The position numbers and the translations under genes were made by a program. The notes under the pieces were generated by a model. The model ran no database searches. It was not told the origin of the DNA and was given only the letters and a program-made list of their open reading frames with translations. 64,000 nt of DNA, from NCBI GenBank assembly GCA_023150935.1, contig JAKLJW010000002.1, positions 124,001 to 188,000 of the forward strand, in the 5' to 3' direction. Shown here piece after piece: positions 1 to 64,000 of the stretch. Position 1 is the first letter of the stretch, and the number at the start of each line of letters is the position of its first letter. Source of the DNA: Candidatus Binatia bacterium (GTDB taxonomy: Bacteria > Desulfobacterota > Binatia > HRBIN30).

Positions 1-800
1 CTGATCACGAAGACGTCCTTGCCGTCCCGGATGCGCTGGTACATGCCGTCCACCTCGGACAGCGTGACCTTGCGGGTCAGCAGGCGATCGTCGCGCAGAC
101 TTCCGATCCAGGGAAGGTTGCCCACCCATTGCTCCGTGAGTCCAGGGCTGGCAGCCAACGCCGCGGCCAGCACGGCGTACCCGACGGTTACCACGCCGAC
201 GAACCAGAGAATGGCCACCATCTTGCCCCGATCGTCGTCCGCCATTTGTGGATCCCGCCCACGCCGTCCGCGCCTGGGCGGCTCGCCGATGCCAATTACG
301 AAGGGGGCTTCCTCGATCATGTCCGGCGGCGGTGTCGCCGCCGGCGTTAACATGGGTGCGGCCCTGGCCGGCAGCGCGAGCGCCGACGTCTCGCCGTCGG
401 TCCGGGGCGACATGCGCTCCACCGGAGGCGGATCGCCATCGCTGTCGAGGGACTGCGGTTGTTGCTCTGTCCCCGTCCCGAGGGTGAACTCCTCTTCCGT
501 GTCCGGGACCACGAGGCCCGACTCCGCGGAAACCTCGCGGTCGGTGTCGCCCTCGTCTTTCCAGCTAGCCTGTTCAAATGGTAACGTCAGGCTCTCCGCC
601 GCCGCGGGCGGAGTACGTTCCAGCCGGCCGGAACTGGTGGCCTTCTCCGTACGGGAGGACGATCCACCAGCGCGTTTGCTAGCCGCGGGCGCCGGAAATA
701 TGTGCTGGCACCGGGAGCAGCGAAGTTTCGCACCCGGGGTCGCGAGACGCGTCGCCTCGACCCGGTAGCGCGAGGCGCAGTATGGACATTGAACGATCAC
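1..800 (-). CDS. MJ0042/DUF3426-type zinc-ribbon membrane protein (partial)
   Basis: The gene reads leftwards out of the window and stays open from a GTG at 800 to base 3 (266 codons visible). The N-terminus MIVQCPYC with Cys5, Cys8, Cys28 and Cys31 is the short MJ0042-type zinc ribbon found at the start of many deltaproteobacterial regulators. A long acidic, Pro/Ser-rich low-complexity stretch follows, then one membrane segment at about residues 190-212, then the start of a soluble domain that continues outside. This order (zinc ribbon, linker, one TM, extracytoplasmic domain) is that of DUF3426 proteins, whose function is unknown. The GTG start is chosen because it gives the canonical ribbon N-terminus; no clear Shine-Dalgarno is visible. 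It faces the glycosyltransferase at 830 with only 29 bases between start codons. Confidence 0.75.
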   Translation of the reverse strand, partial: MIVQCPYCASRYRVEATRLATPGAKLRCSRCQHIFPAPAASKRAGGSSSRTEKATSSGRLERTPPAAAESLTLPFEQASWKDEGDTDREVSAESGLVVPDTEEEFTLGTGTEQQPQSLDSDGDPPPVERMSPRTDGETSALALPARAAPMLTPAATPPPDMIEEAPFVIGIGEPPRRGRRGRDPQMADDDRGKMVAILWFVGVVTVGYAVLAAALAASPGLTEQWVGNLPWIGSLRDDRLLTRKVTLSEVDGMYQRIRDGKDVFVI

Positions 801-829
801 TGCATTGAGCCAGGAGCGAGTGAGATTCT

Positions 830-1570
830 ATGGGGAACGCAAAGGAAAGCAAATCCGCGCCGTCGGCCGTGCAAGCACTGTCGGTCGTACTGCCCGCTTA
901 TAACGAAGAGCCGAACATCGAGCGGGTGGTCGGCGAGTGCGCCAACTACCTGGACTCGCGGTTGCCCGACTACGAACTCGTCGTCGTCGATGACGGCAGC
1001 GCCGATAGGACCGGCGAGATCCTGCGGCGCCTGACCACGACGTTCCCCCGTTTGCGGCCGCAACATCACGAGCAAAACCGTGGCTACGGCGCGGCACTGC
1101 GAACCGGCTTTGCCGCCGCCACCAAGCCCTTCGTATTCTACATGGACGGCGACGGCCAGTTCGACATCCGCGATCTGGACCTCCTGCTGCCGCTGGTAAC
1201 CGACGATCGCAACATCGTCACGGGCTACCGCATCGAACGCAGCGACCCGTTCATTCGCCGGCTCAACGCCCGGCTGTTCGGCGGGTTCCTCGTCCGGGTA
1301 ATGCTCGGAGTCCATGTGCGCGATCTGAACTGTGCCTTCAAGATCATTCCCAAGCGCATCCTCGACAGCATCGCCCTCGAGTCCACGGGCGCGTTGATCA
1401 ATGCGGAACTCTACGGGCGCGCGGTACGCCGCGGCTTCGGAATCAAGGAAGTCGGCGTGCATCACTATCCTCGCACGGCCGGTGTTCAGACCGGCGCGCA
1501 CATCTCGGTCATCGCGCGCGCCTTCTACGATCTGTTCAGGTTGCGACAGAAGATCGTGCGGGAAGGCTGA
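830..1570 (+). CDS. GT2 glycosyltransferase, polyprenyl-phosphate mannose synthase-like
   Basis: A 246-residue soluble GT-A enzyme. The N-terminal VVLPAYNEEPNIE loop, the VVVDDGSADRTGEI motif (about residues 47-60) and the metal-binding MDGDGQFD motif (about 104-111) identify family GT2. The later DLNCAFKI segment corresponds to the acceptor-site region of dolichyl-phosphate mannose synthases. Enzymes of this group move a hexose from a nucleotide sugar onto a polyprenyl phosphate at the inner membrane face, making the lipid-linked donor used by GT-C enzymes such as the neighbours at 1600 and 6046. There are no membrane segments, so it is the short DPM1-like type. The sugar cannot be told from sequence. 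It converges with the Agl23-like gene, leaving 29 bases between stop codons. Confidence 0.88.
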   Translation: MGNAKESKSAPSAVQALSVVLPAYNEEPNIERVVGECANYLDSRLPDYELVVVDDGSADRTGEILRRLTTTFPRLRPQHHEQNRGYGAALRTGFAAATKPFVFYMDGDGQFDIRDLDLLLPLVTDDRNIVTGYRIERSDPFIRRLNARLFGGFLVRVMLGVHVRDLNCAFKIIPKRILDSIALESTGALINAELYGRAVRRGFGIKEVGVHHYPRTAGVQTGAHISVIARAFYDLFRLRQKIVREG

Positions 1571-1588
1571 AGGCTGGCGGGAAACTCC

Positions 1589-1606
1589 GGGCTGGCAAGC
1601 TAGCCC
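1589..1606. terminator. Hairpin between convergent genes
   Basis: GGGCTGGC and GCTAGCCC can fold into a short hairpin overlapping the stop codon of the Agl23-like gene, followed on the plus strand by CTTTA. It lies in the convergent gap between the genes ending at 1570 and 1600. The T-run is weak, so this is only a candidate bidirectional terminator. Confidence 0.3.
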
Positions 1607-4356
1607 GCTTTACCTTCCGTCAACACGAACTTCTGCACGCGATTGTTCAGCGTGTCGGAGACGTACACGGCACCCTGCGCATCGACAGCCACGCCGATGG
1701 GGCGGTTGAACTCGCCCGGCCCGGTGCCGCTCTTTCCCCATGCCTGCACGAGCTGACCCTTGCCGTAGCGGGCTACCCGGTGCAGGTACGAGTCGCTGAC
1801 GATGACATCGTCGCCTCGCATTGCCAGATACGGCTCGGTGTAGAACTCCTCCCAGCCGTATACGGCGAACTCGCGCAGGAAGGTGCCCTGCCTGTCGAAC
1901 ACCTGGATACGCCGGTTGCCGGTGTCGGCGACGAGAACTTCGCCGGCACCGTTCACCGCGATGCCCACGGGTTCGATCAGCTCGCCGGGCTTGGAGCCCT
2001 CCTTACCCCAGCTTTTGAATTGCGTACCATCGCTCGTGAACGCCACCACGCGTTTGTTGCCGGTATCCGTAACATAGACATTCGCGCCGTCCGGCGAGAC
2101 GGCGATCCCACGCGGTCCCCAGAAACCCGGTTCGGCCTTCCATTCCTTCACGAACGCGCCGCTGCCGTCGAACTTCTGAATCCGGTGGTTCCAGGTGTCG
2201 GCAACGTACAGCGCACCATCGGGGCCGACGGCGGCACCGCACGGGTCCTTGAACTTGCCGGGTTCGCTGCCTTCGCCGCCCCACACCGTCAACGGCTTGC
2301 CGTCGGGGCCGAGTTTCTGGATCCGATTATTCTTGCTGTCCACAACAAAAAGATGGCCACCGGCATCGACGGCGAGCCCGCGCGGCTCGTCGAACTGCCC
2401 CGGCCGGGTACCCTTCTCGCCCCACACTGCCGCCGGGGCAATGACCTCCGGTGCGCGCGGGTAGCCGCGGGCCGCCGGGGGCGGGTTGACCGCAATGGCG
2501 CCGAAGGTCTTTCCGGGCGTCAGATCCCGAGCGACGTACATCACCGCGTCACTCGAGCCGACACCGCTGAACGGCCGCCGCTTCAGCAGGAAGGTTACGA
2601 AACTGGCCGGATTGAGTTTGCTCCAATCGGGTTCCCACCAGCCGCGAATTTGGAACGGGATCTTCTCGTAGGCGTCGCCGATCGCCTGGTCGATGGCGTT
2701 GGTCGCTTCCTTGTCGACGATGACCAGTGCCGTGTCGACCTGGCGCACGTCACCGCTCCAGTTCACCGGGTAGTGCCGCAAGTACCAGCTCAGCGGCCAG
2801 GTGGAGTTGCCCGAGACGGCGAGACGGGTTTTCAAGCCCGTGCCGAGTTTCTCGGCCACCTCCTCGACCTTGAGCATCACTTTCTCGTGGATGTCGTACG
2901 TCGACTGCACGTAAGCGAGGAGTTCGGCGGTGCGTGCGTCCGCCTGCTCGGACGGTCGCGGCGCGTCGGTGAGGTAGTTGCTGGCGATCAGGTTCCATCC
3001 GGTCAGCGCCCCGAGCGCCGCCAGGGCCAGTGCCGGCCCCGGCCGGGAGAAAGTTCCCGCCGCGACCCGGTCGCGGAACCACATCGCCGCCAGCAGGGCC
3101 ATCGGCAGCAGGATCGGCACCAGCAACCAAGGAACCTTTTCCTGCGCCCAGGCATAGAAGCCGAAACTGCCCATCGCCCAGATCACGGTGAAGCGCGTGA
3201 ACCGATCCGGCATCCAGGCGCGCATCAGGGTGAGACCGGCGAACACCAGTGCGCCCAGCAGCACCGCCGGGGCCCGTTCCGGGGCCGCCACCAGCGAGAC
3301 GAGAAAGCCGGCGAACACCGCCCAGGTCGCGTACCAGAGGTAGCGGCTCGATGCCCGCCCGTCGGCGGGTGGCCGCGTCAACGGCGCCAGCAGAAACAGC
3401 AGCGCCGGAAAGAAGATCAACGGCTCGTAAGTCACGAGGTGCGGGAAGTAGTACCACCACGGCCCGCCGATACGTTTGATCTGGTGCTGGCCCCACCAGT
3501 AGCTGAGCGCCCGCTGCACCGCGTTCCAGTGCTCGTTGTGGGTACCGAACGACGTGTAGAACGCCAACCAGATGCCCAGAAAGATGATCAGCGCGGTTAC
3601 TAGCGGGACAATCGAGGAGCGAACGAGATCCCACGTCTCCGCCCACGCGCCACCGAGCGCCGCCCGCCAGTCGCGGCTGTTGACGACCTCCCACAGCAGC
3701 ATGAGCCCGGCGCTGGCGATAAAGACCGGGCCGAGGGCATACATGTCCTCTTTGGTCGCAAACGCCAGAGCGAGCGCAGCGGCGGCCAGGTAAAGGTGAC
3801 GCAGGATGCGGGTCTCGGCGTACCGGAAGGCGAAGTAAACGAATCCCAGGTTACACGCGGCCACGTAGATGTCGTGGCGCTGGAAGCGGGTGAAGTACGT
3901 AAACGCCGGCGACAGGGTGAGCAGCGCAAGGAACGACAACGCCCCCCAGCGACCGAGGTAACGGCGCAGCGGCCACGCCAGCGCCAGCACGCCGAATCCG
4001 AAGAGCACCGCGCTCAGGCGCGCCGTGAAGTCCGTATCGCCGAGCAGCCACATTACCGCCGCAGTGGCATAGTAGAGAACCGGACCGTGGTAGACGGGAT
4101 CGTACTGGTAGGCGCGAACCCCTTCGTCCACGATCTTCCAGGAGAAGAAGGCGTGAATCGATTCGTCGTGGTGAAACGGCCGCACCCCGAGGATGTAGAG
4201 GCGCGAGGCCACGGCGATAACCAGCAGTACGATGTACAGGACTTGCTCGACGGTCAACGAACCGATGACCCGCCGATCCAGTGCCCCCGGCGATTCGGGC
4301 GCCGACGCTACGGGCGGCGCATCAGTAAGGTTGCGAACGGTCGCTCTCTCTGCCAT
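1600..4356 (-). CDS. Agl23-like (TIGR03663) GT-C membrane protein fused to NHL beta-propeller
   Basis: A 918-residue fusion. Residues about 30-480 hold about twelve hydrophobic segments and, in the first large loop, FHHDESIHAF, the acidic GT-C type motif; the beginning matches TIGR03663, the family named after archaeal Agl23 and found beside glycosylation and flippase genes. A mixed linker (about 480-630) is followed by about six NHL repeats of the type PRGLAVDxxGxLFVVDxxNNRIQK (about 635-915), which should form a propeller outside the cell. The protein probably transfers sugar from a lipid carrier, or helps move lipid-linked sugars, with the propeller as a binding platform (inference). Flanking GT2 genes at 830 and 4462 could supply donors. 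It is longer than ordinary family members because of the propeller. Confidence 0.82.
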   Translation of the reverse strand: MAERATVRNLTDAPPVASAPESPGALDRRVIGSLTVEQVLYIVLLVIAVASRLYILGVRPFHHDESIHAFFSWKIVDEGVRAYQYDPVYHGPVLYYATAAVMWLLGDTDFTARLSAVLFGFGVLALAWPLRRYLGRWGALSFLALLTLSPAFTYFTRFQRHDIYVAACNLGFVYFAFRYAETRILRHLYLAAAALALAFATKEDMYALGPVFIASAGLMLLWEVVNSRDWRAALGGAWAETWDLVRSSIVPLVTALIIFLGIWLAFYTSFGTHNEHWNAVQRALSYWWGQHQIKRIGGPWWYYFPHLVTYEPLIFFPALLFLLAPLTRPPADGRASSRYLWYATWAVFAGFLVSLVAAPERAPAVLLGALVFAGLTLMRAWMPDRFTRFTVIWAMGSFGFYAWAQEKVPWLLVPILLPMALLAAMWFRDRVAAGTFSRPGPALALAALGALTGWNLIASNYLTDAPRPSEQADARTAELLAYVQSTYDIHEKVMLKVEEVAEKLGTGLKTRLAVSGNSTWPLSWYLRHYPVNWSGDVRQVDTALVIVDKEATNAIDQAIGDAYEKIPFQIRGWWEPDWSKLNPASFVTFLLKRRPFSGVGSSDAVMYVARDLTPGKTFGAIAVNPPPAARGYPRAPEVIAPAAVWGEKGTRPGQFDEPRGLAVDAGGHLFVVDSKNNRIQKLGPDGKPLTVWGGEGSEPGKFKDPCGAAVGPDGALYVADTWNHRIQKFDGSGAFVKEWKAEPGFWGPRGIAVSPDGANVYVTDTGNKRVVAFTSDGTQFKSWGKEGSKPGELIEPVGIAVNGAGEVLVADTGNRRIQVFDRQGTFLREFAVYGWEEFYTEPYLAMRGDDVIVSDSYLHRVARYGKGQLVQAWGKSGTGPGEFNRPIGVAVDAQGAVYVSDTLNNRVQKFVLTEGKAG

Positions 4357-4461
4357 AGAAGCCGCTGTTACGCGATGATTTCGGGTGTCGAAATCCGCTA
4401 GTTCCTATCCGCCGCCTGCAACCTTGTCAACCAACGACGGCACCATCCGACTGCTCCGACG

Positions 4462-5217
4462 ATGAGGATTACGGTCGCGATTCCCGCATACAACGAGGCC
4501 AAGCGCATCCTGCCGTCGCTGGAACGTATCGTCGCCTACATGGAGAAGCGGCATCCGGGCTACGACATTCTGGTCGTCGACGACGGCAGCACCGACGACA
4601 CCGCCGGGGTGATCGAACGCCGCTTCGGCCCGCAGGTGGCCGTGAGGTCGTGCGGCAGCAATCGCGGTAAGGGCTACGCCTTCCGCCAGGCCATGCGGGA
4701 GGCGCAAGGTGACCTGGTGCTGTTTTCCGACGCCGACCTGTCGACCCCGATCGAAGCGCTCGAAACGATGCTGCCGCGTATCGCCGCGGGCGACGATATC
4801 GTCATCGGCAGCCGGGCCGTTCTCGGCGCGCACATTCACCGGCACCAACCATGGTACCGGGAAGCCGCGGGCAAGCTGTTCAACCTGATCGTGCGGCTCG
4901 TCGTGATGGGACAGTTTCACGACACGCAGTGCGGTTTCAAGTTGTTCCGGCGCGAGGCGGTGCTGCCGCTGCTGCCGCACCTGCGGGTCGACCGCTGGGC
5001 ATTCGACGTCGAGGTCATTGCGGTGGCACAAGCCGCCGGACTCCGCCTTAGCGAGGTGCCCGTCGATTGGACGAACTCGCCGAAGTCGACCGTCGACCTG
5101 GCCGGCGGTCTGAGCGCTTTCCTCGATCTCGTGCGGATTCGCGGGCGGGCCAGGCGGGCCGGTCTCGACCTCGCGGCAACGCGCGGCCCGGCCGGCGCCG
5201 TCGGAGGTTCGCGCTGA
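4462..5217 (+). CDS. GT2 glycosyltransferase, ALG5-like (polyprenyl-phosphate glucose synthase type)
   Basis: 251 residues with the GT2 signatures VAIPAYNEAKRI near the N-terminus, VVDDGSTDDTAGVI (about residues 33-46) and the metal site FSDADLSTPIEALE (about 90-103). SDADLSTP and the later QFHDTQCGFKLFRREA are characteristic of the dolichyl-phosphate beta-glucosyltransferase (ALG5) group, which charges polyprenyl phosphate with a hexose. No membrane helix is evident. It starts 105 bases from the divergent Agl23-like gene and is followed after 70 bases by a third GT2 gene on the same strand, so 4462, 5288 and 6046 probably form one transcription unit. The activated sugar is unknown. Confidence 0.87.
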   Translation: MRITVAIPAYNEAKRILPSLERIVAYMEKRHPGYDILVVDDGSTDDTAGVIERRFGPQVAVRSCGSNRGKGYAFRQAMREAQGDLVLFSDADLSTPIEALETMLPRIAAGDDIVIGSRAVLGAHIHRHQPWYREAAGKLFNLIVRLVVMGQFHDTQCGFKLFRREAVLPLLPHLRVDRWAFDVEVIAVAQAAGLRLSEVPVDWTNSPKSTVDLAGGLSAFLDLVRIRGRARRAGLDLAATRGPAGAVGGSR

Positions 5218-5287
5218 CCATGGGCCGTGCCGTCGTCCCGCCGGTTGTCGGGGTCCCGCGAACCCGCGCCCTGGCAGTGAGCGGTGT

Positions 5288-6040
5288 ATGAGCGGGATCG
5301 TCGTCGCACTCCCGGCTTACAACGAAGGCTCTCGCCTCGAAGCCTTGCTCGATCGCGTCCGGACGGCGCTCGCCGACCGCCCTTATCGCATCGTTGTCGT
5401 CGACGACGGGAGCCGCGACAATACCGCGGCGATTCTGCAGCGGCGCAGTCGGGACCTGCCCCTGGCGGTGGTCACGCATGCCGTCAATGCCGGTCTTGCC
5501 GACACCCTGCGCGACGGCCTGAAGTGGGTCGTCGACAATTGCGGCGACGACGACATCGTGGTCACCATGGATGCCGACGACACGCACGATCCGGCTTGTA
5601 TCGGCGCCATGACGGCGCGCCTGACCGACGCCGTCGACGTGGTCATCGCCTCGCGTTTCCAACCGGGATCGCAGGTCGTAGGGGTGCCGTGGCACCGCCG
5701 CCTGTTCAGCTGGGGCGTGTTTGCCCTCCTCAAGGTCCTGTTGCCGATTCCCGGCGTGCGCGACTACGCCTGCGGATACCGGGCCATGCGGGTGCGCACC
5801 GTGCGCGCCGTGCTGGCGCGGTATGGCGACGACCTGTTCCACCTGCGTGACTGGGGCTTCATTTGCACCGCGGAACTACTGTGGAAACTGCACACGGTCG
5901 GCGCCCGGTGCGGCGAGGTGCCCTTTATCCTCCGCTACGATCTAAAGGAGAGCGTCAGCCGCATGCGCGCCGGGCGGACGATCGCGGGCTATGGCCTGCT
6001 GGTGTGGCAGAGCCGGCGCCCACCCTTCCGGAGGCTGTGA
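5288..6040 (+). CDS. GT2 glycosyltransferase, DPM1-like
   Basis: 250 residues, again GT2: VALPAYNEGSRLE at the N-terminus, VVDDGSRDNTAAI (about 37-49), MDADDTHDP as metal-binding motif (about 94-102), and VRDYACGYRAMRV in the acceptor region. It is the third lipid-phosphate-sugar-synthase-like enzyme in 5 kb, which suggests at least two or three different activated sugars feed this locus. The ATG at 5288 gives a normal N-terminus. The stop lies six bases before the ATG of the GT-C gene at 6046 and the spacing suggests they are translated from one message. No membrane segment is visible. Substrate unknown. Confidence 0.86.
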   Translation: MSGIVVALPAYNEGSRLEALLDRVRTALADRPYRIVVVDDGSRDNTAAILQRRSRDLPLAVVTHAVNAGLADTLRDGLKWVVDNCGDDDIVVTMDADDTHDPACIGAMTARLTDAVDVVIASRFQPGSQVVGVPWHRRLFSWGVFALLKVLLPIPGVRDYACGYRAMRVRTVRAVLARYGDDLFHLRDWGFICTAELLWKLHTVGARCGEVPFILRYDLKESVSRMRAGRTIAGYGLLVWQSRRPPFRRL

Positions 6041-6045
6041 ACGGC

Positions 6046-8709
6046 ATGCAACGTCGATCCGTGCAGTGGGCGGCGCTCGCCGCCGTCGTCCTTCTCGCCG
6101 CGGCATTGCGGGTCTACGATCTCAAGGACGTTCCCGCCGGCCTCTTCTGCGACGAAGCCGCGCTGGGTTACAACTCGTACGCCCTCGGCACCGCCGGTAT
6201 CGACGAGAACGGCCGGGCTCTGCCGCTCTTCGTGTGGTCGTTCGGCGGTTACAAGAACCCCATTTACATCTACGCGGGCATCCTGCCGGTGAAGCTGTTC
6301 GGGCTTGACGAGTTCAGCACCCGGCTGACCGCGGCGCTGTTCGGCATCGGCGGTATCGTCGCCATGTTTTTCCTCGGTCGCGCGATATTCAACCCCTGGG
6401 TGGGTCTCTTCGCGGCGTTGTTTCTCACTCTCTGTCCGTGGCACCTCCACTTCAGTCGCATCGGTTTCGAGCTGATTTCTTTTCCCTTCCTGTTCACCGT
6501 CGGGCTGACGTTGCTCGTCAGGTACACGCAGGGGCGGCGAACGTTGGCGGCGGGGATGTTCTTCTGCGCCCTGTGTCTGTATGCCTACGCCATCTCCGCC
6601 GTGTTTGTACCCTTGTTCCTCGTCGGCTTTTCCCTGCTGTACTTGCCGACCCTGCTGCGGCGCTGGAAAGAAACGCTGCTCGCTCTGGCCGTGATCGTGG
6701 CAACGGTGGCTCCCGCCGGCATCTTCTACCAACGTCATCCGCAGGCGACCGGATATTTCCGCAACACCACCATGCTCGCCCCGGGCCGCGACCTGCGCGC
6801 GCAGGTGGAGCAGCTCGCCGCCAACTACGCCGCCTTTCTGTCGCCGCGTTTCCTGTTCGAAAGCGGCGACTCCATAACGCGCCACGCCGTGCGCGGCTTC
6901 GGCCAGCTGCTCCCCGCTACCGCCCCGTTTATCGTCCTCGGCGCCCTGGTGGCTCTCCTCCGGCGCGACCGCGCCAGCAAACTCGCGCTCTGGTGGGTCG
7001 CCGTATACCCCATCGCGCCGAGTCTGATGACCGAGATCCCGAGCGCCTCGCGCGGCATCATGGGTGCGCCGGGCTTCAGTCTGCTTGCCGGTATCGGCCT
7101 TGGCGCCGCGCTGCACGGACTGGGTTGGATAATGCGCCGGCGACCGCTCGCGTTGGCCGCTCAGACCGCTGCGCTGGCCGGCCTGGGCTACATGCTGGTG
7201 CCGCAGTTTACTCGCTACCTGCACGCTTACTTCGTCGAGTACCCGAAGTACTCGGCCCCGACGTACGGCGGCTTCCAGTTCGGTTACCGCGACTCGATTC
7301 ACTACATGGAGAGCCAGCGCGACAAGTTCGACCTGCTCATGCTCACCGCCGTGGAGGTCAATCAGCCGCAGATATTTCCCCTCTTTTACAACGCCGTCGA
7401 TCCGCGCCAGTGGGCGGCAAGCCCGCACTCGCCGCGCGATCTCGGCTACCTGATTCTCGACCCCGCCGAGTACAGCCGCTACGGCGTCGACCAGCGCGTC
7501 CTCTATCAATTACGACCGTCCGACCTCTATTACTTCACCGACTACACCATCCATAAACGCATCACGACACCCGCCGGTCAGGACGAGTTCGTCATCGCCG
7601 AGGTGCGCGACCGCAAGCGCTTCCTGACCAACTGGCTGGTCGTCGGACCTTTCGACAACACCGGTGGCAGCGGCGAGCGCAAGGCGTTCATCGACGTCAA
7701 CCACGTGACCCGCAACCAGCAACCCGGCACGCTCGGCGACGGTTACTGGCGGCCAATCAATCCGCAATTCGTTCGCGTCGACCTGAACCAGTTCTTCGCC
7801 GCTCGCGACCCGCGCCACCCGGGCAATCCGGAGGAGGTCTGCGCTTATGCGGCAATGACCGTCCAGTCGCCGACGGCGCACAGCGCGTTCCTCGAACTCG
7901 CCGGCACGCAAGACTCTCTGGATGCGTGGCTGAACGGCCAGCGCCTGACGCCGGGGCCCATGGTCCTTTCCGACGCTCCGAGACGGCGGCCCATCGAACT
8001 GCGCGCCGGCGACAATCTCCTGTTGGTGAAGAGCTGCGAGAACATCGGCAGCTGGTACTTCACCGCACGGATCACCGACGAGAACGGACGTGACCTTACC
8101 GACATCTCCACCACGGCATCGATTCCCGATACGCCGCCGTCGGTGGCGCCGGCAGCGGCGGGGGCGTCGCCGGCGCTGCAGATCGTCGAAGGGTTCGACG
8201 GCCCCATCACCTACAAGCACACCCAGTCCCCGTATCCGGACTACCGCGGCGGTACCGAGTCGTGGTGGACGAACCTCCGCGACGCGCAGGCCGAGCTGGT
8301 GTGGCGCAGCGCGCCGGTGCCGAAGAAGGAACCGACCGTGCTGGCGTTCACCTTCTCGCATTCCGAGGCCAGCGGCGAGGCGGAACTGTACGTAAACGGC
8401 AAGTACGCTCTGACCTTCGCGGTCGGCGACGTGCGGCCCGGGGACGTCTATCGGCGCGGCCCGTATCGTCTGGTATTCCTGCCCCGCGCCCACATCGCCG
8501 GTAATTCCGGTGTAATGCTCCTGCAGATCCCCGCCGACGATATCACTCCGGGTCAACCCGTGGAGCTGCGGGTCATTCCGGTCCGCGGCGACGAAGCCCC
8601 CTGGGTGATGATCAAGGGCTACCGCGACACGGTCCAGCACGAACAGCTCAGCCCGGATACCGTTGCCGAGTTGCTCAACGCCTCGTGGACAACCTCGGCG
8701 CGGCAGTAG
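6046..8709 (+). CDS. GT39/PMT-like GT-C glycosyltransferase with C-terminal beta-rich extension
   Basis: 887 residues from the ATG at 6046, preceded by GGAGG at 6030-6034; an in-frame GTG lies at 6037 and the frame is open further upstream, but that part overlaps the preceding gene. Residues about 5-460 carry around eleven membrane segments. The first loop holds FCDEAALGYNSY, the acidic motif expected in ArnT/PMT-type GT-C enzymes that use polyprenyl-phosphate sugars. After the membrane part comes about 400 residues of soluble sequence without helices, including phrases such as WLVVGPFDN and AWLNGQRL that resemble PA14- or jelly-roll carbohydrate-binding domains of secreted enzymes. It probably transfers a sugar to protein or lipid on the outer face of the inner membrane. 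The acceptor is unknown. Confidence 0.8.
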   Translation: MQRRSVQWAALAAVVLLAAALRVYDLKDVPAGLFCDEAALGYNSYALGTAGIDENGRALPLFVWSFGGYKNPIYIYAGILPVKLFGLDEFSTRLTAALFGIGGIVAMFFLGRAIFNPWVGLFAALFLTLCPWHLHFSRIGFELISFPFLFTVGLTLLVRYTQGRRTLAAGMFFCALCLYAYAISAVFVPLFLVGFSLLYLPTLLRRWKETLLALAVIVATVAPAGIFYQRHPQATGYFRNTTMLAPGRDLRAQVEQLAANYAAFLSPRFLFESGDSITRHAVRGFGQLLPATAPFIVLGALVALLRRDRASKLALWWVAVYPIAPSLMTEIPSASRGIMGAPGFSLLAGIGLGAALHGLGWIMRRRPLALAAQTAALAGLGYMLVPQFTRYLHAYFVEYPKYSAPTYGGFQFGYRDSIHYMESQRDKFDLLMLTAVEVNQPQIFPLFYNAVDPRQWAASPHSPRDLGYLILDPAEYSRYGVDQRVLYQLRPSDLYYFTDYTIHKRITTPAGQDEFVIAEVRDRKRFLTNWLVVGPFDNTGGSGERKAFIDVNHVTRNQQPGTLGDGYWRPINPQFVRVDLNQFFAARDPRHPGNPEEVCAYAAMTVQSPTAHSAFLELAGTQDSLDAWLNGQRLTPGPMVLSDAPRRRPIELRAGDNLLLVKSCENIGSWYFTARITDENGRDLTDISTTASIPDTPPSVAPAAAGASPALQIVEGFDGPITYKHTQSPYPDYRGGTESWWTNLRDAQAELVWRSAPVPKKEPTVLAFTFSHSEASGEAELYVNGKYALTFAVGDVRPGDVYRRGPYRLVFLPRAHIAGNSGVMLLQIPADDITPGQPVELRVIPVRGDEAPWVMIKGYRDTVQHEQLSPDTVAELLNASWTTSARQ

Positions 8710-8716
8710 GCGATAA

Positions 8717-8733
8717 CGCCGGTCGGACCGGCG
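8717..8733. terminator. Hairpin between convergent genes
   Basis: CGCCGGT, loop CGG, ACCGGCG forms a perfect 7 bp stem eight bases after the stop of the GT-C gene and 14 bases from the stop of the opposing phospholipase-like gene. There is no T-run, so a bidirectional terminator is possible but unproven. Confidence 0.35.
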
Positions 8734-8746
8734 GTCCCCGGCTCGC

Positions 8747-9985
8747 TTACCAACGGCCCACGAAGGCCTGACTGCGACAGGCGGTGGGCGCGTTGACGGG
8801 GTTGCACCTGGCGGTAGTGCCGCCGGGGATCTCGACGAGATAGGGCGTGCCGAAGACCGGGCTCGGCACGGGAAAGTCGGTGCTCACGAACTGCGCGCCG
8901 CTCGCCAGCGCGGCATCGCGCTTGGCGGTGTCGTTGGCGCGCGCCTCGGTAGTGTCGGCATCGGCGCGGGTCCGCACGATGTACCCCGACGCCACTAGGT
9001 TCTGGATTGCACTCGGGTCCGGCAACGGATCGTTCATCTTGACGAAGGCCGCTTCGGGCGATCCGGTCGGGGAGTCGGTGAACATCACCCTCCCCTGCAG
9101 CGCCGGATGACCGGCGACGTAATCTGCAAGCTTGCTGCCGCCGTTGTCGAGGGCGAAGAGGAACTTGCCGCGCGCCTCGTTCAGGCTCGGCCAGCCGAGC
9201 TCCTGCACCGCCTGCTCGATCGTTGGCCGGCCGCGGCGAACGCGGTCAGGCGTAATCAGGCGGTTCTCTCCGAACACCGACCTGATCTCGGCATCGACCG
9301 CGTCGAGTTCGGCCGCCCCGATCGGTACTGGAATGGCAAAGCCGAAGCTATACGGATCCGGGATGGTGTCGTCCTTCGCCTCGATCAGTACCATGATCGG
9401 CAGGTGGCCGCGGTTGCGGTTCGACCAATGCCGCATCCTCTTGAGGCAGTCGACGAAGGTATGGCAGGTCGTCCCGAAATCGATGTCCTGCACGTGCAAG
9501 ACCTTGAAGCCGGGCTCGTAAAGCTCCGGGATGTCTGTTTGCGGGTCCTGACCGATGGCGATCAGGCCGCCGCGACGCGCGTAGAGACCGCCCGCCGGGT
9601 CGGCGAATATGTCCAGCTCGATCTGACGGATGCCCTGAGATTCGAATTGGTCGTAGAGGTCGATGTGCGTGTACTCGATGCCGAGGAACTGCGGGTCGAA
9701 GCCGATAAGAATGCTGAGCAGCGCCGGCTCCGGTTGAATGTGGTAGCTGTTGTGCGTCCCGATCGCCTGGACCTCGTTGAGCGCCACACAGTGCCGCGCC
9801 AACCAGTTGCGCACGCCTCGCAGACGTCGCTCCGTCGCACCCTGCTGTTCGAGTTCCACCAACTGGGCCTCGACGGCAGGGCAGTTCTCGCGCTTCCCCT
9901 GGAACTCCCTTGCCGGCACGAGATTCGGGATCAGGCCAACACCGATGCCGAAGACGATGGCATGCAGCAGACGTACGTGCCTCAT
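8747..9985 (-). CDS. Secreted Ca2+-dependent PI-phospholipase C-like protein
   Basis: 412 residues from the ATG at 9985, which has GGAGG five bases upstream; an open extension to 10180 would precede the signal peptide and overlap the divergent gene, so it was rejected. Residues 1-25 form a signal peptide (RLLHAIVFGIGVGLIPNLV core). After a charged coiled region, VQAIGTHNSYHI holds the catalytic His of the PI-PLC TIM-barrel fold, followed by ELDIFADP (metal/substrate acidic site) and KVLHVQDIDF. These fit the Ca2+-dependent phosphoinositide-specific PLC family (PF16670 type), known from actinobacteria and proteobacteria. The natural substrate in bacteria is unclear. Cys pairs in the mature part fit an exported protein. 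Confidence 0.82.
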   Translation of the reverse strand: MRHVRLLHAIVFGIGVGLIPNLVPAREFQGKRENCPAVEAQLVELEQQGATERRLRGVRNWLARHCVALNEVQAIGTHNSYHIQPEPALLSILIGFDPQFLGIEYTHIDLYDQFESQGIRQIELDIFADPAGGLYARRGGLIAIGQDPQTDIPELYEPGFKVLHVQDIDFGTTCHTFVDCLKRMRHWSNRNRGHLPIMVLIEAKDDTIPDPYSFGFAIPVPIGAAELDAVDAEIRSVFGENRLITPDRVRRGRPTIEQAVQELGWPSLNEARGKFLFALDNGGSKLADYVAGHPALQGRVMFTDSPTGSPEAAFVKMNDPLPDPSAIQNLVASGYIVRTRADADTTEARANDTAKRDAALASGAQFVSTDFPVPSPVFGTPYLVEIPGGTTARCNPVNAPTACRSQAFVGRW

Positions 9986-10178
9986 AATGACCTCCCCGCC
10001 GGGCGCCCGAATCCGTCCGATACGACCGGCCCTAGACCGGTAGCACGGACCGCGGCGTTCAAGAAAGCGATTTCGACCGCAGAGGTCGTAGACCGGACCC
10101 GCGCCCGGATTTTGGCCTTGTCCGATTGTGATCCTTCCCCGGTTTGTGTTAGATGACCAATCGCTGAAAGGAGTGCTC

Positions 10179-11285
10179 ATGCGGGGTTGGATCTATGCTG
10201 CGGTTGGTTTCGGTCTCGTGTCGTTCGCTTCGGCGGCACAGGCGGGGCCGTTCGTATATGCGGCGAACGCGGACAGCAACGACGTCACGGTGATCGATGC
10301 GGCTACCAATCTCGTGGCGACGACCGTCAACGTCGGCAACGAGCCGCGCAACCCCGCGGTCAGCCCCGACGGCTCGCGGGTTTATGTGCCGAACCGGTTC
10401 GGCGACAACGTCACAGTAATCGACGGATCGAACAACACTGTACTTACCACCATCGCCGACTCGGGCTTCGACGAGCCGTATGCGGCGGCGGTGAGCCCCG
10501 ACGGGTCACGGGTGTACATCGCCAACAAGGAAGGCGGCGGGAGCAGCACCGGCAGCGTCACGGTGATCGATGCCTCCGACAACACCGTCATAACGACGAT
10601 CGACGACACCTGCTTCGTGTCGCCGGAGTGGGTGACCGTGAATCCGGCCGGGACGCGCGCTTACGTGGTGAACCGCCAGGGGAACAGTGTCTGCGTCGTA
10701 GATACAGGCACCAACACCGTCGTGGACGACGTGACCGTCGGCAGCGAGCCGCGCTCCGCCGTCGTAACCTGCGACGGTGCCTTCGTCTACGTCGCGAACA
10801 ACCTCGGTTCGCCCGCCGTGTCGAAGATTCAGACGTCGGACAACACGGTCGTCGGCGGCATAAACTTCGGCAGCGGCACTCCACGAAATATGTCGATCAC
10901 TCCCGACTGCAGTAAGATCTACGTCCCGCTACAGAACGACAGCGTCGGCGTGATTGACCGGACGGCAGGTGACGCCACAGCGCTGATCGCTGTCCCAAAT
11001 GGCGATCGGACATACGGCAGCGCGGTGCTCGACAGCGGCACGAGCGTCTATGTAACCGACGAGGATGACGACGAGGTCGAGGTGATCGACGTCGCAACCG
11101 ACACCGTCCTGAGCGGGCCGGGCCTGCCGATTCCAGCGGGCAGTACGCCTCGCGGCATTGCGACCGGTGGCCAGGCCGTCGTTGTCGCGCCAACCCCGCT
11201 GATGTCGCCGCTCGGGCTCGCGCTCATGGCCGGGCTGCTGGCCGCCGGCGGTGTGGTCGTCGCGCGACGCCGCTCGGTTGGTTGA
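10179..11285 (+). CDS. Exported YVTN-family beta-propeller protein with C-terminal sorting tail
   Basis: 368 residues from the ATG at 10179, with GAAAGGAG just upstream; signal peptide at 1-22 (AQA cleavage). About seven repeats of the form SPDGSRVYVxNxxxxNVTVIDxxxNTV make a YVTN-type seven-bladed propeller covering about residues 24-335. The C-terminus is PLMSPLGLALMAG followed by a hydrophobic stretch and ARRR, which resembles IPTL/PEP-CTERM-like surface sorting tails. Such proteins are surface or S-layer linked binding proteins without known enzymatic activity. It diverges from the phospholipase-like gene with 193 bases between starts, so promoters of both should lie in that gap. Confidence 0.83.
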   Translation: MRGWIYAAVGFGLVSFASAAQAGPFVYAANADSNDVTVIDAATNLVATTVNVGNEPRNPAVSPDGSRVYVPNRFGDNVTVIDGSNNTVLTTIADSGFDEPYAAAVSPDGSRVYIANKEGGGSSTGSVTVIDASDNTVITTIDDTCFVSPEWVTVNPAGTRAYVVNRQGNSVCVVDTGTNTVVDDVTVGSEPRSAVVTCDGAFVYVANNLGSPAVSKIQTSDNTVVGGINFGSGTPRNMSITPDCSKIYVPLQNDSVGVIDRTAGDATALIAVPNGDRTYGSAVLDSGTSVYVTDEDDDEVEVIDVATDTVLSGPGLPIPAGSTPRGIATGGQAVVVAPTPLMSPLGLALMAGLLAAGGVVVARRRSVG

Positions 11286-11295
11286 GGTCGGTGCC

Positions 11296-11895
11296 TTACT
11301 CGACGGAGACGTACGCGTCGGGGTCCGCAGCAGGCATCACGAGGGCGGATACGCTCGCCGCTGCCGCCAGACCCGAGTAAGCCGGCACCAGCGCGAACAC
11401 CACCTGCATCACGGTGTCGCCGAGCCAGTGAAGGCCCGCAGTGTAGTTGCATACTAGGACGCCGACGACGGCGAAGTTGGCGATGCCGCCGAGGTGCCCG
11501 ACCCACGCGCCCCGGCGCGGCGTCCGAGGCGACCGCGCCAGCCATGTCGCCGCCACGTAGGTCCCAAACGCCGTCGCCATTGCCCCCGGCACCCACCACG
11601 GCGCCACGCCGAGCGCCACGTACGCGCCCAGCGCGGAGACCAGAAAGCCGATATCCGCGAGGTGATCGAACACCCGCCCGGCACGACTGGCCGTACCCGC
11701 CCGCCGCGCGAGGCGCCCGTCCACCACATCGCTCGCCGCCACCAGTGCGAAAACCGGCACCGCTAAACCACCCCACCACGCCTCTGCATCGCCGACGACC
11801 AGAAAAACGAACACGGGCGTGAGCGCTACCCGCAAAGCGGTCAGCGCGTTGGCAAGGGTGAGTGCCGATGCCGGCAGGTTGCTGGCCGGGCTCAT
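11296..11895 (-). CDS. CDP-alcohol phosphatidyltransferase family protein
   Basis: 199 residues with about five membrane helices. The catalytic signature is complete: D-x2-D-G-x2-A-R-x8-G-x3-D-x3-D, seen as DVVDGRLARR followed by GRVFDHLAD (about residues 56-83). Members transfer a phosphatidyl group from CDP-diacylglycerol to a small alcohol such as glycerol 3-phosphate or inositol, in the cytoplasmic membrane. The acceptor is not predictable here. It is the last gene of the CarH operon, 21 bases after the stop of the cyclopropane synthase, so its product probably works on the same phospholipid pool. Confidence 0.88.
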   Translation of the reverse strand: MSPASNLPASALTLANALTALRVALTPVFVFLVVGDAEAWWGGLAVPVFALVAASDVVDGRLARRAGTASRAGRVFDHLADIGFLVSALGAYVALGVAPWWVPGAMATAFGTYVAATWLARSPRTPRRGAWVGHLGGIANFAVVGVLVCNYTAGLHWLGDTVMQVVFALVPAYSGLAAAASVSALVMPAADPDAYVSVE

Positions 11896-11916
11896 CGAGT
11901 CGCGCCGCCCTGGCGT

Positions 11917-13149
11917 TCAGGTCCCGGGCTTGGCCAGGACGAGCTGTGCGTCGCCGATGTGGCGCACGGCGAATGCCGCTTCGCAACTGGCCAGGTAGAG
12001 CTCCCACATGCGCACGAAGCGCGCATCGAAACCGAGCGCCGACACGGCTGGCAGATTGGCGAGAAACCGCTGCCGCCACGCCCGCAGCGTCAGCGCGTAG
12101 TGTGGGCCGATGTCCCGCAGCCATTCGAGCCGCAGGTCGGTGTGCCGCCGTATCGAATCGATAATCGCCGCCACCGACGCCAGCAGTCCGCCCGGGAAGA
12201 TGTGTTTGCGAATCCAGTCGAACTCCCGCCGATAGGCATCGAAACGCTGGTCGGGGACCGTGATCGTCTGCAGGAGCATGCGGCCCGCGGGTGCCAGCAG
12301 GTTGTTGCACGCCTCGAAGAACGCGGCGTAGTTTTCGTATCCGACCGCCTCGAACATCTCGATGGAGACGATCCGGTCGTAGCACCCAACGGCGCAGCGG
12401 TAATCGCACAGCTCCAGGGTGACCCGATCGGCCAGGCCCGCCGCGGCCACGCGCTCCCGGGCCAGTTCCAGTTGCCGATCCGACAACGTGATTCCGGTTA
12501 CCTGGCAGCCGTACTTCCCGGCCGCGTGCAGAGCCAGAGCGCCCCAGCCGCAGCCGATTTCGAGCACTTTCATCCCCGGCCGGAGATCCAGTTGCCGGCA
12601 GATTTCGTCGACCTTCCGTCGTTGCGCGACTTCGAGCGGTTCGTCGACCGCGGCGAAAACCGCACAACTGTAAAGCATGTCGTCGTCGAGAAAGAGCCGA
12701 TAGAGATCGTTGCTCAGGTCGTAGTGGTAAACGATGTTGCGGCGGCTTCCCCGCAGAGTGTTGGCGCGTGCCCATTGGAGGCAGCGGTGCCAGAGCCGGG
12801 CCGGGAGTGTCCATGCGGTGCGGTGCGGCGCGAGCGACTGATCGCGTAGGAACACCATGCACAGCGTCACGAGATCCGATGCCTCCACCTCGCCCTCGAT
12901 GTACGATTCCGCCACCCCGATCTCACCGGCGGCCAGAACCCGCCGGAAGAACATCCAGTCGCGGATCGTAACCGTCACTTCGGAGGCGCGCACGGGATCA
13001 CCGACCTCGACGGCTTCGCCGTTGGGCAGGATCAGGGTGAGCGCTCCGGCTCGCCAGCGGCGCATGGCCGCGAGGACAACCCGCGCAGCCACGCGCTCAA
13101 CCCACGACACCGAGGACTCTGTACCCGTAACGGCGGCGGTTGCATTCAT
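11917..13149 (-). CDS. cfa: Cyclopropane-fatty-acyl-phospholipid synthase family methyltransferase
   Basis: 410 residues from the ATG at 13149, which follows AAAGGAGG at good distance; the open frame extends upstream to 13626, but that part is non-conserved Arg/Ala-rich sequence. The SAM-binding motif KVLEIGCGWGALALHAA lies at about residues 190-206 and is followed by the typical VTGITLSDRQLELA, and by SIEMFEAVGYENY, the conserved region with the active-site Glu. Cfa enzymes add a methylene from SAM across double bonds of membrane phospholipid acyl chains. It sits between a CarH-type repressor and a CDP-alcohol transferase, so expression is probably light- and B12-dependent (inference). A 253-base gap precedes it, so an additional internal promoter cannot be excluded. 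Confidence 0.92.
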   Translation of the reverse strand: MNATAAVTGTESSVSWVERVAARVVLAAMRRWRAGALTLILPNGEAVEVGDPVRASEVTVTIRDWMFFRRVLAAGEIGVAESYIEGEVEASDLVTLCMVFLRDQSLAPHRTAWTLPARLWHRCLQWARANTLRGSRRNIVYHYDLSNDLYRLFLDDDMLYSCAVFAAVDEPLEVAQRRKVDEICRQLDLRPGMKVLEIGCGWGALALHAAGKYGCQVTGITLSDRQLELARERVAAAGLADRVTLELCDYRCAVGCYDRIVSIEMFEAVGYENYAAFFEACNNLLAPAGRMLLQTITVPDQRFDAYRREFDWIRKHIFPGGLLASVAAIIDSIRRHTDLRLEWLRDIGPHYALTLRAWRQRFLANLPAVSALGFDARFVRMWELYLASCEAAFAVRHIGDAQLVLAKPGT

Positions 13150-13402
13150 CGCGCGGCCTCCTTTGCGGCGAGACGGCCCCATACGGCGTCGGGTGCGCTG
13201 GGCTGCCGAAGGTTCGGGCTGCCGGCGGCAAGAGGCACCTTTGCGGTTCAGCGGCAACGCCACCCGCGCATCGCGCCTCCGATCTTGAGCGCGTGCCGTG
13301 GAAAGCGCAAGCGCAACCGCACCGGAGCTCCCGAGCCCGGCGGCGCCGCAATCGGCGATGGCGGCGCCGCCGCGAAGCCGGACACAGCGGACTCCGGTAA
13401 GT

Positions 13403-13780
13403 TCAGGCCGCGTGCCGGTGCGCCGAGCACTGGCGGTACACCGTCGGTGGCGCCTGATCGAGCCAGCGGCGCACGACGACGCGAACATACGCGGGCTCCA
13501 GCCCGAAGAGATGGCACAACGGTACGAAGCTGAACGGCCACCCCGTGTCGTCCGAGTCGATCCAGGCGAGGCTTTCGGCCACGCGCCGGCGGTACTTGGG
13601 GTCGCCGTTGCGATCTCGCACTTCAATGAGTGCTTGCGCCAGGACGGCGCCGGCGAGCTTGCGCTCGGGCGACCAGTTCGACCGCCGCGGCAGTTGCGCC
13701 GCCACCATTTCTCCCCCGGCCAGCAGGTGATCTATTACGCCGAGGTCTAGGCCATCGGATCCGAAACTTGGCATAGCCAT
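13403..13780 (-). CDS. Conserved hypothetical protein in CarH operon
   Basis: 125 residues, no signal peptide or membrane segment, mostly helical. The start ATG at 13780 has AGGAAAGGAGC upstream. The centre has a repeated-charge helix (PERKLAGAVLAQALIEVRDR) and then WIDSDDTGWPFSFVPLCHLFGLEPAYVR. The WPFSF-x-LCxxxGL-x-P-x-YVR pattern recurs, as I remember it, in short deltaproteobacterial hypothetical proteins, and the C-terminal part looks like a small helix-turn-helix. No function is assigned. It lies 30 bases after the stop of the CarH-type gene and is probably cotranscribed with it. Confidence 0.7.
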   Translation of the reverse strand: MAMPSFGSDGLDLGVIDHLLAGGEMVAAQLPRRSNWSPERKLAGAVLAQALIEVRDRNGDPKYRRRVAESLAWIDSDDTGWPFSFVPLCHLFGLEPAYVRVVVRRWLDQAPPTVYRQCSAHRHAA

Positions 13781-13810
13781 CTTGAAGCTCCTTTCCTGAA
13801 GTCTCCGTCC

Positions 13811-14779
13811 TCAACGGTGCAGAACCAGGTTGTCGCGCAGCCGCACGCTCTCGAGGTCAAGTTTGTCCAAGTCGTCGATGACGATTCCGCGACGCGAATC
13901 GCTGCCGGCGGCGACCGCGCGGGCTTCCCGTCCGCCCAGCCAGAGATCCACCCCGGGCGGTAGCAGCGATTCGATGTGACGCACCTCCTCCACCGCCCGG
14001 GCGCGGTTGTTGTCGTTGACGAACCCGAGCCCGAGCACGCTGACGTCCGGCCGCCGCGCCGCAGACAAGATGTCCGCGGCCGGTACGTCCGGTCCGAGGC
14101 AATGCACCCCCACCCCGGCGTCGCGTAGCAACAGCGATACGATCCATAACCCCAACTCGTGACGCTCTCCGCCGGGGGTGGCCAGCACGACGGGCGCATC
14201 CCGCGACACACCTTGCGCCCGAATCATGCTCCCGAGCAGGTTGCGCAAGAGGCCGCTGGCGAGATGCTCGGCACCGACGGTGAGGGTCCCAGCCTCCCAG
14301 CGGTCCCCGATTTCTGCCAGCAACGGGGACACCACCTGACACACGAAGTCGCGGTGACCGAGCACGATCAGGGCATCGCTCAGCCGGGCTTCGAATGCTG
14401 CGGCATCGAGTCGCTGGAGCGATTCCAGCAGGCCCTCGCCCGCCCGCGGCAAGGGCGATGAATCGGGGCGAACAGCGGCGGAGCCGTTTGCGGGCCCCGG
14501 GGCCGTTGCCGGAGGCCGCGCGTCAACCAGGACACGCAACTCCGACACCCCAAGACGCGCCACGTCCCCGATCGCCCTGCCGCTGGCAACCACCTGCGCC
14601 AGGAGCCTCAGATGCGCGATATCGGCAGCGCTATACAGCCGCGATCCGCGCGGGCCCCGAACGGGAGCCACCACGCCATACCGCCGCTCCCAGGCCCGAA
14701 TCACATCCGCCGACAGCCCGGTCATCCGAGACACCGTGCGCAACGGATAGGCATCGTGCGGCTCTGGCTTGACCGCCAT
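13811..14779 (-). CDS. carH: CarH/LitR-type adenosylcobalamin photoreceptor, MerR-family repressor
   Basis: 322 residues. Residues 11-75 are a MerR winged helix (RTVSRMTGLSADVIRAWERR). Residues about 115-190 form the four-helix cap domain with the CarH signature W161-x9-E171-H172, and residues about 195-320 the B12 Rossmann domain with E205-x-H207-x-x-G210, whose His is the lower cobalt ligand. Trp-to-His spacing is 46, as in Thermus thermophilus CarH (W131, H177). In that protein AdoCbl in the dark drives tetramer formation and repression; light breaks the Co-C bond and frees DNA. The residue after the Trp, His132 in Thermus, is Glu162 here. It is the first gene of the operon with a small protein, cfa and a CDP-alcohol transferase, with a good promoter upstream. 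Confidence 0.93.
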   Translation of the reverse strand: MAVKPEPHDAYPLRTVSRMTGLSADVIRAWERRYGVVAPVRGPRGSRLYSAADIAHLRLLAQVVASGRAIGDVARLGVSELRVLVDARPPATAPGPANGSAAVRPDSSPLPRAGEGLLESLQRLDAAAFEARLSDALIVLGHRDFVCQVVSPLLAEIGDRWEAGTLTVGAEHLASGLLRNLLGSMIRAQGVSRDAPVVLATPGGERHELGLWIVSLLLRDAGVGVHCLGPDVPAADILSAARRPDVSVLGLGFVNDNNRARAVEEVRHIESLLPPGVDLWLGGREARAVAAGSDSRRGIVIDDLDKLDLESVRLRDNLVLHR

Positions 14780-14839
14780 CAGCGGTACCCTCCCCGACTC
14801 ATCCCCCCCCCTGCATCGATGAAACCCGATTCGTTCATT

Positions 14840-14873
14840 TGTCCGATTCTGTAAGCCTCCTGTCTGGACATGT
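14840..14873 (-). promoter_or_regulatory. Candidate CarH operator: four phased ACA triplets
   Basis: On the minus strand ACA occurs at 14873-14871, 14863-14861, 14852-14850 and 14842-14840, spacings of 10, 11 and 10 bases; three of the four are GACA. They run from the -35 box to just past the -10 box. CarH proteins are known to bind tandem direct repeats of about 11 bp that overlap the promoter, so this is a plausible autoregulatory operator. A GACATGTC palindrome (14868-14875) overlaps the -35. Confidence 0.5.
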
Positions 14874-14876
14874 CAA
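14848..14876 (-). promoter_or_regulatory. Sigma70-type promoter of the CarH operon
   Basis: On the minus strand TTGACA (14876-14871) and TACAGA (14853-14848) are separated by exactly 17 bases. The -35 box is perfect. Transcription should start near 14841, leaving a leader of about 60 bases before the ATG at 14779. Confidence 0.65.
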
Positions 14877-15003
14877 GGCAGGAATCGTCGCTTCCTTGCG
14901 ATATCCTCACTTGGGCTAAATTGCTAAGTTTTTCAGTGCGGGAGCGGGAGGTGATGGCCTCCGCAGCGATTCGTTAGCGGGGCTGTAAGGCTTTGTACGG
15001 GAC

Positions 15004-15030
15004 AGTCCCCTTGCCGCGTGGTGGGGGACT
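15004..15030 (-). terminator. Terminator-like hairpin after CBS gene
   Basis: AGTCCCC and GGGGACT form a 7 bp stem with a 13-base loop, starting eight bases downstream of the CBS gene stop codon. There is no T-run after it; the sequence also resembles a dispersed repeat, so the terminator role is tentative. Confidence 0.35.
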
Positions 15031-15037
15031 GAAGAGG

Positions 15038-15469
15038 TCAGTCGGCGCCGTCGAGTACGGCGCGGCGCAAGGCGCGAATGACGTCCTCACGGGAGACGAT
15101 CCCGACGACGCGGTCGCCCTCGGTTACCGGAAAGCTCTTGCTGCTCAGGTCGACGAGCATCTGCAGTACACGGGTCAGGGGGTAATCGGGCGAGACGGTG
15201 ACGACGTCGCGCTGCATGATGTCGCGGACATGGCGGCGCATCAGATCGTCGTAATGAGGCAGCACCGAATCGGGCGTGAACGTGAAGGTACGCAGGAAGT
15301 CCAGCTTGGTAACGATGCCCTCCAGCCGTCCGTCACGCACAACGGGGTAGCTGTTGTAGTCGTAGCGTTCGATCAACTGCTCGAGGTCGGCAATCGTCAG
15401 GTCGGCACTCACCGTCACCGGCGCACGCGTCATCGAATCGCGGGCTTTCAGTTGGATGATACCGCGCAT
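15038..15469 (-). CDS. Twin CBS-domain protein
   Basis: 143 residues from the ATG at 15469, preceded by AAGAGAGG; the open frame extends to 15706 but the extra part is unconserved. Two CBS motifs fill the protein: MTRAPVTVSADLTIADLEQL to VTKLDFL (about 10-62) and DIMQRDVVTVSPDYPLTRVL to IVSREDVIRAL (about 80-137). Paired CBS domains form a Bateman module that binds adenine nucleotides or related ligands. With no effector domain attached it probably regulates a partner protein or senses energy charge. No target can be named from the neighbours. Confidence 0.87.
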   Translation of the reverse strand: MRGIIQLKARDSMTRAPVTVSADLTIADLEQLIERYDYNSYPVVRDGRLEGIVTKLDFLRTFTFTPDSVLPHYDDLMRRHVRDIMQRDVVTVSPDYPLTRVLQMLVDLSSKSFPVTEGDRVVGIVSREDVIRALRRAVLDGAD

Positions 15470-15772
15470 GGGTACGCCTCTCTTGCCGCCAGAAGGTAGC
15501 ACAACCGACCCGGCGGACGTAGAGGCTGGCGAGATCTCCCGCGGACAAATCCTCGGACTACGGGATTGCGCGGACGTGGCGACAGACCACACCATGCCTG
15601 CGCACGTACCGGCCACACCATCGCTGGCATCGGGACGGCTGCCGAGCCCGCGGGGGCACAATACTCGGGGCGCGGCATAGGGCGCCATGAAGGCAACCGA
15701 CCTCACGCGTGGTTCTCAGCCGGGTCGCTGACCGGTCAGCCGGATTGCCCCGACCGCACGCGCCGGCATCTC
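15470..15772. other. Intergenic region without a recognisable gene
   Basis: Between the CBS gene start and the stop of the cyclase gene. I see no coding signal on either strand. It should hold the CBS promoter; TACCTT with an upstream TGTGC (extended -10 like) lies about 40 bases before the CBS start, but no good -35 is present. Confidence 0.5.
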
Positions 15773-18700
15773 TCAGTGCCGGGTGTCTGGCAAGTGTTCG
15801 GTGCCGGCAGGTTCGGTGTGGGCAGGCTGCGCGGGCGCCGTTCCCAGGGCGGCGGCGGCGCGGGCGCCGTAGCGCACCATTCCGAGGTCGCGAGCGAGGG
15901 CCAGGGCCTGGCGCAGTCGCCAGGCGCCGCCGACCGTATCGCCCCGGCGCTGCGCCAGCACTCCGGCTCCGAGGCGCGCGCAGACCAGCATTCGGCGGGC
16001 ACCGGTGGCTTCGGCGAGGTCGGCTGCGCGATCGTATGCGTCGGCAGCGGTGTGCCACTCGGCCGGGCCGGCCGCACTGAGCGCATCGCCCAGGGCCACT
16101 GCGGTAATCATCTCCGGCACGCGGCCGCTGGCCCGCGCCGCGGCGGTGCGGGCATGGCTGACCGCCCGCTCCACCTCGCCGATTTCCAGGAGCGCATCGA
16201 CGATCGTGTGGGTGCCGATCTGACCGTCGCCGGACTGGCCGACGTACTCGTCGATGAGTTGCGCTTGACGACGCTCCGGTACAGGCTGGCCGAGCAGGCG
16301 CCGGGTGGCGAGGAACAGCGTTGCTTCGAGGCGCATCGCCACCACGAACCCCAGCGCTTCCGTTACTTCCAGTCCACGTTGCGCCCAGTGGAGCGATTCC
16401 GGGTAATCCCCGCGCTCGAAGGCGAACTGGGCGAGCATTGCCGCCATGCCCGCTTGCACTGTGCGGTTGCCGGCCGACACTGCGAGATCGTAGGTCTCGC
16501 GGGCGGCAGCCTGCGCTTCGGCGGCGCTTGCCGCCCACATCTTGATTCGTTCCCGCAAGTAGCGGGCACCCAGGTACACGTCCGAGTGACTCCGGTCATG
16601 GCCGGCCTCTTCCATGCCGGCGACCACCCACTGCATGGTCCGCCAGGCGACGTCGAAACGGCCGTCCAGGAAGTAAGCCCACGCCAGCGGACGCAGCATG
16701 GACGGCGGCACCGGGCCGGCACGCTGGGCGATTGCCAGGGCCTCCTCGACCAGCGCCAGACCGGCAGCGAATTCGCCGCGGCGTCGGGTGAGCATCATTC
16801 CGAGATAAGAGAGGATCTCGGCCCGTTTTCTCGGATCTCCCAGGGTGGCGGCGTACGTTTCCGCTCGTTTCAGGATCTCGGGTGCGTCGTCGAGCCCCGG
16901 AACTTCGTAAATCACCGCCATGCGGGCGAGACCCACGGCGGCATCGAGGGCGAGCCTGGTCGTGCCGACCCCCGCATCCCCGGCGTCGGCAGTGGCGATG
17001 TTCCAGGCGTGCCGATAAAAGTGCGCAGCGCTTGGATACGACGGTACCCTCTCCGCGCTGCGGGCAGCGCCCAGCAGCGCTTCGAGGGCCCGCCCGCGGT
17101 TGTCGCTGCGGCTGAAATGGTGCGCGAGCTGCGCCCAGCGCTCCGGATTCGCTTCCCCGCCTGCTGCCGTGAGCGCCTGACCGATCCGTTCGTGAAGCTG
17201 CCGGCGCTGTTTCAGCAGCAGGCTTTCGTACGCGACTTCCTGAGTCAGACTTTCGCCGAAGCGCAGCTCGTCGTCGGCAAAAAGGTTCTTGCGGTGGATA
17301 ACGCCACGACGCTCTAGCTCCTCGATCGCCGCGCCGACATCGATACCGTCGTCGGCCAACAACTCGGCGAGGCGATCGCGGCGGAATTGCCGTCCGAGCA
17401 CCGCCGCCACCTGCAGGACCCGCTTGGCATCCGGCCCGAGTCGGTCGAGACGGGCGGCAATCACCTCCTGCACGGTATCCGGAATCTGGATTTCCTCGAC
17501 CGGCCGCGTCAGGCGGTGGCCGCCGTCGATACGTTCCAGATAGCCACCCTCCAGCAGCGCCCGGGTGATCTCCTCGGTGAAAAACGGGCTGCCCTCTGCC
17601 TTCTTGAGAATCAACTGTTCGAGGTCCTCGGGCAGCGCGCCCCCGGCCACCCCTCGCATGACCGCAACCGCCTCGGGATCGGTGAGCCGCCGCAGGTTGA
17701 TCACGGTCAATACTGCGCCGGGTCGCCACCGCGGTTGGCATTCGGGTCGGTGCGTGACCACCAGCATCACCGGCGCGCACACTATGTCCGCCACTGCCCG
17801 GTCGAGCATCTCCCGCGACGACTCGTCGATCCAGTGCAGATCTTCCAGCAGCAAGATCACTGGACCGCGCCGGCTCTCGGCCTTGATGAGCTTGCCGACC
17901 GCCTCGAAGTGTTCCCTTTTGACCTCGTCGGCCGGAAGATCGCCCGCGTCGCCCGGGCCCGACAACATCCGCGTGAGGACCGGTTCGGCGCACCGGAGAT
18001 CGGCGGGCCACTCTCCAACCCGGGCCGCAACCCGCGCCGCCGTCGCCGCTGCATCCTCTTGCGGTCCGATCCCGAAATAGGCCCGCAACATGGTCGTCCA
18101 CGGGTGGTAAGGCGCCATCTGATCGAGCGCCGAACAGCGGGCTTCGAGGATGGCTGCCGAAACTCCGGCGAGACGCTGCTTGAGTTCGTAGAGCAAGCGA
18201 GACTTGCCGCTGCCGGCTTCCCCGACGATGGCGACCACCTGAGGCAGCCGGGCAGCGAGCTGGGCGTAGCACGCCTCGATCTGCGCCAGCTCCGCCGACC
18301 GGCCGACGAGCGGCGTAAGCCCGTGCGCGGTCGCCAGTCCTATCGGTGTCGTGGCGGTGCGGGGGCCGAGTACCTCGTACGCGATTACCGGCTCACGCTT
18401 GCCTTTGACCTCGACGGGATTGCGGCGCTGCAAGTCGAAGTGGCCACGCACGAGCCGAAACGTCGCCTCGCTGACCAGAATGCCACCCGGCTCGGCCAGG
18501 GTCTGTAGCCGCGCCGCCAGGTTGGTGGTGTCGCCGATGGCCGTGTAGTCCATCTTGGCGTCGTTGCCCATGGTGCCGACTACCACCGGGCCGGTGTGGA
18601 TACCGATACGCGCCGCCAGATCGATGCCGCGTTCCGCCTTCAGGCGCGCGCCCAGACGGCCGAGTGCGCTGCGAATGGCCAGGGCGGCGCGCACCGCTCG

Positions 18701-19201
18701 CTGGGGGGCGTCCTCGTGCGCGACCGGAGCGCCGAACAACGCCATCAAGCCGTCGCCGGCCATCTGCGTGACCACGCCCTCGAAGCGGTAAACCTCGGCA
18801 AAGGCCGGGCCCAGATACTCCTGCAAGATCTCGTGGTACTCCTCGGGATCGAGACGCTCCGCAATGGCTGTCGATCCGACGAGGTCGCAGAAGAGGACGG
18901 TTACCAGCTTGCGCTCGCCGTCTCCCGCCTCGATGCCGGCCCGCAACGGCGGCCCCGGGGGCGGCGAGTTAGCGGCTTCCGGCTGAGGCTCCGGGTTGCC
19001 CCGGTTCGGGGCAACCGGTCCGGGGGGTACCGGCCCGGGGACAGCCGGTGTGCCGACCGGCGCTCCGCACGCGGGGCAAAACCGAAAACCCGCATCGATC
19101 GGCTCGCCGCACTGCACGCACGTCTGGGCGACGCGGGCGCCGCAGCCGGGGCAGAACGGCTTGCCGGGTATCGACTCGGTGCCACAACGGGCACAGCGCA
19201 T
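15773..19201 (-). CDS. Double zinc ribbon - class III nucleotidyl cyclase - AAA ATPase - TPR signalling protein
   Basis: 1142 residues. Residues 1-50 hold two C-x2-C ... C-x2-C zinc ribbons (CARCGT, CPGCG, CVQCGE, CPACG). Residues about 95-275 are a class III cyclase domain: LFCDLVGST gives the first metal Asp, AGDGLMALFG the second, and KMDYTAIGDTTNLAARL the base-selecting and transition-state residues, so it looks active and adenylate-type. Then comes an AAA/STAND-like ATPase (Walker A GEAGSGKS at about 324-331, Walker B ILLLEDLHWID), and about 500 residues of helical TPR-like repeats to the C-terminus. This architecture is common in soil and deltaproteobacterial genomes; the input signal is unknown. 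It is a standalone cytoplasmic protein with no obvious partner gene. Confidence 0.9.
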   Translation of the reverse strand: MRCARCGTESIPGKPFCPGCGARVAQTCVQCGEPIDAGFRFCPACGAPVGTPAVPGPVPPGPVAPNRGNPEPQPEAANSPPPGPPLRAGIEAGDGERKLVTVLFCDLVGSTAIAERLDPEEYHEILQEYLGPAFAEVYRFEGVVTQMAGDGLMALFGAPVAHEDAPQRAVRAALAIRSALGRLGARLKAERGIDLAARIGIHTGPVVVGTMGNDAKMDYTAIGDTTNLAARLQTLAEPGGILVSEATFRLVRGHFDLQRRNPVEVKGKREPVIAYEVLGPRTATTPIGLATAHGLTPLVGRSAELAQIEACYAQLAARLPQVVAIVGEAGSGKSRLLYELKQRLAGVSAAILEARCSALDQMAPYHPWTTMLRAYFGIGPQEDAAATAARVAARVGEWPADLRCAEPVLTRMLSGPGDAGDLPADEVKREHFEAVGKLIKAESRRGPVILLLEDLHWIDESSREMLDRAVADIVCAPVMLVVTHRPECQPRWRPGAVLTVINLRRLTDPEAVAVMRGVAGGALPEDLEQLILKKAEGSPFFTEEITRALLEGGYLERIDGGHRLTRPVEEIQIPDTVQEVIAARLDRLGPDAKRVLQVAAVLGRQFRRDRLAELLADDGIDVGAAIEELERRGVIHRKNLFADDELRFGESLTQEVAYESLLLKQRRQLHERIGQALTAAGGEANPERWAQLAHHFSRSDNRGRALEALLGAARSAERVPSYPSAAHFYRHAWNIATADAGDAGVGTTRLALDAAVGLARMAVIYEVPGLDDAPEILKRAETYAATLGDPRKRAEILSYLGMMLTRRRGEFAAGLALVEEALAIAQRAGPVPPSMLRPLAWAYFLDGRFDVAWRTMQWVVAGMEEAGHDRSHSDVYLGARYLRERIKMWAASAAEAQAAARETYDLAVSAGNRTVQAGMAAMLAQFAFERGDYPESLHWAQRGLEVTEALGFVVAMRLEATLFLATRRLLGQPVPERRQAQLIDEYVGQSGDGQIGTHTIVDALLEIGEVERAVSHARTAAARASGRVPEMITAVALGDALSAAGPAEWHTAADAYDRAADLAEATGARRMLVCARLGAGVLAQRRGDTVGGAWRLRQALALARDLGMVRYGARAAAALGTAPAQPAHTEPAGTEHLPDTRH

Positions 19202-19355
19202 AGCGTGACTGTCGCGTCAGTGCGACCCTGAGTCAACCGGAGGGCGGAACGACGGCGGACAGACCATACCGGCCATGCCTATCTGGTTCCTTCGCGCCGC
19301 GCGCGCATCCGCGGCAATCTAACCCAGCACCCTCGTGCCCCCCCGCACGTCGACA

Positions 19356-20864
19356 TCATCTCCGCCTCCGCAACGCCCCGAGTCCGATGGCGCCTACCAG
19401 GCCGAGCACGGCGGCGAGTGCCATTGTCAGCGGAGCAGAGGCCGCCGGGGCGGGCTTGAAGCACAGTAGCGAATTGGCGCAGGCGGGGTCGGCGCAGTCC
19501 GTGTATCCGTTGTTGTCGTTGTCGATACCGTCGAGGCATCCACGGTTGGGGCCGCAGTCTTCGCACTCGGAGGGCGTGCGAGTTGGCGTGTGCGTGGGCA
19601 AGGGCGGGGTCGGGGTGACCGTTCCGGTCTGCGTTGGCGTCGGCGTTACGGTACGGGTCGGGGTGATCGTCGGCGTGTTGGTGACCGAAGGCGTGGCAGT
19701 GCGGGTCGGGGTGACCGTCGGTGTACCGCTCGGGGTCGGTGTCGGTGTGCGGGTTGGGGTGTTAGTGACGGTCGGCGTCGACGTCGCCGTATCGGTCGGC
19801 GTCGCGGTGGGGGTGGAGGTCGGGGTCTCGGTGGGGGTGTGCGTGGGCGTGTCGGTTGGAGTCGGGGTCGTCGTGGGAGTGTTGGTTGGGGATGCCGTGG
19901 GCGTATCGGTCGGCGTCGCCGTGGGGGTATTGGTCGGCGTGTCGGTTGGCGTCGTCGTCGCGGTTTCCGTCGGTGTGGCCGTAGCAGTGGGAGTCTCGGT
20001 CGGGGTCGCCGTCGGGGTGAGGGTCGGGGAGTCCGAAGGGGTGGCGGTGGCGGTTTCAGTCGGGGTCAGAGTCGGCGTATCGGTCGGAGTCTGCGTCGGG
20101 GTCGGGGTAACTTCGGAGCTCTGTTCGTTGGAGACGTTGCCACTGAATATCTGAGTGCTCGTGAAAGCCGCCGGCGGGTTAGCGCTGGACTCGAAGGTCA
20201 GATTGAGGTCGCCGATGAAGGTGACATCGGGGAGTCCGAAATAGTCCAGCAACTGCTGATTCTTATGGTCGCCCACCGTACCGGTCGCGAGCCGCACGGT
20301 ACCCGTTACCACGGAGGCGAGAGCCGAACTCGTAAACGGGCCCGACAGCAACGTCGTTCCCGGGGGGATGTCCCCTGGACTCGACAGGCCGTCATTGTCC
20401 AGGTCGACACCGCCGATTATCGTCATCGAAGCACCGGCACCGAAAATCCACTCGGTTGCCGTGGTGGAGGACAGTGCTCCCGTCGTGAAGGCAAGCTTGC
20501 AGGACACGCAGGTCCGCGTCACCCCCGGGTTAAGTGGAGTCAAGAGGCTGACGACGCGGCCAATATCGATGTCGGTCCCGACCAGCGGGTTGGCGCCACC
20601 GGCGTAGCTTATGGTACCGCCTGCGGGTGCGACGATTTCGAAACTAAGCGTTGGGTTCTGGGTCTTGCCGGTACCCGAAGCCGGCGCCAGGGCGGCCCGG
20701 GCTTTGCCACGCACGGGCGCGGTGCCCTGCTCTCTTGCGTCAACGGTAGCGGCGAGGAGCAGGACGGCGACCGCCGACAGCACGCAGACTGCGGCGCACT
20801 TGCTCACTCGGTGCGCGGGACCAAGAACGGCGCTCGGCGCCATACGGGCTATCCGGTGACCCAT
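19356..20864 (-). CDS. Exported surface protein with Thr-Pro repeat linker and C-terminal anchor
   Basis: 502 residues from the ATG at 20864 with GGAGGG upstream. A signal peptide (about 15-46) precedes a beta-rich domain (about 55-245) of unknown family with two Cys (TRTCVSCK) and a Ca-binding-like [12 protein letters not shown] loop. Residues about 253-428 are almost entirely TPT-x-TPT repeats, an extended linker. Then follow an Asp/Asn-rich motif, [18 protein letters not shown] (a thrombospondin-type/MopE-like calcium loop), and at the end [18 protein letters not shown] plus RRRR, a membrane anchor or sorting tail. It is probably displayed on the cell surface. Function unknown. Confidence 0.75.
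19590..20110. repeat. Low-complexity Thr-Pro coding repeat
   Basis: About 520 bases made of degenerate hexamer units that read GTCGGCGT/GTGGGGGT on the plus strand and encode TPT-x repeats on the minus strand. The opposite strand therefore shows a long spurious Val-Gly ORF. Repeat length is likely variable between strains. Confidence 0.85.
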
Positions 20865-21069
20865 CCCGAACCCTCCATCGCTGCCCCGGACCCCCTCGGC
20901 GCAGCCCCGTTGCCGATAAGCTCGAATACGCGCACTCGCGAGCTTAACAGACCACTGACGGATACCCCCAACCTGTGCACCTGTCAATGAACCACTGTTT
21001 CGTAACCGCCCACCACGGTCCCGGTCAGTGGCGGCCATCCTCAGAGGTCGGACTTCGCTCGACATTCCG

Positions 21070-22026
21070 TTAACCGGTGCGCTTGCCTCGCGGCGCTCCG
21101 GCGAGTCGCTCGAGGAAGTCGACGATCGGTACCTCGATCCGGCTCCCGCTCACTGCGTTTATCTGCCGCGCGGCGGACGGACTGGTGACGTTCACCTCCG
21201 TGAGCCAGCCGTCAATGACGTCGATCCCTGCCAGCCACAGCCGCCGGGCGCGCAGGATCGGCCGCAGTGCCGCGACGATCGCTCGTTCCCGCGGCGTTAT
21301 AGTGGTTGCGGCCACGCGTGCGCCCTGGTGGATGTTGGCGAGCCGGTCGGGGCCGAGGGGGACGCGGTTGACCGCGCCGATCGCCTCCCCGTCGAGCAGG
21401 AAGATTCGCTTGTCTCCCGCCGCGACGCCCGGCAGGAAACGCTGCGCAACGACGTACCGGCCCTGCTGGGCGCTGACGAAAGCGCGCAGCGTCGCCGGGG
21501 CCTCGCCGGCCGCCACCACGGCGATGCCCCGGCCGCTGCAATCCGTGAGCGGTTTCACGACGATCCGCTCGTGCTGCGCGGCAAACGCCGCGAGGCGGTC
21601 GGGGTCGTTGCTGACCAGTGTGGGTGGAGTGAATTCGGGGACCTCCAGGGCCAGGAGCTTCTCGTTGACCGTACGGAGGCTGGCCGGATCGTTCACCACC
21701 GGGACGACGGCGGCGGCCCGATCCAGGATCAGGGTTGCGGTCACGTAGGCTTCGTCGACCGGCGGATCCTTGCGGAACAGAACCAGGTCGAAGGCTTCGA
21801 ATTCGCACTCGCTTGCCGCGCCGAGGCGGTAGTAAGGCCGCTGCCCCAGATCCAGGGCGATCGGCTGCGCCCGCACCCCGGCGCCGTGTTCGGTGAGGTA
21901 AAGGTCCCCGAGCGTGGCCACGGCACACCGATGCCCGCGCCGGGCCATTTCCTCGATCAGGAGCAGGGACGTTTCGGTCGTCAGATTCAGGGAATCGAGT
22001 GGATCGATGACTACCAGGACGTCCAC
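21070..22026 (-). CDS. gshB: Glutathione synthetase-like ATP-grasp enzyme
   Basis: 318 residues, about the length of bacterial GshB (about 315). The N-terminal pre-ATP-grasp domain starts [18 protein letters not shown] and contains [18 protein letters not shown], both close to GshB. The ATP-grasp part has [13 protein letters not shown] (about 158-170) in place of the usual Gly-rich PLDGMGG loop, then [13 protein letters not shown] and a C-terminal [13 protein letters not shown]-like EVNVTSPS motif that ends the active site. GshB joins gamma-Glu-Cys and Gly using ATP. No gshA is seen nearby. The changed Gly-rich loop makes a related peptide ligase possible, but glutathione synthesis is the best reading. 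Confidence 0.83.
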
Positions 22027-22323
22027 GCGCTGCCTCTCTCGACGCGACTATGGTTGGTTGACGCCGGCGAGTTCACGAGTTCGGTCAGGTATGCTCCAGG
22101 TCATCGGCGCGCGCAACGTGGGGGAACGGTCGGCCCATGCACCGGACTCTACCAGCGGCCCGTCGAAAAAGTCGACGAAGAAGGGAAATTGTCCTGACGG
22201 CTCCTGCCGGGTGACGGACGAGAGCCTTGTTCACCGGGCGGCCAAGTCAAACGCGTCGCCCGCGCAATTTGCTTGTTAGGCCCTCGGAAATTCGTTACGA
22301 ACGCGAGGGTTGACCGGAAGGCG

Positions 22324-22734
22324 ATGGTGCACAGGCTGAGTGGGAAGGTTCTCGCATTTATTCGCAGCCAACCGGTGGCCCGTGTGGCTACCGTTGGGGA
22401 CGGCGGGGTGCCGAACAATGTTCCGGTATGTCCGGTGGCTCTGAACGGGCGACTGTACTTCGCCAGCCCGGCCGCGGCGCGTAAGGTGCGAGATTTACGT
22501 TCCAACCCGCGAGTGGCGCTGGTATTCGATGTATACGCCGACAACTGGAAACGGCGCACGGGCGTGATGATTCGCGGTTCGGCCAGCATTATCGACCAGG
22601 GTGCCGCCTTCCGGCGGGTGCGGCTCGCCCTGTATCGCAAGTACAAACCGTACCGGCGGTTGGCGCCCATCACCGAGGGCCGGAGCGTCGTCGTTTGCAT
22701 CACGCCGACGTCCAGTCTTTCGTGGGGCCTATGA
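22324..22734 (+). CDS. PPOX-class (pyridoxamine 5'-phosphate oxidase-like) flavin/F420/heme protein
   Basis: 136 residues from the ATG at 22324 (GGAAGG upstream); a TTG at 22273 would add 17 residues. The sequence ARVATVGDGGVPNNVPVCPVALNGRLYF, the RKVRDLRSNPRVALVFD helix-strand pair and GVMIRGSASII fit the split-barrel PPOX fold. Many short members bind F420, FMN or heme and reduce small molecules; the cofactor cannot be assigned here. It lies between divergent gshB and a propeller gene, with no operon partner evident. Confidence 0.82.
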   Translation: MVHRLSGKVLAFIRSQPVARVATVGDGGVPNNVPVCPVALNGRLYFASPAAARKVRDLRSNPRVALVFDVYADNWKRRTGVMIRGSASIIDQGAAFRRVRLALYRKYKPYRRLAPITEGRSVVVCITPTSSLSWGL

Positions 22735-22765
22735 GGCGTCGCCTGGCGCCGGAAAGCGTCATGGA

Positions 22766-24871
22766 ATGATTACAGTCGTTCGTCGCACGCGGTTCGGTCG
22801 ATGGCATCGAGCTGCGGTTCTGGGGCTGCTCTCGACAGTACTTTTGGCAGATCCCGCCACCCGCGCAGAAGCCCAGCCGTGGGTGCAACAGAACCCGCGC
22901 CCGACGGTGGACGATTTCTACGGTGTCAGCTTCGTGACCGGCGGGGCCGGCTGGGCGGTGGGGATCTTCGGGCAGGTCTTCCGCACCACCAATGCCGGAA
23001 CGAGCTGGGTCGAGCAGACCTCCGGCGTGGACGCCGATCTGTTTGCGGTTAAATTCGTCAACGCCCAGACCGGGTGGGCGGTGGGCGACGGGGGTACGAT
23101 AATCGCCACGGGCAACGGTGGCGCGCTCTGGACCAAACAAACCAGCGGGACCACGGCGGCACTGGCGGCGGTGTCCTTCGCCGACGTGCAGATCGGCTGG
23201 GTTGTCGGGTCGGACGGAACCATCCTCGCAACGACCGATGCCGGCGCCACGTGGACTCCACAGGCCAGTGGCATAAGCACGGGACTCACAGGGGTGAGCT
23301 TCGCCGACGCCAGTAACGGCTGGGCGATTGGCGACGTCGACCCAACCACCAGTCGGGCGGTCATCCTGCACACCGAGGACGGCGGTGCGACCTGGGCGGC
23401 GCAGGTCTCTGCCACCGACCGATCCCTGGTGGCCGTTAGTGCCGCCGATGCCCAGCACGCCATTGCGGTCGGTGAAGACGGCGTTGTGCTGTACACGACC
23501 GACGGGGGCCTCGTGTGGAAGCTCGGGGCGAGCGGCACCGAGTCGCTGCTCTGGTCGGTCTTTATGCTCGACACCCAGAACGGCTGGGCCGTCGGCGACC
23601 CCGACTTCGAAACCGGCGAGGGAGAGATCATTCGCACGGCCGACGGCGGAGCGACCTGGGTGTCGCAGCCGTCGCTCAACACCAATCCGATGTACGGGGT
23701 CGTCTTTCTCGATGCGCAGAACGGCTGGGTGGTCGGCGCCGCCGGCACTCTCCTGCGCTCCACCAACGGCGGCGCCGCCTGGCACCTCCTCAACCCGGCC
23801 CCGACGAATACCCTGTTCGGGCTCGCCTTCCCGACGTCTTCCGACGGCTACGCCGTGGGCGACTTCGGCACGATCGCGCGCACGGACAACGGCGGCCTGA
23901 CCTGGAGCGCGCTGGACTCCGGCAGCACCGCGGGGCTTTTCTCCGTCACCTCGCTGGACCCCCAGGTGGCGTGGGTCGCGGGCGATTTCGGTACCGTTCT
24001 GCGTACGCAGGACGGCGGCGTGACCTGGAGCCCTCTGGACACCGGCACTTCGGCGCCCCTGTTGAGTATCCGGTTCGTCGATGGCGGCACCGGGTGGGCG
24101 GTTGGCGGGATCGCCACCGGGGTTTGCGTCGGCGACTGCAGCGGCGACGGCGAGGTCACCGTCGACGAGATCATCATCGGCGTCAACATCGCAAACGGCC
24201 TCGCGCCGGTGAGCCAGTGCCCCGCCATGGACCCGGACGATACCGGGACGGTCACCATCGACGAGATCATCCAGGCGGTGAACAACGCGCTCGGAGGTTG
24301 CCCCGCCGGCAGTGGCGGCGCCACGATCATACGCACCACCGATGGCGGCAATTCGTGGACTCCCCAGACGAGCAACACCACACAGACCCTCAATGCGGTT
24401 GCCTTCGTAGATGCGCAAAACGGGTGGGCCGTCGGCAATGCCGGAACGATCGTGCACACCAGTAATGGTGGCACAACGTGGACGGCGCAGGTCAGTGGCA
24501 CCACGGAACCGCTTTACGGTGTGACCTGTGTCGGGCAGACCTGCTGGGCCGTAGGGGGGACTCCCGACGACGAAACACCCCGGCAGGTCATCCTCTACAC
24601 CAACAACGGAGGATCGACCTGGGCCCCGCAAGACGGCAACGTCGATCCGCCCGATCCGCTCTTCGGCGTCTTCGCCCGGGACGCGCAAAACGTCTGGGCC
24701 GTCGGCGACTACGGCCTGATCATGGGTACCACCGACGGCGGCACGACCTGGGAACCGCTCGAGAGTATCACGTTCGACCCCCTCGGCGCGGTGGCATTCG
24801 TCGATCTCGAGACCGGTTGGGTGGCCGGCGACCGCGGGATGATTCTGTTTACCAGCAGCGGCGGACGTTAA
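22766..24871 (+). CDS. Exported Ycf48/BNR-type beta-propeller protein with inserted dockerin-like module
   Basis: 701 residues from the ATG at 22766; the open frame further upstream overlaps the PPOX gene and is rejected. Signal peptide at about 1-34 (ATRAEA). The mature protein is built of about fourteen repeats such as GWAVGxxGTIxxTxDGGxTW, as in the photosystem II assembly factor Ycf48/HCF136 and related BNR proteins. At about residues 452-512, inside the repeat array, sits CVGDCSGDGEVTVDEIIIG followed by a second copy DPDDTGTVTIDEIIQAVN, an EF-hand/dockerin-like calcium module. Here there is no photosynthesis gene context, so it is more likely a surface binding protein. Two propellers separated by the module would fit the repeat count. 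Confidence 0.82.
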   Translation: MITVVRRTRFGRWHRAAVLGLLSTVLLADPATRAEAQPWVQQNPRPTVDDFYGVSFVTGGAGWAVGIFGQVFRTTNAGTSWVEQTSGVDADLFAVKFVNAQTGWAVGDGGTIIATGNGGALWTKQTSGTTAALAAVSFADVQIGWVVGSDGTILATTDAGATWTPQASGISTGLTGVSFADASNGWAIGDVDPTTSRAVILHTEDGGATWAAQVSATDRSLVAVSAADAQHAIAVGEDGVVLYTTDGGLVWKLGASGTESLLWSVFMLDTQNGWAVGDPDFETGEGEIIRTADGGATWVSQPSLNTNPMYGVVFLDAQNGWVVGAAGTLLRSTNGGAAWHLLNPAPTNTLFGLAFPTSSDGYAVGDFGTIARTDNGGLTWSALDSGSTAGLFSVTSLDPQVAWVAGDFGTVLRTQDGGVTWSPLDTGTSAPLLSIRFVDGGTGWAVGGIATGVCVGDCSGDGEVTVDEIIIGVNIANGLAPVSQCPAMDPDDTGTVTIDEIIQAVNNALGGCPAGSGGATIIRTTDGGNSWTPQTSNTTQTLNAVAFVDAQNGWAVGNAGTIVHTSNGGTTWTAQVSGTTEPLYGVTCVGQTCWAVGGTPDDETPRQVILYTNNGGSTWAPQDGNVDPPDPLFGVFARDAQNVWAVGDYGLIMGTTDGGTTWEPLESITFDPLGAVAFVDLETGWVAGDRGMILFTSSGGR

Positions 24872-25025
24872 CCGGGTGCCGATAAGCTCGGGAGCGCTCA
24901 TGGACCCATTACGGCGCGGTTAGCGCCGGGCGCTGCGTTCGACGGCGTCCCGACTCTTCCGCAATCCCAAGTTGCAGACCCGCGGGGACCTGCGCTACTC
25001 TCCGCCCTCCGGGAGACGTTGTCGT

Positions 25026-25811
25026 ATGGCTCACGCGCCACGCAATCTGGACTCCACCGCTGCCCTGCCCGTCGAGGCCTTCATGCGAGCCGTGCACTTG
25101 CTCTGGGGGTTGGTGGCGGACATTTACATCTTCTTCAGCACAATGTTCATGGGGACGGCGGCGCTCGGCCTGACCCTCGCATTGCGCGAGCCTTGGCCGG
25201 TCGACGTGCTCGGCCGATTCTGGGCCCGCTGGATGTTGAAGGTCTGCGGAATCAACGTCGATGTCGAGGGCCTCGAACGTCTCGACCCCAAACGGTCGTA
25301 CGTGCTGGTCTCGAATCATCTCAGTAACTTCGACATCTGGGCGACGCTCGGCGCCTTACCGCTCACCATCCATTTCGTGGCCAAGAAGGAGTTGCTCAGC
25401 CTGCCGTTTCTCGGGCAGGCCCTCGCGGTCAGCGATCACATCATCATCGACCGCGCCAACCCGGAAGCGGCGGTCGCCTGCATCAACGAGCGCGTCGCCG
25501 CGCAAATCGACAAGGGCTTCTGCATTCTCTTTTACGCCGAGGGCACGCGCAGCCCTGACGGTAAGGTCCATGCGTTCAAGAAGGGCGGCATCACGCTGGC
25601 GCTGCGTACCGGTCTGCCGATCGTGCCGCTCAGCGTAAGCGGCACGCGGAAGTTCCTGCCCAAACGGCGAATGATCATCAAGCCGGGCGGACGCGTGAAG
25701 CTGGCGCTCGGCGAGCCGATCGACACGCGCGCCTATACCCTCGACCAACGCGACGAGTTGACCGAGTACGTTCGCAAGATCGTCATCCAGAACTACATCG
25801 AGGACTATTAG
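25026..25811 (+). CDS. plsC: 1-acyl-sn-glycerol-3-phosphate acyltransferase
   Basis: 261 residues from the ATG at 25026; a TTG at 24972 would extend it by 18 residues without conserved sequence. One membrane helix at about 20-50 anchors it. The acyltransferase block I (NHLSNFDIW, catalytic His-x4-Asp) lies at about 97-105, block III is FYAEGTRSPDG (about 170-180), and block IV VPLSVSGTRKFLP follows. PlsC acylates lysophosphatidic acid to phosphatidic acid on the inner membrane. No partner genes are adjacent. Confidence 0.92.
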   Translation: MAHAPRNLDSTAALPVEAFMRAVHLLWGLVADIYIFFSTMFMGTAALGLTLALREPWPVDVLGRFWARWMLKVCGINVDVEGLERLDPKRSYVLVSNHLSNFDIWATLGALPLTIHFVAKKELLSLPFLGQALAVSDHIIIDRANPEAAVACINERVAAQIDKGFCILFYAEGTRSPDGKVHAFKKGGITLALRTGLPIVPLSVSGTRKFLPKRRMIIKPGGRVKLALGEPIDTRAYTLDQRDELTEYVRKIVIQNYIEDY

Positions 25812-25959
25812 AGGGTCGGTCGAGAGTCGAAGAGTAGAGACCAGGTTCCGGAGCCCGCACACGCCCTGCCGTTAGGCGGCGCGCTCAACCGTCTTCTCGC
25901 GGCGCTCTTCGTGTCTGGTACGTGCAGAACTCGGTCGACGGCATCCGCGAGGTGATGCC

Positions 25960-28281
25960 GTGATGAGCCCCGACGATTCCCGGGCCCCGAGAGCCGAACA
26001 TCCTGCCGCCGCTGGCGTGACCCTGGGCCTTACACCGGGCGGTCGCCGTCTGCTCGGTGTCCTGCGGGCCGTGGCCTCCGGCCTGGCGCTCGACGAGACC
26101 GTGCGCGTCCTGCCCTGGCTGCGGCGCGCCACCCAGGCACGCGACGATCGTCATGACCGATTATCGCCATCGCGGGCGCGAGACATCGCCTTTGGGATCG
26201 GGATGGCCGGTGTGGTTGGGGCCGATGGGGTGTCTCTCGACTGGCTTGGCCGCCTGCGGCAGCGGCGCGACTGTCTCCTGCGCGAGTTGGCGAACGCCGA
26301 ACGCGCGCCGCTCGGCGAACGTCGTCGCCGTGCCCTCGATAATCAGGCCGCCCGGCGTTGGCTGAAGGACGTCGAGCCGATACTGCCCGGGGTCGCCGCA
26401 CTGCAAGAACTCGCCGCCTGCTGCGCGACCGCCGCTTCGGTGACAGTCGCTGCGGCGGCGGTGGCCGACTTCGCGCGGCGCTCGGTGCGCATGCCGGCCG
26501 ACCCCCCTGACCTGCCGGACGTTCTCCGGACCGTCGTCGCTGCCTCGATGCCCCCGGCCGATGCTGCCCCCACTGTGGGCCGTGATGCCGTGCACGCGCT
26601 CGCCGCGGCCGTTCTGGGTTTCCCGCTCGCCCTCGGACGAATCGAGAACGCGCGGGAGAAGCCCGGTGAGAGTGCACCGGCAATTGCTGGCGCCGAAGCC
26701 GTCGATGCGGGCTCAGCCGACCTTTCCGCCGGTCCGCGCGCCGCAAACGTCGAGAGCGTGGTGGCGGCGACGCGGGTCCAGGCGCTGCTGGCAGCTATTG
26801 CAGCCAATACTTCAGGCCCACTCGATGGGTTCATCGAAGCCGATGCCTGGGCAACCGTGGTGCCGCCCGGCTTGACACCACAGCGCCCACTGTCGGCAAC
26901 TGCGGTCGCCGCCCTCCTTGCTTGTCCGTACCGATTCCTGCTGGAACGTATCCTTTTCCTGCGCGAACCTCCGGCGCGACCGGCCGCCGATACGGTGTCG
27001 CCGATCGTTTACGGCCAACTCTTCCACACTGCGGCCGAGAGGTTCTTCGCCGTTGCCGGTCCTGCCCTTTGCAAGCGGGAAGGATCGCTGGACACCTGGT
27101 GCGCCGTGGCCGCAGGGACCCTGAGCGACCTGCTCGACGAGCAGTTTCTGGCGCAGCCGCTGCCCGTCGCCGGGGCCGCCGAGGCGGTACGGGAACGACT
27201 GGGGTTGCAGATGGCGCAGCTCGTTCGCCACGAATGGCTGCTGCCGCCGCGCGCCTTCGTGGCCAGCGAATCGACCTTTGGCGACCCCGAGCCCGTGGCG
27301 CTCGAGGCCGGCGCGGCGACCCTGTACTTGCGTGGCGCGGTCGACCGGCTGGACCGGCTGGCGTCGGGCGAGCTGGCACTGCGCGACCTCAAGACCGGCC
27401 GCTTGTGGCCCCTCGATGCGGAACCCCTCAACCCGACCCGCGACCTGCAACTGGGCACGTACGTCCTTGCTCTGGAAGCCTGCGACCGGCAGGGCGGGGA
27501 GCGCATTGCGACGGCCGCATATGTATCGCCGGCGCTGCCCGAGACGGTGCAGCGGATCTTCGAGGGGCGGCAATTGGAGGAGCTACGCCGGCGGACGCGC
27601 GAGTGGCTGGGCGTGGCAGGTGCGATGTTGGCGGCGGGCACCTTTCCACGCACGGTGCGCGGAGGCGACTGCGTCGCGTGTGCTTTCCGTGTCGTCTGTG
27701 GCGACTCGGCCTGGGCCCGCAGCGCGCTGCGCCTGTCGCGCCTGCCCGCGGAGCACCCGGCGGCGCAATTCGCCCGACTCCGGGGTTCCGATCCGAAAGC
27801 GATACCGGGTACTGCCGCCGGCGACAGCTTGCCGACCCGGCCGGCGTGGTTTCTGCGGCGCTTCCTCCTCGGGCTGCGTGCGCTGGCCGATCGCGACGAC
27901 GGGGTGGCAGAGCTGGCCCTGCTGGGGCCGCCGTTTTTCGCCGTCGATCTTGCCGATCTGGTCACGGAACGGGCCGCCCACGGCGTGCCGGTACCGCCGG
28001 GACGAGCGTTGCGTATGGACGCCGTGCGGGCCGTCGTCGACGTCTTGCGGCTGTATCGGCACGATCGCTCCCCGGGGACGGCCGCACGCGACCTCGTCGA
28101 CCGGTCCGGACTCGGGCGGACAATCGCTACCGGGGCCGGCGCCAGTGAGAGCCGGCGCCTGCTGGATGAGGCGGTCGCTCAACTCGACCGCCTGGCGAAT
28201 CGGAACGGGCTCGATTTCGACGCCGTTACCGAACCGGTGCGCGATTGGCTGTCGGCACCCGATTGGACGGCGTTCGGGTGA
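25960..28281 (+). CDS. AddB-like Fe-S PD-(D/E)XK nuclease lacking the helicase part, with AddA-like tail
   Basis: 773 residues; GTG at 25960 and ATG at 25963 are both possible starts. Residues about 10-310 are helical, Ala/Arg-rich, similar in tone to the middle of AddB. Residues about 310-590 are a complete AddB-type nuclease: the first cluster Cys in LLACPYRFLLERI, the GAVDRLDRL and LRDLKTG active-site motifs, and CVACAFRVVC, the C-x2-C-x5-C ending of the 4Fe-4S site. Full AddB is about 1150 residues with an N-terminal helicase domain and Walker A; here none is present. The last 170 residues (FLLGLRALADRDDGVAELALL, RDLVDRSGLGRTIATG) look like an internal piece of UvrD/AddA helicases. No addA gene is adjacent. 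It is either a helicase-free nuclease or a deletion remnant. Confidence 0.7.
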   Translation: MMSPDDSRAPRAEHPAAAGVTLGLTPGGRRLLGVLRAVASGLALDETVRVLPWLRRATQARDDRHDRLSPSRARDIAFGIGMAGVVGADGVSLDWLGRLRQRRDCLLRELANAERAPLGERRRRALDNQAARRWLKDVEPILPGVAALQELAACCATAASVTVAAAAVADFARRSVRMPADPPDLPDVLRTVVAASMPPADAAPTVGRDAVHALAAAVLGFPLALGRIENAREKPGESAPAIAGAEAVDAGSADLSAGPRAANVESVVAATRVQALLAAIAANTSGPLDGFIEADAWATVVPPGLTPQRPLSATAVAALLACPYRFLLERILFLREPPARPAADTVSPIVYGQLFHTAAERFFAVAGPALCKREGSLDTWCAVAAGTLSDLLDEQFLAQPLPVAGAAEAVRERLGLQMAQLVRHEWLLPPRAFVASESTFGDPEPVALEAGAATLYLRGAVDRLDRLASGELALRDLKTGRLWPLDAEPLNPTRDLQLGTYVLALEACDRQGGERIATAAYVSPALPETVQRIFEGRQLEELRRRTREWLGVAGAMLAAGTFPRTVRGGDCVACAFRVVCGDSAWARSALRLSRLPAEHPAAQFARLRGSDPKAIPGTAAGDSLPTRPAWFLRRFLLGLRALADRDDGVAELALLGPPFFAVDLADLVTERAAHGVPVPPGRALRMDAVRAVVDVLRLYRHDRSPGTAARDLVDRSGLGRTIATGAGASESRRLLDEAVAQLDRLANRNGLDFDAVTEPVRDWLSAPDWTAFG

Positions 28282-28394
28282 CCTGCCCGGGAGGCGGCGG
28301 AAACGCCGCCGCTCGATGCCGCGATGCCCGCCGCGTCGTCGTCGGCGACGTGGACGTACACTGTGCTAGGCTTGCGCGGGTGAGGAACGGATAA

Positions 28395-30623
28395 GTGGAT
28401 AACCTGACTCATTCTCTTTCTCTCGTGAAGCGCCTCAACGACCTGGCGCGCAACCTGTGGTGGGCGTGGCAGCCCGAGGTCATCTCCCTGATGCGCGATC
28501 TCGACCCCGGTCTGTGGCGCGCCGCGAATCACAACCCGGTCGCTTTCGTAAGCATGCTGCCCCCGGATCTACTCGCCCGGCGCGCCGAAGAAACCGCGCT
28601 CGAAAGCCGTATCAATCAAGCCTTTCGCCGTCAGGGGGAATACCTGCGCGACCGAACCGCCTGGGGGAGCGTGGCATGCAACGCTCTGCGGACCCGTCCG
28701 GTCGCCTATTTCTCGGCCGAGTTCGCGCTGCACGAGTCGTTGCCGATCTATTCCGGCGGGCTCGGGGCGCTCGCCGGCGACCACCTCAAGGGCGCCTCCG
28801 ACCTCGGCGTGCCGATCGTCGGTGTCGGTATCTTTTACGGTCAGGGCTACTTCCGGCAGCGCCTCGACGCCAGCGGATGGCAATTCGAAAGCTACGGACA
28901 GGTCGACTTGAGCCAACTGCCGTTGCGGCGCGTCGTCGTCAGCGACGGGGCCCTGTTCCCCGGTTCCGGCCCGACCTTCAACTGCAACGTCGGCCTCGAT
29001 GCACTGCCCTTCCGTCGGGCGGCAGCGGAAGGTCCGCCGCTGGTCGTCCAAGTTCCGCTCGACGGCGACGTCCTCTGTGTCGGCGCGTGGCTCGCCGACG
29101 TCGGGCGGGCGACCCTGCTTCTGCTCGACTCGGACGTCGACGGCAACTCGCAGGTGAATCGCGCCCTGACCGCGCAGTTGTACGGCGGCGACGAACGTAC
29201 CCGTCTCCGCCAGGAGATTGTTCTTGGCATCGGCGGCACCCGAATGCTGGAGACGCTCGGGATCTCGCCGGCCGTGCTGCACATCAACGAGGGCCACAGC
29301 GCTTTCGCCGCCCTCGAGGTAGCGCGCCGGCGCGCCGCCGCCGAGGGTATCGGCTTCTGGGCCGCGCACCGCGAGGTTGCCATGCGCACGGTCTTCACCA
29401 CGCACACGCCGGTGCCGGCCGGACACGACCGCTTTCCCCCCGCACTGGTGCTCGAACATCTCGGCTGGCTGCAACGCGAGGTCGGCATCGGCCCGCAGGA
29501 CCTGCTGTCGCTCGGGCGGGTCAACCCGGCCGATCCGCACGAATCGTTCTGCATGACCGTGCTTGGATTGAGGTCCGCACGCTATGCCAACGCCGTGTCC
29601 GCGCTGCATGGGCACGTCTCTCGCCAGATGTGGCAATGCCTGTGGCCGAACCGTCCCGAGCAGGAGGTGCCGGTCGGCCACATCACCAACGGCGTCCACG
29701 CGCCTTCGTGGATCTCGCCCGCCATGTCCACCCTGTACGAAAGATACTTCGGCCGCGACTGGCAGTGCCGCATCGCCTCGCCCGAACTGTGGCAGGTCGT
29801 GGCGGACATCGACGACGCCGCCCTGTGGGAGGCGCACCAGGTGCAGAAGCGCCGCCTGCTCAACTACGTCGTGCGACGGTGCGAACAGCAGGCCCGGGAG
29901 AACCCCGATCTCGACCCCTACGTTCCGGCCCTGGACGGCGACGTCTTGCTGGTGTCTTTCGCCCGCCGTTTCGCCGAGTACAAACGGGCCGGCTTGCTGT
30001 TTGCCGACCCCGACCGGCTGGCGCGCATCGTCAACGGCCCCGGCCGACCGGTGCAGATCATCCTCGCCGGCAAGGCGCATCCGCGCGACGATAACGGCAA
30101 GCGCGTTCTGCAGCGCGTCATCGAACTCTCGCGCGACCCGCGCTTCCGGGAGCGCGTCGTGTTCATCGTCGACTACGACTTCAACGTGACGCGCCATCTC
30201 GTGCAGGGCACCGACGTGTGGCTGAACACGCCCCGCCGCCCGCTCGAAGCCTGCGGTACGAGCGGCCAGAAGGCGTTGCTCAACGGGGCGCTTAACCTTT
30301 CCGTACTCGACGGCTGGTGGGTCGAGGCTTACGACGGGGAGAACGGTTTCTCGATCGGCAACGGACTTACGCACAGCGATCCGATCCGACAGGACGCCAA
30401 CGACGCCGCCTCGCTTTACGACGTACTCGAATACGAGGTCGTGCCGCTCTACTACGACCGCGGCCCCGACAACGTCCCACACGGCTGGGTGGCGCGCATG
30501 AAGCACGCCATGATCACGCTCGCGGCGCGGTTCAACGCCGATCGCATGGTGCGCGACTACGTCAATGCCTGCTACCTGCCCGCCGCCGGCGTACTCACCT
30601 CCGTCATGCCGCGCGGCCGTTGA
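28395..30623 (+). CDS. glgP: Alpha-glucan (glycogen/maltodextrin) phosphorylase
   Basis: 742 residues from GTG at 28395, the short TIGR02094-type phosphorylase found in archaea and many bacteria. ARNLWWAWQPE at the N-terminus, PVAYFSAEFALHESLPIYSGGLGALAGDHLK, and the PLP-binding EACGTSGQKALLNGALN with Lys626 are all intact. The enzyme releases glucose 1-phosphate from alpha-1,4-glucans using phosphate and PLP in the cytoplasm. No other glycogen genes are in the window. It starts 113 bases after the nuclease gene. Confidence 0.93.
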   Translation: MDNLTHSLSLVKRLNDLARNLWWAWQPEVISLMRDLDPGLWRAANHNPVAFVSMLPPDLLARRAEETALESRINQAFRRQGEYLRDRTAWGSVACNALRTRPVAYFSAEFALHESLPIYSGGLGALAGDHLKGASDLGVPIVGVGIFYGQGYFRQRLDASGWQFESYGQVDLSQLPLRRVVVSDGALFPGSGPTFNCNVGLDALPFRRAAAEGPPLVVQVPLDGDVLCVGAWLADVGRATLLLLDSDVDGNSQVNRALTAQLYGGDERTRLRQEIVLGIGGTRMLETLGISPAVLHINEGHSAFAALEVARRRAAAEGIGFWAAHREVAMRTVFTTHTPVPAGHDRFPPALVLEHLGWLQREVGIGPQDLLSLGRVNPADPHESFCMTVLGLRSARYANAVSALHGHVSRQMWQCLWPNRPEQEVPVGHITNGVHAPSWISPAMSTLYERYFGRDWQCRIASPELWQVVADIDDAALWEAHQVQKRRLLNYVVRRCEQQARENPDLDPYVPALDGDVLLVSFARRFAEYKRAGLLFADPDRLARIVNGPGRPVQIILAGKAHPRDDNGKRVLQRVIELSRDPRFRERVVFIVDYDFNVTRHLVQGTDVWLNTPRRPLEACGTSGQKALLNGALNLSVLDGWWVEAYDGENGFSIGNGLTHSDPIRQDANDAASLYDVLEYEVVPLYYDRGPDNVPHGWVARMKHAMITLAARFNADRMVRDYVNACYLPAAGVLTSVMPRGR

Positions 30624-30736
30624 TAGAGTGGCCGGCCCCGCGCGGCGCAGGCCTGAAAACCGGCACCGGGGTTATCCGCCGACCGCCAACCCGGACTGGA
30701 CTTACGCGCCCTTTAGGTTTCTAAGGTCGGATTGGA

Positions 30737-32713
30737 ATGGCCCGGGTACACAGGAAGGGCGCGGTTACCAACGACGCCGGCGCCGGTGAAGAACTCCGCC
30801 GCGCCAAGGAGCGGCTGGAGCTCGCCCTGCGCGGCGCCAACGACGGCATCTGGGACTGGGACCTCGCGACCGGAGAGATGTACTTCTCTCCGCGGTGGAA
30901 GGAGATCCTGGGTTACGCCGATGCGGAGTTGGAGAACCACATCGATTCGTGGCGCGCCCTCGTACACCCTGACGACACTCCGGTAATCGCCACCGCAATG
31001 GCAGAGGTGACCCGGGGAAGGACCGACAAGGTCGAGCTGGAGTACAGGCTGCGGCACAAGGACGGGTCATTCCGTCACGTCGTGTCGCGGTCGTTAGTAG
31101 TGCGCGATGCCCGGGGAGACGCCGTCCGGGTTGTCGGTACGCACTCCGACATCACGGATCGTAAGGCCGCCCAGGCGAGTCTCGCGTCCGCGGCTTCGCT
31201 CTTGCGCGCCACGCTGGAGTCGACCGCCGACGGCATCCTGGTTGTCGATCTGGACGGACGCATAAGCGCGTACAACCGGCGCTTCGCCGATATGTGGCGT
31301 ATTCAAGAGGAGGTGCTCGCCTCCACCGACGACTCGACGGCGCTGAACTTTGTACTCCCTCAACTCGTCGACCCCGAGGGGTTCCTCGATAAGGTCCACC
31401 AGCTCTATCGCAACGCCGATGCCAGCAGTTTCGATGTGCTCCATTTCAAGGACGGGCGGGTGTTCGAACGCTACTCGCAGCCGCAGCGCCTGGGGGAGGA
31501 CATCGTCGGGCGCGTCTGGAGTTTCCGCGACGTCACTGACGCGCGCCGCACCGAAGAGTCGCTGCGCCGGGCGCAGAAGCTCGATGCCCTGGGCACTCTC
31601 GCCGGCGGTATCGCCCACGAGTTCAACAACCTTCTGCTGGCAATTACCGGCAATGTGCACCTGGCGGTGGCGGATCTACCCCCGGGCCACCCTGCGCACA
31701 CCAGCCTCGCCGAGATCTCCCGGGCAAGTACGCGAGCCATCGAGCTGGTTCGGCGCATCCTCGCCTTCGGCCGCCCTGGCGAACGACGCGGCGAAGCGCT
31801 CGACCTCGGCTCCGTCGTGGAAGAAGCGTTGCGGTTCGTGCGCGCCACCCTGCCCGCGATGATCGACATTGGTATCCAACGTGCGCCAGGCCTGCCATTG
31901 GTGGTCGCCGATGCCGGCGAGATGCACCAGATTATCGTCAACCTCGCGACCAACGCGGCGCACGCCATAGGACAGCGGCGCGGCCGGATCGCCGTCACCC
32001 TCGACCGTGCAGACGGCGCCCCGTCGCTGCCGGCCGAGCTGGCCGCCGGCGACTACCTTCACCTGCGCCTGCAAGACAATGGGTGCGGCATGGACAGCTT
32101 AACCCTCGAGCGCATCTTCGACCCGTTTTTTACCACCAGGCCGACCGGGCAGGGCGCGGGTCTCGGTCTGTCGGTCGTCCACGGCATCATGAAGAGCTGC
32201 GGCGGTGCGGTGGCGGTCGAGAGCCAGCCGGGAGTGGGTTCGACCGTGCATCTGTATTTCCCGAGCGCCGGCGCACCGAAGGGTGCCGCGGCGCCTTCGC
32301 TCCCGGCTCCCGCCAGGGGACGCGGGCAGCGCGTGCTCTACGTCGACGACGACGATGCCCTTGTGTTCCTCGTTACCCGCTCACTCACCCGCATGGGCTA
32401 TGCGGTCACCGGATGTCAGGACCCGACGGCGGCCCTGGCCCAGTTCCGGGCAGCACCGCAGGAGTTCGACGTCATTGTGACGGACATCGCCATGCCGGTG
32501 CTCTCGGGGTTCGACCTTGCGTCCGCGGCGCGGGTGGCGCGGCCCGACATCCCGATCGTCATGACGTCCGGTTATGTGCGCGCCGAAAACCGGGAAACGG
32601 CCGCCCGCCTGGGGGTCGAGGCCGTGATCCCGAAGCCGGATACCGTCCACGAGTTGGCCCGCACTCTCGCCAACCTGTTCGACGGGCGCGCCAGCGGGCG
32701 GTTGGGGAATTAG
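30737..32713 (+). CDS. Hybrid sensor histidine kinase: PAS-PAS-HisKA-HATPase-receiver
   Basis: 658 residues, no membrane segment, so cytoplasmic. First PAS at about 25-145 (DGIWDWDLATGEMYFSPRW, PAS_3 type, with PAC motif GTHSDITDRK), second PAS at about 155-275 (ADGILVVDLDGRISAYNRRF). The dimerisation helix has GGIAHEFNNLL with the phospho-accepting His at about 296. The ATP-binding domain has DNGCGMD and GLGLSVVHGI boxes. The C-terminal receiver begins RVLYVDDDDALVFL and has its phospho-acceptor Asp in VIVTDIAMP (about 580). Such hybrids usually pass phosphate to an unlinked partner; no response regulator or Hpt gene is next to it. Confidence 0.92.
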   Translation: MARVHRKGAVTNDAGAGEELRRAKERLELALRGANDGIWDWDLATGEMYFSPRWKEILGYADAELENHIDSWRALVHPDDTPVIATAMAEVTRGRTDKVELEYRLRHKDGSFRHVVSRSLVVRDARGDAVRVVGTHSDITDRKAAQASLASAASLLRATLESTADGILVVDLDGRISAYNRRFADMWRIQEEVLASTDDSTALNFVLPQLVDPEGFLDKVHQLYRNADASSFDVLHFKDGRVFERYSQPQRLGEDIVGRVWSFRDVTDARRTEESLRRAQKLDALGTLAGGIAHEFNNLLLAITGNVHLAVADLPPGHPAHTSLAEISRASTRAIELVRRILAFGRPGERRGEALDLGSVVEEALRFVRATLPAMIDIGIQRAPGLPLVVADAGEMHQIIVNLATNAAHAIGQRRGRIAVTLDRADGAPSLPAELAAGDYLHLRLQDNGCGMDSLTLERIFDPFFTTRPTGQGAGLGLSVVHGIMKSCGGAVAVESQPGVGSTVHLYFPSAGAPKGAAAPSLPAPARGRGQRVLYVDDDDALVFLVTRSLTRMGYAVTGCQDPTAALAQFRAAPQEFDVIVTDIAMPVLSGFDLASAARVARPDIPIVMTSGYVRAENRETAARLGVEAVIPKPDTVHELARTLANLFDGRASGRLGN

Positions 32714-32767
32714 GGTTTTCCGCAGTCGGGACGTCGGGGCAAGCGACCGGGAGTTCGATGCCCCGGC

Positions 32768-35149
32768 TCAGTGCCACCGTCCGTCGTCGATGCGGGCCCG
32801 CACCAGACGCGGCGGCGCTGCACGATCGCGGTCGCCGCGGACATCCACGTACAGCAGGGGGCCGCGTTCGGCGTCCATGCCTGCCGCCGACGCCAGAGCT
32901 ATGCGGGTGCGGCCGGCGGGGTCGACTGCCGCCGCGACCGCCGCTCCGGCCGCCGCCGGACCGCGCCTGACCCGTGCCAGGTTCGTGCCGGATACCGCCT
33001 GAAGCTCCAACTCGACGGCGTGGAATGGAGCCGCCGCATCCACAACGACGGGTACCACCAGCCGATCGGGTCGGCGCAGCGGGTGGCCCGAACGTACTCG
33101 TGCCGCCGTTGCTGCAACGCCGCCGGCAACCGCTGCGCCCGTCGGTGTCCAGTTGCCGCTGCAGTCGCCGAAGACCACACCGGCGAAGTCCTGCCCCGCC
33201 GCGGGGCCGCTCAGGGGTTCGTAAGCAATGGCGCCGGCCTGGCAACCGCTCACAGTGACGGGCGGCACGAGGCGCTGATTGGGCGCCGCTGCCGGCATGG
33301 GCACGAAAACCCACTCGCTGCCACACGCAGTCTCCACCGGAAACGAGCCGATCAGCCCGATCGTCTTCTGCAGAATCAGCGACGCATCGAGCGCACTCAA
33401 CGCTCCGTTGCCCGTGATCTCGCACGCCAACGCCTGCTGCGCGTCGAAGACCCTTATGCCGACGACGTTCTGCAGGACGTAGGCGGCGTCGAGGGCACTG
33501 ACCGCGCTGCCGGTGTCGCCGTGCTTGCCTGGAGTCAGCGTCGTCGTTCCGGGTAACGCCCCGGCGCACGCGTACCCGCCGTCGGCGGCGGTGGTGGTGG
33601 CGACGGTGGAGGGCCCGACCAGCTCGACTGCCGCGTTGGCGATCGGGTGACCGCCGGCGTAGTAGCTCACAGTGCCGCTCACGGCCCACGTCGGGGTGGC
33701 GGTAGGGGTGGGAGGCACGGGCGAGGGCGAAGCGCTCGGGGTCGGCGTGGCGGTAGCCGTCGGCGTCGCGTTCAGCAGACAGTCGCTCAGATGCACAAAG
33801 GTTCCCAGCGCCGCCTTCGCGAACTCCGTCATGTACGGGACATCGAGCGTTGCCAGCGTGTCCGACGTGGTGTGGTAGTAGGGCGTCAAGCCGTAGGTGA
33901 GCCCCTCGATGGCCAGGATCGACGCGTAGCCGTACGTCCAGAACGAGGCGTTGTCGCTGTAGTTACCCACGTTGTCGTCAACTCGCTTCAGCGGCGCCAA
34001 GTCGAGGTCGTAAGCGTCGATCACGTCGGCGAACAGGTTCATCATGGCCTCCGAGCCCGGCACGCCGCTGCGTGATATCAGGGAGATCTCGCCGTAACCG
34101 CTGGAGTCGTATCCGATCATGTCGAGGTTGAGATAGCCGCGGATTGCCTCGCTGCGCCCGAACGCTCGCTGCGCATACGCACGACTGCCCAACAGCCCCT
34201 GCTCCTCGCCGGTCCAGAGCGCAAAGCGCAGCGTACACGCCCACTGGTACTGGCTCAGGACGTCGGCCGCGATAAGCACCGCGGTGGAGCCACTGGCGTT
34301 GTCGTCGGCCCCGGGCGCTACCGACCCGGCCGGCATGTCGTCGAGATGAGCGCCGATGACGACGATGTCGGCGGGGTTGGTCTGACCCGCAATCTCGCCG
34401 ATCACGTTCGGATACGTTGCGGAGTTCCAGTTGTGGTACTCGACGCTCAAGCCGCGGGCCGCGAAACGCGCCCCGACATATCGGGTCGCTTTCTGGATCG
34501 GCGTTCCGCTCAGCGTATGGCGGGTGCGGATCGTATAGGCCGCGCCATCTATGACCGGCGCCACGACCCCCGTCAGTTCCTGTTCGTAAGCGGTGACGGC
34601 TGCGGTGCTTACCTGATCGAGCATTGCCTGAACCGCGGAGTGTGGGGTCACGGCCAGAGTGGCCGCCGCCCCGCCGGCGGGCGGCGGCAACGCCATCGGC
34701 TGGAGACGAATCGCGGCGATCTCGGCCCCCGCGGCAGCGAGCCGCTCGGCATCCGCGGCGCTCGTGCGCAGCAGGACGTTAGTACCGTCGTCATGGAGCA
34801 CACGGCCGAAGGCTGCCCAATCGACCGCCGGCCGTGGCGGGAAGACGGTCGCCAGGTAATACGTCGCTCCCGTCGTATCCGCGTCGAGCAGGTGTACGGG
34901 CAGGCCGGGTTCCGGCAGCGAACCGTCAGGTCTACGGACGATTCCGGCAACCGCGTAGTCGCCGTCTGCGCCGCTGATCTGAAGGTACGGCTGCATTCCC
35001 GCCGCAGCGATGGCGCGGACCGTGACCTGGCGCGTCACCGGCACGCGCACCAGCGCCAGGCCGTCGCCGGCAACAGGACCGGCCTGTACTACCGGCACCG
35101 CCAGCGCCAGGAACCCTCCAAGGAGCGTAAGGAGCCGCAGCGCGACCAT
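32768..35149 (-). CDS. Secreted M28 metallopeptidase with dockerin-like and cohesin-like domains
   Basis: 793 residues with a signal peptide (about 1-23). The M28 aminopeptidase domain (about 240-460) has all five zinc ligands in order: AHLDDMP (His), ADDNASG (Asp), TGEEQGLLGS (Glu pair), YLNLDMIGY (Asp), YYHTTSD (His). A short TPT linker follows, then a carboxypeptidase-regulatory-like segment (AVELVGPSTVATTTAADGGYACAG), a dockerin-like pair with SALDAAYVLQ and SALDASLILQ (about 540-600), and a C-terminal beta-rich domain (about 690-793) that resembles cohesin. The peptidase would trim N-terminal residues of extracellular peptides. Having both a dockerin-like and a cohesin-like module suggests self-assembly or assembly with other surface proteins (inference). 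Confidence 0.85.
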   Translation of the reverse strand: MVALRLLTLLGGFLALAVPVVQAGPVAGDGLALVRVPVTRQVTVRAIAAAGMQPYLQISGADGDYAVAGIVRRPDGSLPEPGLPVHLLDADTTGATYYLATVFPPRPAVDWAAFGRVLHDDGTNVLLRTSAADAERLAAAGAEIAAIRLQPMALPPPAGGAAATLAVTPHSAVQAMLDQVSTAAVTAYEQELTGVVAPVIDGAAYTIRTRHTLSGTPIQKATRYVGARFAARGLSVEYHNWNSATYPNVIGEIAGQTNPADIVVIGAHLDDMPAGSVAPGADDNASGSTAVLIAADVLSQYQWACTLRFALWTGEEQGLLGSRAYAQRAFGRSEAIRGYLNLDMIGYDSSGYGEISLISRSGVPGSEAMMNLFADVIDAYDLDLAPLKRVDDNVGNYSDNASFWTYGYASILAIEGLTYGLTPYYHTTSDTLATLDVPYMTEFAKAALGTFVHLSDCLLNATPTATATPTPSASPSPVPPTPTATPTWAVSGTVSYYAGGHPIANAAVELVGPSTVATTTAADGGYACAGALPGTTTLTPGKHGDTGSAVSALDAAYVLQNVVGIRVFDAQQALACEITGNGALSALDASLILQKTIGLIGSFPVETACGSEWVFVPMPAAAPNQRLVPPVTVSGCQAGAIAYEPLSGPAAGQDFAGVVFGDCSGNWTPTGAAVAGGVAATAARVRSGHPLRRPDRLVVPVVVDAAAPFHAVELELQAVSGTNLARVRRGPAAAGAAVAAAVDPAGRTRIALASAAGMDAERGPLLYVDVRGDRDRAAPPRLVRARIDDGRWH

Positions 35150-35260
35150 CGCGACCTCACCTCGATGGTGGCTCTCCTGGGCCGCTCAGGCAAGCGCAGG
35201 TTGTCGGGCCCGTTCGGTCAGTTGCGCCGATCGGCGGTCCGGGGGGTACGCTCCCGCCGC

Positions 35261-36967
35261 TCAGCTTCGCCGCACCAGTTTGAGTAGTTCGCGGACACGG
35301 ACCGGGCGGCCGCGGCCGAGGATGTGCCACCAGAGCAGAGTCGTCCAGCCTCCCACCGACAGCAGCAAGGTAACGGTGCAGAGAAAGCTGCCGAGCTGGG
35401 AGTGCGACACGGTGGGGACGAGCAGGGCGGTGCAAATCGACATCGACGCGGCAAAACCCGCCAGCGACAGGCGACTGGCAAGCTGATGGATACGCTGGGG
35501 TAGATCGTCGAGCCCCGGCGACACAGCGCGCACCTGCAGGCTGCCCTGTTCGGCGTCCTGCAGGATCTGTTCGAGTTGGGCCGGGAGGCTGCGCAGCAGG
35601 CTGCTGACCTCGGTGGCGCCGCCCATGGCGTTGGCGAGCAGCCGCGTCGGTCCCCAGCGCGCGGCGACGAGGCGTTCGGCGGTGGGTCGTGCGATGCCCA
35701 CGAGGTCGACGTGCGGGTGCCACGTGCGGACGATGCCTTCGAGCGTTGCCGTGGCCTTTACGAGAACGGCGTATTCGGGCGCGAGCTTGATGCGGAAGTC
35801 GTTGGCCGCGGCGGCGAAAGCCTCGACGAAGCCGCCGGAATCGACATCCTCGATCGACGCGACGGTGAGATAGGTTGTGCGCAGACGGGCCACTTCCGCC
35901 CTCAGCTCGGCGATATTGACGCGCTGCGTGGGCGTGCCCATGCGCAGCAGAACGCGCGCGATCGAGGCGTCGTCGCCGAGGATGAGCGCGAAGATGAGCG
36001 TGACCAGGTCGTCGCGCTGCGATTGGTCGAGACGGCCGGTAAGACCGAAGTCGATCAGGCAAATCCGGCCGTCGCCGTCTACCAACACATTGCCGGGGTG
36101 CGGGTCGCCGTGAAAGAAACCGTCGACGAACACCTGCTTGACGGCGGCGTGCACCAGCTCCTCGACGACGCGCTTCGCGGCGTCACTGTGGGGCGTGAGG
36201 GTGCGCAACGATGCGCCGGGGAAGAACTCCATGGCCAGCACCGTGCGGCAGCTATATTCGCGGTGCGGTGCGGGGACGACCAGGGCGCGCACCGGGTCGA
36301 GAAGTCGGCGGGCAGTCTCCAGGTTTTCGAGCTCCGAGGCGAAGTCGAGCTCGCGCAGCAGCCCCCGTTCGAACTCGGCAATGACCTCGGAGACGGCGGC
36401 AAGCTGCATTTCGTCGATTGCCGATTCGAGGGCGCGGGCGGCGATGTAAAGGATGTTGAGATCGCCGCGCAGGATGCGTTCGATGCCCGGACGCTGGACC
36501 TTGACGACTAGGGGCGTGCCGTCGGCGGCCGTGGCGCGGTGCGTCTGCGCGATCGATGCAGTGCCGAGCGGGCGTTCGTCGAAAACCGGGAATACCTCGG
36601 GAAGCGAACGGCCGAGTCCGACCTCGACCACCTCGCGGACGGCGGCGAAGGGGACTTCCGGGGCGTTGTCCTGCAGCGACTCCAGGGCGGTGATGTATTC
36701 GGCCGGCAGGAGGTCGCGGCGGATGGAAAGCACCTGCCCGAGCTTGATGAACGTGGGGCCGAGGTCGGCCAGCAGCCGGGCGAAGCGTTCCGCGTGCGAA
36801 GCGGCCGGGGCGGCATCGCCGTCGGCGCGGCCGGCCAGAGCCCCGAAACCGTGGCGCACGAGGATGCCGGTGACGCGCGTCAGGCGTTCGATGTCGCGGG
36901 CTGCGATACCCAGCAGCGAGTCCTGAGTCGTCGTCGACAGCGTCGTCGTCCCCTGGCACCCCCTCAT
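35261..36967 (-). CDS. ABC1/UbiB-family atypical kinase
   Basis: 568 residues. The KxGQ motif appears as FIKLGQVLSIRRDLLP (about 91-106), followed by the Ala-rich loop PLGTASIAQTHRA and the ATP-binding VVKVQRPGIE; NFFHGDPHPGNV-type catalytic loop is seen as FFHGDPHPGNVLVD with DFGLTG metal site (about 300-325). Two hydrophobic helices end the protein (about 505-560), as usual for membrane-linked UbiB proteins. UbiB kinases support quinone and lipid metabolism by an ATPase activity. No ubiquinone genes are nearby. It precedes the M28 peptidase by 111 bases on the same strand. Confidence 0.9.
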   Translation of the reverse strand: MRGCQGTTTLSTTTQDSLLGIAARDIERLTRVTGILVRHGFGALAGRADGDAAPAASHAERFARLLADLGPTFIKLGQVLSIRRDLLPAEYITALESLQDNAPEVPFAAVREVVEVGLGRSLPEVFPVFDERPLGTASIAQTHRATAADGTPLVVKVQRPGIERILRGDLNILYIAARALESAIDEMQLAAVSEVIAEFERGLLRELDFASELENLETARRLLDPVRALVVPAPHREYSCRTVLAMEFFPGASLRTLTPHSDAAKRVVEELVHAAVKQVFVDGFFHGDPHPGNVLVDGDGRICLIDFGLTGRLDQSQRDDLVTLIFALILGDDASIARVLLRMGTPTQRVNIAELRAEVARLRTTYLTVASIEDVDSGGFVEAFAAAANDFRIKLAPEYAVLVKATATLEGIVRTWHPHVDLVGIARPTAERLVAARWGPTRLLANAMGGATEVSSLLRSLPAQLEQILQDAEQGSLQVRAVSPGLDDLPQRIHQLASRLSLAGFAASMSICTALLVPTVSHSQLGSFLCTVTLLLSVGGWTTLLWWHILGRGRPVRVRELLKLVRRS

Positions 36968-37261
36968 AGCACGAACCGGTCTTTACCCAAGTTGTTGCGT
37001 GCCGGTCGCCGACCCTTGACTGTCCGGCATCCGGATCAGACCGGCCGTTGCGACGCTGCATCCTTGTCGACCGCGGACAACGGGCGGCGCAAGGCCCTCC
37101 GTGTCGGCAAGCTGCCGCAGAACGGCGAGCGGCCGGCGATGGTCGACGAGGGCCCCGGCGGACCCCGTGCGTGGCTACAAGCTCATCGCGGCGAAAACGG
37201 TTGACGTGTGTGGCGACGAGTCTACGGTGGTGCAGGAACTGAATGGAAAGGAACTCGCGCG

Positions 37262-37507
37262 ATGAAGAAGTCCCTCCTCGACAGGATCGAAGTCAATCCG
37301 GAGGTCATGGTATGCAAGCCAGTCATCCGTGGCACCCGCATCACCGTAGAGATCATCCTCGAAAAACTTGCGGCGGACATTCCGATCGAGGAGATTCTTG
37401 AAGACTATCCTCGTCTCTCCAGGGACGATGTCTTGGCGGCCATCGCCTATGCGCGCGAGGTCGTGGGCACGGAGGAGATCGTTCCGCGGGTGCGCGCAGT
37501 TCGATGA
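37262..37507 (+). CDS. DUF433 antitoxin
   Basis: 81 residues from the ATG at 37262 with GGAAAGGA upstream. The pattern NPEVMVCKPVIRGTRITVE-type followed by ILEKLAADIPIEEILEDYP and LSRDDVLAAIAYA is the DUF433 (VapB-like) fold with a winged helix. These are cognate antitoxins of PIN-like DUF5615 toxins. The stop overlaps the toxin start by four bases (ATGA), typical of translational coupling. Antitoxin probably binds its own promoter upstream of 37262. Confidence 0.9.
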   Translation: MKKSLLDRIEVNPEVMVCKPVIRGTRITVEIILEKLAADIPIEEILEDYPRLSRDDVLAAIAYAREVVGTEEIVPRVRAVR

Positions 37508-37869
37508 AGCTCCTCGCTGACGAGAGCATCGAATCCGCGATCGAGAGGACCCTCCGCGATGCAGGGCACGACCTCGTTTCCATCGCCAAGGAAAGTCCGG
37601 GCGCCGAAGATCGGGAGGTCCTCTCGCGCGCAAGACGGGAAAGGCGGATCCTGCTCACGAACGACAAGGACTTTGCCGAAATCGCGTTCCGCCAGCGCAC
37701 GGCTTCGGCGGGAATTGTACTGGTGCGACTTCCGCGCTTGCGGGCAGTGGTCAAGGCAAGGCGGATCGCCGAGGTTGTTCGCGAGCAGGGACGCTCGCTC
37801 TGGAAGACGATGACGGTGGTCGAAGCGCACGCCATCCGCCGCCGCCCGCTTCCGGGGCGGTCGCGATAA
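37504..37869 (+). CDS. DUF5615 PIN-like toxin
   Basis: 121 residues. The N-terminal MKLLADESIES, the middle SPGAEDREVLSRARRERRILLTNDKDFAEIAF and GIVLVRLP match DUF5615, a PIN-like nuclease fold; the acidic residues Asp6, Glu7, and Asp of TNDKDF are in place. Probably an RNase that cleaves RNA when freed from its DUF433 antitoxin, encoded just upstream with ATGA overlap. Target RNA unknown. Confidence 0.88.
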   Translation: MKLLADESIESAIERTLRDAGHDLVSIAKESPGAEDREVLSRARRERRILLTNDKDFAEIAFRQRTASAGIVLVRLPRLRAVVKARRIAEVVREQGRSLWKTMTVVEAHAIRRRPLPGRSR

Positions 37870-37925
37870 TGCGGTTCTGGCGAGCGCCAAGGCGCGCGTC
37901 CAACGGTTCGCGAACAGCGTGCGCG

Positions 37926-39362
37926 CTACCCGCTCTGCACCAACGCCCGTGACCACAGGTCGTTGGCAAGGACACCGTCGGGGTCGAGTCGCTGCTTGAT
38001 GGCCAGGAAACGCGCCAGCCGATCGCGGCCGTAGGCCCGCTCGACGTCGGCGGGCCGAAGGACGGCGTCCTTGGCGAAGTAGAACCGGCCGCCCGCCGCC
38101 AAAACACGCTCGGTAAGCCGCTCGGTCAGAGCCCACAGGTCGGCGCGTTGACCCGCCCGTACCGGGAAATCGAGCGCCAGCGACCAGCCGTCGACCGCGT
38201 GCGAAAGCAGAAACTGATCGGGACGATGCCGCTTGAGTACGCCGAGGTACGAGCAGCGGTTCTCCTGCCGGCAGAGTTCGAGCACGTCGCGGACGCACGC
38301 GCGCGCCTCGGCGTGGGGGACGAAGATCTGGTACTGGATGAAACCCTCCGGCCCGTAAGCGAGTCGCCAGTCGGGAACGTAGTCGAGGAGGAATGCGAAG
38401 GCGACGTGCGATTGCAGATAGGTGTGGCCGTCCTGCAGCCGCGAGGTGAAGAACTTCACCGCGTTCACCAGCGCCACCCCCGGATCGTTGGTGAACAGGC
38501 GCATGATTCGCCACAGTGCGCTGCGCGGGAAACCGAGGATTCGCGGCGGCAGGCCCTGCCTTTCGACGTGCAACGATACCGCCGCTTCCGGGTCTTCGCC
38601 CGCCCTGAGGTAGTTGGCAACGTGGATGATACCGCGGCCCAGTTCGGCAGCACGAGCGAAACAATCTACCCAACCGACCACGTAGTCGCCGTGCGGCAGG
38701 TGCGCTTCGAAACGATCGAACAGCTCGTCCAGATTGCGGGCGGAAAGCGCCTCGACTCGCAGGCGGCCGCTCTCGACCGGCTTCAGTTGCAACCTCACCC
38801 GGGTGATTGCGCCGAGCAGGCCGAGCCCGCCGACAACGGCGAAAAAGACGTCGGGGTTTTCGTCCCGGCTGCAACGCACGATATCGCCGGCGGGGGTGAG
38901 CAGGTCGAGATCGAGCACGTGGTCGCCGAACGGTCCGGCGCGGAAGTTGTTCTTGCCGTGGACGTTCATCGACACGCAGCCGGCGAGCGTTGGGTGCATG
39001 GTTCCGGGCACCACCGCCGGCCAGTAACCGTCCTCGATGGTACGCCGCCACAGTCCTTCGATGGTGACGCCGGGACCCGCGTCGATGATCCCGGTTGCCG
39101 GTTCCCAGGCGGTGACACGATCGATTCCGGTCGTATCGACAACCAGTCCGCTGGCGTTAAGCGCGGCGTCGCCGTAGCTCCGGCCGGCGCCGCGGAACGC
39201 GATCGTGAGTCCCTCGGCCCGCGCCCGTTGCACCGTGAGCGCCAGCTCCTCGACGGTGCGCGGCGCGACGTACCGGCACACCGCCCTGACCGCCCGGCCG
39301 AAGCCCTCGAGAACCCGCAACTCCGCGGTGTGGCGCAACGACGTTCGCTTGAGAAGGTTCAT
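37926..39362 (-). CDS. FAD-binding oxidoreductase, DprE1-like
   Basis: 478 residues, similar in length to DprE1 (about 460). The FAD PCMH domain has RTVEELALTVQRARAEGL then FRGAGRSYGDAALN (about 54-67) and GCVSMNVHGKNNFR-AGPFGDHV, closely like decaprenylphosphoryl-beta-D-ribose oxidase. A C-terminal ALO/cap domain includes YQIFVPHAEARA. DprE1 oxidises the 2-hydroxyl of polyprenyl-phospho-ribose, and the keto product is reduced by DprE2, giving arabinose. The SDR gene directly upstream overlaps by one base (TAATG), which supports the same two-step epimerisation here. Whether the substrate is a pentose in this organism is not shown. Confidence 0.84.
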   Translation of the reverse strand: MNLLKRTSLRHTAELRVLEGFGRAVRAVCRYVAPRTVEELALTVQRARAEGLTIAFRGAGRSYGDAALNASGLVVDTTGIDRVTAWEPATGIIDAGPGVTIEGLWRRTIEDGYWPAVVPGTMHPTLAGCVSMNVHGKNNFRAGPFGDHVLDLDLLTPAGDIVRCSRDENPDVFFAVVGGLGLLGAITRVRLQLKPVESGRLRVEALSARNLDELFDRFEAHLPHGDYVVGWVDCFARAAELGRGIIHVANYLRAGEDPEAAVSLHVERQGLPPRILGFPRSALWRIMRLFTNDPGVALVNAVKFFTSRLQDGHTYLQSHVAFAFLLDYVPDWRLAYGPEGFIQYQIFVPHAEARACVRDVLELCRQENRCSYLGVLKRHRPDQFLLSHAVDGWSLALDFPVRAGQRADLWALTERLTERVLAAGGRFYFAKDAVLRPADVERAYGRDRLARFLAIKQRLDPDGVLANDLWSRALVQSG

Positions 39363-40102
39363 TAGAAGTTCAGGTGGCGGAAGACGAAGGAGGGCAGCGC
39401 CCGGACGATGCCCGCAACGAGCGCCCAGCGCGGCGGCACAAAGCCGCTGGCGCTATTGCCGCGGCGCGCGAGCGCAATCGACTGCCGGGCCGCCTCGTTG
39501 GCCGACACGAGCCAGAACAACCCCGGCATGCCGCGCGTCATGGCGGTATCGACGAAGCCGGGTTTTACGGTCACGACGTTGACCCCGTAGCGCGAACACC
39601 GATTGCGCAGCGACTCGAGGTACGTCGATAGCGCCGCCTTCGACGTGCAATAGGCCGGGTTGCCACGCCGCCCGCGCTCGCCGGCGATGCTCGATATACC
39701 GAGGATGGTGCCTCGCCGCGCCGCCTCGAAGTGTGCCGCCGCGAGGTTCATCCACGCCATGGCGCCGAGCAGGTTGACGACGATCATGTCGCGGTCCTTG
39801 GGAAAGCTGTACTCGCCCTCGGCAATCGGTGGCATCGTGCCGGCGGCGTAGATCAGCGTGTCGAGTCCGCCAAGCTTTTCCACGATCCGCGCGAACAGCT
39901 CCGGGACCGCATCGGCGTCCGCCACGTCGTGCACGAACGGAGTCAGCTTGCCCGGCAGGGTGACGGCAATCCGCTCCAGCTCGTCGGCGCGCCGGCCGAG
40001 AATGGCGACGTCGGCGCCGCCGCACGCGAGTTGCACGGCGATGGCCTCTCCGATGCCGCTGGAGGCTCCGACGACGATGGCTTTGGCGAATTCGACGCTC
40101 AT
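39362..40102 (-). CDS. SDR-family reductase, DprE2-like
   Basis: 246 residues from the ATG at 40102; the open frame extends to 40174 but that part is unconserved. VVGASSGIGEAIAVQLA (about 10-26) is the NAD(P) site, and the ISSIAG...YCTSK segment supplies the catalytic Ser, Tyr and Lys. Short-chain dehydrogenases in this position are the DprE2 partner of DprE1. Stop and the next start share one base, so the pair is translationally coupled. Role: reduces the 2-keto intermediate of a lipid-linked sugar (inference from pairing). Confidence 0.84.
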   Translation of the reverse strand: MSVEFAKAIVVGASSGIGEAIAVQLACGGADVAILGRRADELERIAVTLPGKLTPFVHDVADADAVPELFARIVEKLGGLDTLIYAAGTMPPIAEGEYSFPKDRDMIVVNLLGAMAWMNLAAAHFEAARRGTILGISSIAGERGRRGNPAYCTSKAALSTYLESLRNRCSRYGVNVVTVKPGFVDTAMTRGMPGLFWLVSANEAARQSIALARRGNSASGFVPPRWALVAGIVRALPSFVFRHLNF

Positions 40103-40282
40103 ACCCAATTCTGTAGAGCAAGATCTACTCAAAGGCCACGCACGGCTGCAAGAAGCGCGGCGCAACGATCCCATGCTCGGAACCTCGTCCCCCTGGCGCG
40201 TGCGATTTCGTCGCCATCGATTGCGGCTCGGGAAATGGCCGGAAACAGGCCACCGCAGCTTGCGCGATTCGACGGCCGGACG

Positions 40283-40669
40283 TCAGCGGTCAAGCTCTTT
40301 TGGGTCCGGGCAGTTCGCGAACACCGTGTCACCGCAGACGGTCAGGGGCACCCGAATGAGGAACTTGCCGCACGGTGGGCCGGCAACGCACTCTCCCGTG
40401 TCGGGCAGGTAGCAGGCGCCGTGAGTGGCGCAGAGGATGAACCGCTTGTCTTCCGTAAGAAACCGGTTGTCGGTCCAGTCCATGGTCATTGGCACGTGCA
40501 GGCAGCGATTCACGTAGGCGTAGAGCCTGCCATCGTGATTGACCACGAACGCCTCCTCCTCCCGCCCGTCGCAGGCAAGGAGGAACTTCTTCGTTTCGCC
40601 GGGTTGCAGTTCGCCGACGCGAACCACCGGTTGCCGTTGCCCGCGCGGGCCTTCCGTCGTTGGGCACAT
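40283..40669 (-). CDS. Rieske [2Fe-2S] ferredoxin-like protein
   Basis: 128 residues. The two cluster motifs are C-x-H (RCLHVPM) and C-x2-H (CATHGACY), with 40-50 residues between, as in Rieske domains of nitrite reductase small subunits and dioxygenase ferredoxins. No signal peptide or membrane helix, so it is a soluble electron carrier. The start at 40669 (MCPTTEG) lacks a clear Shine-Dalgarno; the frame is open for far longer upstream. No oxygenase gene is adjacent, so the partner is unknown. Confidence 0.82.
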   Translation of the reverse strand: MCPTTEGPRGQRQPVVRVGELQPGETKKFLLACDGREEEAFVVNHDGRLYAYVNRCLHVPMTMDWTDNRFLTEDKRFILCATHGACYLPDTGECVAGPPCGKFLIRVPLTVCGDTVFANCPDPKELDR

Positions 40670-40760
40670 GGGAGAATCGGACGACAACGTACTGCGTAGG
40701 CCTTCGCGGCGAAAGACCGCCGTGGCGTCCGCCGCGCAGTGGTTCCCGGAGGCGCCCGGC

Positions 40761-41930
40761 CTAGCTGCCGGGCGCCGGCAGGAAGTTGTACTGGAAGATG
40801 CCGAAGTTGCGAGGCGGCACGAGCGCGCTGCCGGGGGGAAATAGCTCGCCCTCGCGTTCGCCGAACGTGTCGAGAAAGTCGATAAAGGTCGCCAGAGTCC
40901 ACGTACCGAAAGCGTCAATCTGGCCGCACTTGCCGTCCTTCGTGTCGGGCGCGATGCATTTCCCGTTGTCGATGTTCTCGACGCTGAACAGGAGCACGAC
41001 ACGCGCCGCGGTGGCGGCGTCGAGCGATACGTTCCGCCAGAGGTTCGGCGGCGCGGCAAGCAATCCGGAGAAAGCGGAAAAGATCCCGCTCGGCTCGTTG
41101 CGGTTCTCCGTATAGATCGTCGTCGTGCTTCCCGTCTGTGCGTCGTACTGCGGCGGCTCGGTGGACGTGTAGATGTTGTACGCCTCGACGTAAACCTCAT
41201 CGAGGGGGTGTGCGGCGCCGGCGGCCAGATAAGCCAGCGACTTATGGAACTCGTCGGTACCGAACGTCATCCCGATACGCACCGACGGGGGTAGGTACAG
41301 CGCGCGTTGGGCGTTCATCTCGTCGATGAGCGCGACTTTCTCCGCCGCCGTGCTGCCGTCGGGATCGAGCACGAACCCGGCGATCTTCGGCTTTCCCTCC
41401 GGAATGACCGCGTTGATCCGACTTACCCAGAACATCTGCTTACCGATTGGGTCGCCGATGTCGGGCGCGAATGTCCATGTGTCGTCGCTCGGCAGCACGA
41501 ACAGTTCGTAGTCTGCAGGTAGTCGTCCGACGAGATCCGCGACGAAATCCGCATCGGGCGCCACACGCCACGGCTGCTGGCCGCCGGCCCAGGTCACTGC
41601 GGGGTCCTCGATTCGCACGACCACGCGGTGCGTGGCGATTTGCGTCTGACTGGTGCCGTTCAGGTAGTCGGTGAGCGCACGGTACTGCGTTGCGAAGAAG
41701 TCGGGCGCGTAGCCGATGGTCGGCTGCTCGAACCACAAGACCAGCGACGGAGGGTCTTCGGCGCTGACGTCCGATCCCGGAGCCGTACCGTCGCCGGCGC
41801 AGGCTCCGGTCAGAATCGCGAGCACGAGAAGCGACAGGCGACCGACGCACTCCACGGACCGGAGGCAGATCGCCGCAATACGGTTCCGGTAGCCCGGGCA
41901 GGTTGCCCGCAGGAACGTTCGTTGCGACAT
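40761..41930 (-). CDS. Putative exported lipoprotein of unknown function
   Basis: 389 residues from the ATG at 41930 (AAGGGC upstream), or about 364 from GTG at 41855. The hydrophobic SLLVLAILTGAC stretch ends in a lipobox, so Cys would be lipidated. The mature protein has alternating hydrophobic strands and phrases such as PSVRIGMTFGTDEFHKSLAYLAAG and VYVEAYNIYTS that look like a TIM barrel; a glycoside-hydrolase-like fold is possible, but I do not recognise a family. It has no obvious partner. Confidence 0.6.
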   Translation of the reverse strand: MSQRTFLRATCPGYRNRIAAICLRSVECVGRLSLLVLAILTGACAGDGTAPGSDVSAEDPPSLVLWFEQPTIGYAPDFFATQYRALTDYLNGTSQTQIATHRVVVRIEDPAVTWAGGQQPWRVAPDADFVADLVGRLPADYELFVLPSDDTWTFAPDIGDPIGKQMFWVSRINAVIPEGKPKIAGFVLDPDGSTAAEKVALIDEMNAQRALYLPPSVRIGMTFGTDEFHKSLAYLAAGAAHPLDEVYVEAYNIYTSTEPPQYDAQTGSTTTIYTENRNEPSGIFSAFSGLLAAPPNLWRNVSLDAATAARVVLLFSVENIDNGKCIAPDTKDGKCGQIDAFGTWTLATFIDFLDTFGEREGELFPPGSALVPPRNFGIFQYNFLPAPGS

Positions 41931-42159
41931 GCCCTTACAATATCAGACATCCCCGCTCCTACCGCGACTACTGGCGCCGGCAGACACGTGCCGCCCTTGA
42001 AGATACGGCCAGCCGCGAAGCTCTGGAGATTCGGCATGCATCCACGGCGAACGGCGGGCGCGCTCGGGTGCGGGCGCGCCCTTCTTACCGGCGGGATTCC
42101 CCGTGCCGCGAGATATCGCCCCGCGCGGTTTCTGCGATCCGTTCGAGCCGCCCCGGGGT

Positions 42160-42336
42160 TCAGGACTTCGCCTCGAACTGCATGCCGTCGTTCCCGGTCA
42201 CCGGCCCCGGCGTGAAAGCCGTCTCGTAACAGTTCCCGGTGTCGCTGTGCAGTTGGGCGCGCACCCACGAATCGAGGCCGAGCGGATAGAAATCGTCGTC
42301 CCAGCTCCGATCCGGGGTGCAACTCGCCGGCGCCAT
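42160..42336 (-). pseudogene. Remnant: C-terminal end of an exported protein
   Basis: Reading left from 42336, 58 codons encode a sequence with FYPLGLDSWVRAQLHSDTG and NCYETAFTPG, ending in a normal stop. Its composition (Trp, Tyr, Cys, Asp rather than Arg/Ala) differs from random GC-rich shadow ORFs, and it looks like the end of a larger protein of the surface-protein type. In-frame codons upstream stop after about 14 more. No start signal is visible, so it is probably a fragment left by a deletion. Confidence 0.4.
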
Positions 42337-42375
42337 AACGCGAGGATCAGGCGCGGGCGCGCCCTCCGTTTTGAG

Positions 42376-42603
42376 TTAGGCCAGCTGCGCCGCGAGGACT
42401 CTCCGCGCAACAAGAGGGACCTCCACGGAAGCGAAGTAGGCGGCCGGATAAAGGTAATCCTCGCCCGACTCATCGACGACGCGCAGGTAGCCGTCCTTCG
42501 CGGCCGCGGCATCCGGAAGAACCGGATAGACCTTGCGGACCTCGAGATCGATGCAGTCGTCGTTTCGCAAACAGATGACGAAACTCATCCTTCGTCGTTT
42601 CAT
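42376..42603 (-). CDS. Small conserved hypothetical protein (cassette partner of next gene)
   Basis: 75 residues. It has an all-beta look: FVICLRNDDCIDLEVRKVYPVLPDA then YLRVVDESGEDYLYPAAYF. As I recall, small proteins with this VVDESGEDYLYP motif are found beside proteins like the one at 42606 in unrelated bacteria, so the two form a conserved cassette. It starts two bases after the stop of that gene. Function is unknown; a toxin-antitoxin or regulatory pair is possible. No DNA-binding helix is seen. Confidence 0.65.
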   Translation of the reverse strand: MKRRRMSFVICLRNDDCIDLEVRKVYPVLPDAAAAKDGYLRVVDESGEDYLYPAAYFASVEVPLVARRVLAAQLA

Positions 42604-42605
42604 AC

Positions 42606-42839
42606 CTAGTCCAAGTACCGCTTGACCTTCATTCCCACCCTACCAACGCCGTGCGCTTCATACCAGTGAATCTCGGCTCGATGAACACCACCGGTCGACA
42701 GCCGCACCATCGCCACGCCCTTGAGCTTGCGCCATTGGCCAGCTCCAAACCGCTTGCGCAAGAACGCGCGTCGACGCACCGATCTTCCCCGAGCGATCAC
42801 CTCGATTGCGTTGATCTCGCCGAGCAACTCCAATGTCAC
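42606..42839 (-). CDS. Small conserved basic hypothetical protein (cassette)
   Basis: 77 residues from GTG at 42839; a TTG three codons in gives the more common MELL start. The core IEVIARGRSVRR, QWRKLKGVAMVRLSTGG and HRAEIHWYEAHGVGR is characteristic of a small conserved family, rich in Arg and Lys. Its GTG overlaps the stop of the truncated four-helix-bundle gene (GTGA), so it may be translated from the same message. Paired with 42376. Function unknown; toxin-antitoxin-like. Confidence 0.65.
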   Translation of the reverse strand: MTLELLGEINAIEVIARGRSVRRRAFLRKRFGAGQWRKLKGVAMVRLSTGGVHRAEIHWYEAHGVGRVGMKVKRYLD

Positions 42840-43135
42840 GGCTCGCCATATGCCACGCCTCGACCAACAAGCCGAACGCTCCGGTTGAGGCGCGGCGGCG
42901 CTCCCAGCCGGAAGCTCCCGCCGCCGTCGCCGGCAGCCGCTTGATCCCGGCGGCGCTCACCGCCGGTCGCCTTGCCGTTCCCCTCGGCGATATTCAGCGG
43001 GATCGCTGGCGATGCTCGCAGCAACTGCTCCTTCGCGTTTCGCTGCCCCTTGATGCCTTCACAGAGCCGATACGCCCAGCCAACGTACTCGATGGCCGCG
43101 CGATATACCTCAAGTCGCTCGTGGCCGAAGATCAT
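42836..43135 (-). pseudogene. Truncated four-helix-bundle (23S rRNA intervening-sequence-type) protein
   Basis: 99 codons. The first two thirds (GHERLEVYRAAIEYVGWAYRL, KEQLLRASPAIPLNIAEGNGKATGGERRR) match the four-helix-bundle family that includes 23S rRNA intervening-sequence proteins and, by fold, the bacterial Avd of diversity-generating retroelements. After GGERRR the family continues with FFEIARGSALEC in other members; here the frame reads into Arg/Gly-rich sequence, and none of the other frames restores it. So the C-terminal two helices are lost. It is directly downstream, in its own transcription direction, of a hairpin-rich repeat (43200-43600). Confidence 0.65.
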
Positions 43136-43199
43136 CGTGCTGTCATCGATTCCGATGCCGATTCCGACCCCGACCCCGATCGATCAAGCCGAACTCCGC

Positions 43200-43600
43200 T
43201 CTAACCCGCGGGGTCGTAGGCGCGACCCTTGTCCAGCCAGCGTTTCCGGCGCCGGCTCGCTCGCCCAACGGGCGAGAATCTCTGCTCCGATATGGAACGT
43301 GGCGCGTCGAGTCCCGCCCTTTCAGGGCTCGGTGTCCACGCTCGCCTTGACCCGGACGTTGCTCCGGGCTGATGCCCTTTGCCCCTTCGGGGCGTGCGCG
43401 CGAGCCGACGTTCCGTCCGATGCTCAGGCCCGAAGGGACGGCCATTCACCAGCCCGGGGGGCAACGCCCCGGGGAACGATTCGAAGACAGGAAACCGAAC
43501 CCCCCGAAAGGGCGTCATGCGACGGCGAGCCACATCGCACAGAGGCCTGCACGCACAATGGCCGGCGTCCTTTCGCAAAAGAACCGTCCCTTAAGAGCGG
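43200..43600. repeat. Hairpin-rich non-coding repeat element
   Basis: No credible gene lies between 43136 and 43659, but the DNA contains a series of short GC hairpins: GCCCT-ttc-AGGGC (43316-43328), CCCGGA/TCCGGG (43351-43368), GGGC-tgat-GCCC (43366-43377), GCCCC-ttc-GGGGC (43381-43393) and a larger stem at 43453-43474. ORFs here are in Pro/Arg/Gly composition of translated repeats. Similar hairpin strings recur next to four-helix-bundle genes in other bacteria (from memory), so this may be a dispersed element linked to that gene. Confidence 0.55.
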
Positions 43601-43659
43601 AGTTATGGCGGCGGCCGGACGATTTCACAATCGCGCCGGCAGGGGTAGACTGGTCGACG

Positions 43660-43917
43660 ATGGATGCCGACGCATTGCGCGCCTTTGCCAGTCGGGATTG
43701 GGAGGCGATCGCCGCGAGTAAGCGCAGGCACTGGGCCCATGCGCTGCGCAGCCGCGGGCCGGAGGCACTGTTTCAGGTGGCGCTGCGGCTCCGCGACCAT
43801 GCGCGCGCGCTTCAGCCCGACTGGCCGACCGCCCACGAGAGAGCGCGGGACCTCGCTGACCACATCGAGCTCAAGCAGCTCCTCGATCGCGCCGCTCATG
43901 CGGGCTCCACTGGTTGA
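43660..43917 (+). CDS. Small helical protein preceding nucleotidyltransferase (TA-like partner)
   Basis: 85 residues from the ATG at 43660 (AGGGG about 14 bases upstream). It is an all-helical protein rich in Arg, Ala, Asp and His, with RDWEAIAASKRRHWAHALR and ADHIELKQLLDRAAHAG. It overlaps the nucleotidyltransferase start by 20 bases. Such small helical proteins next to nucleotidyltransferases often form MNT/HEPN-like or similar pairs; no HEPN motif (R-x4-6-H) can be confirmed. Function unassigned. Confidence 0.65.
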   Translation: MDADALRAFASRDWEAIAASKRRHWAHALRSRGPEALFQVALRLRDHARALQPDWPTAHERARDLADHIELKQLLDRAAHAGSTG

Positions 43918-44479
43918 GCTCTTCGCGGCGCTGAAGGAGACCTTCGATCGTCTCCACATGCGCTGGTACGTCTTTGGGGCACAGGCCGCGATTCTCTACG
44001 GCTCGCCGCGCCTCACGGCCGACGTGGATATCACCGTCGACATCGCCGAGCGACCCACCGCGGCGCTGATCGACGCGCTGGCGCGTTCCGGGTTCCATCC
44101 GCGGGTCGATACACCCATCGAATTCGTCGAACGTACGCGCGTGCTGCCGCTCGAGCACGTGGCATCCGGGATCGCCGTGGACGTGGTTCTCGCTGGACCC
44201 GGGCTCGAGGAGGTATTCTTCGAACGCCGCCGTGAGGTGTCGATCGAGGACGTAGGCGTGCCCGTCGCCAGCGCCGAGGACATCGTGATCATGAAGGTGC
44301 TCGCCGGTCGGGCCAAGGATCTCGACGATGTCGTGGCCATCGTGACGGCCAATCGCCGTCATCTCGACACGGCACACATCCGACAGACGTTGCACATGCT
44401 GGAAGAAGCACTCGATCGTCGGGACCTACTTGCGGCGTTCGAGCGTGCGCTCACTCAATGTGCCCGCCAACCCCGTTGA
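43898..44479 (+). CDS. Nucleotidyltransferase-fold protein (MNT/AbiEii-like)
   Basis: 193 residues from the ATG at 43898. VFGAQAAILYGSPRLTADVDITVDIAE (about 25-50) is the nucleotidyltransferase G-S-x-R-x-T-x-D-x-D signature with two metal Asp. The rest, EDIVIMKVLAGRAKDLDDVVAIV, fits the AbiEii / DUF6036 type. Proteins of this type either add nucleotides to a partner or act in toxin-antitoxin or abortive-infection systems. It overlaps 20 bases with the small helical gene before it. Confidence 0.82.
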   Translation: MRAPLVELFAALKETFDRLHMRWYVFGAQAAILYGSPRLTADVDITVDIAERPTAALIDALARSGFHPRVDTPIEFVERTRVLPLEHVASGIAVDVVLAGPGLEEVFFERRREVSIEDVGVPVASAEDIVIMKVLAGRAKDLDDVVAIVTANRRHLDTAHIRQTLHMLEEALDRRDLLAAFERALTQCARQPR

Positions 44480-44733
44480 GGAGATGCTGCAGGAGACCAG
44501 CCCGGTCAGGCTGCCGTCTCGGCGCGGGCGCCGTCACCGGCGAGCTTGCGCGACCGGAACTCGATCGCGAGCTTGGCGACCTGGTCAAGCGCGGCGCCGG
44601 TCCTCGACTCTTGACTTCACCGCTCGCCGTCTGAGATGACGTGCGTCCACAAGGACTTCGGGTGTTCGTCAGGCGCTTCAAGCGCGGGGCCGTCAGCCGG
44701 CTCGGTAACGAGCCGCGAATCGTGGGGGATACG

Positions 44734-46041
44734 ATGATGTCGTTCGCGCGCTCACTCGGTTTTTTTCTGGTGGTCTTCACCGGAGTTCCGGCGCTGGCCT
44801 CGGTAACGCCAGAGTCGACCCTCGAAAAGTGCCAGAAGACGGTCAAGACGGAGGGCGCCGGGTTCGTTGCCCGACGCACCAAGGCGATCGAGACCTGCTT
44901 CGCCAAGGTCGCGAAGGAAATCGTCGCCAAAGGAGCCGCCAACGTCGACGGCGCCGTGAGCACGTGCGTGGCCGCGCTGCGTAAGATCGAAAACGCCGCC
45001 GATCCCACCAAGACGCTCACGGCGAAGATGACCGCCAGGGTGACCGCCCGGTGCGGCGCCGGTCCCGACGTTCTCCACACCCTCGGCGACATCCTCGGCA
45101 CCGGCGCCACGGTGTCCGAACCCCTGGCCGCCGGTAACCTCGGGTCGTACTGCAAACGCCACGGGGGCGATGGCGCGATCGACTCGCTAGAGGAATGGCT
45201 TGCCTGCTTCCGCGCGGTCGGCGAATGCGCTTCCAATGCCAGTGTCGCCGCGCATTACCCGCGGGCGCTCGAATGGATCGACGAGATCCAGACGGCGATG
45301 TCGGCATTGTCGCCGGCGCCGACCGACGCCCTGCTGGCGCTGTCGCAGATCGAGCAGGCGATCGAAGGCTCCGTCGACGACAACGAACCCCAGATTCGCT
45401 GCGGCGATCCCTTTCTGCCGGCGACCGGACAAACCACCTGCTGGGACGTCGGCACTCACACTACGACGGCGTGCGCCGGGACGCAGCAGGACGGCGAGGT
45501 GTTGGCGGGCATGCCCCTGGCCTACGTCGACAACGGCGATGGGACGGTCAGCGACCTGACCACCGGGCTCATGTGGGAGAAGAAAGGGGATGACGGCAGC
45601 ATCCACGACTACAACAACCTTGCGATCACCTGGGCTAACGCCTTCAGCTACTTCATCAACCGGCTCAACAACCGCTGCAAGAACGACGAATCGGTCGACT
45701 GCTCCGCCGGCGGCGACAGCGACTGCTCGGGGGTGGGCGGCCCGTGCGGCTTCGCCGGCTATCGTAACTGGAGGGTGCCGAACATGCGCGAGTTAGCCAG
45801 CATCATCGACTACTCCGCTCAGAGCCCGGCCGTGAAACCGGTATTCCACGACTCGATCGCCTGCACGCCGGGTTGCTCGCACCTGACTTGCAGTTGCACC
45901 AATAACGGCGCGCACTGGACATCGACGACTTACGTGGCGACGCCCGGATCGGCGTGGAATATGACCTTCGGCCAGGGGAATACGGGACCGAGCGTCAAGA
46001 CCACGGGCATGCAGGTGCGCGCGGTACGCGGCGGAACCTGA
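44734..46041 (+). CDS. Exported DUF1566 (Lcl C-terminal) domain protein
   Basis: 435 residues from ATG at 44734, or 44737, with GGGGGAT upstream; a frame from 44641 is open but uncovered by family sequence. Signal peptide about 1-22 (ALASV). The middle (about 30-230) is helical with regularly spaced Cys (LEKCQKTV, ETCFAKV, STCVAAL, ARCGAG), a pattern seen in exported proteins of this type of genome. The C-terminal half has YVDNGDGTVSDLTTGLMWEKK and RNWRVPNMRELASIID, the DUF1566 / Lcl_C domain known from surface lectin-like and fimbrial proteins. No enzymatic activity is predicted. Confidence 0.82.
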   Translation: MMSFARSLGFFLVVFTGVPALASVTPESTLEKCQKTVKTEGAGFVARRTKAIETCFAKVAKEIVAKGAANVDGAVSTCVAALRKIENAADPTKTLTAKMTARVTARCGAGPDVLHTLGDILGTGATVSEPLAAGNLGSYCKRHGGDGAIDSLEEWLACFRAVGECASNASVAAHYPRALEWIDEIQTAMSALSPAPTDALLALSQIEQAIEGSVDDNEPQIRCGDPFLPATGQTTCWDVGTHTTTACAGTQQDGEVLAGMPLAYVDNGDGTVSDLTTGLMWEKKGDDGSIHDYNNLAITWANAFSYFINRLNNRCKNDESVDCSAGGDSDCSGVGGPCGFAGYRNWRVPNMRELASIIDYSAQSPAVKPVFHDSIACTPGCSHLTCSCTNNGAHWTSTTYVATPGSAWNMTFGQGNTGPSVKTTGMQVRAVRGGT

Positions 46042-46222
46042 TGCCCCCGCCAGCCCGGCTGCGGAGACGGGCCCGCGCCACGGCATTGCGCCGCCGTTTG
46101 CGTGACACATCCATGGCGATGTGTGCCATCAGGTGGCATGCCGCCCATGCCGGGAAACTTACACCCAATACCAACTGGCGACGGTACCTGTGGGCACGGA
46201 TCTGGCAGCTTACTCGCCATCG

Positions 46223-47479
46223 ATGAGGCGGTCGCCACGGTCACGTCTTCTCTGCGCCCTGCTTCTGCTCTCGGCGGGCATACAGGTTTGGCCTGCGTGT
46301 ACGGCGCAGGGCGCGGAGCTTCCTGTGGGGGCGGAGAAGTGGCCCGCCGTAACCGACCGGGCCGCACTTAGCGAGGCGGACGTCGCTCTCTTCCTGAAAG
46401 CTAATGCCGTTGCCGAGGAACTGCGCCACGCCGCCGAGGAGCGCTTCGTGGCGGACCTGCCCAGGTACGAAACTGGCCGCGGCAACTCGCGCGATCCCCT
46501 GTCCGGCATCGATTTCGTGCGGGCAATCGAAGCGGTGGAACGAGCCCGCGCGGGAATCGAAGCGGCCGCCTGCGAGAAGACCGGCGTCCCACTTGCCGAG
46601 TACCAGTCGACCTACAAACGACTGCTGCAGGTGAACGATCTGACGCTTCTGGAAGTCAGAACCGCGACGACCCGCGAATCCGTCGCCCGCCTCGCCGAGG
46701 ACAATCTCAACGCCATGGCCGAGGAGGCCTACAGGTTTCAGCGCCAGCGCGAACGCCAGGACCTGCAGGCCGAGGCGGCGCAACTCGCGCAGCGGCGCAC
46801 CAGGTCCCACCAGCTCCGGGAAGGGCAGAGAAAGCGAGAACGGGCCCGCATCGAGGACCGCCTGCGGCGCCTGCCGGGCCAGGAACAGAAACTGCGCGAC
46901 CGTCTCGCCATGTACGGTCAGGTACGCGATCACCAACGCGGCATCGTCGACCGACACACGGCGGCGGTGCGGGATCGGCAGCGCGCCGCCGCGGCGGGCG
47001 TCATCCCGGCTGCGCCGGACGACCGACAGGAAGCGCAGATCGCAACAGCGGTGGCTGCGAAAACGACCCGTCTCGATACGGAAATCGACCGCACCGAGAA
47101 GCGCCTGGCACAACTCGCCTTCGAGCGTCACGAGCTCGAGGCCGCCCTTGCCCGCCTGCCCCCGGCCGGCGAGCAGGAACCTGACGACGACGAGCGCGAT
47201 CTCGAGGCGCAGCTCGCCGATCTCGACCGCAAGATCGCTGCCTTGGACGCACAGATCGAGCACGGCGGCTCCGCCGACGAACTGGCGCCGCTGGTCGCTA
47301 CGTTGCGGGCCCAGAGCGCGGATAAGAGGCACGAACTGGCGCAACTGGAACGAGAACTCGACACGCCGGCGATGCGCCAGGCCGAGCGGGATCGTCCGCT
47401 GGCGCGTCGGCACACCCACGACCTGGTGGCGTCCGGAACGCCCATTCTCGTCGAGCTGCCGCCGGCGGCGCAGCCCTAG
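46223..47479 (+). CDS. Exported coiled-coil protein of unknown function
   Basis: 418 residues from the ATG at 46223; the frame is open from 46121 but MRRSPRSRLLCALLLLS is a clear signal peptide start. A Cys at the end of the hydrophobic core (WPACTAQG) does not fit a lipobox well. Residues about 150-400 are charged heptad helices (ERQDLQAEAAQLAQRRTRS, TRLDTEIDRTEKRLAQLAF) with long coiled-coil potential. It resembles periplasmic coiled-coil proteins, but no family is recognised. Confidence 0.65.
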   Translation: MRRSPRSRLLCALLLLSAGIQVWPACTAQGAELPVGAEKWPAVTDRAALSEADVALFLKANAVAEELRHAAEERFVADLPRYETGRGNSRDPLSGIDFVRAIEAVERARAGIEAAACEKTGVPLAEYQSTYKRLLQVNDLTLLEVRTATTRESVARLAEDNLNAMAEEAYRFQRQRERQDLQAEAAQLAQRRTRSHQLREGQRKRERARIEDRLRRLPGQEQKLRDRLAMYGQVRDHQRGIVDRHTAAVRDRQRAAAAGVIPAAPDDRQEAQIATAVAAKTTRLDTEIDRTEKRLAQLAFERHELEAALARLPPAGEQEPDDDERDLEAQLADLDRKIAALDAQIEHGGSADELAPLVATLRAQSADKRHELAQLERELDTPAMRQAERDRPLARRHTHDLVASGTPILVELPPAAQP

Positions 47480-47616
47480 CGTCTCGCTGTCCTGCCGCCC
47501 CCGGCCGGGCATGTCGGTGCCGACGTCGGGAGCCGGTCCCGTTGGAACTCCGCCCCCGCGCACCTTGCCTCGACAGAGCCGCCGCCATTGCGGGAGTCGC
47601 GGGACCGCCGCCCCGG

Positions 47617-50600
47617 CTAAGGCGGGTCCTGCAACGTGACCCGCACCTGGCGCACTTCGCTGCTCTGACCGGTAGTGTCGGTTACCACGGCGTCGTACCG
47701 GTATACCCGCGAGCGGCACGGGGCGGTGCAATCGGTTAGGATCGGAAAGCCAATGACCCCACTCGCGGTGGGCGGATCGATCGCCTCGCCGCCGATCTGC
47801 AGTCGCACATCGTTCTCCAGGATCCAGAAAAGCTGCCAGGACGACGCGTCGCCGTCCGGGTCGACGAAGCTGAACCGCAACTCGTAGGGCTCGCCGTAGT
47901 TGACGCTGCACGCGACCTGGCCCTTGCACGTGAACGACGTTACCGCCGGAGCCGTCGAGTTGACCTGCAGACACCAGCGCTCCAGCGTGCCGACGTCGCT
48001 CCCGGACCGGTCCGAGACATTCAGTCGCCACGAGCCTGCCAGGTTCTCCCCGCCGAACGCGGTCAGGGCATCGTTGGGAGCGAGACGACCCCCGAGGGCG
48101 GGTGGGTTGTCGGCGCAGGCGTCCTCGGCGGCCGCCGCGGCGGCGTCATCGAGCGTCGCATCGATGTCATCGTTGCTGCAGCCCAGACTGAGCGGCGGCA
48201 CTCCGGGGCGGTCGATCAGCACCACCGTCGAGCCGCTGTTCTCGTGCGTCAGCGAAACCCGCAGATCGCCGACCCAGGTATGCCTGATGGCGAGCTTCAC
48301 GTTGAGATTGTCGATGAACGTTTGCGTGCCGACGGTCAGCCGACTGTCGATTCCGGTCGGATCGTTATCGGGGACCTCGATCGGCGAAGAGATTGCGGCG
48401 CAGAACTCGCCGGGGCGGGGCGAGCCGGTCGGAGTCGGCGATGCGGCGCGACTACCTGTTGGGGTCGGCGTCGCCGTGCGGGTAGCCGTGCGCGTCTGGG
48501 TCATCGTCGGCGTGCGGGTGGGTGTGCGCGTCGGCGTAAACGCTCGCGCGTTGCCGAAGTCGACCTGCGCATACCCGCGCAGCACGTCGGTGATCGGTAT
48601 GTCGGCGGGGTCCGCCGTCGTCTGGCGCCAGCCCGGCTGCTGCACTTCACGCAGGCGGTACGAGCCCACGGCAAGGTTGGCCAGGGCGTAACTGCCGGCG
48701 TCGTCCGTCTTCGTACACGGCTCGACGGCCTGGCCGCAGTCGACCTCCAGCCCGAGGAGCCCCGTAAGCATGCCGTCGCCGTTCGTGTCGATGTAGATCG
48801 TCCAGTCGCGCAGCGGCGTTTCCGCGGCGTCGAAAGTGCCGTCGCCGTCCGAATCTTCGAACTTCCGTCCGGCAATGAAACTCGTCGGCACCGGCGTCGG
48901 TGTCGGGGTGATCGTGGACCCCGGCGGGACGGTGCGTGTGGGCGTACGAGTGCGGGTGGGCGTGCGGGTGGGCGTGAAGGTGCGGGTGCGTGTCGGTGTC
49001 CGGGTCGGCGGCGGGGTCGGCGGGCGGGTTACGGTGGGAGTCGAGGTCGGGGTCTCGGTCGGCGGCGGTGTCCGGGTCGGAGTCATCGTGGGCGTACTCG
49101 TCGGGGTGGCGGTCAGGCTGCGCGGGCCGACTTCGGCGATGGCGATGTAGAGACCGGGATACGGCAACTGAATGGTATCGATCTCGCGCCCGGCCGCCGT
49201 GTCGATAACCGACACCCACGACGAGTTGAACCCCACCACGTACGCGCGTGTCCCGTCGGGGGTGAAGGCAAGGTGACTCGGCCCGCCGTACGTGGTGGGG
49301 ATCTCGTTGCTCACCGTGTTCGCCGAGGCGTCGACGACCGCCACCTTGTTGGCGCCGACCTGGGCCGCGAAAAGGCGGGCACCGTCGCGAGTGAAGGCCA
49401 GTTCGTGGATGTTGGCGCTGCGGGTGCGCATCTCGAAAGTTCGACTGACCGTGTTCGTGCCGGTGTCGATCACCTTCACCGTTGCGTTCGAAGCCACATA
49501 GACCGCGGCCCCGTTCGGGGCGACGGCGAGAGCGAAGGGAGAGAACGATCCCACGGGCAGGAACTCGACGCGCCGGATCACCGTGTTGCTGCCGGTGTCG
49601 ACGACGGCGACCTCCTGGACGAAATGCGGGCCGCTGGGACCGTAGGTCACGGCGACGTACGCCCGGCTGCCGTTGGGCGCGACCGCGATGTCGCTGACGT
49701 TGCTGCGCATCGGAATCGTGGCGACGACACCGCGGGTCGTGAGGTCGACCACGGAGACGTCCTCCGAGACGAAGTTGCCGACGTATGCGAAGCGCCCGTT
49801 CGGGGTCAGCGCCAGATCCCGCGGCCCGTCGCCGACGGTGACCGTGTCGATCGCGGAACGGGTCGCCGTATCGATGATCGTGAGGCTGTCCGAGCCCTCG
49901 TTGACGACATAAGCGAACGCTCCGTCCGGCGCGAAGGCCACGCCGCGCGGGTACTGCGGCAATGGGATCGAACCCGCAACCGTGTCCGTGGCCGTGTCGA
50001 CGATCGTCAGTCGGTCGTAACTCGGGTTGGTGATGTAGGCCACCACTCCCCGGGCCCCCGGGGTCACGGGTGGCGCGGTGGGTAAGGGCGTGGGCGTTTC
50101 CGTCGGCGTCGACGTCGGAGTGTGGGTCGACACGGCAGTGGGAACCTCGACCCGGAAGGTAAGGCGGTTCGAGGTTCCCGGGTTGCCTGACGAATCGAAC
50201 GCCGTGGCCGCCACAGTGAATTCGGTCTGCGTGAAGGTGCCCGCGCGCTTCAAGTCGACCCGGAACGGGTCTCGGCACATAACGCCGAGGCACTCCTGTT
50301 CCGGGTGTACGACCGCTTCGCCGGTGGAGACCAGACGAATTCGCCGCACCTCGACGTTGTCGCGGGCTATGGCGTCAACCCGGATCGATCCCCCCGCCGC
50401 AACGTTTGGCGGAGAGGCGGTCTCGATTCTCACCTCCGGGGGCGTGACATCGACGACGTCGATCGGCTCGGCCGTCTCGCCGCGCAGCACGACATTACCG
50501 TCGAAACTCGCCTCGACGCCAATTCGGATTCTTCCGGGGCGAAGCGCGGACAGTTCCACCGTGTGAGGCCCCAGTCTCGAGCTTCGGATCTCGACCGCGG

Positions 50601-52356
50601 TCGGATCGGACGCACTCCATGTGTAGTTCAGGAAGAGAGGGACCGGATAGGGTGCGATGGGCGAATCCAGATCGGCGTAGCAGGTGCTCCAGTTCCCCTG
50701 TTCCGGCGGGACAACGAGCCGCGGGGGCAGGCACGTGACCCGCAGCCGGTCGGCCAGAGCGACGATGCGTAAATGGTGCGGCTCGGCACTGGAAATCCCG
50801 ACGCCATCGATTGCCGCCGCGTAGGTCCCGGGGGGCAGATTAGGAACGTCGACGTTCACGAGACCGGCGGCGGGAGCCCCCAGCGGCCGCAGCGCCAGCG
50901 TCGCGCCAATGCCCGAACGGTGCCTCAACGATAGCAGGCTCGGGCAGGTGCCGACACCGCGCACCTCCAGTGTCACGCTCTCGAAGGGTGTCGCCGTTCC
51001 CGAGCGCAGGGCGATCAGCTCGGGCTGGATCTTGGTTCCTATGACGTTCGAGGTTGTTCCCGGAATGCGGCGCGTCAGAGACAGCGCTGCGGAACCGCAG
51101 AGCGCCGGCTGATCGGCGGGCAGCCTGAACTCCATGAATCCGGCGCCTCCGGTCTCGGCCCCGACGTCGACGGTGCCGGCCCGGGTGCGCACGCGCAGCA
51201 CCGTGGTCAGGGAGTCCATGCGCTGGCCCTCGACGCGTACGATACCGCCGGCGGTTGCCCATTGCCGTGGCTGGTTATCGGCCGTGCGGAAGGACACGGC
51301 GATCAGAAAGGGGGCGAGCGCCCCGCTGCTTTGCAGCACGGCCCCGGCGAGGAAAGAGATAATCGCGCCAATGGCTACGGCCGCCACCGGCAGCCCACCT
51401 CCGGCGGCCGTCGTCAGTCCGGCGGCGAGCCGCGTGATCGTACCGAGCCGGGAGCCGAGGAGGGCGATCGTCGGGGCGTAGGCGGCACCGTCGCGTGCCG
51501 CGGCGCCGTTGCGGAAGGCTCCGATGTCGGCCAGCAGCAGCCGCATTTGTTCGGGCGCGCCGGACGCCTCGACGGCGGCGTCGAGCCGGGCGGCAGTCGC
51601 CGCTGTGAAGGCGGGATCGGCGCGCAGCTCGGCGTATCGGCCGGCGAGATCCTGCCGGAAGCGTCTCAGGCCTTCGCGGACCAGGGTATGATCGTCGCCG
51701 TACACGTCTTGCAAGTCGAGAGCCTCGTATTCGCGTGTCAGCCGGTCGAGGAGGTCGAGCATGCCGGCGAAGGTGTCGGCAACGCCCATGGGCGTCGGTG
51801 CGGAGATGTCGGCGACGTAGGGGAAGCCCGCAAGGTCGCCGTCGAAGACGATCACTTCCGCCTCCCCCGGGGGGAGGTCGGGCACGATGACGAGGAGCGA
51901 GTCGTCGGCCGAGCGTTCGACGACCTCGGCGTCATGTCCGGCAATGGTCACGGTCTGGAGCCGCTCCGGTGGGCCCAGGTTTATGACGGTGATGCGCAGG
52001 GCTGAGAAGGGCACGATGCCCGCGGCAGTCGCCGGCGTCACGGCGGCGATCAGGGGCGCCGAGGGCGGTGTGCGGCAGTCATCGAAGAGGCACGATGCGG
52101 TGCAGGCGACGTCGGCGGCGGCGATCCGACCGTCGCGGTCGCAGTCGTCGTTACCGCAGGCACTGGCCCCACCCAGTCCACGCAAGGCGGCGACGACGTC
52201 GACCGCCGAGCGGGTCAGACTGCAGTTGGCATCGCCGCGCACGAAGCCGGTTTTCGGTTCCCCGGCGTGCGCGCGGGAAAGCGGAAGGGCGGTCAGGGCG
52301 ACCCCGGCCAGTCCGGCCGCAACGCACGCCAGCGGGCGCAAGCTCGCGGGCGCCAT
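47617..52356 (-). CDS. Giant surface protein: dockerin-like, IPT, YVTN propeller, SdrD-B-like and P-domain
   Basis: 1579 residues from ATG at 52356 (MAPASLRPLACVAAG), a signal peptide start; the frame extends 40 codons upstream without signal sequence. An N-terminal dockerin-like Asp-rich pair (about 35-95: GDANCSLTRSAVDVV, DCDRDGRIAAADVAC) precedes an IPT-like domain and a helical domain of unknown type. Further Ig-like parts are followed by a YVTN propeller of about seven repeats (about 760-1070: AYVVNEGSDSLTIIDTAT). Two TPT/RTPTRT linkers bracket an SdrD-B-like domain (GRKFEDSDGDGTFDAAE). A proprotein-convertase P-domain (about 1355-1510: VGDLRVSLTHENSGS) and a final Ig-like domain close it. 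Secreted or surface-displayed, adhesive role likely. Confidence 0.8.
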   Translation of the reverse strand: MAPASLRPLACVAAGLAGVALTALPLSRAHAGEPKTGFVRGDANCSLTRSAVDVVAALRGLGGASACGNDDCDRDGRIAAADVACTASCLFDDCRTPPSAPLIAAVTPATAAGIVPFSALRITVINLGPPERLQTVTIAGHDAEVVERSADDSLLVIVPDLPPGEAEVIVFDGDLAGFPYVADISAPTPMGVADTFAGMLDLLDRLTREYEALDLQDVYGDDHTLVREGLRRFRQDLAGRYAELRADPAFTAATAARLDAAVEASGAPEQMRLLLADIGAFRNGAAARDGAAYAPTIALLGSRLGTITRLAAGLTTAAGGGLPVAAVAIGAIISFLAGAVLQSSGALAPFLIAVSFRTADNQPRQWATAGGIVRVEGQRMDSLTTVLRVRTRAGTVDVGAETGGAGFMEFRLPADQPALCGSAALSLTRRIPGTTSNVIGTKIQPELIALRSGTATPFESVTLEVRGVGTCPSLLSLRHRSGIGATLALRPLGAPAAGLVNVDVPNLPPGTYAAAIDGVGISSAEPHHLRIVALADRLRVTCLPPRLVVPPEQGNWSTCYADLDSPIAPYPVPLFLNYTWSASDPTAVEIRSSRLGPHTVELSALRPGRIRIGVEASFDGNVVLRGETAEPIDVVDVTPPEVRIETASPPNVAAGGSIRVDAIARDNVEVRRIRLVSTGEAVVHPEQECLGVMCRDPFRVDLKRAGTFTQTEFTVAATAFDSSGNPGTSNRLTFRVEVPTAVSTHTPTSTPTETPTPLPTAPPVTPGARGVVAYITNPSYDRLTIVDTATDTVAGSIPLPQYPRGVAFAPDGAFAYVVNEGSDSLTIIDTATRSAIDTVTVGDGPRDLALTPNGRFAYVGNFVSEDVSVVDLTTRGVVATIPMRSNVSDIAVAPNGSRAYVAVTYGPSGPHFVQEVAVVDTGSNTVIRRVEFLPVGSFSPFALAVAPNGAAVYVASNATVKVIDTGTNTVSRTFEMRTRSANIHELAFTRDGARLFAAQVGANKVAVVDASANTVSNEIPTTYGGPSHLAFTPDGTRAYVVGFNSSWVSVIDTAAGREIDTIQLPYPGLYIAIAEVGPRSLTATPTSTPTMTPTRTPPPTETPTSTPTVTRPPTPPPTRTPTRTRTFTPTRTPTRTRTPTRTVPPGSTITPTPTPVPTSFIAGRKFEDSDGDGTFDAAETPLRDWTIYIDTNGDGMLTGLLGLEVDCGQAVEPCTKTDDAGSYALANLAVGSYRLREVQQPGWRQTTADPADIPITDVLRGYAQVDFGNARAFTPTRTPTRTPTMTQTRTATRTATPTPTGSRAASPTPTGSPRPGEFCAAISSPIEVPDNDPTGIDSRLTVGTQTFIDNLNVKLAIRHTWVGDLRVSLTHENSGSTVVLIDRPGVPPLSLGCSNDDIDATLDDAAAAAAEDACADNPPALGGRLAPNDALTAFGGENLAGSWRLNVSDRSGSDVGTLERWCLQVNSTAPAVTSFTCKGQVACSVNYGEPYELRFSFVDPDGDASSWQLFWILENDVRLQIGGEAIDPPTASGVIGFPILTDCTAPCRSRVYRYDAVVTDTTGQSSEVRQVRVTLQDPP

Positions 52357-52403
52357 CGAGACAGTATCTTCTGGATGCCGTCTGTTTGTCGAGCGCTGGG
52401 CGC

Positions 52404-52613
52404 CCCTCGCCCAAGGCCACGGCAAAGTCGTTGACGGAGGGTGTACACCAGGCCTGCCCCTCGATACACGGCCCAAGAAGACGGGCCGTTACTCGGGGCG
52501 AACGGTCTTGTGGTCTTGCTGAAACCGAAAAACCCGTTCGAGCCGAGTAGCCGCCCTCTTCTGGCGGCGTATCGAGGCTCTGTCAGCGACTTTGCCGTGG
52601 CCCTGGCCCCTCG
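52404..52613. repeat. Long imperfect inverted repeat (about 100 bp arms)
   Basis: Two arms in opposite orientation meet near 52518. GGCCACGGCAAAGTCGTTGAC (52415-52435) matches the reverse complement of 52582-52602 in 20 of 21 positions. Closer to the centre CCTCGATAC (52459-52467) matches 52569-52577, and ACTCGG...CGAACGG (52491-52505) matches 52533-52548. The arms look like two head-to-head copies of one dispersed repeat, and could fold as a long hairpin. The rest of the gap 52357-52744 holds no gene; CATTCCCGCGAATGCGG (52638-52654) is another small repeat-like hairpin. Confidence 0.75.
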
Positions 52614-52744
52614 CCGGAATTCGGTGCGCGACGCGCCATTCCCGCGAATGCGGCAATCCATGGGATCGTGGGTGGGTCCCGTCGCAGCGATCGGGCCGAC
52701 CCCGTGGCTCGACAATGTTGCCGGAGTTTCGTAGAGGGCGCGGC

Positions 52745-53926
52745 ATGGGCGACGGCGCGTCTCCAGTGGTCGAGCGGATCGAGTTGTTCCCGGTACACGT
52801 TCCCTTTCGCGAGGCCGTTCGCGAGGCAATGGCGCGTTCGGAAGGTGGACTCGGAATGGCGATACCCGCGGAGGAGCCGTGGACGGGCGGCGACTTCGTC
52901 ATCGCGCGCCTGACGGCCGGCGACGGCTCGCAAGGAGTCGGCGAGGCCTTCGTGTGGTTGCCCGAAACCGGGGTCTCGCCCGCGCAGGTGACACTTGCGG
53001 TTAGCGGCGGCCTGGCGCGCTACGTCTTAGGCGCGGACCCGTTCGCCGTCGAACGTTTGCGCGCGCGCATGGACGCCAACGTCGCACGCAGCGAAGTCGC
53101 CAAGGGGCTGCTCGACATGGCGCTCTACGATCTGATGGGTCGGATTGCGAAACGCCCCGCGCACGACTTCATGGGTGGCCGTGGCGGCGACACGTTGCCG
53201 CTGGCGGCGCTCGTCCCGCTGATGGATGCCGGCGCCATGGCAAGCATGTGCGATGCGTTCAAGGCCGGCGGCACCTCCACCTTCCGGCTCAAGCTCGGCC
53301 GCGGAGTCGAGGCGGACCGCGCGATCGTTGCACGGGTGCGCGAGGCGGTCGGTACCGAGGTGCGGCTGCGCGTCGACTACAATCAGGCGTATACCCCGGA
53401 CGAGGCCGTACGCGCCATTCGCGCGATCGCCCCGTACGGTATCGACTGCGCCGAGCAACCGGTGCGGGCCGGCGACTGGCTCGGCATGGTGCGGGTGCAG
53501 CGCGCGGTCGACGTTCCGCTCATGGCACACGAGGGCTGTTTCTCGTTCGCGGATTTCACCGCGCTCGTCGAACTCGGCGCCGTGCGGGTGCTGGGCGTCA
53601 ACTCCGAACGGCCGGGCGGCATCACCCAGGCCTTGCGCGCCATCGACTATGCGGCGGCCAGAGGCCTGGGTACGGTGCTGCACAACCAGCCGCTCGGCAT
53701 CGCCTCGGCGGCGCAGATTCACATCGCCACGGCGCGCGCCGCGGTGTTGGGCCACGCCATGGAGCTGTTCGGCCACATCATGCTGGAGGACGACCTCATC
53801 GTCGACCCGCTCGACTACTCGGGCGGCAGCGTTCGCGTGCCCGCCGGTGCGGGTTTAGGGATTACCCTCGACGAAGCCGCGCTCGACCGCTACACGGCCG
53901 CGCCGCCGGTCGCGATCGAGGGCTGA
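52745..53926 (+). CDS. Enolase-superfamily racemase/dehydratase (mandelate racemase-like)
   Basis: 393 residues from ATG at 52745; the longer frame to 52592 overlaps a repeat region. The metal ligands are visible in order as RVDYNQAYT (Asp), CAEQPV (Glu) and AHEGCFS (Glu/Asp) at the ends of barrel strands. The second-strand motif is R-x-K (FRLKLGRG) rather than the common K-x-K. The seventh strand has VNSERPGGIT, without the Lys that serves as base in the muconate-cycloisomerase group, and then VLHNQPLGIASAAQIH with a His, as in the mandelate racemase group. The substrate is an alpha-proton carboxylate, unidentified. It is cotranscribed with an amidohydrolase (one base between genes) and a GNAT enzyme. 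Confidence 0.86.
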   Translation: MGDGASPVVERIELFPVHVPFREAVREAMARSEGGLGMAIPAEEPWTGGDFVIARLTAGDGSQGVGEAFVWLPETGVSPAQVTLAVSGGLARYVLGADPFAVERLRARMDANVARSEVAKGLLDMALYDLMGRIAKRPAHDFMGGRGGDTLPLAALVPLMDAGAMASMCDAFKAGGTSTFRLKLGRGVEADRAIVARVREAVGTEVRLRVDYNQAYTPDEAVRAIRAIAPYGIDCAEQPVRAGDWLGMVRVQRAVDVPLMAHEGCFSFADFTALVELGAVRVLGVNSERPGGITQALRAIDYAAARGLGTVLHNQPLGIASAAQIHIATARAAVLGHAMELFGHIMLEDDLIVDPLDYSGGSVRVPAGAGLGITLDEAALDRYTAAPPVAIEG

Positions 53927-53927
53927 C

Positions 53928-55553
53928 ATGAACGGGGAAAGTCCTGCAATTCTCTACACGGGAGCGGAGATAATCACGCTCGAGTCGGACCGGCCGCGGG
54001 CCGAAGCGCTGGCGACGCTCGGCGATCGCATCGTTGCGGTCGGTACGGAGGATGCCTGTCGCGAGGCACTGGCGGCAGCATCGGCCGTCCGCCGCGTCGA
54101 CTTGAGCGGTCGCTGCCTGCTTCCCGGGTTCATCGACACGCACCTGCATCCGATTGCGCTCGCCTATTTCGATCTGAACGCGGATCTGCGCGGCGTGCGC
54201 AGCATCGCGGCGCTGCAGCAAACGTTGCGCGCGGCGGCGGCCCGCCTGCCCGCGGGCGAATGGCTCGTCGGCCTGCAACTCGAAGATGCCGAGTTGGCCG
54301 AGCGGCGTCTGCCCACCAGAGTCGAACTTGACGCCGCATGTCCCGACCGGCCGGTGGTGGTTCTGAAACACGACGGCCACAGTGCCGCCGGTAACGGCGC
54401 GGCGCTGGCGGCGGCCGGCATCGATGCCCGCACGCCCGATCCACCCGGCGGCCACATCGAACGCGGCGCCGACGGCGCTCCCACCGGTCCGTGCCGCGAG
54501 AGTGCCGCGCAGCGCCTGTTCGGTGCCGTGCCGACGGTTGCGCTGGAGCGGCTGCAGGCGACTGCCCGGACGTCGTTTCGCCGCCTCTCGGCCCACGGGA
54601 TCACGTCGGCCGGCGTGGTGTTGCAGACCGACGACGAGGGCCCCGGCGGTGCGGCGGGAAGTCTGGAATCGCTGGCAATGCAGTTCCTGCTCGACGACAC
54701 TCCCTTTTCGACTTACGCGATTCTGATCGGCCGCAGCGTCGACGCCGTTCTGGCGGCGCGAGCGACGTCGCTGCACGACCCCGCCGCCGGGCGTCGGGTG
54801 GGAGGGTACAAAATCTACGCCGACGGCACCTTCGGTAGTTGCACCGCGAGCATGCGAGAGCCGTTTGCCGACCGGCCCGATACGCGCGGTTATCTCACGC
54901 TCGCCGAGGACGAGTTGTTCGAGCGCATGCGCGCCGCTCACGACGCCGGGCTGCAGATCTGCGTACACGCCATCGGCGATGCCGCCGTCGAGCGCTGCGT
55001 GGGGCTCTACGAGCGGTTGCTGGCCGAGCGGCCGCGCCCCGATCACCGCCATCGCATCGAGCACGCGTCGCTGGTGCCGCCGGAGACGGTGCCTCGCATG
55101 GCGCGTTGCGGGTTGCACGTCTCGACACAACCGCTGTTCATTCATTCGGAGAAGGAGTGGCTGCCGCGGCGCCTCGGTTATGACCGCGTGCGTGACGTGT
55201 ACCCGCTGCGCGCCCTCGTCGACGCGGGCGTTGTCGTCGGCGGAGCCTCCGACGCGCCGGTCGAATCGACCGCGGTGCTGCACGCCATCGAGTGTTGCGT
55301 TACCCGCGAGGGATTCGAAACGCAGCAGGCGCTGACGCCGCTACAGGCGTTGCGGCTGTTCACGTCCGACGCGGCCCGGCTGCAGTTCGAGGAGCGGGAG
55401 AAGGGCACGCTCGCGCCCGGCAAACGCGCGGACCTGGTCGTGCTGAGCGCCAACCCGCTCGACACGGCTCCCGAACGCATTGCCGACATTCGCGTGTTGC
55501 GGACCGTGACCGGCGGCCGCGTCGTCTACGACCACGAAGGGAAGGTGGAATGA
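53928..55553 (+). CDS. YtcJ-like amidohydrolase (amidohydrolase_3 family)
   Basis: 541 residues. The metal-binding HxH is in GFIDTHLHP (about 67-75). KIYADGTFGSCTASMREPF, VHAIGDAAVERCVG and HRIEHASLVPPE are conserved YtcJ features, the last two giving His metal ligands, and GGASDAPVES gives the catalytic Asp. YtcJ-like proteins hydrolyse C-N bonds of small amides or cyclic imides. Start ATG is one base after the racemase gene stop, and the stop overlaps the next ATG (ATGA). Confidence 0.9.
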   Translation: MNGESPAILYTGAEIITLESDRPRAEALATLGDRIVAVGTEDACREALAAASAVRRVDLSGRCLLPGFIDTHLHPIALAYFDLNADLRGVRSIAALQQTLRAAAARLPAGEWLVGLQLEDAELAERRLPTRVELDAACPDRPVVVLKHDGHSAAGNGAALAAAGIDARTPDPPGGHIERGADGAPTGPCRESAAQRLFGAVPTVALERLQATARTSFRRLSAHGITSAGVVLQTDDEGPGGAAGSLESLAMQFLLDDTPFSTYAILIGRSVDAVLAARATSLHDPAAGRRVGGYKIYADGTFGSCTASMREPFADRPDTRGYLTLAEDELFERMRAAHDAGLQICVHAIGDAAVERCVGLYERLLAERPRPDHRHRIEHASLVPPETVPRMARCGLHVSTQPLFIHSEKEWLPRRLGYDRVRDVYPLRALVDAGVVVGGASDAPVESTAVLHAIECCVTREGFETQQALTPLQALRLFTSDAARLQFEEREKGTLAPGKRADLVVLSANPLDTAPERIADIRVLRTVTGGRVVYDHEGKVE

Positions 55554-56071
55554 CTGCCAGGGTGTCATCCGACTCGCCGCTCGCGGCGGAAGCGACAGGG
55601 CGGGAATCCGGTGTCCTCATTCGGCCCGCGCACCCCGACGACATCGAGACGCTGGTCTCCTTCGAGCAGGCCATGGCGCGCGAGACCGAGGATCTGACGC
55701 TCGATCCCGAGACGCTGCGGACCGGCGTGAGCAAGCTGATCGCCGATCCAACCCGTGGCCGCTGCTTCGTCGTCGAGGTGCAGGGCGAAGCGGTGGCGAC
55801 GCTGGCGGTGACGCTGGAGTGGAGCGACTGGCGAAACGGCTTCTTCTGGTGGATTCAAAGTGTCTACGTCGCGCCGGCGCATCGTCGCAAAGGGCACTAC
55901 CGGCGGTTGCACGAGTACGTGCGCGCCCGGGCCGCCGCCGACCCCGAGGTGTGCGGCTTGCGTCTCTACGTCGAGCAGGACAACCGAGCCGCGCAGGAAA
56001 CGTACCGCGCCCTCGGCATGTTCGAAACCGCCTATCGAGTGTTCGAGCAGCCGCTCCGATCGGGGCGCTGA
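55550..56071 (+). CDS. GNAT-family N-acetyltransferase
   Basis: 173 residues from the ATG at 55550, overlapping the amidohydrolase stop. IRPAHPDDIETL begins the fold, WWIQSVYVAPAHRRKGHYRRLHEY (about 99-121) is the acetyl-CoA pyrophosphate loop, and LRLYVEQDNRAAQETYRALGM the last strand-helix. The substrate amine is unknown. With the amidohydrolase and enolase-type enzyme it could form an acylation/deacylation cycle. Confidence 0.87.
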   Translation: MTARVSSDSPLAAEATGRESGVLIRPAHPDDIETLVSFEQAMARETEDLTLDPETLRTGVSKLIADPTRGRCFVVEVQGEAVATLAVTLEWSDWRNGFFWWIQSVYVAPAHRRKGHYRRLHEYVRARAAADPEVCGLRLYVEQDNRAAQETYRALGMFETAYRVFEQPLRSGR

Positions 56072-56188
56072 GCCCGCCGCCGTGGCGCGGCGATGTTGCG
56101 GTCGTCACCAACGGAGCGGCCCCCCCCCACCGTGCCGCCGCGACAAGAGCGTCTCCTCCGTCGCCGACGCGCGCGGAGTTCCGCCGTC

Positions 56189-56479
56189 TCAGCGGGCCCA
56201 CCACTTCGGCCGGGCGTGGACGTGGTAATGGTTCGGGATCTGGCGCATGCGATCGTCGAAGAACCAGCCGCGGGGATACTTGAGGTCCGCGACTTTCGCG
56301 AGGGCGGCCTGCATCGCGGTGCGCTCCTCGTCCGTAATCGCCGCCCGATGCGCGCCGAGGACGGCCATCGGAACGTCGCACGAGTCGCAGTCGAGGATGA
56401 CGAATCGGAACGGATCCTGGTACTCGGCGTACCACCGGGTCGTACGCGCGAGAGTGCAGAGTTCACAGGGACGGTCCAT
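56189..56479 (-). CDS. Small HIT-like histidine-triad protein
   Basis: 96 residues from the ATG at 56479 with AGGAGAAGAGG upstream. CELC and DCDSCDVPMAVLG give two Cys pairs, zinc-like, and the C-terminal NHYHVHARPKWW is the histidine-triad H-x-H-x-H of HIT hydrolases. It is shorter than typical HIT proteins (about 120-150). Probably a phosphohydrolase-type nucleotide-binding protein, substrate unknown. Confidence 0.72.
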   Translation of the reverse strand: MDRPCELCTLARTTRWYAEYQDPFRFVILDCDSCDVPMAVLGAHRAAITDEERTAMQAALAKVADLKYPRGWFFDDRMRQIPNHYHVHARPKWWAR

Positions 56480-56633
56480 CGGCCTCTTCTCCTGGCGACG
56501 CCGGGTCGTTGCGGGCGCCGATCGGTGGTCTACACATTGCGGGCGCCTTAGTATAGGTTTCCGCCGGTCCGGCCCTGGCCGGCGCACGGTTCGCGTGACC
56601 GATTTCCAATGACGACAGGAGCACTGTGAACGC

Positions 56634-58019
<1,386 letters not shown>

Positions 58020-58044
58020 GCGCCGCTTCGGGGTACGCCGCGTC

Positions 58045-58893
58045 GTGATTGCCGAGACGGTTCTTGCGCAGCTTCGCTGGGTGCGGGTGAGCGATCCAAA
58101 CGTGGATCTCTCCCGGTTCCCCGATTTTCTCATCGTCGGTCCGCAGCGGACCGGAACGACATGGCTGCACGCCAACCTGCGATTTCACCCGCAGGTGTTT
58201 CTGGCCGAGCCGAAGGAGCTGTTTTTCTTCAGCCGTCTGAAGACCCCGGACGACCCGCGCTTTCAGTCGAACAACCTCGGCTGGTACCTGCGGTTCTTCC
58301 GCGATCCGTGGTGGCGTTATCTGGCGAAGACCGCGATATCGCTGCGGCGCTACCGGCGTCTGTACCGGCCCCGCGTGCGCGGCGAGGCTACCGCCAGCTA
58401 CGCGACGATCGACACCGATGTGATCCGCGAGATCGCGCTGCTTGCGCCCGAGGTCAAGGCGATCATGATGATTCGCGACCCGGTCGACCGGGCGTGGTCG
58501 CATGCCAAGAAGGATCTCGTCCGCAAGACCAGGCGCCGGGTGCGCGACGTTCCGGACGAGGAGTTCCGGCAGTTCTTCGTCCAGCCCTATCAGATCGGTT
58601 GCGCGCGTTACGTCCACAACTACGACCGGTGGGCAAGTCAGTTGCGCCCCGGGCACCTGCGCGCCTGGCTGTTCGACGACGTCCAGCGTCGGCCCGAGGC
58701 GATGCTCGCCGAGGTTATGGAGTTCCTCGGCGTCGACAGCGACCGGCGCTACATCGGCGACCTGGCCCGCGAAGCGGTCAACCCGACCGCGTCATCCGAA
58801 GTTCCGGAGCGCCACCGGTTGTTTCTGGAGGAGTTGTTCGCCGAGGATCTGCGGGCGCTGAAAGAGCGCTTCGGACTGAGTTGGACCCGCTGA
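58045..58893 (+). CDS. Sulfotransferase (PAPS-dependent)
   Basis: 282 residues from GTG at 58045. The 5'-phosphosulfate loop LIVGPQRTGTTWLHANL (about 31-47) and the 3'-phosphate motif MIRDPVDRAWSHAKKDL (about 141-157) are intact and identify the sulfotransferase fold. Acceptor may be a glycan or lipid. No membrane helix. A glycosyltransferase operon follows, so envelope glycan sulfation is plausible (inference). Confidence 0.9.
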   Translation: MIAETVLAQLRWVRVSDPNVDLSRFPDFLIVGPQRTGTTWLHANLRFHPQVFLAEPKELFFFSRLKTPDDPRFQSNNLGWYLRFFRDPWWRYLAKTAISLRRYRRLYRPRVRGEATASYATIDTDVIREIALLAPEVKAIMMIRDPVDRAWSHAKKDLVRKTRRRVRDVPDEEFRQFFVQPYQIGCARYVHNYDRWASQLRPGHLRAWLFDDVQRRPEAMLAEVMEFLGVDSDRRYIGDLAREAVNPTASSEVPERHRLFLEELFAEDLRALKERFGLSWTR

Positions 58894-59030
58894 CCCCGGC
58901 GCGGTCCCGTGCGAAACGCACGCTCGACCCTCTTGCGATCCGAGGATGCGCGCGCCGCGCGCGTTCGATCCGCCGACATCGCGCGGTGATAGGGGTAGGC
59001 CTTGTGCCTGCCCCCGTGTCGGCAGATCAG

Positions 59031-59127
59031 GGCAACCACGAGGGTTGCCCCTGCAGGCAACCACGAGGGTTGCCCCTGCAGGCAACCACGAGGGTTGCCC
59101 CTGCAGGCAACCACGAGGGTTGCCCCT
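59031..59127. repeat. Four tandem copies of a 25 bp hairpin unit
   Basis: GGCAACCACGAGGGTTGCC followed by CCTGCA is repeated at 59031, 59056, 59081 and 59106; the last copy lacks the final three bases. Each unit is itself an inverted repeat, GGCAACC/GGTTGCC. No spacers of unique sequence separate them, so it is not CRISPR. Confidence 0.95.
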
Positions 59128-59135
59128 ACTTGTCC

Positions 59136-59197
59136 CGGTGAAAGCCGGGAGCCCTGGATCCAGCGTCAGATGAAGGGCGGATGCCGGCTTTCGCCGG
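59136..59197. repeat. REP-like inverted pair
   Basis: CGGTGAAAGCCGG (59136-59148) and CCGGCTTTCGCCGG (59184-59197) are complementary and enclose about 35 bases; this is typical of dispersed REP-type elements. Confidence 0.6.
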
Positions 59198-59290
59198 CGC
59201 ACCTGGTAGTGCACGTGACCGGACGCGGGTTGTTTCCGACCCGGGCGCCGTCATAGAGTGCGACGGGCCCGCGCGGGAACGGAGGCGCTT

Positions 59291-60286
59291 ATGCCCGTCC
59301 GATTCTCTGTCATAATTCCGGTTGGAACGGCGGCGACCCCGGCCGCCGTGCTGGACTCGCTCGACAGGCTGCGTTTTCCGAAGGACGAGTTCGAGATCGT
59401 CGTCGAGGCGGGCCCCAACCCATCGCGCAACCGCAACCGGGCGATCGCCAGGGCGGCGGGCGGCATCCTTGCTTTCGTCGACGACGATTGCGTCGTCGAT
59501 CCCGACTGGCTGGACCGCGCGCACGCCTTTTTCACCGCCTACGAGCGCTACGACGTGGTCGGCGGTCCGCAACTGACGCCGGCCTCGGACGGATTCCTGG
59601 CCAGGGCATCGGGCTACGTGCTGGCGTCACGCTTCGGCGCCTACAGGATGGCGAGCAGGTACCGGCGCGGACCGTTGAACCTTGCAGCGACGGAAGTGAA
59701 TCTGTCCTCCGCCAACATCTTCATCAAGCGGCATGTCTTCGAGCGTTGTGGTTTGTTCGATACCCGCCTGTGGCCGAACGAGGAAACCGAGCTGCTCTGC
59801 CGAGTCGAACGGGCCGGCGGGAGGATGGCTTACGACCCGGCGCTGGTTGTGTACCACAAGCGGCGCAGAGACCTCCGTGAGTTCGCCCGGCAGTGCTTCC
59901 GGTACGGTACCGGACGGGCGCGCCAGAACGCTCTCGTGGGTGTGCGCCGGCCCGGCGTGGGCGTGGTTGTGCCGTCGGCGTTTGCGGCGTACGTCGCATT
60001 GCTCCCGTTGCTGGGCACCGTACAGCCGTTGTTTTGGATTCCGGCCGCCGCTTACTGCGGTTTCAACTTGATCGCGTCGCTTCATGCCGCCTTGTCGTAC
60101 AGGGACCGGTCGTCGGTGGCTGTTCTCCCGCTGCTGTTCCTGACGATTCATCTCGCCTACCCCATCGGATTCCTGCTGGAGTCCGCCCGGATCCGTATCT
60201 TCCACGGCCGGATCGGCGACGTCGACGCCGCCGCAGGGGATGGATTGGGTGCGGCCGTCGCGGCGGAACGGGGAGCCGGGCGATGA
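59291..60286 (+). CDS. Membrane-associated GT2 glycosyltransferase
   Basis: 331 residues from ATG at 59291 with GGAGG upstream; the frame from 59258 is open but not family-like. VIIPVGTAATPAAVLDSL, AFVDDDCVVDPDWL (about 53-66, metal-binding), and the NEETELLCRVERAGG motif (about 164-178, catalytic Glu-Glu region) fit GT2 chain-building enzymes. Membrane helices near 225-245 and 270-300 close it. The stop overlaps the ATG of the radical SAM gene (ATGA), so they are cotranscribed. Acceptor unknown. Confidence 0.87.
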   Translation: MPVRFSVIIPVGTAATPAAVLDSLDRLRFPKDEFEIVVEAGPNPSRNRNRAIARAAGGILAFVDDDCVVDPDWLDRAHAFFTAYERYDVVGGPQLTPASDGFLARASGYVLASRFGAYRMASRYRRGPLNLAATEVNLSSANIFIKRHVFERCGLFDTRLWPNEETELLCRVERAGGRMAYDPALVVYHKRRRDLREFARQCFRYGTGRARQNALVGVRRPGVGVVVPSAFAAYVALLPLLGTVQPLFWIPAAAYCGFNLIASLHAALSYRDRSSVAVLPLLFLTIHLAYPIGFLLESARIRIFHGRIGDVDAAAGDGLGAAVAAERGAGR

Positions 60287-61785
60287 AGGTGATGATCGGC
60301 TACCCGCCCCTGGAGAGCGAGAAGGGGCAGGGGACGCTGGGGCAGAACCGGCAGTTCTCCTGGTTCAGTCATCCGTCCTACATTTACCCGATGGTCCCGG
60401 CACAGGCAGCGACGTGTCTTGCGCAGCAAGGCCACGAGGTGCTCTGGACCGACGCCATTGCCGAGGAATGGGAATACGGGCGGTTTCTCTCGTACTTCCT
60501 TCGCCAGGGCCCCGACCTCGTTGCCTTCGAAACCAAGACGCCGGTGGTCACCCGGCACTGGCGGATCATCAGGCAACTGAAGAGCCTGGCGCCGAGCACG
60601 AAATTCGTCCTGATGGGCGATCATGTCACCGCCCTGCCGGCGGAAAGCCTGCTCGCCTGCCCGGTGGACTTCGTAGTCGCCGGCGGCGACTACGACTTCG
60701 CGCTGCTGAGCATCTGCGATCACCTCACGACGAGGACGCCGTTGGAGGCAGGCATCTGGTTCCGGGACGGCGCCACCATTCGTTCCGGCGCCGCGCACGG
60801 TGCAGAAAAAAGGGACTACGATGCGCTGCCGCTCATCGACCGCGAGCTGACGCGCTGGGATCTGTACGGCGAGCACCTGTTCTACAAGCCGTGTACGTAC
60901 ACCATGGTGGGCCGCGATTGCTGGCGGCCGCGCTGCACGTTCTGTAGCTGGACGACGCTGTGGCCGCGCTTCCGTACGCGGTCGGCGGAGTCGCTGCTCG
61001 ATGAAATCGGCCACATCCTCGACCGCTACCGCGTCAAAGAGATCTTCGACGACACCGGCACGTTCCCCGTCGGTGCGTTTCTGCGAACGTTTTGTCGTGG
61101 CATGATCGACCGGGGGTTCGCCCGTCGCGTGCATTTCTCCTGTAACATGCGCATCAACGCGCTGCGGCTCGGCGATTATCGGCTGATGGCCAAAGCCGGT
61201 TTCCGGCTGCTCAAGTTCGGAATCGAGTCGGCGAGCCAGAAGACGCTCGACATGCTCGGCAAAGGCACTTCCGTCGAGGACCTCGTCCGCGGCTGCAAGG
61301 AGGCCAAGGCGGCCGGTCTATCGCCGCATCTGACGACGATGGTGGGTTATCCGTGGGAGACCCGAGCCGAAGCGCAGGGCACCCTCGACCTCGTGCGCCG
61401 GCTCTTCGAGGACGGCTACGCCGATACGATCCAGGCGACGGTGGTCATCCCGTACCCGGGCACGCCGCTGTTCCGGCAGGCGGAGGCCAACGGATGGTTG
61501 AAGTACGGGCGCGACTGGGACACGTACGATATGACCTGTCCGGTCATGCACGCACCCTTCGACGACACGGAGGTCATGGACATGGTCAAGCGGCTGTACG
61601 GGTCGTTCCTGTCGCCGCGATTCATCGCACGCAAGCTTCTCTCCATCCGCAGCGCGGCCGACGTGATGTACTACGGGCGGGCGGCAAAGGTGGCGGTGGC
61701 CCACATGATGGACTTTCGACGGAGCGAACGGGACCTCGATGCGCCGCGAGGACCGGCACCGCCGGCGACCGCCGATGACCGCTAG
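60283..61785 (+). CDS. B12-binding-type radical SAM protein with C-x4-C-x2-C cluster site
   Basis: 500 residues from the ATG at 60283. The N-terminal ~190 residues have the Rossmann-like B12-binding layout (VPAQAATCLAQQGHEVLWTDA, VLMGDHVTALPA). The cluster Cys are Cys213, Cys218 and Cys221 in RDCWRPRCTFCSW, so the spacing is C-x4-C-x2-C instead of the usual C-x3-C-x2-C. The barrel continues with FDDTGTFPV, FSCNMRIN and FRLLKFGIESASQ (SAM-binding GxESxS-type). These enzymes do methylations or other radical chemistry on lipids, sugars and antibiotics; substrate unknown. It lies in an operon with a GT2 and a methyltransferase, suggesting a decorated glycan or lipid. Confidence 0.87.
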   Translation: MKVMIGYPPLESEKGQGTLGQNRQFSWFSHPSYIYPMVPAQAATCLAQQGHEVLWTDAIAEEWEYGRFLSYFLRQGPDLVAFETKTPVVTRHWRIIRQLKSLAPSTKFVLMGDHVTALPAESLLACPVDFVVAGGDYDFALLSICDHLTTRTPLEAGIWFRDGATIRSGAAHGAEKRDYDALPLIDRELTRWDLYGEHLFYKPCTYTMVGRDCWRPRCTFCSWTTLWPRFRTRSAESLLDEIGHILDRYRVKEIFDDTGTFPVGAFLRTFCRGMIDRGFARRVHFSCNMRINALRLGDYRLMAKAGFRLLKFGIESASQKTLDMLGKGTSVEDLVRGCKEAKAAGLSPHLTTMVGYPWETRAEAQGTLDLVRRLFEDGYADTIQATVVIPYPGTPLFRQAEANGWLKYGRDWDTYDMTCPVMHAPFDDTEVMDMVKRLYGSFLSPRFIARKLLSIRSAADVMYYGRAAKVAVAHMMDFRRSERDLDAPRGPAPPATADDR

Positions 61786-61830
61786 TTGCGGGCCGGACTG
61801 AGATTGGCGTTCATCGGCGCCGCAGTCTCC

Positions 61831-62748
61831 ATGGAAGACGAGCGTTGTTCGATCTGTCAGGCGGCTGTCCCGCCCCGAGTGGTGTTCGAGTTGCGGGCCA
61901 CCGACGTCGACGAGCGGTTCTCGATTGCCGAATGCCCCGCGTGCGGTGTGCGGCGCACGCTGCCGGTACCCGACGACCTCCGGAGCTACTACGAAACGGA
62001 GCTTGCCCGGAGCATGATCAGCGCCCCGGGGCCCATCTTTGCCTGGCTGCGGCGCATGCTCTTGCGGCTGGAGGTGCGGCGGCTGCTGGCGTCGGACGAG
62101 CAAACATACCTCGATGTCGGCTGCGGCGCGGGCGCGGTGGCGTTGGCGCTTCACCAGCGCGGCCTTCGCGTCCGCGCGGCCGACGCCTGGGCGGCGCGGC
62201 CGCCTCTCCTCGCCGGCGCTCCCGCCGTCGTGTATCATCGACTCGACTTCGATCGCCACGAGATTTCCGGCTTACCGTCAGGGGATCGTTACACTGTCAT
62301 CCTGCGCCACGTGCTGGAGCACTTGAAGGACCCGAGTGCATTCCTGCGTCGGTTGCAGGACTACGGTGCGCGCCGATTCTACGTGGTTGTCCCCAACAGT
62401 GGGGCGCTGGAGCGGCGCCTCCTTGGGTCTTACTGGTATCTCTGGGATCCGCCCCGGCACCTCTGGCATTTCGACGCGGAGTCGCTTCGCGCACTCTGCG
62501 ACCGTGTCGGCCTGGAGGTTCGCGCCCTCGGCCACGACACGATCCCGAACCTGTTGCCGAGTGTGTACCGGTTGTTGCGGCTCCGCGGTTTCGGGGCGGC
62601 GGTGTGTGCGCCGTTCGGTCCCAAGAGCGCGCTGACCGCACTCTCCGCTCCGCTCAACTTCCTGCTGCCCGGCAACGTGGTCTGGCTGCTCGCGGAGGAC
62701 ACGCAACGGGCGCGCCCGTGCCGGCGTTTGCCCTGCACTCGGGGCTGA
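61831..62748 (+). CDS. Class I SAM-dependent methyltransferase with zinc ribbon
   Basis: 305 residues from the ATG at 61831; a TTG at 61786 would add 15 residues. N-terminal CSICQ and CPACGV (about 7-46) form a zinc ribbon. TYLDVGCGAGAVALAL (about 91-106) is the SAM motif, and WDPPRHLWHFDAESLRAL resembles the C-terminal part of C- and O-methyltransferases of the Methyltransf_23 type. It follows the radical SAM gene by 45 bases. Substrate unknown; sugar or lipid methylation is likely from context. Confidence 0.86.
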   Translation: MEDERCSICQAAVPPRVVFELRATDVDERFSIAECPACGVRRTLPVPDDLRSYYETELARSMISAPGPIFAWLRRMLLRLEVRRLLASDEQTYLDVGCGAGAVALALHQRGLRVRAADAWAARPPLLAGAPAVVYHRLDFDRHEISGLPSGDRYTVILRHVLEHLKDPSAFLRRLQDYGARRFYVVVPNSGALERRLLGSYWYLWDPPRHLWHFDAESLRALCDRVGLEVRALGHDTIPNLLPSVYRLLRLRGFGAAVCAPFGPKSALTALSAPLNFLLPGNVVWLLAEDTQRARPCRRLPCTRG

Positions 62749-62812
62749 AGACCTACCCGAGCGGGCCCGGTGCGTGCTCCACGGAGTTCAAAGAACGGTT
62801 TCGTCAGCCCTC

Positions 62813-62841
62813 TTGACGCAGCGCGTGCTTGCGCGTATCGG
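62813..62841 (+). promoter_or_regulatory. Promoter of the cobalamin riboswitch-tonB unit
   Basis: TTGACG (62813-62818) and TATCGG (62836-62841) are separated by 17 bases. A start near 62848 would begin just before the riboswitch. Sigma70-type, moderate match. Confidence 0.55.
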
Positions 62842-62849
62842 TGCGGTCG

Positions 62850-63013
62850 CGATCGGGTCCCCGAGAGGGGTACCAAGGGAAGGGGGTGAAATTCCCCCGC
62901 TGCCCCGCAACTGTGAGGGAGGACGAGCGTCGCATGAAGCCACTGCCCGGCACCATCGGGTGGGAAGGCGCGACGCGAGGACGATCCCCAAGCCAGGAGA
63001 CCTGCCTGATCGG
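62850..63013 (+). promoter_or_regulatory. Cobalamin (AdoCbl/B12) riboswitch
   Basis: The conserved core is clear: AAGGGAAG then GGTGAAATTCCCCCGC, CCCGCAACTGTGA (62905-62917), AAGCCACTGCCC (62937-62948), GGGAAGGCG, and the B12 box AAGCCAGGAGACCTGCC (62989-63005). It is the RF00174-type element that lowers expression of transport genes when cobalamin is high. The downstream gene is tonB, so it probably controls a B12 uptake operon running off the window. Confidence 0.95.
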
Positions 63014-63096
63014 TGAGCCGAATGCCTGCGCCCGGCGCAGGTCAACCTCCCGCGGGGGAGTCGGCGGCCGGTACCCGCGTTAAGCGCGTTCTCGTC

Positions 63097-63129
63097 CGAG
63101 CCTCGACACCCGTACGGGAAGAAGGCTCG
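63097..63129 (+). promoter_or_regulatory. Candidate SD-sequestering hairpin of tonB
   Basis: CGAGCC (63097-63102) and GGCTCG (63124-63129) form a six-base stem that encloses GGGAAGAAGG, the likely ribosome-binding site before the ATG at 63136. This could be the expression platform of the riboswitch, blocking translation. A second hairpin CCTGCG/CGCAGG lies at 63025-63041. Confidence 0.45.
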
Positions 63130-63135
63130 TGTTGT

Positions 63136-64000
63136 ATGCGGCGACGGGACGCGCAGCGCACTTACTTGCCCACTCTTGGCCGGAGGCCAAACGGCCTGAT
63201 CGGTGTTTCTGTTATCGTCTCGGTGGGACTGCACCTCGCCGTCCTGGCCCTGGCGACTGCCGTCACTGTCCGCACCTCCCCAATCACGCATTTAGTTCCC
63301 ATTGCGCTCTTGCCCGGCAGCGGGGCCGGCAAGACGACCAACGGGGGCGGCAGCGACCACCCGGAGAGTCGGCGCCCGGCTCCGGCCGCACAAGCCGAAC
63401 CCCCGGCTGCCGCCCCATCCGCACCCGCCCCACCGGCACCCGCGGTCGACCCCGAGGCGTCGGAGCGCGCAATCCCCCGCGCACCGACTCGCCCGCGCCA
63501 GCGCCGGGAACAACCGCGGACCACGCTTGCCGCCGCCGTTACCGAGGCCGCAACCCGGAGTGCGGCGGTAGTGCACGAACTGGCCGCAGCCGCGGAGCGG
63601 TCGGATTCCGCTCCCGCCTCTGACCCAGCCCCCGCCTCGGGCACGGGCATTTCCGCGGGGCCGGGCTCGGGCACAGGCGCGGGCTCCGGGTCGGACGGGG
63701 GCGATACGCGGGCGCACTGCGTTTACTGTCCGGAACCGCGCTATCCGATGATTGCCCGGCAGCGCGGCTGGGAAGGGACCGTTCGCGTCAGCCTCGCTGT
63801 CGGCCGCGACGGCAACGTCCAGACCGCGAGCCTGCGCCAGTCGTCGGGTCACGGCACCCTCGACGAGGCCGCCGTCGCGGTTGCGCGCCGCAGCCGCTTC
63901 ACGCCCCCCGAGACCAGCGGTCTCCCGACGCCACTGTTCGGCCATATCGAGTATCGGTTTCAACTCTCGCAGGCGCCGTGGTCGACGGCGCAGAAGGAAG
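63136..64000 (+). CDS. tonB: TonB energy transducer (partial)
   Basis: Open from the ATG at 63136 to the window end (288 codons). An N-terminal membrane helix (about 20-45: GVSVIVSVGLHLAVLALATAV) is followed by a long Pro/Ala/Gly-rich periplasmic linker and the TonB C-terminal domain beginning about residue 205 (RYPMIARQRGWEGTVRVSL, LDEAAVAVARRSRFTPP). TonB passes energy from the inner membrane to outer-membrane receptors such as BtuB. The cobalamin riboswitch upstream indicates B12 uptake. The C-terminus may be just outside the window. Confidence 0.92.
   Translation, partial: MRRRDAQRTYLPTLGRRPNGLIGVSVIVSVGLHLAVLALATAVTVRTSPITHLVPIALLPGSGAGKTTNGGGSDHPESRRPAPAAQAEPPAAAPSAPAPPAPAVDPEASERAIPRAPTRPRQRREQPRTTLAAAVTEAATRSAAVVHELAAAAERSDSAPASDPAPASGTGISAGPGSGTGAGSGSDGGDTRAHCVYCPEPRYPMIARQRGWEGTVRVSLAVGRDGNVQTASLRQSSGHGTLDEAAVAVARRSRFTPPETSGLPTPLFGHIEYRFQLSQAPWSTAQKE

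Follow-up and report, generated by a model that had tools for sequence, protein, structure and literature searches.

The question raised by this locus is what a CarH-like, putatively light-sensing regulator may control when it heads a cluster of lipid-modifying genes. The locus lies within the window, the 64-kb stretch of Binatia DNA analysed here, and an earlier note had described it as a light- and B12-controlled membrane lipid operon of four genes.

The gene cluster and its CarH-like regulator

All four open reading frames of that cluster are present on the minus strand between 14779 and 11296. The carH-like gene (13811–14779), encoding 322 aa with a MerR HTH and a two-part cobalamin-binding domain, is followed immediately 3' by the gene for a helical protein of 125 aa that belongs to a Binatia subfamily (13403–13780), then by a ufaM-like gene for a probable SAM-dependent phospholipid acyl-chain methylase of the CMAS family (11917–13149; 410 aa), and finally by the gene for a CDP-alcohol phosphatidyltransferase (11296–11895; 199 aa). 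The genes are separated by 30, 253 and 21 bp, respectively, and AAAGGAGG precedes the methylase ATG. The arrangement exceeds chance: the pair of CarH and small protein recurs, in that order, in seven other genomes, and CarH is found together with the methylase in several. The phosphatidyltransferase has a PF01066 match of 1e-21 and an intact DxxDGxxARx8GxxxDxxxD motif, and it matches the NCBIfam ClsA model weakly (57.6 bits against a cut-off of 240). Its link with CarH was seen at this locus only, its best matches in relatives being not near CarH.

The CarH-like protein combines MerR_1, B12-binding_2 and B12-binding domains (Pfam), and its best solved relatives are the Thermus CarH entries 3whp and 5c8d (PDB, E about 2e-32). 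Its TransRegCarH score of 136.9 bits lies below the NCBIfam equivalog cut-off of 400, and it is therefore regarded as a homologue and not an equivalog. The signature stretches GDRWEAGTLTVGAEH, GGERHELG and GPDVP can be read in the protein, which holds all four SignatureFinder elements, GxxW, EH, GxxH and GxxxP (PMC11796333), and the Trp, EH, GExHxxG, GxxxP and GG are invariant in an alignment of 10 Binatia CarH homologues. The AdoCbl photoreceptor signatures had been called complete, which is accurate for GxxW, Wx9EH, GxxH, ExHxxG, GxxxP and GG but not for two positions: the residue after the Trp, equivalent to His132 of Thermus CarH, is Glu (E/A/H/S/S/S/M/S/L/A in the 10 homologues), and the Ser of the SxT/V part of the B12 motif is replaced by Gly at residue 251. 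Given this Glu, the light state here probably differs from that of Thermus CarH in lacking bis-His cobalt ligation. The His is frequent, not universal, at this position and is not required for membership of class I. CtMerR, with Arg there, is light-responsive and still monomerises (PMC11796333), whereas in a Thermus H132A variant most of the protein remains a tetramer under light (PMC10442372); nor is oligomeric behaviour fixed by an intact Wx9EH (PMC9304148).

The two missing residues are compatible with a regulator that senses B12 status or redox, and not light, with AdoCbl-dependent repression serving as a cofactor or oxygen signal within an operon that would form part of a general membrane-stress response, and the majority of cobalamin-binding domains are indeed not light-responsive (PMC11796333). 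However, the Binatia set shows no variation in the Trp, EH and GxxxP that mark light-responsive domains, and relatives link CarH with photolyase (adjoining it in G004, G009, G011 and G013) and with other photo-oxidative genes, including those for lipocalin and chalcone-isomerase-like proteins as well as the UfaD-UfaO-UfaM trio found at sister Binatia CarH loci (genes of the trio adjoin CarH in G003, G006, G012 and G045, and lie near it in G064 and G066). Sensing of B12 status or redox is thus considered improbable, and light sensing through bound AdoCbl is the preferred reading. GTP cyclohydrolase is also found in the CarH gene company of G004. The genome that contains the window additionally encodes a Cob_adeno_trans adenosyltransferase and a second CarH.

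The small protein adjoins CarH in eight of the 11 clade loci, the window included, and in G020 it stands beside a divergent MerR-B12 gene. Such adjacency would fit a protein that works with CarH, possibly as an antirepressor in the manner of CarS in Myxococcus, and the earlier note had proposed that the protein could be a new component. However, it is absent beside CarH in G045 and G108 and beside the second CarH of this genome, and its family is expanded across the Binatia, with several to many paralogues per genome at many loci; the neighbours of 21 paralogues look mixed (sequences read by eye, without a family search). The AlphaFold model of the small protein is all-helical (core pLDDT about 90, pTM 0.58), apparently unlike the SH3-like fold of CarS, and has no significant fold match (Foldseek E of 3.8 or worse, VIA Z of 4.7 or less). 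Its sequence has no match in Pfam, NCBIfam, PADLOC or PDB sequences, and a plasmid search with a paralogue came back empty. A partnership with CarH therefore appears doubtful: the protein exists and its linkage with CarH holds, yet with so many paralogues per genome it is not unique to the CarH system.

The putative carH promoter and the extent of the transcript

A putative carH promoter and operator occupies 14848–14876 on the minus strand and consists of TTGACA (14871–14876), the palindrome TGTCCAGACA (14861–14870) and TACAGA (14848–14853), with a spacer of 17 bp. The sigma-70 scan requires a final T, which TACAGA lacks, and so passed over this promoter. The occurrence of TGTCNNGACA at this promoter is the sole one in the 64-kb window. 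In all ten other clade members, the element GACA-N4-TTGACA overlaps the -35 and lies no more than 200 bp upstream of carH, against a rate in shuffled sequence of 1.5e-4 (0.015%) per region. One of these, G108, served as a hold-out, having been discovered after the element was defined, and in G045, where carH and ufaD-ufaO-ufaM diverge, the DNA between them has the element in both orientations. The window promoter, by contrast, lacks the consensus element and carries a displaced variant, TTGACATGTCCAGACA, which scores 7 versus 16–35 in the other clade members; a pattern like it occurs in about 0.4% of shuffles. Elsewhere in this genome the consensus operator is found at the second carH locus only, and the exact element is absent at the more distant MerR-B12 genes of G064, G066 and G115, at the second G108 copy (34–38% identity) and in G020 (29%). 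The hexamers lie 10 bp apart in each of the ten other promoters, none of which has the tandem 11-bp spacing of nnnnTnnACAn repeats, and the fit to the CarH-repeat TnnACA is limited to TTGACA and some TGGACA.

Whether this promoter serves the whole cluster depends upon the GC-rich gap of 253 bp between the small gene and ufaM (13150–13402, minus strand). CarH may control only its own gene and the small gene, with ufaM and the phosphatidyltransferase gene expressed from a separate promoter, for which the gap has room; a strong hairpin with 17-bp arms is found there (13338–13372), and the divergence of the window operator from the consensus is likewise compatible with this arrangement. However, the gap contains neither an operator match nor a promoter-like match, although the latter comes from the sigma-70 scan that also misses the carH promoter, and several other genomes also have ufaM in their CarH cluster, with a short gap in G012, and downstream of the small gene on the same strand. 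Separate control of ufaM is therefore judged unlikely, and transcription of all four genes as a single transcript is likely. Two further candidates for the gap were rejected, namely a structured RNA (no Rfam match between 10 and 20 kb of the window; folding z-score of the gap 0.64) and a UfaD/UfaO remnant, for which the best match (E of 0.008 over 29 residues in a 253-bp database, on the strand opposite the operon) was not convincing.

The probable acyl-chain methylase and its expected lipid product

The third gene had been taken for a cyclopropane fatty acid (CFA) synthase. Membership of the CMAS family, a 204-bit match to the E. coli CFA structure 6bqc and a best NCBIfam row that is a CFA synthase model all agree with that name; however, the score lies below every CFA equivalog cut-off, and in the tree the enzyme falls among proteins encoded next to UfaD/UfaO (support 97/93), the E. 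coli, Aquifex, Lactobacillus and CmaA1 enzymes branching elsewhere. Here the reference UfaMs are those defined by adjoining UfaD/UfaO, and the characterised RSP2144 lies outside the comparison. In addition, the catalytic His266 of E. coli CFA synthase is Gln in the methylase and the FEHVG motif reads FEAVG; both the Gln and EAVG occur in all 13 rows of the UfaM group. The closest plasmid relatives of the methylase lie mostly within UfaD-UfaO-UfaM clusters. Tree position and active site rule against a true CFA synthase, which is very improbable; the earlier assignment was to the wrong subfamily, and the enzyme is probably a UfaM-like acyl-chain methylase, as judged from its sequence.

No UfaO or UfaD was found in this 99.5% complete genome (no PF07103 and no UfaD-like match). 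A methylated and not a furan lipid is thus to be expected, and a furan lipid as end product was rejected. Carotenoid output was likewise rejected as unlikely, as the only two SQS_PSY proteins of the genome are HpnC and HpnD and no phytoene synthase was seen; the output is likely to be lipid, in line with the earlier note, and not carotenoid.

A model of light-dependent lipid modification

Gene order, domains and motifs, UfaM placement, cross-genome linkage, the conserved promoter element and the lack of a UfaD or UfaO match were established directly, and they allow a model to be proposed, which we consider reasonably probable, of a photoprotection operon derepressed by light under an AdoCbl-bound CarH-like repressor, with lipid output through ufaM. 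In the dark, the AdoCbl-bound protein would sit on its own promoter and block transcription of carH, the small gene, ufaM and the phosphatidyltransferase gene. Light would break the Co-C bond, upon which the protein would leave the DNA and the operon would be transcribed. UfaM could then methylate unsaturated acyl chains of membrane phospholipids to yield a methyl-branched, trans-unsaturated chain, which for a UfaM would be 11-methyl-12-trans-18:1, possibly affording protection from photo-oxidative damage. Where sister species encode UfaD and UfaO, synthesis may continue to furan fatty acids, whereas this genome appears to end at the methylated lipid.

Light as a trigger of lipid remodelling is in itself not novel, since light control of ufaM or a CFA-type enzyme is known: class II LitR of Pseudomonas putida and P. 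mendocina (PplR/PmlR) mediates light induction of phrB, ufaM, folE and cryB (PMC9758184), and in Vibrio cholerae a putative CFA synthase is induced by blue light through ChrR and a MerR protein (PMC5241685). With class II LitR the locus shares a MerR/LitR-family regulator and, among Binatia, the company of UfaM, photolyase and, in G004, GTP cyclohydrolase; however, class II LitR retains a single B12 domain of the two and acts together with a LOV photoreceptor, whereas the window regulator has both domains and its operon contains no LOV gene. The closer likeness in architecture, a MerR domain with a Wx9EH four-helix bundle and an ExHxxG Rossmann B12 domain, is to class I CarH of Thermus, Bacillus megaterium and Myxococcus (PMC9304148, PMC10442372), as is an operator that overlaps the -35 with TnnACA-like repeats. 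Class I differs in its known outputs, which are carotenoid genes, in its 11-bp operator repeats, where Binatia have hexamers 10 bp apart and in most cases the TGTCNNGACA palindrome, and in His132, which is mostly absent from the Binatia set. The ChrR/sigma-E system of Rhodobacter (PMC7380195) and the ChrR/MerR system of V. cholerae (PMC5241685) employ the same enzyme family as the window methylase, in the same company of UfaD, UfaO, lipocalin, DUF2878, chalcone-isomerase-like protein and photolyase; yet regulation there is by singlet oxygen via an anti-sigma factor where the window has a putative B12 photoreceptor, and in place of UfaD/UfaO this genome has the CDP-alcohol phosphatidyltransferase. 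CtMerR (8JBS; PMC11796333) provides a light-responsive MerR/B12 protein that also lacks His at the 132 position, although it is distant from the window CarH in sequence (36.8 bits).

A bolder proposal, unlikely as a whole, is that Binatia which have no phytoene synthase switch methylated or furan membrane lipids directly by light, using a class I B12 photoreceptor without the bis-His ligand, a distinct 10-bp-spaced operator and, as co-regulator, the Binatia-specific helical small protein. If the model is correct, it would provide a direct route from light to furan or methyl-branched lipids with the chromophore in the repressor itself, where the drivers reported are singlet oxygen (ChrR) or LOV-coupled class II LitR. 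The predicted operator is open to a single binding assay, and a natural CarH set mostly without the bis-His ligand would be useful for understanding how CarH releases DNA. For the Binatia, which have been described as a lineage still without cultured members (PMC8262859), the model would suggest a photoprotective role of light sensing.

The methylase and its predicted operon

On the minus strand at 14779-11296, the four genes that the earlier note had assigned to one lipid operon do lie consecutively: a CarH-like regulator (322 aa) comes first, followed after 30 bp by a small protein (125 aa), after a 253-bp gap by a methylase (410 aa), and after a further 21 bp by a CDP-alcohol phosphatidyltransferase (199 aa). 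The gene for a YVTN beta-propeller protein (10128-11285) is convergent with the last of these, with 10 bp between the gene ends. The 253-bp gap contains a strong GC-rich hairpin (13338-13372; 17-bp arms, 1-nt spacing, without a T-run), whose arm has 10 loose matches in the window against 3 expected. The methylase had been read as a cyclopropane fatty acid (CFA) synthase, and CFA synthases are its best solved relatives. That identity was not upheld, as in a tree of 19 sequences the protein clusters with UfaM-context proteins (support 97/93), the E. coli, Aquifex, Lactobacillus and mycobacterial enzymes standing apart, and all 13 members of the group have Gln in place of His266, which is catalytic in CFA synthases, together with EAVG instead of EHVG. 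The methylation substrate of UfaM is cis-vaccenate in phospholipids (PMC7380195). The closest plasmid-borne relatives lie mostly within UfaD-UfaO-UfaM clusters. Several of these also contain genes for lipocalin, DUF2878, a chalcone-isomerase-like protein or photolyase, and in some there are ChrR/sigma-E or MerR genes; one Rhizobium relative is near ChrR without UfaD/UfaO. A Klebsiella pneumoniae plasmid (NZ_CP129856.1 509174-520283) bears a lipocalin-MerR-SDR-UfaD-UfaO-UfaM-DUF2878-DUF3833-DUF523 array, apparently a plasmid-borne photo-oxidative lipid cluster. A second CFA-like methyltransferase occurs near CarH at loci L119 (9621-10637) and L120 (6553-7587), matching at about 52% a Burkholderia SAM methyltransferase that adjoins DUF1295. 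The phosphatidyltransferase has its full catalytic motif; its close matches across the order lie elsewhere in their genomes, so its placement in the operon is seen only in the window.

The regulator and its predicted operator

Domain search recovered MerR and both B12 domains in the regulator. Its match to Thermus CarH has an E-value of about 2e-32, and it scores below the NCBIfam CarH equivalog cut-off. Trp, EH, GExHxxG, GxxxP and GG are invariant in an alignment with nine other Binatia homologues, and these positions include all SignatureFinder elements for picking light-responsive domains (PMC11796333). The signatures, previously described as complete, are nearly so, with two differences from Thermus CarH: the Ser of SxT/V is Gly, and the residue after Trp, the light-state ligand His132, is Glu (E/A/H/S/S/S/M/S/L/A across the aligned set). 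Most Thermus H132A stays tetrameric in light (PMC10442372). However, since CtMerR photolyses and monomerises with Arg at this place (PMC11796333), a light response via another light state is plausible.

The upstream regions of other CarH genes, compared by eye, share GACA-N4-TTGACA, usually as TGTCNNGACA-N4-TTGACA, with a -10-like hexamer 16-18 bp further on in most. The element occurs about twice per genome (58 genomes), yet lies just upstream of every other CarH gene, or its operon, in the clade formed by the window CarH and 10 others. Spacing 4 was found within 200 bp upstream in 10/10 loci, which are not independent because the genomes are related, against one other spacing, once, and 3 in 20,000 shuffled controls contained the element. 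A genome found only afterwards (G108) has it in both orientations. The window version consists of TTGACA followed by TGTCCAGACA inside a 17-bp spacer (14848-14876); it holds the sole TGTCNNGACA in 64 kb (chance in the region about 0.3-0.4%), and of the window's three best matrix matches, two are located in the region upstream of carH. Published CarH operators have 11-bp repeats (PMC9304148), whereas repeats in the predicted Binatia element are 10 bp apart. In G045, two predicted operators of opposite orientation (L056, 9318-9349) separate carH from ufaD-ufaO-ufaM, possibly as a natural bidirectional light promoter. In G108, two lie back to back upstream of carH (L116, 6196-6257), with a convergent DUF523 gene downstream.

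CarH neighbourhoods and the small protein

CarH was matched (E below 1e-30) in 13 of 148 Binatia genomes. Gene order is carH, small, ufaD, ufaO, ufaM in G003 and G006 and carH, small, ufaM, ufaD, ufaO in G012; the trio is divergent from carH in G045 and near a more distant CarH in G064 and G066, and a photolyase gene immediately precedes carH in G004, G009, G011 and G013. Neither UfaO nor UfaD was found in the window genome, so its locus is likely a shortened version of the CarH-Ufa cluster. For a second CarH of this genome (L042, contig C20, 6643-10786; 53% identical), lipocalin and acyltransferase genes lie upstream and a DUF2878/chalcone-isomerase-like gene is divergently oriented, and the genome's only exact consensus operator stands at that operon start.

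The small-protein gene follows carH at 8 of 11 clade loci. A scan of about 85,000 species, one genome each, returned nine relatives of its subfamily, those with titled records being from Binatia, 'Deltaproteobacteria' or unnamed MAGs. More distant paralogues (the WPFSF family) are present in all 58 Binatia genomes G000-G057, in up to 17 copies each and with mixed neighbours; members tested had no Pfam or NCBIfam match. The five-helix AlphaFold model, in which roughly residues 40-110 are predicted with confidence, had no significant fold match.

Proposed light control of acyl-chain methylation

The suggestion of an output other than carotenoids is probably right. The window genome has two SQS_PSY proteins, which pass the cut-offs for HpnC and HpnD respectively; no phytoene synthase was therefore seen among them and carotenoid output is unlikely, although carotenoid genes are reported for the phylum as a whole (PMC8262859). 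Light-induced ufaM is already known under class II LitR (PMC9758184), as is a light-induced putative CFA synthase with ChrR/MerR in Vibrio cholerae (PMC5241685). No report of B12-dependent CarH driving ufaM was found in the literature searched, mostly papers free of subscription; given these precedents, the operon would be a variant of known light control, with CarH as its putative driver. In the dark, AdoCbl-bound CarH likely represses the operon; light would probably release CarH and induce it, and the resulting acyl-chain methylation would likely protect against photo-oxidation.
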